A stretch of 64,000 bases of DNA from Alloascoidea africana (lineage: Eukaryota > Ascomycota > Alloascoideomycetes > Alloascoideales > Alloascoideaceae). Made by a program: the position numbers and the translations under genes. Below are positions 1 through 64,000 of the stretch, one piece after another. The stretch is from assembly GCA_030581615.1 (NCBI GenBank), contig JAKTTT010000070.1, forward strand, positions 43,494-107,493. Direction: 5' to 3'. Position 1 is the stretch's first letter. Each line of letters starts with the position of its first letter. The notes below the pieces were generated by a model, which searched no databases, was not told the origin of the DNA, and worked only from the letters and a program-made list of their open reading frames with translations.

Positions 1-1328
1 GAAAGGCCAACTGGCAGTCAGAAACTATTCAAACTTGTAGAATTTCACACGAGGCAGACATGGAATACACAAATTATTACAGTTACAACTTCTAAGAGAC
101 CAGCTACTTTAGACACCCAACAACACCAGCCACATACCAGTCTGGAGATTGGTCTCTTCACTGTAAGGGAAACAGGTCTTTATAACTTTTCCTTGGAAAA
201 TTTAATAATAATATGTAAGTGAAAAATATGATAACAGTAACTAGCAACAAACCCTTTTTTGTGCTCGAGTTGAGCCATAGTCCCTAAGCGCTTCCCTTTG
301 TTCTGAAGTAACCTTAAGTAAATAGGCTGGTTCAATCTCTAGATTTCTCAAGCAGTTGCCAGATTGTAGCAGCCATATAACGCTTTGTGTAATACACGTT
401 TTCCCTTGGTTAACGAAATTCTATGGGTTCAGTTACTGCATTTTCCTTTAACCTGACGAAACGCAAGGTCTAGGGTAAATCTTGAGCATTCCCACACGGG
501 TTCGGCTTTGTAGGCAAGTATTATTCAGTAAAACATACCAGTCTCTGGAACTCCAGGAACACCTTACAATTATATGCTTCTTAGAATCATTTTTTCCCTA
601 AAAGACACCATCTCAGGTTCTATTTGTAAAACAGGACTCACATAAAGAAGAGTTAAACAAACTTTGTTTGTCACACACCATCGATAGCCGTATCTAGAGT
701 AACGTTCATAGATAACAAATATCCAGCAAAAGCATATTGCCCACACCACACTCTTCTTCGGGGTGAATAAAGGTCCAACCTTAACTGCCGTTTGTGAGTA
801 AACAAACGCACAGGCGCACTTCCAGCTCGGGGGGTCTTGCTGTGCCTGGCATTAACGTTCCTGAGACTGCGCCAGAAATCTTTCAACGGCCGGGAGACAA
901 TAAACAGGATTATGCACATGTCTTTTCTTGTCCTTGCTGTGTCAAATATTCGAACCTGACCTTCGAGCGGGCCATATTATTTCCGGGGGAGGAAGGGTTC
1001 CAAGGGAAGGCAAGCCAGGGGCAACTTGGTATGAAGTAGCAGCACGAACACGCAATGATCATCGGCGTCTTTCACCGACGGGAAAACGTGCCCATTAAAA
1101 TTTCCTTTTGCGCGTCCGATTTTCTCTCAGACAATGCCAGAAAAAAAAAGTTTTTGAGTTAAGTTTCTATCTCGATTGAAGAAAGAGGCAGTTTCGCTAA
1201 AGTTGACATAGCATGTATGGAGGCGGGGGAGCTGTTTTATCGTGATTCCCCTAGAGTATAAATACCCAGACATCCTCCGGTTTTGTACCTTTCCCTAGAC
1301 ATTCATCGGTCAATCGGATTTCGTTCAC
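1..1328. other. Intergenic, no gene seen
   Basis: No supported coding region on either strand; the short overlapping frames at 671-1039 lie on opposite strands and show no family features. The last 80 bases hold the promoter of the E2-like gene that follows. Confidence 0.6.
1257..1264 (+). promoter_or_regulatory. Putative TATA box of the Ubc6-like gene
   Basis: TATAAATA lies 65 nt upstream of the ATG at 1329 and is followed by a pyrimidine-rich leader. Position and sequence fit a yeast TATA element; function is inferred. Confidence 0.55.
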
Positions 1329-2129
1329 ATGGCAGGTCTTCAGGCAATTCAAAGGCTAGTCAGAGACTACAAGTACATGGCGGAGCACCCTTCGCCATGG
1401 CTCATCGCTCACCCCACTGAATCCAACATGTTTGAATGGCATTTTGTCTTTATTGGCAAAGAGGACACTCATTACAAAGGGGGTCAATACCATGGCAAGA
1501 TTATGTTCCCCCAGGAGTACCCCAATGAAATGCCTTTGGTTTCCTTCTACACGCCAAATGGACGATTCGAAACGAATTCATCTATCTGCTTTCGTTTCGC
1601 CAACGACAAGTACTGGGGGGACGACCTCAGTGTAAACGCTGTTCTATTGGGGGTAGTGACCTTCATGACAACCTCAGAAGATACAACTAGAGGTGCTTTA
1701 TTTTGCTCCGAGCAGGCAAGACAAGGGCTAGCCAAGAATTCCAAAGCCTTCAATAATACGAACAAGATATTTGTAAAAGAGTTTCCCGACCTTGCCAAGA
1801 GAAATAAGGAAGAATTGGAAAACAAGGCTCAGGGCGCAGAGCTTCTTCCACTAGCTGTCACAGAAGAGGAGAATACCCCAAAGGTTCAAACACAACCAGC
1901 CAAAAAAAGTAAACGTACGAAGAAAGCTAGAAAGACACAACCTAGACCGGAAGGGCAAGAAGTAGAAGCTGAAGAGGCTGGACCCGTCCAAGAACAAGCT
2001 GTAGAGGCTGAAGCAGCCGAGGCCGAAGCCCCAGGCGATAACCAAGGACAAGAAGTAGCTGAACAGAAAACCGCTCTGAGAAAGATGTTCTCCAAGATGA
2101 AGATAAATATTGGCAAGAAAGCCAAATAA
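1329..2129 (+). CDS. Ubc6-like ubiquitin-conjugating enzyme (E2) without a membrane anchor
   Basis: A 266-residue E2 of the Ubc6/UBE2J class. The UBC fold covers about residues 1-160. It has YKGGQYHG at 49-56, the Ubc6-type TPNGRF in place of the usual HPN box, and the presumed catalytic Cys87 in SSICFRF, the same distance from the start as in yeast Ubc6. Ubc6 is tail-anchored in the ER membrane and works in ER-associated degradation with Doa10. This protein has no hydrophobic C-terminal segment. Residues 165-266 are instead rich in Lys, Glu and Ala and end in a basic stretch (KMKINIGKKAK). It may be a soluble paralogue. It could only be the true Ubc6 if a spliced 3' exon were missed, and none was seen. 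A TATA box lies 65 nt upstream. Confidence 0.85.
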   Translation: MAGLQAIQRLVRDYKYMAEHPSPWLIAHPTESNMFEWHFVFIGKEDTHYKGGQYHGKIMFPQEYPNEMPLVSFYTPNGRFETNSSICFRFANDKYWGDDLSVNAVLLGVVTFMTTSEDTTRGALFCSEQARQGLAKNSKAFNNTNKIFVKEFPDLAKRNKEELENKAQGAELLPLAVTEEENTPKVQTQPAKKSKRTKKARKTQPRPEGQEVEAEEAGPVQEQAVEAEAAEAEAPGDNQGQEVAEQKTALRKMFSKMKINIGKKAK

Positions 2130-3191
2130 GAGAATGGGCATAAGCCTACGGCGGTTTTTCCCTTATATTCATTTTTTCATTTTTGGTACTTTGCTTGCAT
2201 TCTAAACTCATGATTGTTTTTCTGTTTTCTTATTCTGTTTGTGTATAATCTTTTATAGTTCTATTAATCTAACATGCTCATACTTGCTAGAACCTTGCTC
2301 TTGGTAAACTGTCTTTTGTAGTGTGGTTGCAGGAGAAATGAGGAACCAGTTTGATGCTGGTTTGCCTATTTTTTAAAAGTTTTTATACAAACGAAAATGA
2401 AAAGGAAAAGGAAAAGGAAAAGGAAAAGACAGAGGTTTAGCGCGATTAAAAAAGCTTCAAAAGCAATGGCTCAACTTGAAGACAAAAAAAACGGTTTAAT
2501 TGAAGATACTGTCTATACTAATACCGGGAAAACGTTTTTCGCTTTTAAGAGATTAAGTTCACTTTTGACAGTCTTTTCATTTTTTACTTAGGAATACAGA
2601 TTAGATTCTAGCTTACAGGCAGAACGCCATATTCGCCTCTCTATCATCACAATTATGTTCTCATGTTCTGGTTTTGCCACATTCTAATCCAATAAATTCT
2701 CATCAGGACTGGGATTAAAATTATATTTGCAATCACCTTTGTTTTATTCTTTTGCCGCTTTCCTTCGTCAATCTAATGCGCATTATGTTTTTTACCGAAA
2801 TTGGATATCCTATAAAAAAACATTTGCCGATTTCATCCACTACACGTGTCCGCCACAAATACATCGGGTTATTGCCCTCTAAAGAGTCGTGGCGATTTTT
2901 GTATTATGTTCACAACGGATTCCAAAAGAAAAAAAGAGTCCACAGAGAGAGTAGTTTAGCGGGATGAAGATGACCAGATTGATAACAACAGATAGAGGCC
3001 AGACATCTCGGATCATCTCTACATTCAAAAAATTAAACAGATGCAATAATTTAATTTTTTATTCCACAAATGAGAAACAAGTTTCTTATAAATTTTACTC
3101 TTATTCTTTTCTATTTTCATATTTGGAGGCCTATCTTCTTATTAAGAAGGTATTGGAATAGAAACCTGCGAAAATTTTCAAATTTTAAGTT
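2130..3191. other. Intergenic, simple AAAGG repeat
   Basis: No credible gene. A short run of AAAAGG units at about 2394-2425 opens a Lys/Arg-only frame that is not supported as coding. Confidence 0.6.
2394..2430. repeat. (GGAAAA)n purine microsatellite
   Basis: About five tandem GGAAAA hexamers, all purine on the plus strand. It creates an artefactual poly-Lys/Arg reading frame. Confidence 0.8.
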
Positions 3192-3272
3192 GGTTGTGTA
3201 GTGTAATGGCTATCACTTCAGATTTTGATTAACAAGTTTTCTGACAATCCCGGTTCGATCCCGGGCACGACC
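3192..3272 (+). tRNA. tRNA-Gln (anticodon TTG) with a 10-nt intron
   Basis: A cloverleaf can be drawn by eye. The acceptor stem is GGTTGTG/CACGACC, the D arm starts with GTGTAATGGCTATCAC, the anticodon stem is TCAGA/TCTGA, and the T arm is CCCGG-TTCGATC-CCGGG. The loop reads TTTTGA, then ten extra bases (ttaacaagtt, 3229-3238), then T38, so the intron sits at the canonical position 37/38. Mature length is 71 nt. A T-run directly after 3272 would serve as the RNA polymerase III terminator. The D- and T-arm sequences closely resemble yeast tRNA-Gln. Confidence 0.88.
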
Positions 3273-5353
3273 TTTTGTTTTTGCCAAAAATACAAGTAAC
3301 GTAGACAATGCTAGTCGCTCTTTTGATTTTTATTCCAAGCATATTACGAGGGTTGAATTTGATATTTATGCCCAGTACCAGGACCAGGTACATCAGGTCT
3401 AACCAAGTTGCATATTTGCAATGTATAGAATACTTTTTGCCAGCTTCCCCCTTGCATCATAAAATCCCCATCACATTTTGTGCTCAATTCACTTATTTGC
3501 TTTATCTTGAAACGTCGGATGGATATGTAGTTTCAACAAATGAATCAAAAAACTTGGATTCAAAGTATGTTCACCTACATTAAAGCATTGACAAACGAGA
3601 GTTTCAAATCAGCGCTATCTTCATTGTTTAACTAAGGAATTACACATTAATGCTCTTCACTTGTTGTGCTTTCGTCCTTTGTCTAGCTACTGATTTTGAG
3701 AGATTTGACATCTGCAGAGAAGACAGCTTTGCTGCATAAGACGGTTGTATTGATTCGTAGATGGAGAAACGATCGAGACACACGGAAAACAGAACAAAAC
3801 CAAGGAAAGCAAACAGAATCAGAAAAACTCCTCCCCGGTCCCCTGAGATCTCAGAGAACCAGTAGCTTTTATATTCGTCTAGAAACAAAAGCTACTATGT
3901 TTGAGATTACTGACACGCCTGTAATCGCGGACAAAGTTATTCATCTCGGTCTTGGCCTAATTTTGAGTGGCATAAGTTTGATGGATCACAAACACAATAT
4001 ATGACAACTCCACTTGGCTAGGACTACGAAATGGAGTTTGGTTATTGTGTGCAAATAGAAGAAAAACGATTCATATTCGTTCCATAGATAATAAACTCCA
4101 TCACAAGATATACTGAAGTAGTAGATATTTGGTCACCTCATTGAGAGAATGCTAAACAAGATATATAGTGATGGCTTGTCTTCTGTAACAATCAAATAAT
4201 CCTATGCGTTGGCGTTAAACCTCGGGTATACCTGAAAAAGTGCTAATCAATCTAAATAGATTCGCCTATAAAAGTAGTAAGCAATCGCCCCCTATATCTC
4301 ATAAGTAATCAACAATTGTCTTCTTTTTTTACCACTGAGTTCTCTTATGCCAGGGCTAAGCCCTGGCATTTCATTTTGTTAGAAGCAAATTAGGTTACCC
4401 GCACAACACTTGAACTTTTAACCGAGAATTCAAGTCTACACTCCACCATCCTTTTCCTTGTTCATGGGCATTGGAATGGGTATGTTGATTTTTGGTTTTT
4501 ACAATTACAGCAATTGTTGAAAATACGGATAGGCTATGCTATTGTTCAAAATGATGTTATAATTTGCGGTTGAGTTCATATCAGAGTCGGGACATGCCTA
4601 GTTCCAATATGGCCTGTATGGGAAATGAAAGCAACACATCTTTGTCTGAATGAATGAAGGAAACAGCAGAAAGCTTTCCCTTTTCAATTCATTGCAACAT
4701 ATTGAAGGGCCATGTTACTAATAATTTTTCCAATTATCAGATTAAAGCAAACTTTGGAAATTGGATTAATCTCTCGCTGGCTCGAGAAATGGTATGTCAA
4801 TAAATTTTTACAGCCATTATTGGATGAGGGGATTATCATGATGAAAAACATTATCTGCTACTTTTATTGAAGTTCATAATGAAAACTTTCTAATTATCAC
4901 CAAGATCGCTGATGATTTTTCCCTCACTCTCTATCATATCTGTACTCTGTTCACTCTAAGTGAATTTAATCATGGTTACTAACTGGATTGTCTTATGACT
5001 AAAGTATCAATTACTTTGCTTTTAAACTAAATAATCGAAATAAAATATACTGTTTTATCCTCCAAATTGCTCTGTAATCTTCTCGTAGCATTCTTTATAA
5101 GATTAGTTGGAAAACAAGTTCCCTTTTGTCTGACAAGCCACGAATCGTATTTCTCCCGAATAAACATCTATCCATAGAAGGTATTACTATATTTTTCAAG
5201 TAAAAGTAAAAGCCAAAGCTTCCAAGTTTCTATTCAAGACACAATCAGATGACCACGTGACTTCAATACATTGTGAGATAGCACACATTTCTGTTTCTCT
5301 GTCTGGACATCAAGGCAAGAGCACTTTCCAGTAGAACTTCATAAAGAAACGTC
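3273..5353. other. Intergenic, no gene seen
   Basis: AT-rich sequence with only short, unsupported frames on both strands. No further tRNA or repeat family was recognised. Confidence 0.6.
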
Positions 5354-5753
5354 ATGTCTCGATTAGCACAGTCTGAAGATGAGGTATGGAATTTGGGTGG
5401 TATATGCCAGGGATCTCTAGGTCTGCTTAGTCTTGGCCTTTTGTACTTGCTAGTTTTCTGAAGTTCATTCATATCTAACCACAAACGGGACATTATAGCA
5501 CAACCAGCGGCTAGAACAACTGGCTTCAAAGCTATCTACACTTAGGTCGGTGACGAACGACATTCATCAGCAGGCACAGGATAGTGCTGTTATAGACAGC
5601 CTATCTAACTCCATGACGGGGCTGTTCAGCTCGCTCAAGAGGTCGTCAAGTCATCTGGCCCGTTCTATCCAGGCTGGACATCCGCTATGGCGGACCGTGG
5701 GCCTTGCACTGATTTTGTTTTTTGTCTTTTATACTTTGTGGAAGTTTATATGA
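5354..5753 (+). CDS. SFT1: SFT1 Golgi Qc-SNARE (2 exons)
   Basis: Small SNARE for retrograde and intra-Golgi traffic. Exons are 5354-5383 and 5499-5753. The intron of 115 nt starts GTATGG, has a CTAAC branch site at 5475-5479 and ends TATAG. The junction is in phase 0, giving MSRLAQSEDE followed by HNQRLEQLASKL and 94 residues in all (yeast Sft1 has 97). The SNARE motif runs into a C-terminal anchor at about residues 74-94 (TVGLALILFFVFYTLWKFI). The stretch RSIQAGHPLWRTVGLALILF matches the Sft1 signature closely. Without the first exon the frame has no ATG, which supports the splice model. An N-terminal signal is absent, as expected for a tail-anchored protein. Confidence 0.92.
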
Positions 5754-6417
5754 GTTTGCTTTGTATACGACCTGATAGCATTGTGGGATAATACTGGAGG
5801 AGAGAAACCACAGCCTAATTGATATTTTCCATTTATCCATTTGAACAGCAATCCGCATGTAGTTCCAATGTCCCATTCACTAGTCTCTCTGTCTCTCTGT
5901 CTCTCTGTCTCTCTTCCTGGGTTTCCAGGGCTGAAACCTTGGATGTGTCCCCAAAGCCCCGAATGCCCAACATTTCTGGATGTCTGCGTGCCACGGCCAG
6001 GGCGGCTGCCCAGGCCAGTTGCAAACAGCACACTCTTCGGAGCGCACGGACTCGACGAACGCCCAGGCGGCCTCCAAGAAGCCCAGTCCCGGCCCCCGGC
6101 CCCCAGCCCCAGACTCCAGCCCAGTCCGAGACCTTGGCTCGTGCTGGGATGGCGAGCACGCGGTTGCTCGGATGGACACAAACACCGTTTGGCGCGTAGC
6201 TCGGGCCCGTTTGTTCCCCATTTTGTTTGTCCTGCACTAGCCGGTTTTCTCACGCACACCCTTCATTTTCCTTCTTTTCTACCGCAACTCCAGTTCTTTT
6301 CTCTTCTCTTCTCTTCTTCAACTTGTCCATTTTTTCTGAAAAACCAGGAAGTTCACCCATAACCCTAATAATACCACTAATAATAATTATTTCAAGAATA
6401 ATAGTAACTTCTCTGTG
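5754..6417. other. SFT1-LAG1 spacer with GC-rich core
   Basis: Between two plus-strand genes. It contains a GTCTCTCT tandem repeat at about 5883-5915 and a markedly GC-rich stretch at about 5990-6150 that is unlike its surroundings. Several frames stay open on both strands there because GC-rich DNA has few stops; none resembles a protein family. The final 150 bases are pyrimidine-rich and are probably the LAG1 leader. Confidence 0.6.
5883..5915. repeat. (GTCTCTCT)n microsatellite
   Basis: Four near-perfect tandem copies of the 8-mer GTCTCTCT, immediately left of the GC-rich block. Confidence 0.75.
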
Positions 6418-7704
6418 ATGTCCAGCTCAACCTCCACAGCCAGGTCGAGCTCCCGCTCCGGCTCCGTTCGAAGAAGGTCCTCTGTCGGACAGATAAATCT
6501 CGGAGATAACTCTGTCCCGGCTCTCTCGACGATGAAAACCTCTGAAAGCCAGACACGAGCGAGCAAATCTCGAGTCAGATCACTGAGTGTTACGGTCAAG
6601 AGCTCTGGCGATCTGGTCAGCAGAATTTGGACAGCTTTTCGAGAGCTTGCCTACAGACAGACTTGGATCATTCCTTTGCTCATTCTACTCTCATTTGTTG
6701 CGCTTTTCTATCTGTCCAGTGATCACTCACCTTCCAACCCTCTTTACAAATTCATCTTCCTCTCGTACGAAATTCCAAATACAAACCCAGTTCTATATGG
6801 CAAGGGCCTTAATGATCTCTACTTTGTGGCCTTTTACATGGTGTTTTTCACCTTTTACCGCGAGTTTTGGATGCAGTGTGTGCTATATCCTCTGGCGGGA
6901 TACTTTGGAATCAAAAAAGAAGGCAAGATCAAGAGGTTTATGGAACAGACCTATTCAATCGTTTACTACGGGGTTTCCTCTCCTTACGGCTTGTACATTC
7001 TATACCATACCCCCATGTGGTTTTTTGAAACGAGACCCTTTTATGAAGCCTACCCCCACAAACAGCACGAGTACCACTTTAAGCAATATTACCTCTTGCA
7101 AGCGGCCTTCTGGGCTCAACAATCTGTTGTGTTGATGCTTCAGCTGGAAAAACCGAGAAAAGATTTCAAAGAGTTGGTTTTCCATCATATTGTGACCATC
7201 GCTTTGATCTTCTGCTCTTACAGGTTCCACTTCACCTGGATCGGCCTAGAGGTTTACATCACCATGGATGTTTCCGATTTTTTTCTCGCCACTTCTAAAG
7301 CCCTAAACTACATTGACAGCAGGTTTATCGAACCCTTTTTCGCGGCGTTTGTAAGTGTGTGGATATACACAAGACACTACCTCAACCTCAAGATATTGTG
7401 GTCTGTTTTGACCGAATTCCGCACCGTTGGACCTTATGAGCTCGATTGGGAAATGGAACAGTACAAATGTTGGATTTCCCAGACTATTACATTTGCGCTT
7501 ATCCTTGCACTTCAATTGGTCAACGCCTACTGGTTATTTTTAATCCTGAGAATCGCCTACAGAATTGTACGTAGCGGCGAAAAGAGAGATGACAGAAGTG
7601 ATGATGAAGACGAGGAAGAAGAGTATGATGACGATGATGACGAAGGCACGCAGATAGGAAGTGATGTGAACAGTGACACCGATCCTGATCTCAGCAAAAA
7701 ATGA
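6418..7704 (+). CDS. LAG1: Ceramide synthase (Lag1/Lac1 family)
   Basis: Acyl-CoA:sphingosine N-acyltransferase of the ER membrane, making (phyto)ceramide. The protein has 428 residues from the ATG at 6418; the GTG just upstream is not needed. A Ser/Arg-rich cytosolic N-terminus covers residues 1-80 and is followed by the first membrane segment (WIIPLLILLSFVALFYL). The TLC domain includes the catalytic His pair HHIVTIAL at 256-257 and the Lag1 box with YITMDVSDFFLATSKALNY. The C-terminus is a long acidic tail (DDEDEEEEYDDDDDEG), as in yeast Lag1/Lac1. Only one copy is in the window, so Lag1 and Lac1 cannot be told apart. Confidence 0.95.
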   Translation: MSSSTSTARSSSRSGSVRRRSSVGQINLGDNSVPALSTMKTSESQTRASKSRVRSLSVTVKSSGDLVSRIWTAFRELAYRQTWIIPLLILLSFVALFYLSSDHSPSNPLYKFIFLSYEIPNTNPVLYGKGLNDLYFVAFYMVFFTFYREFWMQCVLYPLAGYFGIKKEGKIKRFMEQTYSIVYYGVSSPYGLYILYHTPMWFFETRPFYEAYPHKQHEYHFKQYYLLQAAFWAQQSVVLMLQLEKPRKDFKELVFHHIVTIALIFCSYRFHFTWIGLEVYITMDVSDFFLATSKALNYIDSRFIEPFFAAFVSVWIYTRHYLNLKILWSVLTEFRTVGPYELDWEMEQYKCWISQTITFALILALQLVNAYWLFLILRIAYRIVRSGEKRDDRSDDEDEEEEYDDDDDEGTQIGSDVNSDTDPDLSKK

Positions 7705-10700
7705 GAATGACAACTCCTGAATTCAACCTTTACGATAAGGAGATAATAGTATAATAGTAGAGTCTATAGTATAGTATATTGGCTTAGTGGGTTTTGTACT
7801 GTGAGTATAGTTTTAATAATGGGTTCACCCCCCGAGAGCTTTATCAGCTTCAACTTACCCAGATGCGTCTCAGAACATGGGTATTTGGATACACATACAA
7901 TACTTCCATGCTGGTGGTCTTCTACAGAATGAATGGATCTTAAGTAAATAGCTCAGTATTGAGTTCGTCTTTTCAATTGGCCATTATGTGATAAATGCCC
8001 TTTAACCGAAATCAAATTTTCAAAATGTCGTTGCTCTCTAATGGTCCCTGTTGTACTGCCCTGCATGTGCTTACCTCTTCTTGCCAATGATGATATCATA
8101 ACTCTTGTTACATTAGCGAAATATCTAAAGTCTTGCATGGATATTTATCTAGAATACCTCCAACCTTTGCTTCTGAGCTGAGATTTTTTAGTGTCTCCAC
8201 TCCTTAAGAAAGTTGATAACGTTATTGACACTTGCATGTATTTGTTGTTTACCGATTCGTCCGGTTTATTATTTCGATCTGGCTACCGGAGAATACCAGC
8301 AATTTAGAACAACTGGATCATCTTGCAATATCTTCGAACTATCATGTTGTCGGTCGATTTAAATCTTCAGATTCAGTTAGTTGCCTTTTAAGTAACCAAT
8401 AGCTTCAATTGCTCCCGTTCTATTACACACCGCGTTCGGCAAGAAGATGGGCTATATCTTCCACGTCCGCCGCCTTCCGCAGTAAAAAACCTCGATGTTT
8501 CAGATTAAGAATGCTCTTGATGGCCATCTCCCCCTCTTACTTTGATAATTTTGAACTCAGTGATGCAGAATCTTGTAACCGTTCAAGTGCTGGTTTTCCT
8601 TGATTGTATGGAGGGCAAGCAAAAGTTTATGTTCTTTCAAGTCGTCAGCGCCATTGCGCTATTGAGGGAAACAGGCACGCATCTGACAGTATCAAGCATA
8701 GATGGAGTCTAATTTGCACGAAAGGGTGTAGCTTTCAGGAACAGAGCTTACGGTCTTATCTAAGTATATGTAGGCGAAACGAAGGCGGTTACAAGAATCT
8801 AAGACTCATAATGTAAAATAGCTTGGCAACGTATTGGTTGAAAACTATCTGGTCTGCCTGGAAAGACGCGACTCAAGGTCTGATAAGGGTCCTTCAGAAT
8901 GACCTAAAACAGATTGATGGCAGTGTAGCACTTTTACTAAAGATTGGCACAAAGTAGAAAACTAGCAAATAACTTACGAGATTTTACAGGTATTTTTCCC
9001 AATCCTTTTATAAACCACTGTTCTGAGAGGCTGTTGAAACGTAGTTATTGGAGAAAATGTGAGGGTCCAACCAGGTTTCGTAAAACTGGTAAGCATTTCA
9101 AAGAAATCACGCTCAAAAAACTCAATTAGTGATTGAAGAAGAACGTGCTTGGGTAATGCTCATTTTGCAATGTTCGTGGATCAACGACATGGGTTTTTCT
9201 TTGAGTTTTTTGGGAGAGGCAATGTTCAGGAACCTCATCAATTAGAGCTATTGGGGTGGGCTGATAAGCGCCGACAATTCAAGGATGTTTGAAAAGGGGC
9301 ACTGAACTATTCTGGATGATAGAAATTGACCTAGAAGTGTAGGAAAATAGAACGTCCATGCTTGAGCCGCTCATAATAGACCTTTCCTGTATTACAAAAC
9401 GGTCTGGGGTACACATGAAGATTTTACAAAGTCAGGAAATTCCTCTTGAGGTATTTGGGGTGAGGCGTTGTTTATTTACCTTTTGGCGGTTTTGTCTTGT
9501 TATTTTCTCAAAAATGCAAAAGTTTCCAAGAAGAGATAACCCAAGAAGAAGATAAAAAAAGGCATGATAATTACCTGAGAAAAGCCATTTGATCTCCTAC
9601 ATTATTAATTCTCAACAGCATGTGTGTGTGTGTGAAAATGTCTTTATTTGTGTATCACGAGCAGGTACAGCGCAGGAGCAGAACAGGACAGATGGTTAGG
9701 ATGACTACATTATCTGCAAATGAGGGACAGGGACAGGAAGAAAATACCCAGTAATAGGGAAAAAATTACTAGCATACAGATATAAAGTGAATTGAAATGG
9801 TCAGAGAACGGGCAGAATGTGAGGTTTGGGTATGATTCGCAAAGCGTGTAAGAGAATGATAGGCAAAAGGCAGTGTCTCATCGTTATTTAAGAGAGCCCG
9901 TGAGCAGATTTACTTCCAAAGTCCCCAGCTTTTCTCTGTGCATAATCTGAAGTTTGTAAAGAAGGAAATAGATAATGAAAAGGCTAATATAGTTAAGCGC
10001 TAAGAGTTTTGTCTAGTGGCTTAAGAAACCTCAAAGCAGGTAAAAGACACTCTAGCTCGCGAGCTTTATACCGTCTTTTACTCTAAAAATCCTCCATCTT
10101 CGCATCATGTTGTATTTGCTTTGCTACAGCCTATATGTCCATCTGACCGCATAGTGAAGGTCTGGGAGGCAAGCACAAATCGGGACCAAGGGAAGGAGCA
10201 TATAACCGCCAGCCAGCCGTATGACCGAAACCTGGAGAAGCAACTTGAGAGTTAACCTTGGAAGGTTTATCCGGGGGACGGTACCCGAACAAGATTAGAC
10301 TGTGCAGGAACCGTTACCTTACATGCCACGAAGAGTAGGCCAGACGGAGAGAGAAACAGCAGTTAAATGGACAGTAAAAAGTGAAGTAAACAGGGATCGT
10401 CTAGAAGGTGGAAGAGCGATACACACGAGCCCGGAAGAGCCCACAGGGATTGGTTAACCGGCCCATCCGGCAAGAGCCATGGTGATGGGGATGGGTGTGA
10501 GTGATGCTTGGAAGCGGTCCAGCGATGACGTTGACTGCAGACGGAGGGCTAGATTGGATGCTTCCGGCTGTTTCCTCAAGTTAGCCCCCGTTGCCTCTTG
10601 TTTTATTTTTCATTTTCCCATCTCTTATGCTTTCGGCTAATGCGTGTCAAGCGATGAGCGAGTCAGAGCGCTCAAAGTCGCAGTGTTCTCTGGAGAAGAC

Positions 10701-11536
10701 AAAAAATATGGAGGAAAAGAAAACGCAGTAACAAATTCTTACTTTGCGCCTTGATCGTAATTTAAAGTTCTAAACTTGAACCTCATCGACAACAAGATTG
10801 ATTATCAATCGATCGTTTCGATCGATCAATAGATTCATCAGCGTTCTGATCGTGCCCGTAGAGAGGCTCTAGAGAGGAGAATCACTCAAAAAAAAAATTC
10901 TCTCCATATTCTTCTTCCAAATTTCGCTCTTTTCCCTGTTTCCCTAGCTCTCTCTTCTTCGACTCCTCATATTCACAAAGAACCTCTTCTTTCTTTCAAG
11001 GTCCCGATCGATCTTGCAAGTTTCAACCAGGCGTGATAACCAATTCCGCCATTGCACGCAGAACGAGTCGAGCCTAGACGGGACGGGTAGAAACTTTGTA
11101 GGAGCGCGAATTTCACGTCTCTATTATTTTCTGACTTGAGACTCACCAGATAAAGAGATCAGATCTAAAACAGAACAGGTCTGCACTGGTGCTTGCTCAT
11201 AAAAGGGAAATAATCTGGATTTCTCTGGCCAGGCCCACTTGTCTGGGCAAAACTTGGTGCTTCAACCTTCGTCTCTTTTTACCCTGTAAGGTTCACAACT
11301 GCATTCTCCAGGAAGACGCCGGCAGAACAACAAAAAGCTCAAAGCCAGGAATACCGAGAACAAAGCTGAATTTCAAAACGGGCACCTTCTATTATCATTT
11401 TTTTGATCTCATCATAATTGCCTTTATATATATCCTTCATCTGGGTGCATTGCCACTAAAAGGGTCTTTCATTTTTTTTTCCCCTTCCCCAATCGGCTTT
11501 TACTCTTCAACCTTCTACTCCATACATATCTGAAAG
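7705..11536. other. Long gene-free region upstream of the PH-domain gene
   Basis: 3.8 kb with no convincing gene. There is a TG dinucleotide run near 9622-9634. A perfect 8-bp inverted repeat ATCGATCG-TTT-CGATCGAT lies at about 10808-10826. The stretch 10890-11530 is rich in pyrimidine tracts, as expected for a long promoter and leader. The frame at 11189-11533 ends 3 bases before the next ATG and starts with GTG, so it is more likely leader than gene. Confidence 0.5.
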
Positions 11537-13894
11537 ATGGGTCTCTTCATACAGTCACCATCCGTAGACAAAAAACAATCTCAGAATCAACGGTCAAATT
11601 CTCAGACTACAGTAGAAACAATTGTCAGCTTTCGAGACTATACAAGAGATCTGAACAGAAGAAGGATTCTCGATCCTACACCAATCGAGCCGCCAGAGTA
11701 TGACTCCCTCACCCGTGGATCGGCTCCGATACTCCCGAAATGCCCTGTTTTCCCCCGACGAGAAGAAACCTATGAAAAGCTACCCTCTTACACAACAACA
11801 GTTTACAAGTCGAGTATCTTACAGAGGAAGACTGAGCTCAGAGCACCTTATGACCCGTGCCATTCGCGGAACTGGAAGTGGTGCTTTATAGAGTTGAATA
11901 ACACGCAGCTGAACCTTTATAGCCTAGATTCACCGGCTGATACTCTTATAAATGCGAGTCTGAACTCTGACGGATCAATATCTACTTTCAATCCAACTGA
12001 TGACTTTAGCTGTCTTGGCGCTAGTCACTCCAATGACAATAACCTTGAGTGTGGAGATGAAAATGAAAATAGCGAGATCCAACCCCAGAATGGGTCCCTG
12101 CCTCGTGCTCCATCAACTTCAACAACTATTTTGAAGCGAGGGTTAAAATGGATCAATCGTAGTTCCAGATCAAGGCCTGCATCAATGGCCTCCAACATTA
12201 ACGCGAGCAATGCTGAAACGTCTGCTTCATCTTTTTTCTTACCACGGAATTCTTCTGTTGCCTCAATCAGATCTGCCGCTGGTCCCGATCTTGTTTCGTA
12301 CTGTGCACAGCAACAACCACGAACCCTTATCCGGTCCTACACTCTTCAATATGCAAAAATTGGCATCGCAAGAGATTACAGGAAAAAAAGGCATGTGTTG
12401 AGACTAAGAGTCGAGTCTGAACAATTTTTGCTCAACTTTGCAGAGCAGATAGACATGATTGACTGGTATAATTCTCTCTGTATTGGACGAGATGTCGCTT
12501 TAGCGCTGGAGGATAGATTGATGCCCAATTATATGACTATTCCAAGAAGACGGAGACGAAGACAGACAGCAAGACCAACGACTTCTTCGAGCAGGAATAC
12601 CAATAATAGAAATGCGAGCTCTGCTAATTCTAGCAACAATGTAGCGGCTCAAAGTATTTCCCAAGATGCCAAGGGCCATGCACGACGGCCTCTCAGTCTA
12701 AGTTTGCCGAGAAAGAACAGTAGTGCTTCGGATAACAAGCTTTGGAAAACTCATAGACAGAGCAGCTCACTGACGCCGGTCTCTCTAAGGCAAAGAATTT
12801 CACATATTCGGATGGGCAAAATGAATGGATCGAGCGCTAGTATATGTACAACAGCCAGCGCTATTGGCGATGATAGAGAGGGTGCCGAAAACTCAAGTAT
12901 TTCCGTTTCGAATCCTTCCCAAGGTCAAACCGGAACTTCCGATCCCGCTGAAGAATTCCCAAGTCTAGATAATGACCAAGTGGTTGAAGAAGAGGAGGAA
13001 GAAGAAGAAGAAGAAGAAGCACGAGATGAAGGCCAAATGGAAGAGGATTATGACGCAAATGTGATATTTGGCCTTGATCACAACCAATCCCAGTCTGGCA
13101 CAGACGACGACAGCTCTGATAATCATTTGATTGTAAATGAAAACTATAGTCTTACAGTTGGAAATGGATCAAGAGCTCATCCTCGTCGTGAAAGCCAGGC
13201 TATTGACCCCCGAACCCCAATGCAACGCGTATCATCTTCTCTAAGCTCAAACTCTAGTGCCAATTCAATGAGATCAAATAACACTTCCACAACCACTATT
13301 TCAGGTGCTTCTTCTACTACCCCTAACCAAACAGCTGATGGAGCGCCTAATGGGAACTCAGAATGTAAACATGGCAAAGACTCCAGGCCCAAAATACAGA
13401 TAATGAAGTCCGCTCAAGAAAGCAAACCAAACTCTTCCAACTCGAATTCACGATTGAACGAAACAACGAGAGAGAAGCCTGAATGGGCACCTGGACGGAG
13501 ACAGATCGCCATGCCCAGATTACTATACTATGCTGAACAATGTATCCCGTCTTTGTTAAACTCGGAACCCTGGGGTAGGCAACCCGTTGTTCGGTCATTT
13601 TCTGTGTCTGTTGAAGATATTGTGAACTCTAGCGAGAAGTACGCGAAGGAATGTATGGAAGAATTTATCAATATCCTTGGTTACTCGTCTCCGGGTTCTC
13701 CAACTGATGACAAGAACATAGAGAGACTTGACCAACAAAAGAAGTCAAATTCGATGTCTGATGCCCATCGACTTTCGCATTCAAATCCACTTCCTCGTTC
13801 TAATTCTAATTCTTACCCCCGATCGCCATCCTTCCAGTTCTGTCGAAAATATGCTCTTGCGAAGAACGGCAAGCTCATTCCTTGTGGCTTGTAA
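11537..13894 (+). CDS. PH-domain protein, YHR131C/YNL144C-like
   Basis: 785 residues starting at the ATG of 11537. A pleckstrin-homology fold is split by a low-complexity insert. The first part (NWKWCFIELNNTQLNLYSL) is at about 112-130. The second part, with HVLRLRVESEQFLLNFAEQI and then DMIDWYNSLCIGRDVA, is at about 285-320. The N-terminal ILPKCPVFPRREETYEKLPSY and the C-terminal block PEWAPGRRQIAMPRLLYYAEQ fit the fungal PH family that includes yeast YHR131C and YNL144C, whose function is poorly known. Ser/Asn-rich linkers and a run of Glu at about 480-500 separate the two conserved parts. Probable role: binding membrane phosphoinositide. The specific assignment is from memory of the family and is moderate. 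Confidence 0.75.
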   Translation: MGLFIQSPSVDKKQSQNQRSNSQTTVETIVSFRDYTRDLNRRRILDPTPIEPPEYDSLTRGSAPILPKCPVFPRREETYEKLPSYTTTVYKSSILQRKTELRAPYDPCHSRNWKWCFIELNNTQLNLYSLDSPADTLINASLNSDGSISTFNPTDDFSCLGASHSNDNNLECGDENENSEIQPQNGSLPRAPSTSTTILKRGLKWINRSSRSRPASMASNINASNAETSASSFFLPRNSSVASIRSAAGPDLVSYCAQQQPRTLIRSYTLQYAKIGIARDYRKKRHVLRLRVESEQFLLNFAEQIDMIDWYNSLCIGRDVALALEDRLMPNYMTIPRRRRRRQTARPTTSSSRNTNNRNASSANSSNNVAAQSISQDAKGHARRPLSLSLPRKNSSASDNKLWKTHRQSSSLTPVSLRQRISHIRMGKMNGSSASICTTASAIGDDREGAENSSISVSNPSQGQTGTSDPAEEFPSLDNDQVVEEEEEEEEEEEARDEGQMEEDYDANVIFGLDHNQSQSGTDDDSSDNHLIVNENYSLTVGNGSRAHPRRESQAIDPRTPMQRVSSSLSSNSSANSMRSNNTSTTTISGASSTTPNQTADGAPNGNSECKHGKDSRPKIQIMKSAQESKPNSSNSNSRLNETTREKPEWAPGRRQIAMPRLLYYAEQCIPSLLNSEPWGRQPVVRSFSVSVEDIVNSSEKYAKECMEEFINILGYSSPGSPTDDKNIERLDQQKKSNSMSDAHRLSHSNPLPRSNSNSYPRSPSFQFCRKYALAKNGKLIPCGL

Positions 13895-14234
13895 TTAAGA
13901 ATGGTTACAAAGCCGCCACTTGGAAACCAATAGTAGGCTAAGGTCAACTTAACTTGCTCTTCTGCCAGATCATTCCTTTAATTCACCCTCTTTACATCTC
14001 CAAAACCCCTACTCCTTCGCTTGCTGTCTGTGTTAATCTTTGTAATCATTTGCATAAAAGCAATCTCATATAGTTGTCATTGTTTAATTCATCTCTATGA
14101 CTGATGTGGACAAAAGTGAATGAATCCTAAACTTTAGATTAGAATAGCTAGTTTACCCTACGCGTTCTTTTTTAGTCGAGCTTATTTTTGGCTTAGTGCA
14201 TTTACTCTTTGCTGAAGCTAGTGAACTTTGACTC
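13895..14234. other. Short intergenic spacer
   Basis: 3' end of the PH-domain gene and promoter of the alkyltransferase-like gene; nothing else seen. Confidence 0.7.
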
Positions 14235-14767
14235 ATGAGAGGACCATCCGAGGAATCAATCACTTTCCACTATTCAGTCTACTTTTTGGCACAACAGATA
14301 CCGTATGGCCATGTAACAACATATGGCAAGTAAACGCTGTAGAATTGGTACCCTGAAGATCTCCATGAGAATCGAGTCTTGGAGTGCCACTCTTTCTCCG
14401 ATTATTAACCTCTGTTCTTTTCAATTCAGGCCACATTGCTCGACTTTTGGGTGCACCGAGCAACTCAAGACAGGTAGGATATGCTCTGAAGCATCTCCCA
14501 CGGGATGTCCAAGATAATCAAGCTACCGCTCCTGAAACACCTGCGGGAGAATCGCAACCGCCTCGGTTACACACAGGCAATGTGCCCTGGTGGAGGGTCA
14601 TTTCGTCACAGGGCAAAATATCAAAGCGAGAGTACAGTACTGGCGAAGTGATGCAAGCGGATAGGCTTCGTAACGAGGGCGTTGCTGTTAGCGACTCACA
14701 TAGAGTTGACTTGGATGAGTTTGGCTGGTTCCCAGAGGAGGTTGGCGATTTTGATGTTGGCAATTAA
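14235..14767 (+). CDS. Alkyltransferase-like DNA-repair protein (ATL), 2 exons with GC-AG intron
   Basis: 142 residues. Exons are 14235-14325 and 14430-14767. The 104-nt intron begins GCAAGT (GC donor), has a TTAAC branch site and ends TTCAG. Splicing restores IPYGHVTTYG-HIARLLGAPS, exactly the MGMT DNA-binding fold also seen in fission yeast Atl1. ATL proteins bind O6-alkylguanine and hand it to nucleotide excision repair without removing the alkyl group. The methyltransferase motif PCHRV is here PWWRV (Trp84 in place of the reactive Cys), so this is an ATL and not an active MGMT. Arg44 in NSRQVGYALKH matches the base-flipping Arg finger. About 25 extra Pro/Gln/Thr-rich residues lie between KHLP and VPWWRV. 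Confidence 0.88.
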
Positions 14768-14875
14768 TCTACTGTTAGTGGAGCATGGGACTGTAAATTA
14801 GTCCTCTCGCTTCAACCACATCAAGTCATAAAAAATACATCAAACAAACAGAGTCTTGTTGATCCATACCAGGGC

Positions 14876-15960
14876 ATGATTCGTCCTAATAGAAATGTTG
14901 ATACTGCTACCACTGGATCCCTTTTTAGCATCCCTGAAGCCATCGAGGACCAGCCCTTCAAGGCACGCCGCCCGGCCACTGTGTCCACACATATCCAGCC
15001 TTCTTCCTCACCATCGGCATTCACAGCTCCACCGTCTAATCAGCCAAAAATAAGAACCAGCAGTTTTCAGCGGATTATCCCAAAGCTGAAAACAGTTTAT
15101 GCCGATGCGTATCTTCGATTATGGCAGGAGGGCAGAGATCACAATGGAGTTCCTATTCAAAAACACAAAAGCTTGCTTTATGGTGAGATGATTAAAGTGC
15201 TCAGACCTATAGACCCAACCATCACCATCGCGATGATAAAAAGATATGAAGACGAGGTAAGTTTGTTCTCCAATATTTTCTCTTGTTTACGATATAGTGC
15301 TGATAGAGTCTTAGTTGTTTCAAAATTGGAAGGTTTTCCGAAAACTATATAAATTAAAGGGACAGACGATAAAAGAAGGCAAATTTCAACTTTCCGAGTA
15401 TACATGGAGACAATATGAATCAGATGTAAGTCTAGTTTGAACACAAGCTCGCAATTTTTGGCTATAATTATAACCATTAACTTTATAAGCAATTCACTGT
15501 TTCATTCCTTTTTTTCAAAAACCGCAATATAGAGATCTACCAAACACTGGATCCTGTATTTTCAGATCCAGAATTTCACCAGCGGTCCTCAAGAAACACA
15601 ATAGATTGGCTTATGAAGCCACTTGACATTACACCTACTCCCCATACTCTCTCTGCCGATTACAGAAACATCGACAGAGAAGCGGGGATTACATTTCAAA
15701 CTTTTGCTAAAAGCCCGTTGGAGGCCCAGAAACGACAGGAGGACTTTGAATTTGACAAGACTTTTAACGAGTCAGTAATGGACCTGAAAACCTTCATAAC
15801 GCTTGGGTTTGATGTTAATGTTGAAATGGAAATGTTGGATCTGCAAGGCAGGAAACGACTCTTACGGAGCCTTGAATATCTGGAGGTCATGAGATATTTT
15901 GAATGCGATGAGACAAAGGTAAATCGGTTTTTAAAGAAAAGATTAAAGAAGTTGCTTTAG
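14876..15960 (+). CDS. Uncharacterised protein, 3 exons
   Basis: No family recognised. The best model is 14876-15256, 15315-15425 and 15490-15960, all joins in phase 0, giving 320 residues. Intron 1 (58 nt) is GTAAGT to CTTAG. Intron 2 (64 nt) is GTAAGT to ATAAG, directly after a CATTAAC branch site. An alternative acceptor for intron 2 at 15534 also keeps the frame and removes 15 residues. Residues 1-60 are Pro/Ser-rich and disordered-looking. About residues 60-165 are Lys-, Tyr- and Trp-rich and probably helical (KLYKLKGQTIKEGKFQLSEY). The C-terminus is charged, probably helical, and ends RFLKKRLKKLL. No membrane segment or signal peptide is seen. It starts 108 nt after the ATL gene on the same strand. 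A nuclear role is only a guess from the basic tail. Confidence 0.6.
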
Positions 15961-16008
15961 ACCATTCATAAGTCATTGGAGCTATCCTATACACTAGACT
16001 ACCTCTTG

Positions 16009-17781
16009 TCAATCCTTTAGCCGCTCCCATATCTGGATATAGCATTCACTTAAAAACATGAGTTCCTTTTGCACAGATTGTACAATAAGATCTTGAATCT
16101 GAAACCAATTTGAGCCGGCTTTATCATAGAGATAAACCTTCCAAACATGATTTGTAATTGTATCATCGATAATAACAGACTTGTAATCAGCAGAACCCGT
16201 TCCACCATTCCGATGACCTGAACCTGAACTTGAGCTCAAACTCGACGAAGTTACTCCTGCAGTCGAAGCAGAAGAAGCAGTCGATGAAGACGCAACATCA
16301 CGGAGCTCATGGGCAATGTTTGCGACGAGTCGGTAATGCGTGCCCTTTTGAGGCTTCTTATCTACAAGATATGGCGACATGTCCAATCTGTCAAGGGTTT
16401 CAACAGAGGGGAAAGTAATAACTGTTCTGTTAACCTCATCCACAAGACTATTTTCGTTAAACCGCCGAATGTGGAATATGAGATACGGTGGGAGTGTGAC
16501 CAATTGGTATCGGTTTATTGAAGTTGCTGTATCGTGTACCTTTTCCCCGTTGTATTTCGCAAGCAGTGAAAGAAATGAAACTTGAGATATGCTATCGCTA
16601 TTTTCAGACTTGAACAAAGGAATATCTGGGAGATCCAAGGAGAGGCACAAGAATGGCATCGTCTTAACGGACGTGTGGGTTTCCACTTTATTATTCACAA
16701 TCTTTTGTGTCATTACTTCAAGCTTACCTTGGAAGATCGAGTGCAGAAAGCTTGACATTGGTTTTGTCCTTGAGCCTCCAAGAGCAAGATGCATCACGTT
16801 CAGGAACCACATTAGAAACAAGAATGGATCTGATTGTGTTATTAATGAGAACTTCTTATTCGAGTAAAAAGAAACGTGTTGCAGGAGCTCGTGTGGTGAG
16901 ACGTGCGACTTGAAAGCTTTTGAGCTCCATAACTTGGAAACTAGGGTGCTAAATCTCTTTAATAGTTCTCTTGCGCTTGAATTTGAAACTCCTTTGGCCA
17001 GAAAACGCTCATAGTCTCTAGAAATGATAAAATTCCGGAGCGGTGTTATATGGGCAAGAGAATGTAATACTACATTGCTGTAATCGTTTTGTCGAATATT
17101 ATTCATCCCAATGAAGCCAGGTCTATATGGTCGATGGTTTAAATCGTAAGCCAAATCTGTCGACTTGTCTAGCATCTGGATCTGTTGTTTTGTGTATGTC
17201 GGATTGACCTGGTACTTTATGTCATTCAATGCATGCGCTTCTACCTCATATCCCTCTGGTAGAACATAAATCTTGAGCGTTGTAAGATTTATAAAAACAT
17301 GGTGAGACTCGTCCACAGAATGAAGGTAAGCATAAGAAGTTTTACCTCGGCCTTGGAGATATCGTCCGCACTGAAGACAGGCATAAATGTTCGTACTAGC
17401 AAGACTTATCGAACACAGCTTTTCAAAATCAAAGTCGAGGCGGGTTCGGTCCACTGTTTCTAAATAGAGGTTTTGCAACTGAGATGGTTCTTCCTCTTCT
17501 ACTTGCAATTCGTGGTCCTCGCCATCCGAAATGCCGTTCTCAACATTAGCTCCTCCATCTGCGTTGTCCAAACTCAGCTGATGTCTCGGTAAAGTTCTTT
17601 GTCGTTTCTGAGCCCGTTCATTGTTGTCACCATTTTCCCTATCTACTGCTGTTGTCATCGCTTTTCCACTAGTATCGTACCCTACTCGCAGAAATTCTTG
17701 AGAAGGTTGGCGTTCGGGTGTTGTTAATGAAACAGGGTGTGAGGATGTTACTTTTGGCCATATTATTTTGGTACGGCTCAT
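16009..17781 (-). CDS. SAD1: SAD1/USP39-like pre-mRNA splicing factor (inactive ubiquitin protease fold)
   Basis: 590 residues. Members of this family act in U4/U6.U5 tri-snRNP assembly and splicing. After an acidic, disordered N-terminus comes a zf-UBP domain at about 120-185 (Cys123, Cys135, Cys138, His154, His160). The USP-like domain runs from about 220 to 585. The Cys box reads GMNNIRQNDYSNVV, so the position of the catalytic Cys is Asp233, the hallmark of Usp39/Sad1 pseudoproteases. SLAHITPLRNFI and LPPYLIFHIRRFNEN match the family. A Ser/Ala/Thr/Gly run at about 515-545 is a low-complexity insertion. Its ATG is only 38 bp from the ATG of the divergent prolidase gene, so the two share a promoter region. 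Presence of a splicing factor fits the intron-rich genes nearby. Confidence 0.9.
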   Translation of the reverse strand: MSRTKIIWPKVTSSHPVSLTTPERQPSQEFLRVGYDTSGKAMTTAVDRENGDNNERAQKRQRTLPRHQLSLDNADGGANVENGISDGEDHELQVEEEEPSQLQNLYLETVDRTRLDFDFEKLCSISLASTNIYACLQCGRYLQGRGKTSYAYLHSVDESHHVFINLTTLKIYVLPEGYEVEAHALNDIKYQVNPTYTKQQIQMLDKSTDLAYDLNHRPYRPGFIGMNNIRQNDYSNVVLHSLAHITPLRNFIISRDYERFLAKGVSNSSARELLKRFSTLVSKLWSSKAFKSHVSPHELLQHVSFYSNKKFSLITQSDPFLFLMWFLNVMHLALGGSRTKPMSSFLHSIFQGKLEVMTQKIVNNKVETHTSVKTMPFLCLSLDLPDIPLFKSENSDSISQVSFLSLLAKYNGEKVHDTATSINRYQLVTLPPYLIFHIRRFNENSLVDEVNRTVITFPSVETLDRLDMSPYLVDKKPQKGTHYRLVANIAHELRDVASSSTASSASTAGVTSSSLSSSSGSGHRNGGTGSADYKSVIIDDTITNHVWKVYLYDKAGSNWFQIQDLIVQSVQKELMFLSECYIQIWERLKD

Positions 17782-17819
17782 CTCGACAAATCAAACTGGT
17801 ACAGACAATATTCAATATC

Positions 17820-19235
17820 ATGAGCCAACAAACTTACGAAATCTTGGATGGCAAGTACCCAGCAAAGAACCATGCTCGCAAAGTCGTTTCAAATTGGCGA
17901 GAATTGGCCAAGTCAAAAACTGGCGATGGAGATTTTGATTTGAAGATAGATTCTGCTGTTATCTACTCAAAGGGGGAGTCTCTTGTCTACTATCCTTACT
18001 GCGATCAGACAATGCCTTTTCGACAGGACAGATATTTTTTTTATTTGACAGGTGTGAACATTCCGGATTCTCATGTTACGTACAATATTGGAAAGGACAA
18101 ATTGACCTTGTTTTTGCCTCCTGTGGACCCCGATGACGTAGTTTGGAGTGGTCTCCCGTTGACGTTAGAAGAAGCACTGGAAAAGTTTGACGTTGACGAG
18201 GTTAAATATTCAAATGACTTGAGTGCAGAGACAACCGGAGGAAATGTCATTGCTATTGAGAGTTACAAGGGAGTCACTACAATAGCAGATGAGAATTCCC
18301 AGAAATTGTTGTTGGAGGCCTTTGATGAAGCCAGAATGATTAAAGACGAATTCGAGATTGCTCTTATCAGGAAGGCAAATGACATTAGTTTCAAGGCACA
18401 TATGCAGGTTATGGCAACAACTCTCACGAAGAAAAAGAAAAACGAGACCGAGGTTCATGGCGAATTTATCTATCACTGCATCTCTGAGGGTGCAAAAAGC
18501 CAGGCTTATGACAGCATTTGTGGTTCTGGCCATAACTGTTCGACGCTCCACTATGTCAAAAATGATGATTCATTGGAGGGCAAGCAGCTCGTATTGATCG
18601 ATGCCGGTGCTGAATGGCAGAACTACGCATCCGATGTTACGAGAACGTTTCCTATTGACGGCGTATGGACCCCAGAGGCAAAAACTATCTATAATATTGT
18701 CTTGGATATGAATTTGCGTACTATGGCTGGCATCAAAGAAGGCGTCCTATGGGATGATCTCCATTTGCTAGCCCACGATATTTTAGTGGAGAACTTTTTA
18801 AAGTTGAACATTTTCAAATCTCAGTTTTCAAAAGAAGAGATCCTAGAGTCTCGTGTCTCTGCTATTTTTTTGCCGCATGGTTTAGGACATATGCTCGGTA
18901 TGAACACGCACGATACTGGTGGTCGTGCCAACTATGACGATCCAGATGCCCTTTACCGTTATCTTAGGATCAGAAGAACACTGCTTGAAGGCATGATTGT
19001 GACTATTGAGCCTGGCATTTACTTTTCCCAATTTGTCCTAGACCATTTCTTAGAAGATAAGGAAAAGGACTATGGCAAGTATATCAATTTTGACATTTTG
19101 AAAAAGTATTGGGACGTTGGTGGAGTACGTATAGAGGATGATGTCTTAGTTCTCAAGGATGGATTTGAAAATTTGACAAACGTTCCAAAGGATGCAGACG
19201 AGATTGCGAGAATTGTGAGAGAGGGGACCTACTAG
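17820..19235 (+). CDS. Xaa-Pro dipeptidase (prolidase), M24 metallopeptidase
   Basis: 471 residues from the ATG at 17820 (MSQQTYEIL). The open frame extends to 17718 upstream, but that part overlaps the divergent SAD1 coding region and is not conserved-looking. N-terminal domain at about 1-180 with MPFRQDRYFFYLTG, typical of fungal prolidases; catalytic pita-bread domain at about 200-460. Metal ligands are visible in order: Asp in LIDAGAE, Asp in SDVTRTFP, His in LPHGLGHMLG, Glu in TIEPGIYF and Glu in VRIEDDV. It cleaves dipeptides with C-terminal proline, probably in the cytosol (no targeting sequence). Closest type: fungal PepP / yeast YFR006W. The shared 38-bp gap with SAD1 suggests a bidirectional promoter. 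Confidence 0.92.
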   Translation: MSQQTYEILDGKYPAKNHARKVVSNWRELAKSKTGDGDFDLKIDSAVIYSKGESLVYYPYCDQTMPFRQDRYFFYLTGVNIPDSHVTYNIGKDKLTLFLPPVDPDDVVWSGLPLTLEEALEKFDVDEVKYSNDLSAETTGGNVIAIESYKGVTTIADENSQKLLLEAFDEARMIKDEFEIALIRKANDISFKAHMQVMATTLTKKKKNETEVHGEFIYHCISEGAKSQAYDSICGSGHNCSTLHYVKNDDSLEGKQLVLIDAGAEWQNYASDVTRTFPIDGVWTPEAKTIYNIVLDMNLRTMAGIKEGVLWDDLHLLAHDILVENFLKLNIFKSQFSKEEILESRVSAIFLPHGLGHMLGMNTHDTGGRANYDDPDALYRYLRIRRTLLEGMIVTIEPGIYFSQFVLDHFLEDKEKDYGKYINFDILKKYWDVGGVRIEDDVLVLKDGFENLTNVPKDADEIARIVREGTY

Positions 19236-20468
19236 AAAACATTCGTAATGATACACATTAACCTCATTATTGCTCATTTGTAAGTTTCCGAAGATTTTTA
19301 TCCCCTATTCATGTTTCTTTGCAATTGTAGCTGACCATGACGAGTGTGAGACATCTGAAGCCCTTTGAATAGAGGGTCTGCTGCCAGGGTGTAGGTTACA
19401 CAGACTTACGTTTAGTGAAACTACTAGAAATTACGTAGAAATTTCATTCAAATGCTAACGGCATTGTAAAAATGTGCCTATTCTAAATACCCCGATTAGA
19501 TTTGATCTGAAAGAAGGCGACTTATCACGAGGAATTTAGTTTTATCTCTTTCCTTCAACAATTTTGGGTTTTTGTATTTCCAACACTGTTGAACTGATAG
19601 AAAATCGATATGGGGTAATACCGTCGATTGCCGAAAGACTAATAATATCCGATCGAGGAAGACAACAACTATTTTTCACTCAAACTAGACGGATAGTAGA
19701 TAATTCTTATACTGTTAATGGACCATTATACAGCCCATCCACTTTGCATTTAGAAAACTCTGATACCCTTCCGTGTGTTTGTATTTTGTACTTACTGCTT
19801 TGTTTGTTGTCAGCTCTAAAGAGTTTAAGGTTTTGAAGGTAGAGGACTCATGTGTGTGTGTGTGTGTCTCGATTATTGAAAAGGGTTTAAAAGGGTCTCC
19901 TATTGTGATTCTCCATTCCTGTTTCTTTGAGGGAATTTTTTCAACTCAGTTTATCCTCATAAGACTTGCTTTCATGTTTTAGTTCTTTTTGTAAAGTATT
20001 GGTGAGCTATCAAAGCATCGGGGCCAACTTGTCAAAGTTGTGAAGTCTTATTGAGCTTCATATGTTGGAAAACTTCATGCAATATTTATCTTTATTCTTG
20101 TAGTAATGCTCTTGAATTCAGCAGCTTCCTCGGAAAAACCAAAAAAACAAGCCTTTAAGTTGTAAATCCTATCTGCTTAGATGACCGTTTTTACTTTAGA
20201 GAGTGCCAAGAAAACTCAATTAAGCTGGGGATACGCCCTCTTTTGAGGTAAAGGTAAATATAGTTACAATTATTCCTGCATGTTGTATCATCGCAGGGAC
20301 ACATTCGGAATATGTTCTCAGTAATTGCCGTGCGATCAATTCACTGATAAGACTTAACATTCTTCATGATATGGAAACAGTCCCAGTTAAATTGAATCGT
20401 GTTCGCTACAGAAAAGAAGCAGCTTATCTGAAAACACGAGCCCTAGCCGTTGGGAATCATTACTATCA
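19236..20468. other. Intergenic, promoter of carboxypeptidase Y
   Basis: No gene seen. A (TG)n run lies at about 19850-19866. Confidence 0.65.
19850..19866. repeat. (TG)n microsatellite
   Basis: About eight TG dinucleotides in a row. Confidence 0.8.
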
Positions 20469-22091
20469 ATGAAATTTGATGTCAAAGCTGCAATCTTGCT
20501 TCTTGCAAGTAGTCCTCTCGGGTTTGGAAGCGTTATTAACCACCCGGGTTCTTCATCTCAATTTGTTAAAAGAACAAGCCAGGACAACGTAGCGGGAGAA
20601 ATCAAAGAACAAGCACAGTCCGCCTTAAGAAGAGTAGTCGAGGTACTTGGGGATGAAAACGGAGAGGCTCAATTGTCGGAAACATCTCAATTGTGGACCG
20701 AAGTCGCTCAAGAAGTTCCTAATTTGGTAGAGTTTGTGGAGGAAAAACTCAGTTCCGAAAGCGGGAAACAAGCTGACCCAGAACTTGCAAATGAAATCAA
20801 GTGGGATTACCAATTGACAAAGCCCGATCTTGTGCCTGGGGGTACTCTCCGATCTAAAGCCCCAAATCCAGAGGTTTTGGGACTTGACAAAGTAAAACAA
20901 TACTCTGGGTACTTGGACATTGAGGAACAAGACAAACATTTCTTTTACTGGTTCTTTGAGTCTCGCAATGACCCCTCCACTGACCCCGTTATTTTGTGGC
21001 TTAATGGTGGACCAGGCTGTTCCTCACTTAATGGCCTTTTTTTTGAATTGGGACCTTCTCTGATTATAGACACTGATGAGCCTGTTTACAACAAGTTTTC
21101 ATGGAACAGTAACGCAAGCGTTATTTTCTTGGACCAGCCTGTGAATGTTGGCTTTTCATACTCCAAACAATCTAAAATCTCAAACACTAAAGATGCTGCA
21201 GTTGACTTTTTTGCGTTTTTGACCCTGTTCTTTGAACAGTTTCCAGAGTACAGCCACCTACCACTTCATATTGCTGGTGAATCGTATGCAGGCCATTACA
21301 TTCCTTCTTTTGCTTCTTATCTTTTGAAACAACAGAATAAAAACTTCAACCTTTCGTCGATCCTTGTTGGCAACGGCTGGACTGATCCTTTGGTTCAGTA
21401 CAAGTACTATCAGCCCATGGCTTGTGGAGAAGGCGGACATCCTTCTGTTCTACCCCCAAGTACCTGTCAGAGAATGAAGGATGCATACCCCAACTGTGAA
21501 AGGATGGTTCAAAGATGCTATGATTATCCGAGTGCTTTCACATGCTATCCAGGACAGGCATACTGTGAATACCAACTTAGTACTCCTTATTCCAGAACGG
21601 GCAGAAATGTGTACGATATTCGAGCAATGGGAGGTTACTCTGATGAGAAGTTTGTGAATTACCTAAACCGCAAAGATGTTCAGGTAGCAATTGGCGCAGA
21701 AGTGAGCAAATTCACAACCTGCAGTTACACTGTTGGAAGGGATTTTTCAAGCACATTTGATAGAATCTTGCCTTTTAAAGAAGATGTTGCCCAGGTTCTA
21801 CATAGTGGTGTGCCTGTATTGCTATTTGAGGGCGACAAGGACTTTATTTGCAACTGGCTGGGCAACGAGGCTTGGGCAGAGCAATTGGAATGGGAAGGAA
21901 AGCAACAATTCCAATCAGCGTCTTTTTCGGACTGGCACACAGAGGATGGAGTTCTTGCTGGTTCAGTTAAGTCTGCTTCCAATTTGACCTTTTTGAGAGC
22001 TTTTGAAGCTGGGCATATGGTTCCTTACAACCAGCCTGCCAATGGTCTCGATATGGTAAACAAATGGATTTTTGGCAAATCTTTTGCATAG
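20469..22091 (+). CDS. PRC1: Carboxypeptidase Y, vacuolar serine carboxypeptidase
   Basis: 540 residues, S10 family. Signal peptide at about 1-20 (AAILLLASSPLGFG), then a propeptide to about residue 115 and the mature enzyme, which removes C-terminal residues from peptides in the vacuole. Catalytic triad visible: Ser272 in AGESYAGHY, Asp458 in EGDKDFICNWLGN and His516 in EAGHMVPYNQP. Oxyanion and substrate-binding signature WLNGGPGCSSLNGLFFELGP at 178-197. Many Cys in 319-366 fit the CPY disulfides. A VKR site at 33-35 could be processed by a Kex2-type protease. The QRPL sorting signal of baker's yeast is not seen. CTG encodes the Leu of NWLGN, evidence for the standard code. Confidence 0.95.
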   Translation: MKFDVKAAILLLASSPLGFGSVINHPGSSSQFVKRTSQDNVAGEIKEQAQSALRRVVEVLGDENGEAQLSETSQLWTEVAQEVPNLVEFVEEKLSSESGKQADPELANEIKWDYQLTKPDLVPGGTLRSKAPNPEVLGLDKVKQYSGYLDIEEQDKHFFYWFFESRNDPSTDPVILWLNGGPGCSSLNGLFFELGPSLIIDTDEPVYNKFSWNSNASVIFLDQPVNVGFSYSKQSKISNTKDAAVDFFAFLTLFFEQFPEYSHLPLHIAGESYAGHYIPSFASYLLKQQNKNFNLSSILVGNGWTDPLVQYKYYQPMACGEGGHPSVLPPSTCQRMKDAYPNCERMVQRCYDYPSAFTCYPGQAYCEYQLSTPYSRTGRNVYDIRAMGGYSDEKFVNYLNRKDVQVAIGAEVSKFTTCSYTVGRDFSSTFDRILPFKEDVAQVLHSGVPVLLFEGDKDFICNWLGNEAWAEQLEWEGKQQFQSASFSDWHTEDGVLAGSVKSASNLTFLRAFEAGHMVPYNQPANGLDMVNKWIFGKSFA

Positions 22092-22457
22092 GTACCTATT
22101 TTTGTGTAGTATTTAGTATTAGTTGAGACAGAAAGAGAAATTTTACCTTTCGCCTCCCTATATGATTGTACACCTCCCATCAAGGGAAGCAAGCAAATGC
22201 AGGTGTGTGGTAGGACACACTTCACTGATAAATCTACCAGCTACTGTTCTCCCTTGCAAAGTCCAGATATCGAATACACTATTCTTCGAGGAATTCATTG
22301 ACTAACGTAAATCAGACTTGAAAGAGATTAGAGCTTAGAACAGCATTACGTCGAATAGTTGTGTCTCTCCTCATCTCGTTATAACGGCGGTCCCTTTTTC
22401 AACTTACAGGATTAACTACGTTGGATAGGGCCACACTAGTTAAACTTAAACAGCACA
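22092..22457. other. Short intergenic spacer
   Basis: 3' region of carboxypeptidase Y and promoter of the mannosyltransferase gene; no gene seen. Confidence 0.7.
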
Positions 22458-23841
22458 ATGGGGCAAGATAATCGGAATAGAATATTGCAGTTACTACCAA
22501 GCCTCTTGCTTGTTATTTCGTTTATTTGGTGTAATTATTTTTTGGATGATAAAGGAGAAAGTGGTTTAAGAAGTGCAAGTGTGTTGGCGCATGGAACAAG
22601 TGAAACATGGGGTTCTCATGCTATCGAAACATGCTCGAAGAACAGAACTCAAATAGGTTATGAGAAAGCTGCCATTGTCATGTTGGTTCGAAATCGAGAG
22701 CTCCAGGGCGCGTTGAGTACGATGAGACAGTTGGAGGATAGGTTTAATCGCAACTACAGGTATCCTTGGGTTTTCTTGAACGACAAACCCTTTACCAAGG
22801 AGGTGAGCACCAAGCTACCTGCTGCATTATTTGATTAACTTTATGACACTTTGTTCCTAACGCAGATAGCGACTACTCAGTTCAAGATCTTAACTACGGG
22901 GCTTGCATCTGGTAAAACTGAATATGGTCTAATTCCTCCCGAGGATTGGAATAGACCTAGCTGGATTAACGAAACGAAGATGACTTCAAGCATGACACAG
23001 ATGACAAAAGAAAACGTCATCTATGGAGACTCTCTTTCGTATAGGAATATGTGCCGGTTCAATTCTGGATTTTTCTTTCGTCAAAACTTGCTCTTGAAGT
23101 ATGACTACTACTTTAGAGTTGAGCCTGATGTCAATTTCTACTGTGATTTTCTTTAGTGAGTGCTGTTCATTGCCTTTCTATTTATTACTACCGTTAACAA
23201 TAAAAAAGCGATCCATTCACTTTTTTGAGAACCAGGAACAAAACATATGGTTTTGTAATATCAATTTATGAAGACGAAAGAACAGTTCCTACTTTATGGA
23301 ACGAAACCGCTCATTTCTTTTTTGACTCACACTCGGAGTTTTTGTTTTCCCCCAATTCGCTCAAGTTCATCACGGATAAGAATCCACTGGATCTTTCGAT
23401 AGTCCCCAATACGACATCCCCTTACAACATGTGCCATTTCTGGAGCAACTTTGAGATTGCAGATTTGAGCTTTTTCCGGTCTCAGGGCTACCTACAATAT
23501 TTTGAGCATTTGGATAGATCTGGTGGTTTTTACTACGAGGTGAGCAGTAACAGAGAGTCTCATATTTTCATTATTGGTACCTGAAAACTAACAAACGTCA
23601 GAGATGGGGAGACGCTCCAGTTCACACACTAGCACTGTCGTTAATGCTTCCGCCCAGCAGCATTCACCACTTTGAAGACCTTGGATATATGCATGCCCCT
23701 TTCCAACGGTGTCCCTATGATGAGTCGCTCTATGCCGATGGCCATTGCCTGTGTCCTCCAAGACAGAACTTTGACACTTTTCGTGATTCCTGCCTCCCGC
23801 GCTGGTGGAGAACGGGTGGAAAGAGGTTTCTCCACGCATGA
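22458..23841 (+). CDS. Kre2/Ktr family alpha-1,2-mannosyltransferase, 4 exons
   Basis: 401 residues after splicing. Exons: 22458-22802, 22866-23155, 23209-23539 and 23602-23841. Introns of 63, 53 and 62 nt start GTGAGC, GTGAGT and GTGAGC. Their ends are CCTAACGCAG, GTTAACAATAAAAAAG and ACTAACAAACGTCAG. Type II Golgi glycosyltransferase of GT15: short cytosolic tail, anchor at about 10-27 (LLPSLLLVISFIWCNYFL), then the catalytic domain. Motifs: YFRVEPDVNFYCDF (sugar-nucleotide/metal site), NKTYGFVISIYED, MCHFWSNFEIADLSFFRS with the presumed catalytic Glu, and RWGDAPVHTLALSLML across the last junction. It extends O- or N-linked mannose chains on secreted proteins. The paralogue (KRE2, KTR1, KTR3 and so on) cannot be fixed by eye. 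Confidence 0.92.
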
Positions 23842-23935
23842 CGTCCACTGCAGTTATGCGCGGTGGGGGCTCTTTCCAAAGCCAACGGAAACCGAACCCG
23901 AAACTAGAACCCCGTTTTCCTCCACAGACTCCATC

Positions 23936-24562
23936 ATGACAAGTCTCTCGGCCTCAGGAACGCTCAAGAATGCTGTTCGTCCTCTCATGCGAGGACCTCT
24001 TTCAGGAATTGGGCCAGCTGCATCCACGAGAAGAGTTTGCCCACAGCCTCGAATTGGAGCCTCCAACCATGCCGTTTGTACCCCACAAATTAGTGCATCT
24101 TTCTCAACAACGGCAATGGCCGCGGCAAAAGGCGACGATTCAACCATCGACTTTTACAAGATTCCAACCCGAATCTGGGAGCAGAAACCGATAGAGGCGG
24201 TAATTAAGATCCCTAGCCTGACGAGGGAATCCAGCTCCCGTGCTGCTAATAGTCGCAATCGCCCCCGTGCATTCAACTCAAGTTCGTCAACTGTCGGCCA
24301 CACGGAAGATCTTGTCCAAGTTGCACATGGCCAGGACGGGACTGTTGTGACAAAGATTTTGGATACCGCGGATGCCCATTTTAATCCGGAGGCAAACCAC
24401 AATGAGCATGTTTCGTCGTCGGCTACTGCTAATGGCAAAGGAAATGGAGAGCAGAAATCCGAGTTTGGTAATTCTGATAGGCAATTTCTTAGCATTTTTG
24501 GGATTGGAGTTTTGGCATGGTGGTTTCTTATTCCTGGAAGGAAACCAAAAGAAATTCATTGA
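23936..24562 (+). CDS. Unrecognised protein, possible mitochondrial membrane protein
   Basis: 208 residues from the ATG at 23936; the frame is open further upstream but that part overlaps the last KTR exon. Residues 1-60 have many Arg, Ser, Ala and Thr and no acidic residue before about 68, which looks like a mitochondrial presequence (TSLSASGTLKNAVRPLMRG). A polar middle part follows, then one hydrophobic segment near the C-terminus (FLSIFGIGVLAWWFLIPG, about 183-200) and a short basic tail. No family was recognised. It starts 94 bases after the KTR stop codon, same strand. The 3' end is followed by an AT-rich stretch before the convergent MSC2 gene. Confidence 0.6.
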   Translation: MTSLSASGTLKNAVRPLMRGPLSGIGPAASTRRVCPQPRIGASNHAVCTPQISASFSTTAMAAAKGDDSTIDFYKIPTRIWEQKPIEAVIKIPSLTRESSSRAANSRNRPRAFNSSSSTVGHTEDLVQVAHGQDGTVVTKILDTADAHFNPEANHNEHVSSSATANGKGNGEQKSEFGNSDRQFLSIFGIGVLAWWFLIPGRKPKEIH

Positions 24563-24688
24563 TTTTTAGGGCATAAGTTTTGATGATACATACATTGTCC
24601 CTCTAATAAGTACAACTTTCCCCCCTTTGTTGCATATACTACTATAGTATTGAATAGAAATTGAAACAAAAATGCTATGTCTACAGTT

Positions 24689-27475
24689 TCAATGCCACAT
24701 GACCCCATCCGAATCCACTTGGACAAAAACGTTTTCCATCTTATGTTCCTTCAAAATAATTTCAGCTTGTCGTTTGACGAGGGGTCCGATGTCTCCTTCG
24801 TATTCAGCATAATGAATATGAATTGATCCCCGGATCATTGTGCCATCATTCCATAGCCTTGGGGCGGCGATATTTGTAACTCCTGGAATCCGCGCAATCT
24901 CATCTATCACATCGCGAGTTTTCAATTCTTGGCGTCTGTTGATCACCAGGAGAAGACTACTGCCGGTGGATTGGATCAAAGGGATTGAAGAAACACAGAT
25001 CAGACCTGCAATCAAGAGAGAAGCAGCTGGATCAAATATGGACCAATGGAATCTGCTTGTTAAGATTGTAGAAACAATGACGCCTACTGAGCCTAATGTG
25101 TCTGCCAAAATGTGAAGAAACAATCCCTTCATATTTTCGCTTTCCCCTGAACAAGAATCATCATGAGTATGGCTGTGGCCGTGATTATGTGAATGACTAT
25201 GGCCATGAGAGCGTGAATTCTCATGCGAGTGCTCATGAGTATGTCCATGGTTGAAGGCAAAAATTCCCACAATGTTGACTAGCAAACCCAAAATGCTCAC
25301 GACCAATAATTCACTCGTTCTTTGTAGAACGACGGGATGTAAAACTCTTTGTAAAGCCTCGATGAAAATTCCCGCCGAAATTCCTATTAACAAGCAGCCG
25401 TTTGCAAAACCAGAAAGAGACTCGACTTTTGCTAGACCATAGGGAAATTTGCTTGACTGCGGCAACTTAGACCATATACTCGCAACAAGACCAACAACCA
25501 GGGCAATACAGTCAATAAGCATATGTATGCTATCTGATAACAAACCAAGAGAGTTTGAAAGAATTGAATACAGAAACTGAATCAACATGAAGGAAAAGTT
25601 TAACAGGAGAAAGTAGAAAATGTTTCGCGTATCTTTGTGTTCTAGCATTATACCCAAAAGCTCGTTACTATCATTAGCCGGACTATCTTCATCCTCTTCT
25701 GCACGGCCATTGATATAGTCACTTCCTGGCTGGCGTTGCCTTTTCACAAGGATAGACATGGATCCGATTATCAGCTCCCGTAGATCAAAAGAAGAAGGAA
25801 TAATCATCCATTCTAATACGCCTGCGATTGTGGCACTAACGAGCCCGCTCATTCTTGATTCAGATTGCACCAAGCCATATCTCAAAATGAGAAAAACTGA
25901 TTCACATCCTGATGAGGCTAGGAGAAGTATGGGATGTTTTTCTGTTGTCTCCCATACAACATACAATAGGGGTATGACGAGTAAAAGAAGCAATAATAAT
26001 AATGGCAATGATATTGTGGTTCTTGGTGAAGCATTCGTTAGAGATGAGGAACTGTAAGTAGAAAAAGGTCTGAACAAGACAGAAGACGCATGCGCTATTG
26101 CAATGTATGAGGGTATGATAAAAAGCTTATTGGTTTCTGGAAAGCTCAAGGTGAATAAATTAGTATTTATTATCAATCTTTCAAAATCGTGACATACTTT
26201 CCAAATGATAAGCATCGTAAATCAGACAAAATAAAAGGTAAAGGGTCATCTGCCATGATTCCAGTAGCAGCCTACTCATATTCCTCAGCTTTGACATTGA
26301 CATTGACATAGATAATGGTGAATTGAACCTGACCAGTATTAAAAGAACGGTAGGCCTAAAAGCGTTGTCAATTGATCAGTCCTTACCCTCAAGATTTACT
26401 AAGATTCAGAATAAATCATACCGTGTTGGACCAAGAATAGTAGATGAAAAATGGAACGCAAAAAGTGCAAATCCAAATTCCACCATCCATTTGTGAGTAC
26501 TTTTCACTGATTTATATGAGTTTAACCTGCTCTTTCATTTTTGTATCCACGATTAGTAAAACACAATTGTAATGAACCTTGATATATACTCACTAATATT
26601 CCCACTTTCATACAGATGGAACAACAGAATAAACCAATAAATGCAAACATCAGAGAGGTTGCTAATCTCGCATGAAGAAGTGTCTCCATTTTCGATTCTT
26701 TAATCAATGCCTTGCTCAAAACAAGACAAGCTGGGAGTGCCAATAAGGGTGGGAAAGACTCAATTGACATTGATCCCCTCCGATCATCCGCTTCATTGTT
26801 ATCTAGCAAAGACCCTTCAAGTTTTGATGAAGAGGATTGCGGTATAGTTGATGATGATCGAGTCTTGGTCCGATCTTGATCCGAGATAATCGTAGATTTA
26901 GAGTGTGGTATTGGAGACAATGGTGACTGCATAACAGGACCTACTGCTGTATTTAAAAAAGGTATTGCGCCAATGTTCAAGTTCATGGGCGTGAAGGCCT
27001 GTAGTATAGAATCACGGGCTTCATCATTGAAAAAATTTCCATCTAGTCGAGGTTCAGTGCTTGTTTTCAACCCTTCCAGTAAATTTCCAAAAGAATGATG
27101 TCTCCCTCTTCTACCCTTGTCTGCCGTTATGGCAGACTTCAATGCTCTCTCAGCTTGGCATTCCTTATTTCCCTCGTTGGTATCAGTAGCGAATTCACTG
27201 TTATCTCCTGTCCGTAAAAGCGAATAACTTCGGCTAATCTTTATCCTCGGTATTGCATTCTTAGTTTTATACCTTGGTGATCTATTCACAGGCGTTGACG
27301 TTGAAAATCTAGTTTCGACAGTCGTACTCATTGGCAGATTAGTCCCAGTTCCAGTGCGGATTCCTTCGATCAATATTTTTGGAGGTCTCTTGCTGGGAAT
27401 ATCGGTTGACCATTCACCATCTCTATGAGGAGAATAGTAGTCAGAATTTCCCAAGGAAGACTCTATGTTTCTCAT
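24689..27475 (-). CDS. MSC2: MSC2-like ER zinc transporter (CDF family), 4 exons
   Basis: 865 residues after splicing two long frames and two short exons. Exons on the minus strand: 27475-26594, 26531-26422, 26355-26198 and 26136-24689. Introns of 62, 66 and 61 nt begin GTGAGT, GTATGA and GTATGT; ACTAAT branch sites are seen in the first and third. All joins keep the frame. The N-terminal 240 residues are Ser-rich and cytosolic-looking, then several membrane segments (from about 243 on), then the CDF domain. The two zinc-site signatures are DSIHMLIDC and HILADTLGS. A His-rich loop (HGHTHEHSHE...) lies between them. Msc2 forms a heteromer with Zrg17 and moves zinc into the ER. Yeast Msc2 has 724 residues and the same two-part design. 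Confidence 0.88.
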
Positions 27476-27787
27476 TTCTGTTATAGAATCAATATGAAGT
27501 AAAACCTTGACTTTGATGAAGCTGTTGGTGGGTTTTGGCTAAAGCAAGGCGTTTCTTTTAGGTATGCTGATGTGTTTCAATTAATAGCTTAGCATCAACT
27601 TTGCAACCAAAGACAAATCAAACGCTTGTATAAATAACTAAACAAAAGCATCTTGTTTATTTTCTTCTATAGTACAGTAACAATTCTTTCATTCATAAAC
27701 CCACAAAATAGCAGTAAAAAAAGTGTGATAGGCGTCCACTGAATAGAGAAGAGGAAAATAAAAACTAACAGATTCGAGGCTGTTGAA
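27476..27787. other. Intergenic spacer
   Basis: Between two minus-strand genes; it holds the MSC2 promoter and the sirtuin 3' end. Nothing else seen. Confidence 0.7.
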
Positions 27788-29425
27788 TCAATCTACATTT
27801 CTCGCCTTCTTGATGCTTTTCTCTTCCTCACTTGGCTCCGTTTTGGAGCAAACGGGAATTTTGATTTTCCTCTTGCCAGCCTGCAAACCATGCTTTGTAT
27901 GTATTGCCTGAATAGGCTCTTTCTTCGTTGTGGTCACCGTTTTGGTTCGCGCTTTCGGCTTGGGCTTTGTGTATGCAACAGGCAATTCATTGCTTTCGTT
28001 GACTTCTTCCAACTTCACAGATTTATCCTTTTCCTGTTGCTTTGCAAGCTTCCTCTTGAGAGCTTGTTGTCGCTTCTTGTCTAGTTTTGCCAATTTATCC
28101 CTATGTTCTTTGTTCAGTTCGTAGTCATCGAGCAATTGTGGAATCATTTGGCAATCTCCTTTCACAATAAGATCAAAGCAACCTTCAAACTCTCTTTTAT
28201 TCACCTTTGGTTCCTCCACATTCAGCCATACAACGCCACCATTGTTTGCATGAACTGCATTTGACAGTTCTTTCACTAGTCTCTTCACTCCCGGTATTTT
28301 TAATGTTGTTCCTACAACTATCAAACCATCAGGTCGTGCGTGCAAGTCGCTGTTTGAAATTTTGCCTATTATTTCGCCATCAGGATGAAATTCATTATAA
28401 AGGACGATACGTGGTCGAAGCTTCCCAACACCTTGCTGTCTCTTCCCTACTACTGCCCTCACTCCTTCCAATTCTTGGCATTCAGGGCATTCGGGGGCAT
28501 CGTCACCTAGGAATAGTTCGGGTTTCAAAGGAGCAAACCAACGGCATTTAGAACAAGTCATATACGATACTGTCCCATGTAATTGAACTGTGGTTGGCCA
28601 AGGTTGGCGGGAATGTAAAGGGACTTTGGTCTCTAGTCCTGGTAGGTTGGTTTCTAAGCAGTCAATGTTTTGGGTATAAAGACGTAGTAGTCGATGATCT
28701 TCAGATATCTTACTCAGAAACTTGTGAAAGTTTGTCGGTTGTACTCGATCGCATAATCCATAGAGATCCCTGACCATCTTGTGAAATCGCCCAGTCATTG
28801 AAGAATCTCTGTAGACACTACAATCAAACATATCTTTGCCTGATGATTTCTTAAGGGCAAGATCTGATTTCAATGTCGTAAACAATCCTGTTGAAGAACG
28901 AAAGTCTGGTATCCCGGCAGCAACACTAATCCCCGCTCCAGATATGACGACCAATTTTCTTGCATATCTAAATAGATAGTGAAGATAGCCCAAATCATCC
29001 AGCGAAATACCATTTACATCTACAAACTGCTGAAATGTCATAGACTGATCACCTCCAAACGAAGAAATATCCAGTAGGGTGTCGGACTCTGGCTCATAGA
29101 GTCTTCTAGGCTTTCTTGTATATTTAGGCTTTGGCTTCACTTTGTCCGTTGCCTTTGTTATAGGTGCCGTGCTCTCTTCTGATGTGCCTAATATGCTCGG
29201 ATTTACTTCTGACTTTTTTTTTAACTCCTGGTTTTCATTTTTGATTGCTTCTTGGGAGTTCAGGGGATTGATTAGATTGTTTGCTTTATTATGCTGACAT
29301 TCTTTGAGTTGTCCATGATTCATACTACTTGACTCTGAAAATGTAGACTTTTCATGTGTTGAGTACGAAAAGGATGGATAGGAAAGAAGATCTTTATGAC
29401 AATTTCTGATCACTTCAGTACTCAT
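27788..29425 (-). CDS. Sirtuin, Hst3/Hst4-type NAD-dependent histone deacetylase
   Basis: 545 residues from the ATG at 29425; the five codons before it start with TTG. Sir2 core at about 145-440. Motifs in order: VVISGAGISVAAGIPDFRSS (NAD binding), YTQNIDCLE, VQLHGTVSYM with the catalytic His, zinc Cys pairs CSKC and CPEC, VGTTLKIPG and VVWLNVEEP. The stretch GLFTTLKSD and the long linker after the GIPDFRSS box fit the Hst3/Hst4 branch, which removes acetyl from H3-K56 in the nucleus. The C-terminal 100 residues are Lys/Glu-rich and coiled-coil-like, with basic clusters that could be nuclear localisation signals. The N-terminal 100 residues are Ser/Asn/Lys-rich. Confidence 0.9.
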   Translation of the reverse strand: MSTEVIRNCHKDLLSYPSFSYSTHEKSTFSESSSMNHGQLKECQHNKANNLINPLNSQEAIKNENQELKKKSEVNPSILGTSEESTAPITKATDKVKPKPKYTRKPRRLYEPESDTLLDISSFGGDQSMTFQQFVDVNGISLDDLGYLHYLFRYARKLVVISGAGISVAAGIPDFRSSTGLFTTLKSDLALKKSSGKDMFDCSVYRDSSMTGRFHKMVRDLYGLCDRVQPTNFHKFLSKISEDHRLLRLYTQNIDCLETNLPGLETKVPLHSRQPWPTTVQLHGTVSYMTCSKCRWFAPLKPELFLGDDAPECPECQELEGVRAVVGKRQQGVGKLRPRIVLYNEFHPDGEIIGKISNSDLHARPDGLIVVGTTLKIPGVKRLVKELSNAVHANNGGVVWLNVEEPKVNKREFEGCFDLIVKGDCQMIPQLLDDYELNKEHRDKLAKLDKKRQQALKRKLAKQQEKDKSVKLEEVNESNELPVAYTKPKPKARTKTVTTTKKEPIQAIHTKHGLQAGKRKIKIPVCSKTEPSEEEKSIKKARNVD

Positions 29426-29615
29426 TTGGTCCTTAAACAAGTTCGGACATATGTCTAAGCTCTTGGAGAAGTAACGGTATCAAGAAGTGTGCAATAAACA
29501 AATGCTGTACATATAGGAATAGAGTGTAAAACTCAGCACTTCATGTATAACCATGATCTCAGAACAACACAACATGTGTACTAATCAATTAGTAACCAAC
29601 CACTTTGGCGGTTAC

Positions 29616-30010
29616 TCAGGCAAAATCTTGATAACTTGATAGAGCATCCTCCTTTCTAACTTGATCTGCGTATGAGATCTCTTCTTTCTCTACAACGACA
29701 ATTTCCATCGACTCATAAATTTCCCAACCGTGCTCTTCAAAGGCAGCAATAAATTCTTTCAATGTGTGTTTGTTAATGATTGCCCTTCCAGGATCACCAT
29801 TTTCACTGTCACGGGCGAGCAGTTCACTCTCAAGTTTAAGCCTCGAATTGCCCTTCAATCTTAAATATGTCCCCCGTTTCCTGAATGCCACATATCAATT
29901 TATAGGATTATAGAACTTGTAATCCCAAACAGGATGTCCATTGGAGAAGTGCACTCTTTTCATTTGACCTTCCTCGTTCTCGAATAAAGTCCGAGCAGTC
30001 AGATTGCTGG
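29616..30010 (-). pseudogene. Unrecognised, possibly broken reading frame
   Basis: A 91-codon frame at 29616-29891 lacks an ATG. The same frame runs on upstream to about 30010, interrupted only by TGA at 29895-29897. An ATG at 29963 gives 22 residues (MKRVHFSNGHPVWDYKF...) before that TGA. The main part is hydrophilic and well balanced (LESELLARDSENGDPGRAII, then a helical FIAAFEEHGWEIY). No family was recognised, and no good intron was found that removes the stop. It lies beside retroelement remains, so it may be a decayed gene or part of an element. A sequencing error or a real short protein cannot be excluded. Confidence 0.35.
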
Positions 30011-30221
30011 TACATCAGCTTCTGGAAAACAAGTGAAAACTTCTTGAGACAGGGATATGCTTGGACCAAGGAAAATTGTCACTTGATGCAAATGGTTACA
30101 GTAGAATGCGGGCTCTGAAGAAAAATGGTTTGAATGGAAATTTATTGAAGAACCTTGGAAAACCTTTGTGTTATGGTATTGCATTTCTGACGAGGACAGA
30201 TTTGAAGGTTGTGGGTCGGTA

Positions 30222-30430
30222 ACTTCCTGGTGGTCGATGCTTCTCTTTGCGTATAACTCTGAGCAACTAATCGGCCCTTAAAGAGGCCGCTGTCTTTGAT
30301 GGTAAACACCCAGCGACATCCCAAAGGCCTTCGTCCCGGGGTGTTCACGATCAAGGACAGCGGCCTCTTTAAGGGCCCTATTGTTGCTCATTTTATACGC
30401 AGAGAGAAGGCATCGGCTACCAGGAAACTT
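30222..30430. repeat. Inverted duplication inside a copia reverse-transcriptase remnant
   Basis: Left arm about 30222-30309 and right arm about 30341-30430 are near-identical in opposite orientation, with a roughly 30-base spacer. Both encode VFTIKDSGLFKG, the start of a Ty1/copia reverse transcriptase. The left copy on the minus strand also has GRRPLGCRWVF before it. In the right copy, the plus-strand remnant begins exactly where the spacer ends. Confidence 0.85.
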
Positions 30431-31124
30431 TTGCTCCGGTTATATAGTTTGTGGGTGTGAGAATGATGCTAGCTATGGCTGGGCAATATGGGCTCAAGAT
30501 CGATCAAATGGACGTCAAAACCGCGTTCTTAAATGGCGAGCTTAATGTAGAGGTACACATGAGGCAACCAGAAGGCTATATATATGACTCAAGGGAAGGA
30601 ATCCAAGATGTGTCAACTGGTGAAGTCGGTTTATGGGCTGAAACAAACACCCCAGCCTGGAATCGGACCATCCACTCTGCGCTCAAGAAAATGGGATTTG
30701 TCAGGACCTCATCCGAGCATGGCATCTATTTTAAGTATGCTCCTGGGTCCTCTGTGCTTTTGTGCCTATATGTTGATGACCTATTGCTCATGAGTCGAGA
30801 AAGCAAGTTGATAAACTAGATCAAGAGCAAGCTGTCCAGTTAGTTCAAGATGAAAGACCTGGGCCAGGTGAGAAAGTTCCTGGGAATGATATTGACCAGA
30901 GAGACCGCCTGGTAACCGTGAAGAGCGGATCATATGTCCTAAAGGTGTTCGAGGAGTTTAAAATGATGGAGTGCAATGCGACTACGGTACCGATCTCTCC
31001 TAGCATGAATTTAAACGAGTATTTGGACACAGACCCGGGCTGTGATGGTTCGGTTTACAGGAGCATTGTCGGAAAACTATTACACGCGACCAATACAATT
31101 CGAGTGGGCCTGTCCTCATCTTAG
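30344..31124 (+). pseudogene. Ty1/copia retrotransposon reverse transcriptase, decayed
   Basis: Recognisable blocks of copia Pol in order: VFTIKDSGLFKG, YQETFAPV followed by an in-frame TAG, MDVKTAFLNGEL (first catalytic Asp), QPEGY, YGLKQTP, and LCLYVDDLLL (the YVDD motif). Then come KMKDLGQVRKFLGM, YRSIVGKLLHATNT and a stop at 31122-31124. Frameshifts and stops break it at about 30413, 30450, 30610-30640, 30817-30843 and 30885-30915. The integrase side and the RNase H end are not recognisable, and no LTRs were seen on either flank. It is therefore an inactive fragment, truncated at its 5' end by the inversion. Confidence 0.88.
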
Positions 31125-31683
31125 CCTTGTCTTTGAGATCCTTTCTGAGTTGCTTATTGGCTACTTGTGCTTTGTGCTAGGGAGGTCAAACGACAATGGT
31201 GTCCTACTCACACCGCTTGTGATTGCAAGTTCTATTATTGTACTTATAAATTGATATGTAAACATCTTTTTCTTCTCGATATTTACCAAACAGAGGACGT
31301 CATTCAAATTGAAGGGCAATTCAAGAAGCTTGAGGTGTCCGATTCAGCCGAAGAAAACGGCGACAAAGATACGGAAATTGAAGGAGCTGAACATCGACTG
31401 AACAACTTGAAAGTGATGTGAATATGACATTGGGGAATGGATTGACAGTATACTCAATAACCTCTATAATATCTCATATTCTAAAATAATTAAAAGTACA
31501 GGAAAGCAGCAACTCAATAACTATAACAACAGAAGAAAAAATAATAAAAAATGCACACTTGCCCTTAACGTTCATCTCGCTAGTAAGTCAAAACCGTAAA
31601 CCGTTATGAATAAAGCCTCTAAAAGGCGTAAAAAAAGATTTTAAGAGTAATTAAAAGATAAAATCAAAAAGACTTGAAAGACC
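31125..31683. other. Intergenic, possible retroelement tail
   Basis: A frame at 31167-31421 could be the eroded 3' end of the copia element but has no clear RNase H motif. The rest is AT-rich 3' region of the Zn2Cys6 gene. Confidence 0.4.
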
Positions 31684-33987
31684 TTATGCAAAGGAAAAAG
31701 CCCAGCCATTCTCTATTGCAACCTTCATCCAATTAACAAACCTATCTCCTTGGGGATCAAGTCTCCAAATCTCCTTCACAAACTCAAATGCGCCAACCAA
31801 GTTCTTAGCTTTATATCTCCCTGTGATGTCATTAATGACTCTTGATACATCTGTCCTTCTCTTGACTGAAGCGCAAACACCGCATATAAATATAGGCCAG
31901 CAGAGAGCGCTCTCAACTCGTGTGCCAGTCACTTTGACCATGTCCTCGATAAGTTTATTTACCAAAGTCAGCAACTCCGGGGAAAAGGGGGTGCGATGCA
32001 AGATGGCCTGGTGTATACACAATTGAGATGCGGTGCGAAAAATTTCAAAAAGGTCGAGTTGCAATTTCAATTCTTGTGGATGATACAGAGAAGAAGAGAG
32101 AAGAGATATGTTTGGTCGAGTGCTTTGAAGCTTTGATATTAAATTTGATGCTTCTATTATCACATCATTCAGCATCCGAGTAGTCTTGTCTAGAGTTAGG
32201 CGCTCTGATTCTAACTTGTTATCATCACAGCTTTGAGTAATAGGGACGCTTGCCTCTGTCGCGCTATCAATTAGTTGATATATCTTGATGCTTTTGTGTG
32301 ATAATTGATAAATGTCTGCCATTATTGCATATATAGGTTGACAACACCCAAAAAGGGGATGTATTTTGGGCGCAATCCCTCCATTTCCTTCTAGTGTTTG
32401 CTCTTCGTCGAACAGCAAGATTTGTTTGTACAAAGAAGGATGAAACAAGGGACCGCGCACCACTGTTAACACACTTGTCAAGTCATGGAAGATGAACAAG
32501 CTTGCAATCCATCTTACAGCTTCTGATGAACCAATAAAATGCTTAAAGCCACCCATGGATTCAATTACTTTTGCTGACTCCAGAAGAAATTCCTCCCAGC
32601 CTCCAACCCCTTGTTGTAGAATTATAGCACCAACCAATATAAGCATCGCCGCAGTCTTCGTGGCTTTTGATCTTTGGTCTAAATCATTGTTTCGCGATTT
32701 TTCAAGTTCCATTTTCGCTCTCTGTCTATACTCGCCAGCGATATAGGAATAGGATGGGTCAAGACAATACCCTGAAGTTGCAACCAGCGCGTACATTAGC
32801 CCCTTATCCACAGATGCCATAGGTAACACTTTATCAAGCATTGAGCTACCATTATCGGGAGATATTGTTATATCTGGTATGACTTTTTCAATATAATGTT
32901 GCAGCAATGATATTCCTTTTCCATCAAGATGCAAGAAAAAGTTTTCCAGAGGCTTGCGGTTATGAGGCCCAAGCTGGTACACGATTTGCTCAAAAATTAT
33001 TTCCTTATTATTGAGGAACTGTGCTTGTAGGGCGGTTTCTTCAAAATTGTCTTTTGAGGGAAAATGTTGGAAAGACGAATTAAGATCTGAACCGTCTGGG
33101 AGAAGACCAGGCGATATCAGCAATCTGAATAATTGATCAATGGGTTGATGTGTGGTGAATGTGGTCTCCTGGCAATATTCCTCTACTCCATCTTCGTAAT
33201 GATCTGTTGACGCTTGTGTCAAAGATGTCTCTAAAACTTCGGTTGGTTGAAAGCCAGCACCATTGAGTTCAGACGTTGAATTTATAGCAGATTTTTCTTT
33301 GACTTGAAGGTTCTGAACAATCCCCAGAGATGCCTCAGACTTTTCGCAATTGATCTGATGCTTGCTCAAATTTGACATGTGCACCGAGACAAATTCGGCT
33401 TGTGACTGGTCTTGATGAGCTGAAACTCCTGTTGGCTGGCTTGGCCAAGGCTCCTGCCATTGGCAACCGGGTACAATTTGTGCTTCTTTGTCTAATGTTT
33501 CTCTTGAAACATACGACACCGATTCACAAGCCTGCTGAGAATTTTGCTGGCCATAAACTAATGGCGACTCCTGTGCTTGACCTACGTGAACTGGGCCTGT
33601 GACGGAGCTCCCCAACGGAATCGACATGCCTGCCGGGATGGAGCGATGCATCAAACATGGATACGCTCCAGCAAGAGTCGAGTCTGGTCTGATTCTTCGT
33701 TTTCTATTTTTCCTCTCCATGCCGAGCTTTGGCCACACGCACTGGATGTTCAGCCGTAGACATGCATCACAGATCGGTTTCGTTTCTGAGCATCGTTTTT
33801 TGCGTGCTCTACAAGTGAAACACCCGGTACGTGATCTTTTTATTCGCTTCTCCATTTTCTCCTCTTCTCGTTGTAGTGACTGTTGCTCCCTCCGTGGTGA
33901 TACTGATTTCGAAGTTCCCGACCGAGAACCCATGGCGCAGATTGATGATTCCGAAGATGAAGAAATGTTTGGGATAGGCATTGACAT
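31684..33987 (-). CDS. Zn2Cys6 transcription factor
   Basis: 767 residues from the ATG at 33987; the open frame reaches 34113 but starts there with GTG. The zinc cluster is near the N-terminus: Cys56, Cys59, Cys66, Cys73, Cys76 and Cys83 (CFTCRARKKRC ... CDACLRLNIQC), followed by a basic linker ERKNRKRR. Residues 300-767 resemble the fungal-specific regulatory domain (Fungal_trans_2 type), with FLLESAKVIESMGGFKHFIG and LTSVLTVVRGPLFHP. Expected to bind CGG-containing DNA in the nucleus. The target pathway cannot be read from the sequence. Its 3' neighbour is the retroelement remnant and its upstream neighbour is ECM33, 251 bases away and on the same strand. Confidence 0.85.
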   Translation of the reverse strand: MSMPIPNISSSSESSICAMGSRSGTSKSVSPRREQQSLQREEEKMEKRIKRSRTGCFTCRARKKRCSETKPICDACLRLNIQCVWPKLGMERKNRKRRIRPDSTLAGAYPCLMHRSIPAGMSIPLGSSVTGPVHVGQAQESPLVYGQQNSQQACESVSYVSRETLDKEAQIVPGCQWQEPWPSQPTGVSAHQDQSQAEFVSVHMSNLSKHQINCEKSEASLGIVQNLQVKEKSAINSTSELNGAGFQPTEVLETSLTQASTDHYEDGVEEYCQETTFTTHQPIDQLFRLLISPGLLPDGSDLNSSFQHFPSKDNFEETALQAQFLNNKEIIFEQIVYQLGPHNRKPLENFFLHLDGKGISLLQHYIEKVIPDITISPDNGSSMLDKVLPMASVDKGLMYALVATSGYCLDPSYSYIAGEYRQRAKMELEKSRNNDLDQRSKATKTAAMLILVGAIILQQGVGGWEEFLLESAKVIESMGGFKHFIGSSEAVRWIASLFIFHDLTSVLTVVRGPLFHPSLYKQILLFDEEQTLEGNGGIAPKIHPLFGCCQPIYAIMADIYQLSHKSIKIYQLIDSATEASVPITQSCDDNKLESERLTLDKTTRMLNDVIIEASNLISKLQSTRPNISLLSSSLYHPQELKLQLDLFEIFRTASQLCIHQAILHRTPFSPELLTLVNKLIEDMVKVTGTRVESALCWPIFICGVCASVKRRTDVSRVINDITGRYKAKNLVGAFEFVKEIWRLDPQGDRFVNWMKVAIENGWAFSFA

Positions 33988-34238
33988 CGTTCTAAAGGGA
34001 GAACAAACTGCTCGGTCTAGAGTCAACCTCCTGTGTAATGTTGAAAGCTGTCTCGCAGTACCTTTCCCAGTATATGGGCAACGTCTGTGCTGCTGATGAT
34101 GGTCTCCCTTCACATCGAGGAATCAACCAGTACAACGGTCATATTAGTTACCCGGATTTCTATTTTTACATTGGCGTGGAGAATAAACTAAACTAATGAA
34201 AACAATTGTTAATGGTACTAATTAATGAGCTATTTAAT

Positions 34239-35453
34239 TCACAAAACAGAAACCAGGAGTGCGAATAGTAAGCCTGCTCGCTGATACCCAAGCGTTGATG
34301 CAGAATCCTTGCTAGTGGATTCGGAGTTGGAGTCAGAGCCGGAGTCAGAGCCGGAGTGGCCACCTGCAGAAGCAGAATGTCCCTTGCAAACAAATTTCCC
34401 CCTGACATTCTTCTTGACTTTTTTCAAAGAAGAACAGTCTAAGTCTTCACTAGAAATTGCTTTAAATACTCCGCGCACAGAAGTGATTTCCGGAAAAGAA
34501 ATGTTTTGAAAAGCTCCTTGGAGAATAATCGAACCATAAACGCTTTCTAAGTCGTCAAAGGAATTAAACTCATTGAGTTTTGAATTGTTAACAAAAAGCA
34601 AATCTCCTCCTAATTTTTCAACTTCATTAACTTTTACTGATGACAAATCCCCGTTATTTGTGACTGCAATTGTTTGGCCAATCTCTGTGAGGTTACTCAA
34701 ATCTAGCTTCTCAAGTGAACTCTCGTAGATCCCAATAGACTCGTTTACAGTTTTCAGGTGTTGGAATGAGACACTTGATGCTTTGGAGATTGTAATATTA
34801 TTAGCCCACCTCAAGTGATCGAAGGCGATGGGGAGTCCCTCGCCGTTTGAAGTAATGCTTAGTGCGCCGCTTATTGTTTGTAAGGATGAATCAATTTCCT
34901 CCAAGTAGTTGTTATTATTCAAGTTGTACTCGTCAGTATTATTCACTTTAATGCTGTCGATCGTTGTCAGACCGGTGTCAGAGATCATGATCTTTTCTGC
35001 TTCGGCTAATCCATTTGTGAATCCCAACTTGGTCAAACGGGGAAGGGCAACAAAGTCAAGTTTTCCCACCTTGGTCAAAACGGGAAGCGTAAGAGTGTCT
35101 AACACGGTCAAACTGTATAGTTTGAACTTATCATCGATAATTGTCAAGTCTCCTGCTGAAAAGCTAGCTAGTTGGGTAGCATTGTTGATAATGAGCGATC
35201 CCTCAATTCTTTCAGTGCCATCTAAACTGGCATATCCCATATCACCAGTGAGATAAATGTCGCCAGTAACTGTTCTACAACCAGAAACTTGGCTTAGATC
35301 GGCCTGAGCTGTTGCTGTTAGCTTTTCAGTAAGACTGCATTGAGCTAGAAGTAAAATGAGATTAGAAGACGGTGATTATATTCTAGACCGAAGGAATTGC
35401 TTACCAGCACTTAACCCGAGCCCAAGGGAAACAAGCAAAGCGTAAGAGAGCAT
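34239..35453 (-). CDS. ECM33: ECM33-family GPI-anchored cell-wall protein, 2 exons
   Basis: 384 residues. Exons on the minus strand are 35453-35405 and 35344-34239. The 60-nt intron starts GTAAGC, has a TTCTAAT branch site and ends TTCTAG. The first exon encodes the signal peptide MLSYALLVSLGLGLSA. The mature part begins QCSLTEKLTATAQADLSQVS, typical of the Ecm33/Sps2 receptor-L-type leucine-rich fold, with repeated short strands up to about residue 330. A Ser/Gly/Asp-rich spacer (SGSDSGSDSNSEST) and a hydrophobic tail (AGLLFALLVSVL) fit a GPI attachment signal. Needed for cell-wall integrity in yeasts. Confidence 0.93.
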
Positions 35454-38131
35454 AACGGTTTCTAAATATAAGCGAGTGACGTAGAAATATTATAAAGGTA
35501 GCACTATTGACAAGTCAAGTTATGAGGCTCAAGCACAAGAAAGAAATTATGGAGGTTCTTCGAGGAAAGAAGAAAAATAGGGAACAAACGCCAGAGAAAA
35601 GTAGAGAGAAACTTAAATATCAGGAGAGTGTACAAGTAAGGGTCTGAAGAAAACGGATCCATTTAGAGACTGCATTCTGGTTTTTGCACCAGGTAAACTA
35701 TCATCTTTGCAGCTATTTCAAATATTGAGCAAAGTAATGTTTTGGTGGAACCTCCTGATTACTGGTGGTGACTATCTAATCGGTTTAATTCAGTTCTTCA
35801 CTTTTTCACCGAACAGCTTTTCCCATTAGAAACTAGAGAATTACCATTTAATTATTGGGAATGTCATAATTGTAAGTCCTAAAGAGCATGCTAAGGCATA
35901 GGGTCATGGATGTAAACATACACATAAGTTCAGGGAAAGACCCATACACAAGGCTAATGTCTCCACTCTCTGAGGAATGGATGGTTGTTAAGGTTTAACA
36001 AAGTAGCATGGATTTGGCTTGTTAGAAAAAATTGTTGGTTAGGTAGCTGAGCAGCTAGAAAATGGGAGGGCTATTCACCGAATCTTTTTGATCAAATGCA
36101 AATAGGAATGTTTGGAAACAGAGCAATGAATCAGCTTTGTAATAGCCTGGACTCATTTGTTGAGATACGACTCGAGCTTTCGTATTACTTAATCGTAAAT
36201 GTCTGCATACGGCCACTGGCTGACATATAGTAAAGCTTTGCAAGGATGGGAAAAAAATGATTCTTAGATTACTTGGTCTAACTGTTGATGATATTATTGG
36301 ATCAATTAGTTCTGGATATATAGCACATACGGACTGACCCTGTTTCATCGTCTTGAATAGAAACATTTTATAATTATTGTCAATTTTTGAAGGTTATTCC
36401 GGTTTTCAAGTTTACATGGTCAAGAAACAACAAGAAATGGAGCAAGATTTTTATGTTAGCGCAGCCGGCAAACTACTACAAAACAGATAATTTGAAGCTC
36501 TATGTCTTAGAGTACACATAACTTCAATCCAAACTTGGGTATTAGAAGGGCGTCCAACTGACGCTACAAGGCTTTCGCTGACGACTTGTCAAGTAAACTA
36601 TGTCCCAGATGATATACACATACTTCTCGAGTTATCGTAGCTAGTGGAGTTACCACATAAAGTAAATTTAGGTCAGTTGTAGATTGAAATGACTCCAAGA
36701 AGCCGGTCCCAATTCAGAGCTTGAACCTATTGTCGACTGTACTTAACAATAGTTAGGGGTAACACAAGAATCTGACCTCGCTTCTTCTCTGTACTACTCA
36801 GGGTTAAAGCGTGGTCACTGCCTTATCTTAAACTACTTAGCGAGGTCTTCGAGATTTCGTGCTTCGCTTTTTTCTTCCCATTGCTTTTCATTTTGCTGAC
36901 AAAGCCAAATAGTCACTGAGTAACGAATTAGAATTTAAGACTTGGCTCACATTTTCCACGCTTTCTTGACATTCATGTGATATTCTATTCCACCCTAGAT
37001 ATTATGCAGGCACAGATTGCTTTGAACAAATGTCAATAAAAAGAATCACGTAGGCTTTTCAAAATGCTATGCTTTTTTATTGCGGCACATGATTCTATTA
37101 TTCCAAGCTTAAATATTTTAGACGACTAAGAAATCTTCAAATCTGACAATTGCAATCGAACATTTTATAAATTGCCACGCCAACCCCACCAATTTGGGTC
37201 ATTTTGTTGCCTGAAGTTGGCAGTTACATGTAAGGCTTTCCGGGTTGAAACTGTTCATCTCGGTTAGGGGCCCTCACTTTAGTTTACATATGACAAAATC
37301 GCCTAGTAATACCTGGATCATCCATCCTCATTATCAACCTGTTGAAATTTAGAAAAACCGATAAATGCATCAAATTTTAAGGATAGTTGCCGCCTACTTG
37401 GATTCTCAAGCATACTGGAAACCGACTTGAGCCGATTATTTTCAGGCGACACTTCTGCAAAGCTTTCTTTACTGCTTTCGGCTCTGTAGCTTACTGTCTT
37501 GTAGTTCCTAAATCTTGGCCTTCTTCGGTTTCGTTACTTTTACTAATAAGCTACACAAGGAACACTTGTGCGCAGAACACAACCGTTGAAATCAGGATAT
37601 AGAAGCCTTTCGAGAGCATGATAGTTCTTACTGGATACTTTTCAATTTTACGATAACAAATTTCTAAATATACCCTTCTCTTTTTGGCACTGCGAGTTTC
37701 TCGGGGTTTCCCTATTTGGAATGCCCACATCGCTATTCAGTTCTTCAGATCTCAGACAAGATCTGACATGCATATGCACATTCAAAAATAGGTGCAAGTA
37801 CAGATTCTGTGAATATAATTAATTTTATCTCTTGTGAAAATGCCAGACCCATAATTTTTCCACCACTATTAGATTTGTGTAAAGACATAGTCTGATAAAA
37901 ATGCATGAAAAAAATCATAATGTTTGCTCTCCTCGCAATCTGTGCTTTCATTCCTATATTATTTTCATATCAGTTTCAGAACTAACTACTTGAATGTCGG
38001 CGAGAATCGGGGTGGTGGAACCGCCCTACAATTACTATTATACATGAGGCCAAGAGGATATAAAAAGTGAAAACCCCTCTTCCCCTTGCTAACTATCTTA
38101 TCAAGTAACAGTTTTTTACACTCTCTCCCAG
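35454..38131. other. Divergent intergenic region of ECM33 and the alcohol dehydrogenase
   Basis: 2.7 kb without a supported gene; short frames at 36055-36366, 37387-37602 and 37745-37951 look random. It must contain both promoters. Confidence 0.6.
38059..38066 (+). promoter_or_regulatory. Putative TATA box of the alcohol dehydrogenase gene
   Basis: TATAAAAA, 66 nt before the ATG at 38132, followed by a pyrimidine-rich leader (CTCTTCCCCTTGC). Typical of a strongly transcribed yeast gene. Confidence 0.65.
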
Positions 38132-39229
38132 ATGGCATTCACGATTCCCAAAACCCAGAAGGCAATTCAGTTTGAAAAATACGGCGGCCAATTAAAGCTT
38201 GTTGAAGTTCCAGTCCCTACACCTGCTGCTGATGAAATTCTCGTGAACATCAAATATTCTGGTGTCTGCCATTCTGATATTCACATCTGGAAAAACGACT
38301 GGGCTTTGCCTCCTATTTTACCTTTGATTCCTGGACATGAAGGCGCGGGCGTTGTTGTTGCAGTTGGCGACCAAGTTACAAACTTCAAAGTCGGTGATTT
38401 AGCTGGGGTAAAATGGCTGAATCGTACTTGTGAGCACTGCGAATGGTGTATTGGAGGGCATGAAACTGTATGCCCAAATCAATTGATTAGTGGATACCTT
38501 ACTCAAGGTACCTTTCAACAGTACTGTACTGTTGGAGCTTCCCAAGCTGCTCATTTTGCCCCTGGAACAGACCTCGCTGGGGCAGCCCCTTTGCTATGCG
38601 CCGGGATTACTGTTTACTCTTCACTTAAGGCTTCCAACGTTCGGGCTGGTGAGTGGATGTGTCTGCCAGGTGCAGGCGGCGGCTTGGGTTCATTCGCAAT
38701 TCAGTTCGCCAAAGCGATGGGCATGAAAATAGTGGCAATTGATGGAGGCGATGCTAAAAGGGATTTTTGTTTAAAATTGGGTGCTGACGAGTTTGTCGAT
38801 TTTACAAAACAAGATGTTATCGAGGAAGTGAATAGGATAACTGAAGGTGGTGCTCATGGAATTGTAAATATTTCATCTTCAAAAGCAACCCTTTCTTACC
38901 TGCCCAAAATAGTCAGGATTGCTGGAACAATTGTTGTTAACGGAGCTCCACCAGGTGACTGTGAAGTCAGATCGCAGGTGTTTGATTTGATTCTGAAAAA
39001 AATTACTATCAAAGGATCCTGTGTAGGTTCCAGGAAAGATACTGCCGAAGTACTAGACTTTTTCAGAAGAGGTCTTGTCAAATCCCAAGTAAAAATAATC
39101 CCCCTATCTGATTTACCAGAAGCATTCAATCTGGTAAATTCAGGAAAAGTCAACGGGAGATTTGTCGTTAGCTGCGACGATTCAGCTCTAGATTTGAAGA
39201 AGTTACAGAAGCCGGCCAGTGTTCTTTAA
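38132..39229 (+). CDS. Zinc-dependent alcohol dehydrogenase, Adh1 type
   Basis: 365 residues, medium-chain dehydrogenase, interconverts ethanol and acetaldehyde with NAD. Catalytic zinc ligands Cys46 (GVCHSD), His69 (PGHEGAG) and Cys156 (LLCAGITVY). Structural zinc Cys100, 103, 106 and 114 in CEHCEWC...C. Rossmann motif GAGGGLGSFAIQFAKAMG at 180-197, with Asp204 selecting NAD over NADP. No mitochondrial presequence, so probably cytosolic. It is about 15 residues longer at the C-terminus than yeast Adh1 (KKLQKPASVL), and several conserved positions differ, so it is likely a diverged paralogue and substrate range is uncertain. It converges with the kinase gene, stops 176 bases apart. Confidence 0.93.
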   Translation: MAFTIPKTQKAIQFEKYGGQLKLVEVPVPTPAADEILVNIKYSGVCHSDIHIWKNDWALPPILPLIPGHEGAGVVVAVGDQVTNFKVGDLAGVKWLNRTCEHCEWCIGGHETVCPNQLISGYLTQGTFQQYCTVGASQAAHFAPGTDLAGAAPLLCAGITVYSSLKASNVRAGEWMCLPGAGGGLGSFAIQFAKAMGMKIVAIDGGDAKRDFCLKLGADEFVDFTKQDVIEEVNRITEGGAHGIVNISSSKATLSYLPKIVRIAGTIVVNGAPPGDCEVRSQVFDLILKKITIKGSCVGSRKDTAEVLDFFRRGLVKSQVKIIPLSDLPEAFNLVNSGKVNGRFVVSCDDSALDLKKLQKPASVL

Positions 39230-39405
39230 GCTCGCCTCCCGTCTTATTACATAATTCTTGGGTCTTAATGGTCATAAGCAGTAACTAATAACATTTTATT
39301 TATGTATATTAGCAGGTGTTAATAAAGGTGCAATATAACCGACAATTAATTTATCAGTTCTCGTTGTTGATTGATTAGTGGATGCAAAGGCTAACGGTGC
39401 TAAAA

Positions 39406-40929
39406 CTATGTAAGAGAGGTAGCGGAATTTCTTTTAAATAAATGTTGTTGACGACGAGAACAATGATCGCGATTTTTCGATTCCTTTTTAATTTTTTTCT
39501 TAATTTTATTCATCCTCAAAACTTTATCTAGTCCCAAGTATAATTTATTTTTTTCCTCTTCTCGTGGTTGAAAATGGTACTTGTCGGTGTTGTCCAAGTT
39601 CTCATCTTGCCAGTTGTATCCAAGAGGGCTTAAGACCCTATATGAGTTATCATTATTTAACCTCTTTTTAATTTCCTGTACTCGATTTGCTTGAGCCTCA
39701 TTTAAATTTCGACTAATAATCGAAGGCTTGAACTTATAAGGGTTTATAGACGCGGAACAAGACTGTGATAGTTTCGAGGACAATGGTTTATTAAAGGACG
39801 TTTCCCGATAATAGCAGAATGGCTTCTCATTTTCTTCTGAACATTGCTCACCGTGGATAGTAAAACTTGAAAGCAAACCCTGAAAGTCGTTGAAGGGCAT
39901 TACTTTCTTTACGCCTCTCTTTGCTGGACTGGAACTCGGTATCCCTTTTTGAAGTTTCTGCTTTTTGAGCCTCCAAACGTTTTCAAGTTTGCTTCGGTTT
40001 GAAATAGTAAATAGCTCACGGAAAGGGGCCTCGTATCCTTTGTTTTCTAGCCTTTTCCAATCTACTGTAGCGAAAAAAGGATGCGCTTTGACTTTGCCCG
40101 GTGCAGATCGAACAGTAACCAAGTTTGAGCCTATTCTATCATACGGATCTACTTTTAACAAACGCTTGATAAAATCAATGAGATCGGATGAGTAACCTTT
40201 CAAGACAACTTTTTGAAAAGGATCATAGTTGATCGTATCTTCTGGTGTATACTTTTCAACTTCCTCCGCCATTGTGAGGAAAGCAGGCTGTCCAAAGAGC
40301 AGTTCAAACGCAATACATCCCAACGAAAACCAGTCACATCTTTCAGAATACCCTCTTCTAGGGAAATATGGATTTTTCAACTTTTCAATCTCTGGTGCCA
40401 TGTAACCGGGGGTACCACAAATGGTGAATGATATGTGTTTAGATCTTCCCATATCCAGCTTTGCCGATCCCAAATCAACTATGCAAATGTGCCCTTCTTG
40501 GTCGATCAGAATATTGTCTGGTTTCAAATCTCTGTGAGTGATTCCCTTTTCATGAAGGAATGCAATGCCGGCTACAATCTCTGCTAAAATTACCTTTATG
40601 GTCCACTCAGGAAGGCGCTCCGATATGTGATCAGAAAGAGAACCCCCAGGCAAAAAGTCCAAGGCAAAGTACATGTGAGTTTCTGTTTGGAAAGAGTGTT
40701 GTAGTTGGACTACAAATGGCCCATTTCTTGCTTGAACAAGAGCATTCTTTTCCACAATCTCAGTTTCCTTATTGGCCCTTCCTTTTGCCACATTATGAGG
40801 CTTTGATATTGCTTTTATTGCGAAGAAGCACTTGGTTCTGTCCTCATAGGCCCCTCTATTCTTGTTTGTGGCGAGGTAAACGGAACTCTGGCTCCCCATC
40901 GCAATCACATCAATAAATTGTGTTTCCAT
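39406..40929 (-). CDS. AGC-like serine/threonine protein kinase
   Basis: 507 residues. Kinase domain at about 5-290: glycine-loop variant AMGSQSSVYL, ATP-binding Lys39 in FAIKAI, catalytic loop THRDLKPDN with Asp134, metal-binding DLGSAK at 152-157 (DLG instead of DFG), and GTPGYMAPE. The stretch HPFFATVDWKRLENKGYEAPF is typical of the AGC group just after the kinase domain. No clear hydrophobic motif follows. The C-terminal 180 residues are Lys/Ser/Asn-rich with basic clusters. All catalytic residues are present, so it should be active. The subfamily is not recognised. No regulatory domain lies before the kinase domain, which starts almost at the ATG. Confidence 0.85.
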   Translation of the reverse strand: METQFIDVIAMGSQSSVYLATNKNRGAYEDRTKCFFAIKAISKPHNVAKGRANKETEIVEKNALVQARNGPFVVQLQHSFQTETHMYFALDFLPGGSLSDHISERLPEWTIKVILAEIVAGIAFLHEKGITHRDLKPDNILIDQEGHICIVDLGSAKLDMGRSKHISFTICGTPGYMAPEIEKLKNPYFPRRGYSERCDWFSLGCIAFELLFGQPAFLTMAEEVEKYTPEDTINYDPFQKVVLKGYSSDLIDFIKRLLKVDPYDRIGSNLVTVRSAPGKVKAHPFFATVDWKRLENKGYEAPFRELFTISNRSKLENVWRLKKQKLQKGIPSSSPAKRGVKKVMPFNDFQGLLSSFTIHGEQCSEENEKPFCYYRETSFNKPLSSKLSQSCSASINPYKFKPSIISRNLNEAQANRVQEIKKRLNNDNSYRVLSPLGYNWQDENLDNTDKYHFQPREEEKNKLYLGLDKVLRMNKIKKKIKKESKNRDHCSRRQQHLFKRNSATSLT

Positions 40930-41742
40930 AATTGAATAGAGATTCCAGCTTGTTGCAAAAAAGTCACTAGGGAGATAGAAGCAATTATGATAGCTTGTTG
41001 TTAAGAAACCTGTCTATGTGGAAGTAAAAAAAGGTTACTTTCTTTTCTTGTTTTATTATGTGAATCTTCAATAATTCACCTCAAACATACTAGTTTCCGG
41101 CGCTTATTTGCGGTGCTGGGTTTTAAGGATGTCATTGAGTCCACCACGAAGCAAAAAAGGCTTGTGAGCCTGATTCAACTACTGCATTTCTAAAAATTGA
41201 AATCTTATCATAGAATTTTAACAATTTCCGTTGGCCTCTATCTGAGGCAATTAAGCGCTTAATCCACAATAAAAATTACTGAAGCTCTCTGTTACATTAT
41301 TCTCATCGGAATAAGCAAATGCCTGGGTCGACCAACTTCATGTAAAACGGACCCCGCAGATACAAGAATAGATTCTCGAGACATGCTATTTACTAATAAT
41401 CTTAAGCATTCCTTCGGTATCACTCTTCACAAGAGTATATCGAACCAAAAGTGTGATCTCTATTACTGTTTATGGCGATTGTTTAGGACAAAAAATTTTC
41501 CCATAGCCAAAACACCAATCATGCAATTGTTATTAGAACCTCAAATGTATCGACTACCAGAAAGCATTATACAAACATAACCCCAATATCGTGACTGCCA
41601 TGATATTATTCCCTTCTCAAATGGTCAGTGGACTTTCTGAGTGTGATCCGGGTAACCGCCAAAGCGGCGACAACATGTGCTGGCGTTAATTGAAAAACGT
41701 TCTTTCCGTTTCTATTCTCTTTCCACAACGTTGTCATCTCTC
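40930..41742. other. Divergent intergenic region of the kinase and calnexin genes
   Basis: No gene seen. A frame at 41383-41580 is short and unsupported. The 100 bases before calnexin contain CAACATGTGCTGGCG and a pyrimidine-rich leader; a stress-response element there cannot be confirmed by eye. Confidence 0.6.
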
Positions 41743-43527
41743 ATGAAGCTGTCACCGTTTACCATCTCAGCCTTACTTTTGGCAAGTGCTCATAGTGGGT
41801 TTGCCGAAGAAGATGCCCAGGTAGCAAGACCTGATTTTAAGGTATGAACACCATTGAATGGTTGTTGAGAGATTCCTGCAGCTAAGCATCGAGCACTAAC
41901 TGTGGGTTCACAGCCGTTGTCAATCAAAGCCCCATTCTTTGAACAGTTTGATAAGGATCCAGAGTCTAGATGGAAAGTCTCTCACGTAAAAAAAGAGGGT
42001 GAACAAGAACTTTCGTACACCGGAAAATGGAAATTCGAGGAACCCCATGTTTTCCCAGGGTTTAAAGGTGATAAAGGCTTAGTCCTGAAGACGCCAGCTG
42101 CTCGCCATGCGATCAGTGCCGAATTTGAGGAGATATTTGATAACACTGATAATACTTTAGTCCTCCAGTATGAGATCAAGACACAGGATGGGCTCAATTG
42201 TGGTGGTGCCTATCTCAAATTGCTCTCTGCGCAGGATAAGGTTGATCCAGAACAGTTTTCTGGGGACACACCTTATCAATTGATGTTTGGTCCCGACAAA
42301 TGTGGTAGTACGAATAAAGTTCATTTAATTATCCGTCGCAAGAATCCATTCACCGGCGAATACGAGGAGAAACATTTGAACAATGCTCCAATGGGTAGAT
42401 ATCCTAAGCATTCAGTTCTGTACACACTTATTATTAAGCCAAATCAGGATTTTGAGATTAGAATCAATGGCGAAGTTGCAAAGGCTGGTAATTTACTTGA
42501 CCCTAAGGTTCTCAAGCCTTCCCTGGATCCACCGGAAGAAATTGACGACGAAACTGATGTCAAGCCTGAAGATTGGGTCGATGAGCAAAAAATTCCAGAC
42601 CCCGACCAGGCTGTTAAGCCAGACGACTGGGATGAAGATGCACCATACGAAATTCCTGATCCGGAAGCAAAAAAACCTATCGATTGGGATGAGGAGGCAC
42701 CTGAGTATATTCCAGACCCCGAAGCCGAGATACCTGATGATTGGGATGAAGAAGAGGATGGCGAGTGGATTGCACCGGAGATTTACAACCCTGAATGTGA
42801 AGAACATGGCTGTGGTCCTTGGAACCCTCCAAAGATCAAGAACCCAGAGTACAAGGGCAAATGGAGACAGCCTCTTGTAGATAACCCATCATACAAAGGA
42901 GAATGGACACCACGTAAAGTTCCCAATCCACATTACTATAGAGATAGGACTCCTTCCAACTTGGAACCTATTTCTGCTATTGGATTCGAACTCTGGACTA
43001 TGCAAGCCAACATCCTCTTTGACAATATCTACCTTGGGCATTCTATTGAGCAGGCTGAAGAGATTGGAAATTCTACTTTTGTTCCCAAGTTGAATATCGA
43101 AGAAGAAGTGGCCGATGCAACTGCTCCAAAAGCCGACATCGAGCCTGAAGCTCCACCTTCTTTTGAAGACGAGACCGAGGGGTCTTCAACCATTGATATT
43201 ATTAAAGATGCGCTCAATGACCTTCTTATTGACATCCAAGCTTATGTTCGAGCCTTTCAGCTTGATCCCTTGGGAACACTTCAAAAAGACCCTATTTCTG
43301 CCATTACATATTCTTGTATTTTCCTTGGACTTTTCACCCTAGTCTTCGGTATTGGAAACTCCATTATATTTTTAATTTCAAATGGATTCAAACCTGTTTC
43401 TGTGATTGAGAAAGAAGCAGCTGCTTCCAAGAAACAAGAGAAAGAATCTGGCGAGGACGGAGAGCAAGAAGGTGCAACAAGCTCTTCCAAGAAGAGTGAA
43501 ACTAAGGCAAAAAGGAGAGTTTTGTAG
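41743..43527 (+). CDS. CNE1: Calnexin, ER lectin chaperone, 2 exons
   Basis: 570 residues. Exons 41743-41841 and 41914-43527. The 72-nt intron starts GTATGA and ends ACTAACTGTGGGTTCACAG. Exon 1 supplies the signal peptide (LSPFTISALLLASAHSGFA). The junction restores DFKPLSIKAPFFEQFD, the family N-terminus. Lectin domain with GGAYLKLLS and MFGPDKCGS. The P domain has four type-1 repeats (KPEDWVDEQKIPDPDQ and the next three) and type-2 repeats (GPWNPPKIKNPEYKGKW and the next two). One membrane segment at about 490-515 (YSCIFLGLFTLVFGIGNSII), then a Glu/Ser/Lys cytosolic tail. It binds monoglucosylated N-glycoproteins during folding. Confidence 0.96.
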
Positions 43528-46500
43528 ACAGAGAAAGTCGTAGTCTATACATAAAATATTGTAGTTTTGAAATAAACATTAACCAAAAATGAATTGGAAT
43601 GGTAAAATATCTGGTTTTGTTAACAAGTGAGTGTGTTCAAAGGTTTCCATTATCATGTGTTTGTGTTTTTTGAGTTTCTCTTGGAGTCTTTCAAGTCTTT
43701 ACTAACTACAAGTCGCGTTATAACCTGATTCTTAGAAGAAATTGTCTCCAACAAGTATGAAAAGGTACTTCATCAATTAGTTAATCTGTTTGTATGGACC
43801 AGGTTCACAAATCTTCATAACGAACTGTTTCGCTTCCTACCTACTATACATGGCTGACTATATGTCAAATACTTTGAAAAAACTAGTAATAGGGTCATTG
43901 ACATTTATTTTACGAAGCTTTCGTGATCACAGTATCAGCATTCGCTAAAGTGCCAATTTTTTGAAATGTCGCATACTTTTGGAAGCTATGGCATTAAAAT
44001 TCTTCCCGTCTGGCCAGAGTAGTAACTCACAATTTAGTGAGCAACTTGCTTTGTTGCTATATGCTCTGTTATATTCTCTAGAAGATCAGTTTATTAGTGC
44101 TTAACCTCGATCAAAGTTTGTTTTCAAACTCATATCGACCCGCCGGTCTTTGGAATTATTGTCTTGGGATTGCTAAGAGTTCACCGTTTCCAAATGAAGA
44201 AACAGTAGTCAAACACTATAAATTTCCAAACCCTCTCGAGAGCGTAGATTCTAGATCTATTTCTTGTACTAAAATAATGACAAAGATCAGCTACGTGTCT
44301 TCTAGATGTAATTTAAAATCTTTCGTCACTGTCTGAACATGAAACAATAATTAGAACTGACTCGCATATCAATTGGATGATTTTTAACTAGCTTTAATCA
44401 GAATCAAAAAGTATTATGGCATATACACGGTGGTGTCTTTTTGTTTGTACACTGAACCAACACCATGAAAAGGAAACCCATGACATTTAAGTTTACTAAT
44501 AATTAGAACTATGTCAAGTACTAAACCACTTCAGAGTGCACACGAGTTGTATGAAATTATCTATGTTTTAAAAAATGTGATACGGGAAACATATGCAACA
44601 AGGAAAGTTCAACTCAAGCTTCTATTGATACAGTACATGTTTAAGTTCACTTTCTCATGAATAGAGTTCCATTGGTATGTCAACACCATCAGTGGCCATT
44701 TCCAAAAACATAGACAAGTGCGAAAGTGTACAATCACGTACCTTTCTGCTTTTACAAAATCTGGGGTGAAATAAACTGTTAACTTAACGAAACCGCGGCC
44801 ATTAGCAAACAAGCGAAACATAACAGAAAGTCTTTGTACACATAACGTTTTCCTGAATTTCCGATATTTTCGAAAAGATGTACAAGTCCTAATGTACTTT
44901 TCACTTGGTATACAAACTATCATTGGCCATTGGTATCAATAAATCATTTGCTAGAATTATGCAAATTTAATTCACTATACTCAATCACTTCAAACCAGAT
45001 GATGTTGCGCTTCATGACGAGTTAATCAAGAAATCCATTCTAACGCTGTAGCAGAGCCCACAGTTTCCCATACTTTGATAAACTCAAAAGTCCGACTTGC
45101 TTGACGCGACCTAGAAAGAGGTACTCTCGATAAGTTATAACAGTGTCTTTTAATGTTTTTTGAGCATTACCCATCACAATTCATTGTTCTAGGCCGTCTG
45201 TCGATGGTGACTGTTCCTAAGTATTGATAATGCTTGAGAAGTTGTTGGCTTTTTGCCTAGTCCAAAAATCCAGCACTTAAATTGTCATCTCGATACCATT
45301 CCAAGTCGAGACAGCAGGGAATACATGAATTAAAATTGTAATAACTGATCGTCATCAGTGTTGTAGGTTGAATCATTATCAAACAAATAGCGGGTATTTT
45401 GCTTCCGAATAATCTCAGCTCTTTTGGGTGTTGAGACTGTCGAGAGACAATGATATCTATTCAAAGCATTGAGGACTTTGGATATTGCTATTTGAGGGAC
45501 GAAAATAAAGTATCTGCCTGGTTATTAAAAAAGGCGTTGGTCGTTCTTTCCCATTGAAGCACAAAGCTAGTTATGCTGGCACGTCGAATGTTGGGCTGTT
45601 GAAAAGAAGCAATGAATACACATCAAACGAGAAGACACAAGAGGATTACAAGTGCCCTTTATATAAGAAAGATTTTTTTTATCTTATTTTTCCCCATTTC
45701 CTCAAATTTGACATAATGAGGAGATTTTGACTTGTGGTTCATTGATAATGGGGGACAGTTGTGAAATTGAGTGAACCTCAACCCAATGCTACCTCCACAA
45801 AATCAAGGGAAGGTGATATCGGGGCTCAATAGATACCTCAACCGCACACAGCCTTGCCCTATATTCTTTGATGATAGGATAGATTTTATTATGGCTAGGG
45901 AGTAATACGAGCTGTGCCAAACACGAGGCATGAATTATGAACCAGCCTTGACATGAAAAGGGTTTTGTGAAACAGAAAATCACTTTGGGGGATTTTATTG
46001 CTCTACCCTACGCTTTTCTATATGTGATTACCAATAGTCTCCTAATTGGATAAGCGTGACAATAAAATATCTAAAGGAATCTAAAGGAGTAAAGTGTTTC
46101 TAGCGTTTCCCTGAACAAGATTCTGTTACTTATCAGTGTAAACCCAATGATTTTGGTTTCATAGCATCCTGAGATCTCATGCACGTCTTGAATTTTTTGT
46201 AAGCCGAAGCTTCACTCATGGATAGCACACATCAGAAGTTTTTTGAATAACTGTATCACTATAATTGATATGTTACCTTTTTCTATATCTCCAAATAATA
46301 ACTTTTAACAACCAGAAAAAAATTCAATAGGGCAATTGCCCTTTTGATTCGGAAACAATAGAGGCCTTTCCAAAACTTCCAACTCGTTTATTCATATCAG
46401 TACTAATCCATTGCGCCAACACCACCACAACTAAAAGCTTGAAGTTACAGTCAAACAGGAAACAAAGGCCATATAAATTACCGTAGTGGCACATCCAGAG

Positions 46501-49500
46501 CCCTTGATATTGCCTGTGGCTCGAGGAACAGGAACAGGAACTCATATACTGCCTATTTGATCCATTAAAATAAAAAAGTTGACGTGCTGTTAAGCCAAAA
46601 AGAAACCTGACAAGAAATCGAAATTAATGTTTGGAGATAACTACATAAAATATTACAATTTATACCTTTTCCCGTGTTTCTTGATCTATGTGATAACCAT
46701 AACGTGATTTACAGTAGATTATGCTCTACACAGGACTATCACTTTGCAAACAAAGATTCCATTTCCGAATGGTTTCCATAAACAGCGAGTACCACTCGTC
46801 AAAAGACTGATTCTTGCTTTTGCTATTGTGCACTTCTTTGCTTTGACTAGTATGAATGATGTGTTCTCAAATGGCTATAGGATGACTCAAAGTCATGTTT
46901 TAGCTGATTTTAAGGTTTGCTAATGATTCATAAAAGCCAAACAAAAGAGGACTGCCAACTATTTTCACTATTCTTTTTTGAAGTAGTGACTAGTTCTTTC
47001 TACCAATCTTTATATGAAAAAAAAATCTATGCCAAAGTGCTGGAGAACTAGTGGAAGAAAGAAGCTGAGATGAGTTAAGCTTTGGCTTACATGAATGATG
47101 AGCCGGAAAACAGGAAAACAGAGATTCCGTATTCCAGAATAAAGAAAATGAACATAACATTTTTCACAACGAGATGCAAACATGTCTATAGAATAACACA
47201 AATTTTTGTTTTTCCGGTACAACGATCTGTGCCCATGTACCCCAAAGGTAGACAAAGTTTGTTCTCCAGATAGAAGGGCTGGAACACCGGGCCTTTCTAA
47301 GCACGGGCCTAGCCTGTTCCCACCATTCTGTTCTACTACTTTCCAATAGAAATAGAGTTTAAAAACAATAGTTAAAATAATGATAACTTAAAAAGGAAAC
47401 AACTCAAAAGTTGTTGCACATTAGGGTGAATATAGTAGGCGTTCCAAAGAATTGTGCCTTCCAGTCCAAAATTAGGTGTCATTTCCTACGGCACAGACTT
47501 AATCATAGGCTACAAATGATCTGGTTCACGGCTGAATGTTGAAGGAGCAATGACTGGATAGTGGTATTTTTTCAGTTTTCATTCGTTTTACGAAACAAAT
47601 CTCTATAGTTGTTGTAAGGGCGTTGGATAAAATTAATGGATGATCTAATTATACACCTATTTTTCCAACGGTCTTTCGGGTCCAATTCCTATTTGTAGTG
47701 AATTGCTATATGCAGGGTTACGGTTTTTTTTTAATTGTACGTGAAGTCTCACGCATGCTGATTTGCGCGCACCCCCTAATCCCAACTTTAAGGATACAGT
47801 CTTAACAAAAATCCATGTACTGGGCATGCAAACTCTGATGGCTGAGGGACACATAGATAAACGTAATTGAACGCAAAGATGCTCATCTGCGCTCCGGTAC
47901 CTTCTTTTTCCGCGCGTTAGAACTTCTCTTTACTTTAAAACTTGATATAGAAGTTGAACATTGCAAATCATCGTATGAAGAAAGGAACTATATTTTAGAA
48001 AATGCTTACGTTATTCATTCGAATTCTCTGGCAAATAACTTTTCCAACTGTTTTCAGGTAATCTACTGGGGGGACAGAATCGTAAAGGCTGCAGAACCTT
48101 AGCGCGGAGAAGAGTGTTTTCTTCCCCGAAGACTCGAGCCTCGGCTTGACATTGCCGATGACGCTATGAGCAAGATAGTTTTGAATGAAAACCGACCAAA
48201 GGCATGCACCAAGAGATCATACTCTACAAATCATGCGTGAACTGTCAATTGTTTGGTTGCATCTTATCTAACCTTTTGTCAGACATGATTGACGGTTCTG
48301 ATTCCAATATTGTGCCGGAATCTGCTTATGATCTAAGTGTTGCTTCTCAATATGTTTGTCTTACTTGTGATACACACTGCTACTACGGTCATCCCAAAAA
48401 TCACTTGCTACCACTTGTGTAATGTAGAATATTCCGCGCAAAGACTTCGCCTACTCTGCTAAAAAATGATTCCTACTACAATTGACATGTAAATAACTTC
48501 AGTTGATGTAAAGTTTGCATACATGGTATCTGGCTGCTTCTTGATTATTTCATAGGTCAGGCGCCTATAGTCAGCAAAGAAAAAGTAAAGATCTTCTTCG
48601 TTCTGTGTGAGAAGAGAAATAGCTGGCATTTCAGATAACAGGGGCAACAGAATTGATTGATGCTGATCGAAAAAAACTCTCTGAAACATTGGTGGTGATG
48701 AGAACTTGAGATGCTAAATACTAGAACCACTTTCCACTCGAACACCACAAGTAAATCCAAATAATAATCTTGAGAAAATGCAAAACAATGTTAATAGCAG
48801 ATAGATCTTCGAAACCTGGAATTTATGAAAAGACGGTTGTTCCCGCGTAAACGGCTCAACTCTAGACTTCATTATTTCCTCTTTGGGCCTTCATAGGCAT
48901 TCCCATCTTAGTTACAGGAGTTGCTATTTCCCGAAGTTGCCAACGAACTTGTTCGGCTAAGATGCGAAACGGTACCATTCATGGAAATTTTTAAAAATGA
49001 CTATCACAATAATGATTGAGCTCACTGAACTTTGCCAGGTGCGTTAGGATGCGACTTCGAAATTCCCCATTATGCAAGTAAAAACGGTGCAGCATAGCGG
49101 CAACTATAAGTGCTTCAAACCGGTTTCCAAAAACAGTAATGTAGTGCTTATACCATCAAATCAAAGATTGAAGTCTTCAAGATTGCTGACATGAAAGCGA
49201 TGCCCAGCTCTAGTTAACAAAAAGAAAGATTGTTAGTTTGTGTTTAAAGGCGTTTTAATAAATAGTCAGGACGCGACTCCATGTAGAGATGAGATAGAGA
49301 GCTGGGATGCCGAGGAGGCGTTTACATCTTGTTCCTGTATGGTTATAAATCTAGGCAAATAAACTATGAAATGCAAGCATTGTTTTTAAAACTTTCCTGC
49401 CATGCTCCCCCTAAAGATTTACCCAGGATAACCTTCGTCCTAAATCATGATTTTACTAAACTTGTTTATTCTAGAGTGAAGATTCCAAGCACTTATGACC

Positions 49501-50056
49501 TTACACAGATGATGTTTCTCAGAAGTACGTAACTTCTTTTTGAAATACCTACAATTTGAGCAGTCACTGTTAGAAATATATGACTATAATACAATGTTAC
49601 ACTACAAGTTGATAATGACCCCATACGAAGAGGACACATACGCAAAAAGGGAAAATGAAACTTCACTTTGATTCTTACTCCGCGTGGCTGAAGCCAATAG
49701 CTTGTTGCTCAGTAAATTTGCATATATTGCAGTAGACAAAGCCTATGAAATGTTATACCAGCTAAAATTACATTACAAATTGAAGAGCAAATCACACAAA
49801 AAAACACTCTATCAATCGGGGTCCCAGTAAAATGGTAATGCATGCAAAACTAAAATCAAAAATAAAAACATAAGGAAAAAACAAAAATGAAAAGTGGGTG
49901 CTTCCATTTTTTTTCGAGCATCCAATTGGTGTTTTTGCGAACACCAAAAATCTGCTCAATATTGACAATTTTGCAATTACTATTCAAATAGAATAGAATA
50001 TAAGCCCAGCACCATAACTGTCATAATAATCAACTCCAATAATAACAGTCGTCAAA
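43528..50056. other. Very long gene-poor region
   Basis: 6.5 kb of AT-rich DNA where no coding frame, intron-split gene, RNA gene or repeat family could be supported. The few frames of 60-105 codons on both strands are unlike proteins. It follows the 3' end of the C2H2 regulator gene and of calnexin, so it is not needed as a promoter for either. Confidence 0.5.
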
Positions 50057-51847
50057 CTAAAACTTCAAGTTCTTTGCTTTACTTATCCGCTTATTATATC
50101 TCGAACTTTTATTCTGATGAACCAGTTTCTCATGTCTCTGAACAGAGTCTGATCTATTAAAAGGCTTTGAGCAGTATTTGCAAGTATATTGCATCCCTTT
50201 CTCGTTATGCTGATGCTTCAAATGCCTCCTCAACTCGCTTGCACTGTTTAACCCAATTATACTCCATGGACAATGTGAGTGCTTGCACTTGAAAGGACGC
50301 GTGATTTCAAAATCATCCAAGTGTTGTGCAAATTTATCAAGCTTTGTGAACTTCATTGAGCAGTGATTGCATTTGTACACACCCTTTTTGTTTGTGGTCA
50401 AAATCTTGTTCCAAACTACTTTATTTAGTTTGATCTGCTCATATAGAGGTAGTTCCTTTTGCTGTGGTTGCAGCTGTTCATGGGGCTGTGTTGAGATATG
50501 CGATTGTTGTTGTTGTTGCTGTTGTTGGTGGTGGTGTTGTTGTTGTTGCTGAAGAAATTGAGATCGGGTGGCTTGTTGAGGTTTAAAATGTGGAATGAAA
50601 CCATGAGCGGGATGGTTTTCAAGTCCTTGATGAGGGTGTACAAACATATCAAAACTGTTTTGATCCGCAATGTGATGTAGTTGAGTAGTTATTTGATGTT
50701 GATGACTTGGTTGGTGCTGCTGTATTTGACCTTGATTTGTCAAGTCAAAAAGTGGAGTGCCTGCTTGGTGATAACCTTGTATTCCAATACTCTGTTGCTG
50801 CTTAGAGTTGGTGAAACTTGGAGGATCTTGAAAATAAGAGCATGGAACAATATCAGACATTAAAGGAGTAAAGAATGAAGATGAAGATTGAGGGGGCCGA
50901 CTCTGGTCAATACTCTCAGTTACTCCAAACCCGTGAAATCCTACACCAGGCACGTTCAAACTGTTTTGGACGTTGCCATTATGTGTTAGCTCCTTGGGGG
51001 CAATCATAGAAGTCGTACTCTTCTGAGATTTCAGAACTTGGTTAAGTTCATCCCTTGAATTTTGATCCAGAAATAACATCTGTTTTGCCATTGATGATTG
51101 ATCTTGAGCTAATCCAAGGTTTGCCGAGCCTACGGAAGCAGGTCCCGAAATGCTACTTGAAGTAGGGGCTGGCGATAAAGGAAACTTCATGAAATCGAAT
51201 TTTTCGTCCCTTTTAGACATTTCTTCAACGCCATCTTCACAGGAAGGTACTCGGCTTGTGCCAATACTGTTCACGGAAAGTCCATCTAACGAACTTGGAG
51301 AAGTAGGGATTGTCATGCTTGCTGGACTCATCAGTGAGCTCGGAACAATGTGCGCGTTTTGCTGGTTGTGATAGTTGAAATGGGAATGCCCACTGACGCC
51401 GAGTTCTACACCAGATCCAAATCCACCAGATATTGGTGCAGATGGTATAATACCATTACTAGAGTGCTGATCAGCTCCAGCCAGATAATTGTTCAACCTC
51501 TGCAGGGTTTTAGAATCAAGATTTAGCCCAGTAGATGTTGGTACTAGGTTGTGGTCACAAACGGAAAAGGTTTTGGTCTCGAGGTTTTGGGGTGAAAGAA
51601 TACTGCTGCTGGTGTTTGAAGTGTTGGATCCACCAGAAGCTGAACTTGAGGTTTCATCTGGAAGTAAAGAGTGTAATTGTGATGGAGCTTCCATTTCTAT
51701 ATTTGATAACTCGTGAATTTGTAAAAAATCGTTTTCATTAACACTGCTGGAACAGCTGTGATCGTTTTTGTAATTTTGGTGTACAGATGAAGAATCAAAT
51801 TCAGATAGAGAAGTTCTGAGATGCTTCTGAAAGGGCGAACTGACCAT
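50057..51847 (-). CDS. C2H2 zinc-finger transcription factor
   Basis: 596 residues from the ATG at 51847; the open frame extends to 51919 but starts there with TTG. Most of the protein (1-475) is low-complexity Ser, Asn, Gln and Pro, including a Gln/His run at about 448-468 (QQQQQHHHQQQQQQQQ). The DNA-binding part is at the C-terminus, about 500-580. A first finger starts YKCNHCSMKFTKLDKFAQH. A second is of atypical spacing (FKCKHSHCPWSIIGLNSASE followed by RRHLKHQH). A third is regular (YTCKYCSKPFNRSDSVQRHE...H). The HCPWSIIG motif resembles a small group of fungal regulators, but I cannot name the orthologue. Very long gene-free flanks on both sides fit a heavily regulated morphogenesis or stress regulator. 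Confidence 0.85.
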   Translation of the reverse strand: MVSSPFQKHLRTSLSEFDSSSVHQNYKNDHSCSSSVNENDFLQIHELSNIEMEAPSQLHSLLPDETSSSASGGSNTSNTSSSILSPQNLETKTFSVCDHNLVPTSTGLNLDSKTLQRLNNYLAGADQHSSNGIIPSAPISGGFGSGVELGVSGHSHFNYHNQQNAHIVPSSLMSPASMTIPTSPSSLDGLSVNSIGTSRVPSCEDGVEEMSKRDEKFDFMKFPLSPAPTSSSISGPASVGSANLGLAQDQSSMAKQMLFLDQNSRDELNQVLKSQKSTTSMIAPKELTHNGNVQNSLNVPGVGFHGFGVTESIDQSRPPQSSSSFFTPLMSDIVPCSYFQDPPSFTNSKQQQSIGIQGYHQAGTPLFDLTNQGQIQQHQPSHQHQITTQLHHIADQNSFDMFVHPHQGLENHPAHGFIPHFKPQQATRSQFLQQQQQHHHQQQQQQQQSHISTQPHEQLQPQQKELPLYEQIKLNKVVWNKILTTNKKGVYKCNHCSMKFTKLDKFAQHLDDFEITRPFKCKHSHCPWSIIGLNSASELRRHLKHQHNEKGMQYTCKYCSKPFNRSDSVQRHEKLVHQNKSSRYNKRISKAKNLKF

Positions 51848-54800
51848 TGTAAATAGAATCCCGACTGGGCTGTTGTAGAAGATACAGTTTCTCAAGCAGC
51901 TGAGAGAATAAGCAATCAATTAAGTGTTGAAAAAAGGTTTGGATTTTGGTTTTCTCTTTGGTTAATTTAGTGATGGAAAGTTTTATACGGAATGCAGAGG
52001 TAAATATCTTTATATTTATACGTCGATCAATGGATATGGATTAGGGAAGGGGGAGGGGCGAGAATGTAGGAAAAGGGAAAAGCGTATAGTTTATTCCGAA
52101 AAAATAAAAGAAGATTCAGAGGGTGCTCATTGTACCTCACATAGTAGACAAAAAAAGCATCACTGAGCCTTGCGAATACTAACGGCTCAGTCACCTTAGG
52201 GGGCCGTGAACGAAGAGGTCGGCAGGCGCTTCTGCACAGCACATCATTGTGATTCAACGTGCAGAGCTGTACAAGTATGCTGTTAGCCGTGCTAATCTCT
52301 GGCCCTGCGTTTGAGTCTGAGCCCTCAAGCTCCATAACTTTCGTCAGAGCAAATGGACAGAGAAAAAGATTCCACCCTCCATTGGCTGGGCGTGAGCAAA
52401 TATGTGCTCAGTTTGAACACTTTTTTCCGAAATCACCACCTTCACGACTATCTCTTGGTTTTCGCGGGTCTCTCCAAGAGCTCCAGACAAATGCCATCTA
52501 GAGTGCGAAAGCACTTTGTACCTCGCAATTGTGTACCAGATTTCTTTTCTACTTTTTCTTTTTTTGGTTTATTATCAAGAAAGAAAGATTTTAATCTATC
52601 AACTTTGTCATTCACGGTAGATTCGTGCCGACTTGGGCGTAGTTCGGTTCTTTAGGATACGAAGCAGCGTGTTCAGCCTGGTATAACACCCAAAAAGGAG
52701 GTAAGGAAAAGGAAGTTGCGAACTTCCGCTTCCGGATTTGAGCGCGTTGTGTAGAATCCTAATCTTCCCGATAGTTGTGCCTTCGGCGTCGACAGCCCGA
52801 AGCCGATCCTGCGCCTGTTCTTCAACACACCAAAGGGGACTAGAAGATTTACGTTGAAATAATGTGCATTGTACATTGTAGTCTCTTTTTTTTTCAAAGA
52901 ACTTTTTCTTTGACAAATCTAAGCTAGAATAGGAGACGTTGGCCCTTGAAGCTGGTTGCTGTACGAAGTGCGCCGAGAAGAGAACATCTTTAGGGGGCGA
53001 ACGAAAACAAAAAATCATAGTTAGCACTATCGTAATGCTTAAATACGAGCACTTTAGATCTGCTGGACATTAAAGTTCCTACACTCCTAGAGAAGTTTTC
53101 TAGCATGAACATTAGAGAAGACTTCTCCGGCACCGGATCTTCTATACTCTGCTATCAACACAGTTCCGCTTGTGACCTCCTTCTTATTGATCAATTTAAT
53201 TGACGTTATTTATTACAACTATCGCTCTATATTTTTAGCCATTACCGTAAAGTTATTGATATATTATCATCTTCTCATGTAAATGGCCCAAAATAGTAAT
53301 TTAAATAAGCTTTTCTTATCGGCAGCATTAATTAGTGTACCGATCTTTTGTAAGTTACTTTTTATCCCACTTCTTTCGTCTCCTCTAGATGGTTTCCTTA
53401 ATGCTAGAACACACACCCCTGAGCCCAATTCATAAACCGTTGGAGTCAGAAGGCCACGTGAAATCATGCCTTTGCTGTATTTATCCTTTTCTTTTTTTTT
53501 ATCTTCCGGGCCATCGTATTTCCGAAGAGCATAAATTCATTTTCTAAGACAAATAGACATTAACCGAGAAAAAAGTGCTGTCTCTAGCGGGCTGAAAGTG
53601 CCGCTCGCTAATTTTCCATTTTTCACAAGAACCTTTTGGCATTAGTGGAAAGCTTATTATTCAAATTCTACTGCCATTGTAGTTTAGTAAGTGAATAAAG
53701 TGTTGAAGTTATTGCCTGCTTTCCGTATTCTTTTTTCCAAACAGATTATGTATATGCTAGAGCGGAAATAATACATGTCCTAGCTTTCTTCAGTTAAAAT
53801 TCGACTATCATCCCAACGGCCACTAAAAATTACAAAGACAATCTTTGAGACCTACAGTAAGACATTCTATTCTAAGTAGGTACAAGATTAAAAATGCCAA
53901 TATCAGGCCCTCTATTTTCAGTCATATTTCGTCTAAATGACACGGTGACACAAAAGAAACATTTGTCCAAGCGAAGTTGATAGCATGTGCATATAGTCCT
54001 TTTTATAGTTACTGTTTCATCTCTCCTTGAACAATGCCAATTAAGATGATGCTACATTTGTATAGAGAATTCACGGAATGCCTATAACCTCTTTATTGAA
54101 AATACTATTTTGATCTACAAATCTGGGGTGGACAGAATCTGTCATACCTGAAGCTTATTACTTGACTGGATTTTTGGTTCTGCTTCATTCTTTTCATCTA
54201 TCTATCTGTACCATAAAATACATTCTTTCAATAATAATCCAGTCAATATATATGGTTATAAGAATCCTTGAAATCTCCTATTTTAATGAGAAGGGAAAAG
54301 GAGTAATCCTAGCCAAATAAGGATTTGATGAAGAATTCCCAAGCTTAGAGTTTAAACAATCTTTCTGGTCGTTACATAATTCATGCGGATTACAGATATT
54401 CCATCTAAACAGCTTAATTTATTAGGAAGGGCTTGGCAATAGAAATGTTTTTCCATAAATTCTCCTTCCATTCACATGAATTTGAATTTCTTAAAACTTC
54501 GTTTTCCATCAGACCGAGGAGCACTTTGGTTATTTTTCCTTACGATTTCAAATTGTTGATTTGAGAAGCGCACACTGTAAATACTCACTAGGAAACAGCA
54601 CAGCACCACTCAAAACTGTTGTATTTTTTGAAGACTCTTCTTACCTTGGCATTTAGGAGTGTGTAAAAAGCTCTAGATGATTGCTTGGAGTAGTGTTGGA
54701 GTACTGAGTCAATGAAAGGTACAATAATAAATGTGTCTTGTAATGCTGTACGTTATATAGTGACTAATTATGGGCATGGACAACCTATTGTTGTTATTAT

Positions 54801-56023
54801 GAAATATTGTACGGAGAGATTGCCCGGTCAAAGCTTGGTTATTACAATTGGAGGAATGCCTCTTATACAAAGTAACTGCCTAATGATTTTAAAGAATTGT
54901 ACCTACAGTTATAAGGTTGGTATGGCATATTTGACAATCCCAAGGGGATTCCATATGGGATGAATCTCTAAAAACAATGCTGATCATAAGCCACCTCTCA
55001 AACAAAAGGTGAGTATAATCAAATATACTGCACATGTTTTTACTGAAAAAGCCAGAACGGCAGGGAAAGGCGATGGAGCACCTTGTGTCACCAGAAACCT
55101 ATGACTATCTATCACAGATGTGGTCAGGCTAATGAACACAGAAGGGTCGGGAGTGGAAAACTATGGAGAACTGACAGCCTACAGAAAGGGAGGATCCTGA
55201 ATATATGAGAACAGAGGAATAGCCTTCTTTTTCGACACCTGATGTCTATTATCCGATTCAAATGTGATGCATGATATCTTTTGCGGGTGTTTAACGATGA
55301 GCGAATCTCACAAAATGTTTCATAGCTTGTCTTGATAGTAAACAGTCATTCCTTAACCTTTCTAACATACAGGCTTCCATGTTTCAAAACCTTTAGTGCT
55401 GAATTTTCAATTTCTTTATCATAACTACACGTTTTCTGAAACTTATAGTCCCTAGCACTACCTCCGATACCTGAAATGCATGCATTCAGCAATTTTGCGA
55501 GCTTGGCTGAATCGTATAATGTCAACTAAGCTCATCCCTTTTCTATCTTGATTTGAAGTCACCAAAGATTCAAATTCATTCGCAGAACTGATTAATTCTT
55601 ATAAAAGGAGAGCTTATCCAACAATTCTGCAGGATCAAAACGTGTGTAATTTACGGAAAGCAATGCTTCGACCACTATCTGAGACGTACCTGGCGGTTCG
55701 GTTCTTTACTCCTCCCATGGACTGGTTTTTAAGTTCTCAGTTAAACCAAACCTATCCTTTCAGTTCTTCATTTCGTTCTATGCCCCAATCTTATAGCAAT
55801 AAATCCTTTTTATTCATTGCTCAAAGCCCAAGAATCCCCATGACTAATCGAGAGTCTTCAAACTCCTATTTATTTCTTGTTCAAACAGGCCAACCTAATA
55901 TTTATTTTCTCTCAATCCAGACGATGGGAGACAACCGAAGTCTCTGTTTTGGAACAACGGCAAAAATCACTTGCTCAAATTATAGATCAACATGTTAAAA
56001 ATTTAAAGGCTTAAGAAAAAATC
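51848..56023. other. Long gene-poor region upstream of the C2H2 gene
   Basis: 4.2 kb without a supported gene. The first 1.2 kb is the probable promoter and leader of the C2H2 regulator. The longest frame, at 52608-53027 on the minus strand (139 codons), shows no family feature. A frame at 55642-55998 stops just before the tRNA-His gene and is also unsupported. Confidence 0.5.
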
Positions 56024-56095
56024 TGCCGTCTCCCAGAATCGAACTGAGGTTTCTTCGGCCACAACGAAGTGTACTCACCACTATACTAAAACGGC
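56024..56095 (-). tRNA. tRNA-His (anticodon GTG)
   Basis: Read on the minus strand: acceptor stem GCCGTTT/AGACGGC plus discriminator A; D arm TAGTATAGTGGTGAGTAC; anticodon stem CTTCG/CGAAG with loop TTGTGGC, anticodon GTG; T arm with TTCGATT in the loop. No intron; 72 nt including base 73. The additional 5' G of tRNA-His is not encoded and would be added after transcription, as in other eukaryotes. Confidence 0.93.
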
Positions 56096-56260
56096 TGAAC
56101 CCTGATGTATGAAATTTCTGATTCTTACTTTCTGTTCCGATAGAACTAAATTCCAAATGATCCACCCACTGAACGCTGGTGTAACTACTATGACCCTTTC
56201 CAGCTAACATTGCCAACATCTGATCAGTATTCATTTATACAGTCGAGTTGTATGACTTGG

Positions 56261-56961
56261 TGTTGTAACACTGGTTATGATAAGTTTGATATGTAATATT
56301 TAGTTTTGATTTAGATGATTCGGAATAGCCGCTGAAGACAGAAAAATAACCTTCCACGACCATTAACATTGTAAGCCTCTTTGCCCAGAAACCATCCGTT
56401 TCCGACTCCTCTTTTGATCTCATCCCTGTCAGCTCTCGTTATCCTACTCAGGTCAAACCTTGGCTTCAAACCACCGCATCTCGTTAAAGCCTGCTCGCTG
56501 CTCTATTTATTCTGCCCCTGTCCCTTTGATTAACCTGTGTGGACTTCCAGATCTTCTGGCTACCTCTCTCTCCAGTATCACCACTCACAATCCCTACCCC
56601 TGATTCCATCTTCAGGCGCCTTGGATTGACGTTAAGGTAACCAGCGAGACCAGGCCAATGAAATCACATAGAATGTTCCATGAATGACATCGGTAACCTC
56701 TTTTAACTTTCTTTAGACTTCTTTCTATTACTTTTATTTACTTTTACTTCAGAAGAACCTTTTACTTTATTTCTGGAATATTATTTGTCCTTGTTACTTT
56801 TATTTACATAAAACTATATAAAGGAGGGTTCCCTCCCTAGATAGATCAGAGAACTAGAGACAGGAATAAGAACTTTTTACTTGATCTTCTTGAAAATCTC
56901 CTTCCGAATCACCTCGAATCATAATCAGAATAACGAACAACGAACAACGAACGTAATAACA
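56261..56961 (+). mobile_element. Putative solo LTR of a Ty-type retrotransposon
   Basis: About 700 bases that begin TGTTGTAACA and end TAATAACA, so the outer TGTT/AACA is inverted as in LTRs. Near position 56815 there is a TATATAAAGG promoter-like box. It is followed by a purine-rich start region (GAGAACTAGAGACAGGAAT) and pyrimidine-rich sequence, as in LTR R-U5 parts. It lies about 165 bases upstream of the tRNA-His gene, a preferred target of Ty elements. A 5-base target duplication is not visible (CTTGG against ATCTG), and no second copy is in the window, so this is tentative. Confidence 0.4.
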
Positions 56962-57935
56962 ATCTGACTGAGGTGCAAATTTTTTACATGATTCTTTAAA
57001 ACATCAAATGATAACTAACTATTTCTCCATAGTTTTATCATAAGTTTAACAATGATTCTAGATAGGTGTATTTGAATGTGTTCTTTGTATCTATATAATT
57101 CTGTACAGAGAGACACTTAGTGGAAGGGTATTAAACCACAGATATCAACATGAGTATTCAGACTTGAGGTCGAGTACTGAAGTATATCTCTACTTTCACG
57201 GACAAAACTCCTAAAAAACTAGATTCTGTCATCTAGTGAGTATAGCAGTAATTGTCAAAGCTGTCTGTATAAAGCTTGATCTATTAGAAACGAAAGAGAG
57301 ACTCCTCTTATGTACACAGAACTATGTAGCTAACAATTAAGGTGGTTGGTAAGAGGTTGGCTTGATCTCAGAGAGTGACTGGCTTGCATACCAAAAGTAG
57401 TAAGACCGTCCTTGTGTGTGATAAGCAATCTCATTGTAACAGTTACCGTAAGATTTATCAATTTGAAATTATACATTTTCTTTTTGTCTTATCCCAAGCA
57501 TGGCTGGTTTCTAAAGTCTTGGATTAACTAAGTATTTATAGAATACTCTAGTAACAGAGATGGCACTTTTCCTTTATTGTTATTAAATAAATTTCAGTTC
57601 TCACTAGGAGATCATATAGAACTTTAAGTATCTAATAACACCGGCATAAAAGAAAAGAATGTTTTTCCGTGGGCAGTTAAAATACCGTTTAATGGATTAT
57701 ATAAAGCATTACAAGTGATACTTGGGCACACAAGATATTTAAATATCCATTGTGTGCTATGTCCGGATAAGATGTTGTTTGTTCAATACGAGACCAGACA
57801 ACACATGCTCTTTTGTCCTTGTAGCTGGAGATTCTAGAGGGTTTCATAAAATGAGAATCCATTGATAAGCGATATTGGTTTCACATCAATATTTACAGCA
57901 ATTCTTCGTGAAGCCTGTATGCTATTTATCCTTAC
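56962..57935. other. Intergenic, no gene seen
   Basis: AT-rich sequence after the putative LTR and beyond the SCO1 3' end; no supported frame. Confidence 0.6.
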
Positions 57936-58856
57936 TTAGAAAAAAAAGAACTTTTTCTTGGTCTCTTTTTCACGCTCTTCTTTTGGAATGAATGCTTTGA
58001 TATGTTCCAAGATTTTCTTAGATCCTGCTTCTGCATCATAGATACTTCCCAGAACATCAATAAACTTGCCATCAGGGTCAATCAAGTAAAAAAATATGGA
58101 GTGATCCACAAGGTAATCTGAGTCTGGCTTTGCATCTCTAGGTGTCGCAAAATATACCCTGTACTTCTTACAAATGTCCTTGATTTCGTCATATGTTCCT
58201 GTTAATCCAATAATGTTAGGGTGAAATTCTACCAGATACTCCTTCAGAGCTTCTGGAGTATCTCGAGCAGGATCACAAGTTATAAAGATCGGCTGAAAAT
58301 CTTTTATTCCTGCCTTTTTAACGCTGTCAATTATGAACGCCATTTTATCCAATTCATCTGGACAAATGTCAGGGCAATGTATAAAACCGAAATAGAGCAG
58401 TGAGAACTTTCCCAGCAAATTCTTCTCAGAAAATGCTTCCCCGTTATGGTCAATCAAGTCAAATTTGCCGCCTAGTAAAGGTTTACCTTCTTCACCTCTA
58501 TTATATTCAGCTTCTCGTCGAAGCTCAATCTGTCTCTTTTTATTTGTAAAGTGATAGCCCAAGCCTAGTCCAGTGACAGCAAACAAAGCAGCAGCTATCC
58601 AGTTGATTCTTTCCAATAGTGGCTTCTTTGGCAAAATATCTTGAGGATTCACATCGCTACCTATCTCAAGTCTACTTAAACGCTTTTTGTGCTCGCTAGC
58701 ATTGAGATGACCTGATGATTCCTTCACCTCCTGATTCTTTCTGGGAAGGCTCGAAAAGCATTGCCTATGTACTATTTTCAATGGGCTGATTATGAAGCGT
58801 GAATTACCGACCCGGATATGAAAGGCTCTCAATGATCGAAAGGTTGAAGTCAGCAT
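57936..58856 (-). CDS. SCO1: SCO1/SCO2 mitochondrial copper chaperone for cytochrome oxidase
   Basis: 306 residues from the ATG at 58856; the frame upstream to 58895 starts with TTG. Arg- and Ser-rich mitochondrial presequence at 1-40, a single inner-membrane segment at about 85-101 (WIAAALFAVTGLGLGY), then a thioredoxin-like domain in the intermembrane space. Copper ligands Cys161 and Cys165 (CPDIC) and His252 (LVDHSIFFYL) are all present. It passes copper to the CuA site of Cox2. The C-terminus ends in basic residues and four Phe. Its ATG is only 28 bases from that of a small ORF on the other strand. Confidence 0.95.
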   Translation of the reverse strand: MLTSTFRSLRAFHIRVGNSRFIISPLKIVHRQCFSSLPRKNQEVKESSGHLNASEHKKRLSRLEIGSDVNPQDILPKKPLLERINWIAAALFAVTGLGLGYHFTNKKRQIELRREAEYNRGEEGKPLLGGKFDLIDHNGEAFSEKNLLGKFSLLYFGFIHCPDICPDELDKMAFIIDSVKKAGIKDFQPIFITCDPARDTPEALKEYLVEFHPNIIGLTGTYDEIKDICKKYRVYFATPRDAKPDSDYLVDHSIFFYLIDPDGKFIDVLGSIYDAEAGSKKILEHIKAFIPKEEREKETKKKFFFF

Positions 58857-58884
58857 TTTGAGGTTGACTGTATTCAGTAGCTTT

Positions 58885-59109
58885 ATGTTCAACAACGAAG
58901 CACCTTATTGTATGCTGATGGCTAGTTCCAGTTCTCAAATCTACTACTCACGGGTAAAGTTTTGTGAAGTAGCTTGTGCTCATGTGACCAAGTTACCAGA
59001 TACTGTACGAGATACACTTTTAAGTTGCCAATGTGAACAGTTTCCAGTTGCAGCAATTGCTTTATGGACAAAAATAGGTTTGGATAAGGAAGAAAAATGT
59101 CTAGCTTAG
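58885..59109 (+). CDS. Small ORF divergent from SCO1, unrecognised
   Basis: 74 residues from the ATG at 58885. It is Cys-rich (seven Cys) with a plausible mixed composition (HVTKLPDTVRDTLLSCQCEQ, then FPVAAIALWTKIGLDKEEKC). No signal peptide, membrane segment or known family was recognised. Only 28 bases separate it from the SCO1 ATG; SAD1 and the prolidase in this window are only 38 bases apart, so such spacing is possible here. It could also be a chance frame or the first exon of a larger gene, though no good donor site was found near its end. Confidence 0.35.
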   Translation: MFNNEAPYCMLMASSSSQIYYSRVKFCEVACAHVTKLPDTVRDTLLSCQCEQFPVAAIALWTKIGLDKEEKCLA

Positions 59110-61983
59110 TAAAACTTCTGAAGCTTCAAGCTGTTTAGCGAGAAATGTCCCAAGGCAGAGAAGACAAGTCCGTTGCGGTTAGTTGTCTGTGCCATGTGGA
59201 AGGAAGGCCAGATGAATTTATATCACTTTACTAAACGTCACCAAACCTACAGCTAGACTAAGTGAAGGAGCATAAGAAAGAATCGAAACAAATTCTGGCA
59301 GAAGTACAGTCCTACAGGCCCCCTAGTACTACCAGCTAGAAAAATTGATTAAGCGCGTACCTAGACGACTACCGTTTCTTGTCTGGCCATGGCAAAACCT
59401 GGGATGCGTTTGCTAAAGTCGATTACATTTTTCTAGCCCAGATGTTGCAGATACTGAGCAAGGTAAAAAATCCTGTACTTGAGTGTATATATACCGATAG
59501 GAGGTAGGTGGATTTCCTATTCATATTCTCAGAGGTAGGACTTTTATGGGAGCCTGATTTGATCGTAGCGAAGACTACAATATTTTACTTTTCAGAACAT
59601 ATCTCATTTAAACTTCTCTTCTAGCCGTTCCAAGGGAAGCCACTCACAGCTGTGAACTTTCAAAGCTTAAACAATCTATTTTGTTGGCCCATACCAACAG
59701 GTGTATGGGTGGAGTCCAAGCAATTCCAAATTGATGGTTCCTCCTAAATGGCATCTTTAAACTAATCGTAAACACTAATGGTTAAAAAAGATTGGAGTAT
59801 TTCCCTTTTCGCCACTAATTTATTCTAATCTTTTATATTTAGATATTAGAAAGAGGCAAACTGAGAATGAGAGAGAAGCAGCTTAAAGGATACAGAGTGT
59901 CGTTTCTCCAACAGAATGATCTCACATTGATTTGATTTTTTTGATGGTAGAGCACAATTCGACTATTGAGAATCATAAATAACAACAACTTTAGGATCCA
60001 TCCAGAGGTCACCTCAACGAAAGCAAAATAGGAAATGGCGATTCGGGCTTTTTTGCCAGAGGCCGAGTATATCAATTTACGATAGCTAGAGACTCCTATA
60101 TGCCAATTGACTAGGTTATCTATTTTCAAAGGAGCAGAATATACTTAGTTTCCAATCCAAAAAGTGAAAGGAGCATACACTTCCATATTCGAAGTGTAAT
60201 ATGCAGAAAACAATTATCTCAATTTCACACTTTACTCACCTATTCATCTTCATAACCATTAGTCATTCTATCGGCTTCGAAAATTGGCATCTCAAATATT
60301 CCTTTAAACCATTGCACAAGCAGCTGCATTCGTTTGTAAAGCTTTTCTTTTCTTTTCTTTTTAGTTTAACAAATCCTTATTGTTCAACAAATCTTGACAT
60401 ATTTATGATACCGTTTTTTCTCAATTCCATCATCTGCCCGATGCATTTAAAATTCGTACATGAAAAAGGAAGGAAAATGTATGTCCTAGTTGTCCTGTGA
60501 GGTACTGGACCGCCTGATCAAAAACCATATGCTTTCTGTATTAAGACGAACGCAGATATGTGAGCATGCTGAAAGAATTTTCAGGTACTAATCATTTATG
60601 GCGGAGTTGATTTCTTCATCTGTTCGCATATGAACATCCAAAATACTTATGCGCTACCACAAATACAATCTATATGTTGCATAAATATGCCGGTGGTGCA
60701 AGATTTGGTTGAACTACGGTTGGAAAAATAATAGAAGTAAGGGAGGAAGGTTCATTTGGCCCGACCGTTTCATTCTATACCCAGAAGCATCAAGAAATGT
60801 AGAAGATAAGAAGCGAAACCTGGAAAATATACTGCCTTGTACTTCAAGTTTTGTCAGTCTAAAAATAGTGATATTGATAGAAGAGACCCTTTCCGGTACG
60901 TTTCTAGTATAGTCAGGTCTCTTGCTTCTTCAATTATCACTAGGATGCTTAGGTCTGAGACAGAAACCATCTCCATCTTGACCGTAAAGTAGAAAGTTCA
61001 GTTCCTTGGCAACAGGTCAAAAAACGGTAGAGATGCCCAGAAGCGCAGGTCTTGACTATTTTCAAGGCGTTATTCCCAGCACCGTACAGATCAGTAAGGA
61101 GAATAGAATTTTCGTTGCATGTTGCAGATACAACTTTCTTCGTATCTATAGTAGTGCCTATAACCAATGAGTGTCTTTGTAATCTTTTTCATCCATCATT
61201 TCGGTCAGTGGGTAGGTCACACACGCAAAGGCGAGAAAAACATAACTGTTGAAAATAGAGATCAAAAAGAATATCATAGCCACATCTACTCCAACCAGAA
61301 TACGGGGTGTTACAACAGTAGCCTGAATAAAATAGAAATCTTACAACAGTGAGTGAAGCTATTTAAGCAATAATTCTTTTCATGTTTGAATCTCAGATAT
61401 GCATCGAATCTCGTTAGGAAAGTTATTTCAACTCTATTTTACCAGAAAAACGATGCAGGTATCCCGATATGATGTAGTGCAGGTCCTTTCGGCAATTGTT
61501 TTACGACATTTTTTTTGTTGTGTAGGAAAAATGTACTAGGGACCTGAACATACATGATGTAGCTCCGTCATCTTTGACAGATGCAAAATTTATGAAACGC
61601 CTTAATAGTGACTTGGGTGGAACGCAATTTGACAGTTGTACTGGTACAACCATCTTCAAAGGATTGTTTTTTGATAATGATCAAAGTAAATAATAATTTG
61701 CTTGAGAGCGTGCTATCAAATTCGACTTTTTAATTTTCTGGGTACCTACGCCAGATGTAAATTGTTCTGTAGTGAACGTGTATCATCACGTAAAGAAACC
61801 AACTGGTGTTAGTATCATTTAAGTAAGGTCAATTTTTTTCATTTTCCCTTTCTAATATTTAAACTTGACAACTTGTCTGTTCTTCTCCAAAAAAGCATTC
61901 TAGACATTCTTTTCAAGACCCACACTCTTTCACTAATTTTTATCAACACATTCGTTTAATACATTCGTTAAACCATCTTTAAG
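59110..61983. other. Long gene-free region upstream of the adhesin-like gene
   Basis: 2.9 kb with no supported gene. Long upstream regions are common for cell-surface adhesin genes in yeasts. The last 150 bases are T/C-rich and form the probable leader. Confidence 0.55.
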
Positions 61984-64000
61984 ATGATAATCCAAAAACT
62001 CACAGCACCTTCAGTGCTGATATCATCTCTGGTAGCCGCCACAAGTGCTTGCGAATTCGTCAACGTCTGCGATTCGGATGATTTTAATTCCAAGCAAGGG
62101 AGCAGCTGTCCAAAAGGTTCACTTGATGTTTACAATGTTCTTTACCAAAAAGATGGCAGTTATAATGTCTACATTAACGTCAATCTTGAGACATCTCTGG
62201 GAAATTCAGATTTACGTGAACTTAAGTTTACCTCTCCAAAAACTGAAGTTCTCTATTCCAAGAATATTCCTGGTAGCTACGACGCTTCGTTGAATTGTGC
62301 TCATTTTTCCCATGTTTTCAATATTCCGTCTTCTGCCGTCTACGATTACTCAGAATCTGTCCAATGCATTGACCAACTTGCCATTCAGTACGATTTCAAT
62401 AGCGTAAGCTGCGATTATCGAACTGGGTGTGATACAGGCGGAGCAGATAGTCCAACGATTTGTTGGAAGAAAGAATACAACCCATACAGTAAGTTATCCT
62501 TTAAAGTGTTTGCCGCGTGATGTATCAGTTTAACTAACCTTTAACAGTCCCAACTACTAAGCCTCATACCACTTTAACTTCTGACTGTGACGAAAAAACC
62601 ACCACCAAAGTCACACCTACACCTTCAACTTTCTGCGATGATAAGGAAACTACTTCCACAACGCTCAAGCCTACCACAAGTTCTACCATTTCCTACCCCA
62701 CGTGTGCTATTCAGAGCTTTGAGGATATTTGTGGAGATGTCAAGTTTAATAGCAAAGTTGGTAGTAATTGTCCAGTCGGTACTATCGATGTTATAAGCGT
62801 TTCTGAGTTGACCAGCGGCAATTTTGCTGTTACAGTCCATGTAGATTTGGATACGTCACTCACCAACTCCGATCTTTGGGAGCTCAAATTCACAACTCCT
62901 AATGACATCCTTTACTCTCATAACATTCCAGGTGACTACGACACTTCCGTTAACTTTGTTGATTTCACACACACTTTAACCGTTCCTGCGTCATACATCA
63001 ACCACTATTCAGACAGCATATCGTGCATATCTCAAATTTCAATTCAATATGATTTCTACAGCGTCAGTTGTGATTATAGAACAGGTTGCGACGCTGGAGG
63101 AGCTGACAGTCCTACCATATGTTGGAAGAAGCAGACCGAATGTCTTTCTAGCTCTTCCAGTGCACCAGTTCCATCAGTATCTTCGTCTGTTCCAGCTCCT
63201 TCAAGTGAATCCGTGTCTTCGTCTGTACCAGTTCCATCTTCCAGCGGATGCACTTACATCACATCCTGGACATCGAAACACAAGACTTTTACTAGCACAA
63301 TTGTTACCGACTGTTCCAGCGCACCAGTTCCTTCAAGTGAATCAGTGTCTTCATCTGCACCAGTTCCTTCAAGCGAATCCGTGTCTTCGTCTGCACCAGT
63401 TCCATCTTCCAGCGGATGCACTTACATCACATCCTGGACATCGAAACACAAGACTTTCACTAGCACAATTGTAACCGACTGTTCCAGCGCACCAGTTCCT
63501 TCAAGTGAATCAGTGTCTTCATCTGCACCAGTTCCTTCAAGCGAATCCGTGTCTTCGTCTGTACCAGTTCCATCTTCCAGCGGATGCACTTACATCACAT
63601 CCTGGACATCGAAACACAAGACTTTCACTAGCACAATTGTAACTGATTGTTCCAGCGCACCAGTTCCTTCAAGCAAATCAGCATCGTCTTCTGCACCAAT
63701 TCCATCAAGTGAATCCGTGTCTTCATCTGCACCAGTTCCTTCAAGTGAATCAGTGTCTTCGTCTGCACCAGTTCCTTCAAGTGAATCCGTGTCTTCGTCT
63801 GCACCAGTTCCATCTTCCAGTGGATGCACTTACATCACATCCTGGACATCGAAACACAAGACTTTCACTAGCACAATCGTAACTGATTGTTCCAGCGCAC
63901 CAGTTCCTTCAAGTGAATCAGTATCTTCGTCTGTTCCAGCTCCTTCAAGTGAATCAGTATCTTCGTCTGCACCAGTTCCTTCAAGTGAATCAGTATCTTC
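61984..64000 (+). CDS. Cell-wall adhesin-like protein with duplicated N-terminal domain, partial at the 3' end
   Basis: Exon 1 is 61984-62488; intron 62489-62547 (59 nt, GTAAGT ... ACTAACCTTTAACAG); exon 2 is 62548 to beyond the window. The joined frame has no stop to the last base. Signal peptide at about 1-22 (SVLISSLVAATSA). Two related domains of about 140 residues follow, at 62050-62487 and 62701-63141. They share SCPKGSLDVYN / NCPVGTIDVIS, NSDLRELKFTSP / NSDLWELKFTTP, NIPG.YD, and SVSCDYRTGCD.GGADSPTI followed by CWKK. A Thr/Pro/Lys-rich linker separates them. From about 63150 come Ser/Pro/Val repeats of 12 residues (APVPSSESVSSS) and a Cys-flanked block GCTYITSWTSK...TIVTDC, seen four times. 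Expected to be secreted, heavily O-mannosylated and cell-wall bound; the GPI end lies outside the window. The domain itself was not recognised. Confidence 0.85.
62489..62547 (+). other. Spliceosomal intron in the adhesin-like gene
   Basis: 59 nt, starts GTAAGT, branch site AACTAAC followed 10 nt later by the acceptor TTTAACAG. Read unspliced, the frame stops at 62518-62520. Spliced (phase 1, A plus TC gives Ile), it continues to the window end. Confidence 0.85.
63150..64000 (+). repeat. Coding minisatellite: 36-bp units and 168-bp higher-order repeat
   Basis: The Cys-flanked block starts (GGATGC) at 63246, 63414, 63582 and 63822. Spacings are 168, 168 and 240 bases, the last being 168 plus two 36-bp units. 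Between the blocks, 36-bp units coding for 12 residues occur in two or more copies. All lengths are multiples of three, so the frame is kept. Copies are almost identical at the DNA level, including silent sites. Confidence 0.9.

Follow-up and report, generated by a model that had tools for sequence, protein, structure and literature searches.

A probable two-headed Flo11-type adhesin gene in Alloascoidea africana

The window analyzed here, a 64,000-nucleotide stretch of DNA from Alloascoidea africana, carries at its end a gene that very probably encodes a two-headed Flo11-type adhesin, secreted and wall-fixed, which would function in homotypic cell-cell adhesion. The gene begins with an ATG at position 61984 on the forward strand, and its frame is open up to position 64000, the end of the window. 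On the basis of profile searches and predicted folds, it appears to be a divergent further Flo11-type adhesin, ordinary within the known family and not a new kind of adhesin.

The first head is delineated by residues 23-163 (62050..62472, forward strand) and the second by residues 221-363 (62703..63131, forward strand). When the copies were scanned singly against the Pfam Flo11 profile (PF10182), for which the curated gathering cut-off is 25 bits, the scores were 38.4 bits for copy 1 and 40.4 bits for copy 2. The whole protein, which runs to 652 residues without a stop once its two exons are joined, matches the same profile with an E-value of 6.8e-19. Besides Flo11, a Pfam scan of the 652 residues at E-values up to 1 returned only a sub-threshold match to DUF3641 (E 0.53), and at that limit there was no match to the PA14/GLEYA, Als, or hyphally-regulated domains. 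Searches of the PDB sequences with the single copies led to Saccharomyces cerevisiae Flo11 (ScFlo11) at E-values of 0.11 (copy 1) and 0.051 (copy 2); for copy 2, two unrelated weak matches ranked below it. With a profile constructed from both copies, the ScFlo11 chains were the only PDB sequences matched up to an E-value of 10 (E 1.2e-4 and 1.8e-4), and Komagataella pastoris Flo11 (KpFlo11) was not matched even at that limit.

AlphaFold models of the heads reached best mean pLDDT values of 61.0 for copy 1 and 68.9 for copy 2, with others down to 39.7 and 47.8, respectively. The four best Foldseek matches in the PDB to both models were the Flo11 chains 5fv5, 5fv6, 4uys, and 4uyr, with E-values of 4.9e-5 to 1.1e-3 (copy 1) and 5.5e-4 to 3.5e-3 (copy 2). 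The matches ranked next after these chains had E-values of 0.022 and 0.076. Query TM-scores for the Flo11 fold matches were 0.54-0.63, with root-mean-square deviations of 4.7-6.0 Å. By fold search, and with models of modest confidence, the heads thus appear to adopt the fibronectin III-like Flo11 fold. The initial annotation had proposed an adhesin layout with an unrecognized head, having weighed the PA14/Flo, Als, and hyphally-regulated domains and left unconsidered the Flo11 domain, which is the actual match. The layout itself, namely a signal-peptide-like start, a head, a Ser/Pro stalk, and an intron, fits the present results. The novelty of the head, which was to fall with a profile match to a described domain, does not survive: both copies lie above the PF10182 cut-off and Flo11 structures come first in the fold search, and the head is therefore a described domain. 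A new head domain can accordingly be set aside, with Pfam and the fold search both naming Flo11.

The two copies are identical at 81 of 140 aligned residues, and their local alignment score of 442 compares with a maximum of 61 among 500 shuffles. Both terminate in the signature DYRTGCD(T/A)GGADSPTICWKK. The two related Cys-rich domains and the shared DYRTGCD signature at their ends, as first noticed, are therefore confirmed. At the codon level, the copies agree at 110 of 140 second positions versus 48 of 140 third positions, and thus both look constrained at the amino-acid level. The value of dN between them is 0.33 (NG86), and there is no valid dS (the program returned -1), which is compatible with saturation. 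Taken together with the codon-position agreement, these values indicate that the duplication of the heads is old. Within the last 24 residues of the copies, all 24 second positions agree versus only nine of the third positions, and thus the likeness of the shared tail does not come from recent copying; on the same grounds, we reject that the tail was recently duplicated or exchanged by gene conversion. A tblastn search of the 64-kb window for further copies gave no match outside the two heads and the stalk. Three CTG codons occur in the joined frame, two of them in the hydrophobic N-terminus and the third at residue 72, for which the counterpart in copy 2 is a leucine specified by a different codon. 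Given these positions, a reading of CTG as serine is not favored. In the alcohol dehydrogenase, a weak check on the same question, five CTG codons face Leu, Ile, Ser, Val, and Lys of the yeast enzyme.

Exon 1 (61984..62488, forward strand), defined by its open frame, encodes the signal-peptide-like N-terminus, the first Flo11 domain, and the start of the linker. Exon 2 (62548..64000, forward strand) provides the remainder of the linker, the second Flo11 domain, and the stalk, and lies within a frame that extends from 62538 to 63998 and is open at the end of the window. These two non-overlapping frames are joined by a predicted intron of 59 nucleotides (62489..62547, forward strand) with the boundaries GTAAGT...TTAACTAACCTTTAACAG. 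Frame 1 reaches a stop at 62520, frame 2 first opens at 62538, and frame 2 contains no Met codon as far as the window's end. Because the frames do not overlap, a ribosomal frameshift in place of the intron is ruled out, and because the second lacks a Met, a separate gene beginning in frame 2 is unlikely; the layout is explained by neither. The 59-nt intron proposed in the initial annotation is in keeping with this arrangement. With donors at 62476-62520 and acceptors up to 62719, 12 GT-AG joins leave an uninterrupted frame. A GTAAGT donor is found in two of them, and of these two only 62489-62547 ends in a pyrimidine-AG, with a CTAAC ahead of that acceptor. The strict splice motif is by itself no better than chance (two seen versus 6.1 expected in the 64-kb window), and the frame argument is the stronger; the intron is predicted from the frame and not from the motif. 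An intron in a FLO11-type gene was not recognized in any report in a literature search at the level of result listings, which provides weak evidence of absence, and in PMC11979396 the sole mention of "intron" is a title in the reference list. The placement of an intron between two Flo11 copies is mildly unusual.

The chance-level count of the splice motif would also be in line with a broken gene, in which a true lesion, not an intron, interrupts the frame at 62489-62547. Such a lesion is, however, very improbable. Long open frames lie on both sides of the break, both heads appear to be under amino-acid-level constraint, and the break falls just after the end of a domain together with a donor, a CTAAC, and an acceptor. 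Additionally, a calnexin/calreticulin-family gene (PF00262) in the same window (41743-43527, forward strand) has a frame that requires a similar predicted intron, in this case of 72 nucleotides (41842-41913), with a CTAAC inside. An intact, spliced gene is the preferred reading. If the intron is retained, the frame stops after 178 residues. There is a slight chance that the intron after the first head serves as a switch, with splicing leading to the two-headed wall adhesin and retention to a 178-residue secreted single Flo11 head devoid of a stalk. Were this so, the secreted single head could coat neighbors or block adhesion among its own kind.

The heads of the predicted two-headed adhesin depart in part from the known Flo11 domains. 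In both copies, the match to PF10182 ends at position 116 of the 151 in the profile. The C-terminal pieces, 39 and 41 residues in length and including the DYRTGC...CWKK segment, gave no match on their own in Pfam or the PDB sequences, as short queries with little power. Short domains with a conserved Cys-rich C-terminal tail beyond the Pfam match are mildly unusual. According to PMC7156268, two aromatic surface bands form the homotypic contact of Flo11. The ScFlo11 numbering employed here was obtained from the chain positions with a shift of 29, which also places a tryptophan at W51 in agreement with PMC7156268. Band I residues Y111, Y113, and Y118 of ScFlo11 correspond to Tyr, Lys, and Tyr in copy 1 and, as read via the copy-copy alignment, to Tyr, His, and Tyr in copy 2. 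Band II residues Y133 and W144 correspond to Pro and Cys in a region where the alignment is weak, and Y196 lies outside of the alignment. Hence Y113, Y133, and W144 face non-aromatic residues in both copies, the latter two within the weakly aligned band II. These replacements, along with the distinctive Cys-rich tail and its unmatched C-terminal pieces, could point to a wall protein of the Flo11 fold with a changed job, one whose partner is not itself but a host, a sugar, or some surface. A change of partner is nevertheless unlikely in that tyrosines are retained at Y111 and Y118 in both copies, the band II alignment is weak, and the bands of KpFlo11A are merely similar to those of ScFlo11A, yet KpFlo11A binds homotypically (PMC7156268). 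Homotypic binding is the favored function. Flo11 domains of several yeasts, with identities to ScFlo11A down to 18%, all confer adhesive growth according to PMC7156268. Two copies that appear to be old and constrained, and whose contact residues are partly altered, could help in asking which surface residues decide cell partners.

The S. cerevisiae Flo11 (PF10182; PDB 4uyr, 4uys) is related to both copies by profile and fold, and it likewise displays an N-terminal head ahead of a Ser/Thr-rich repeat stalk. It differs in having one Flo11 domain (PMC8621652) versus the two observed here, and in part of its aromatic contact residues. From the initial Met through the last residue of copy 1 there are 163 residues, versus 185-240 residues for the Flo11 A region across the species of PMC7156268. 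The K. pastoris Flo11 (5fv5, 5fv6) provided the best fold matches for copy 1 and the third and fourth best for copy 2, but its identity in the fold alignments is 18-19%, and it had no counterpart in the sequence search up to an E-value of 10. Whereas KpFlo11 is described in PMC7156268 as having six exposed tryptophans and nine tyrosines, the whole copies here contain one and two tryptophans. Several Flo11 domains per protein are also known, by description, from Cyberlindnera fabianii (two), Clavispora lusitaniae (three), and Candida intermedia (six) (PMC8621652), and a figure legend in PMC7156268 refers to the first, second, and third domains of proteins. Flo11 adhesins with several heads are therefore already known and not new. 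The C. lusitaniae and C. intermedia proteins are additionally listed with flocculin type 3 repeats (PMC8621652), whereas none were found here.

The N-terminus, residues 1-22 (61984..62049, forward strand), is a probable signal peptide as judged by hydropathy; the stretch VLISSLVAA at residue 11 is the most hydrophobic of all nine-residue stretches among the 652 residues. The Ser/Thr/Pro-rich stalk, which is incomplete, occupies 63132..64000 (forward strand) and is built from nested tandem repeats of 36, 168, and 240 nucleotides. Tandem Repeats Finder places these repeats from 63173 to 64000 in 10 overlapping rows, and four complete GCTYITSWTSKHKTFTSTIVTDC units are present. The fraction of Ser, Thr, and Pro in residues 367-652 is 0.605. 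The Ser/Pro repeats earlier noted after the heads are thereby borne out, and they are still open at the end of the window. A Ser/Thr-rich repeat stalk, a feature of Flo11-type adhesins (PMC8621652), is thus present. Flocculin and flocculin type 3 repeats were not matched by Pfam in the adhesin, and PMC8621652 describes flocculin repeats as optional in Flo11-type adhesins.

By analogy with the characterized Flo11 proteins, we infer that the protein is secreted, glycosylated, anchored in the wall, and homotypically adhesive. It would enter the secretory pathway, its Ser/Thr/Pro stalk would probably be O-mannosylated, and it would probably be fixed to the wall glucan by a C-terminal GPI signal, predicted to lie past the window's end. 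The two Flo11 (fibronectin III-like) domains would be displayed in tandem on the stalk, and like cells would stick through homotypic Flo11-Flo11 contacts, as do ScFlo11 and KpFlo11. With two heads per molecule, a higher avidity would be expected; in PMC8621652, multiple Flo11 domains are likewise expected to increase the strength of interaction. For the Flo11 family, a role of homotypic adhesion in kin discrimination has been demonstrated (PMC7156268), and the gene would add a divergent two-domain example to this family.

The adhesin ATG is preceded by ∼3.1 kb (58905-61983) that contain no stop-to-stop frame of more than 110 codons and adjoin an SCO1-like gene (PF02630). The promoter of S. cerevisiae FLO11 is reported to exceed 3 kb (PMC8617999), and by analogy the upstream region is possibly a long promoter of the same type. 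In a scan of the window with Rfam, the matches were limited to two tRNAs and a single snoRNA, and the adhesin gene had none; the snoRNA is the C/D-box SNORD24 at 4835-4916 on the forward strand (50 bits, cut-off 41). Among viral contigs there were 47 pattern matches, of which none was confirmed. The window also contains genes for a Zn2Cys6 factor and a carboxypeptidase, which, together with the Flo11 domain, point most likely to an ascomycete yeast. Lastly, an open frame on the reverse strand (34239-35375) matches the Receptor L domain (PF01030, E 9.8e-6), and may resemble the fungal Ecm33/Sps2-like wall proteins.
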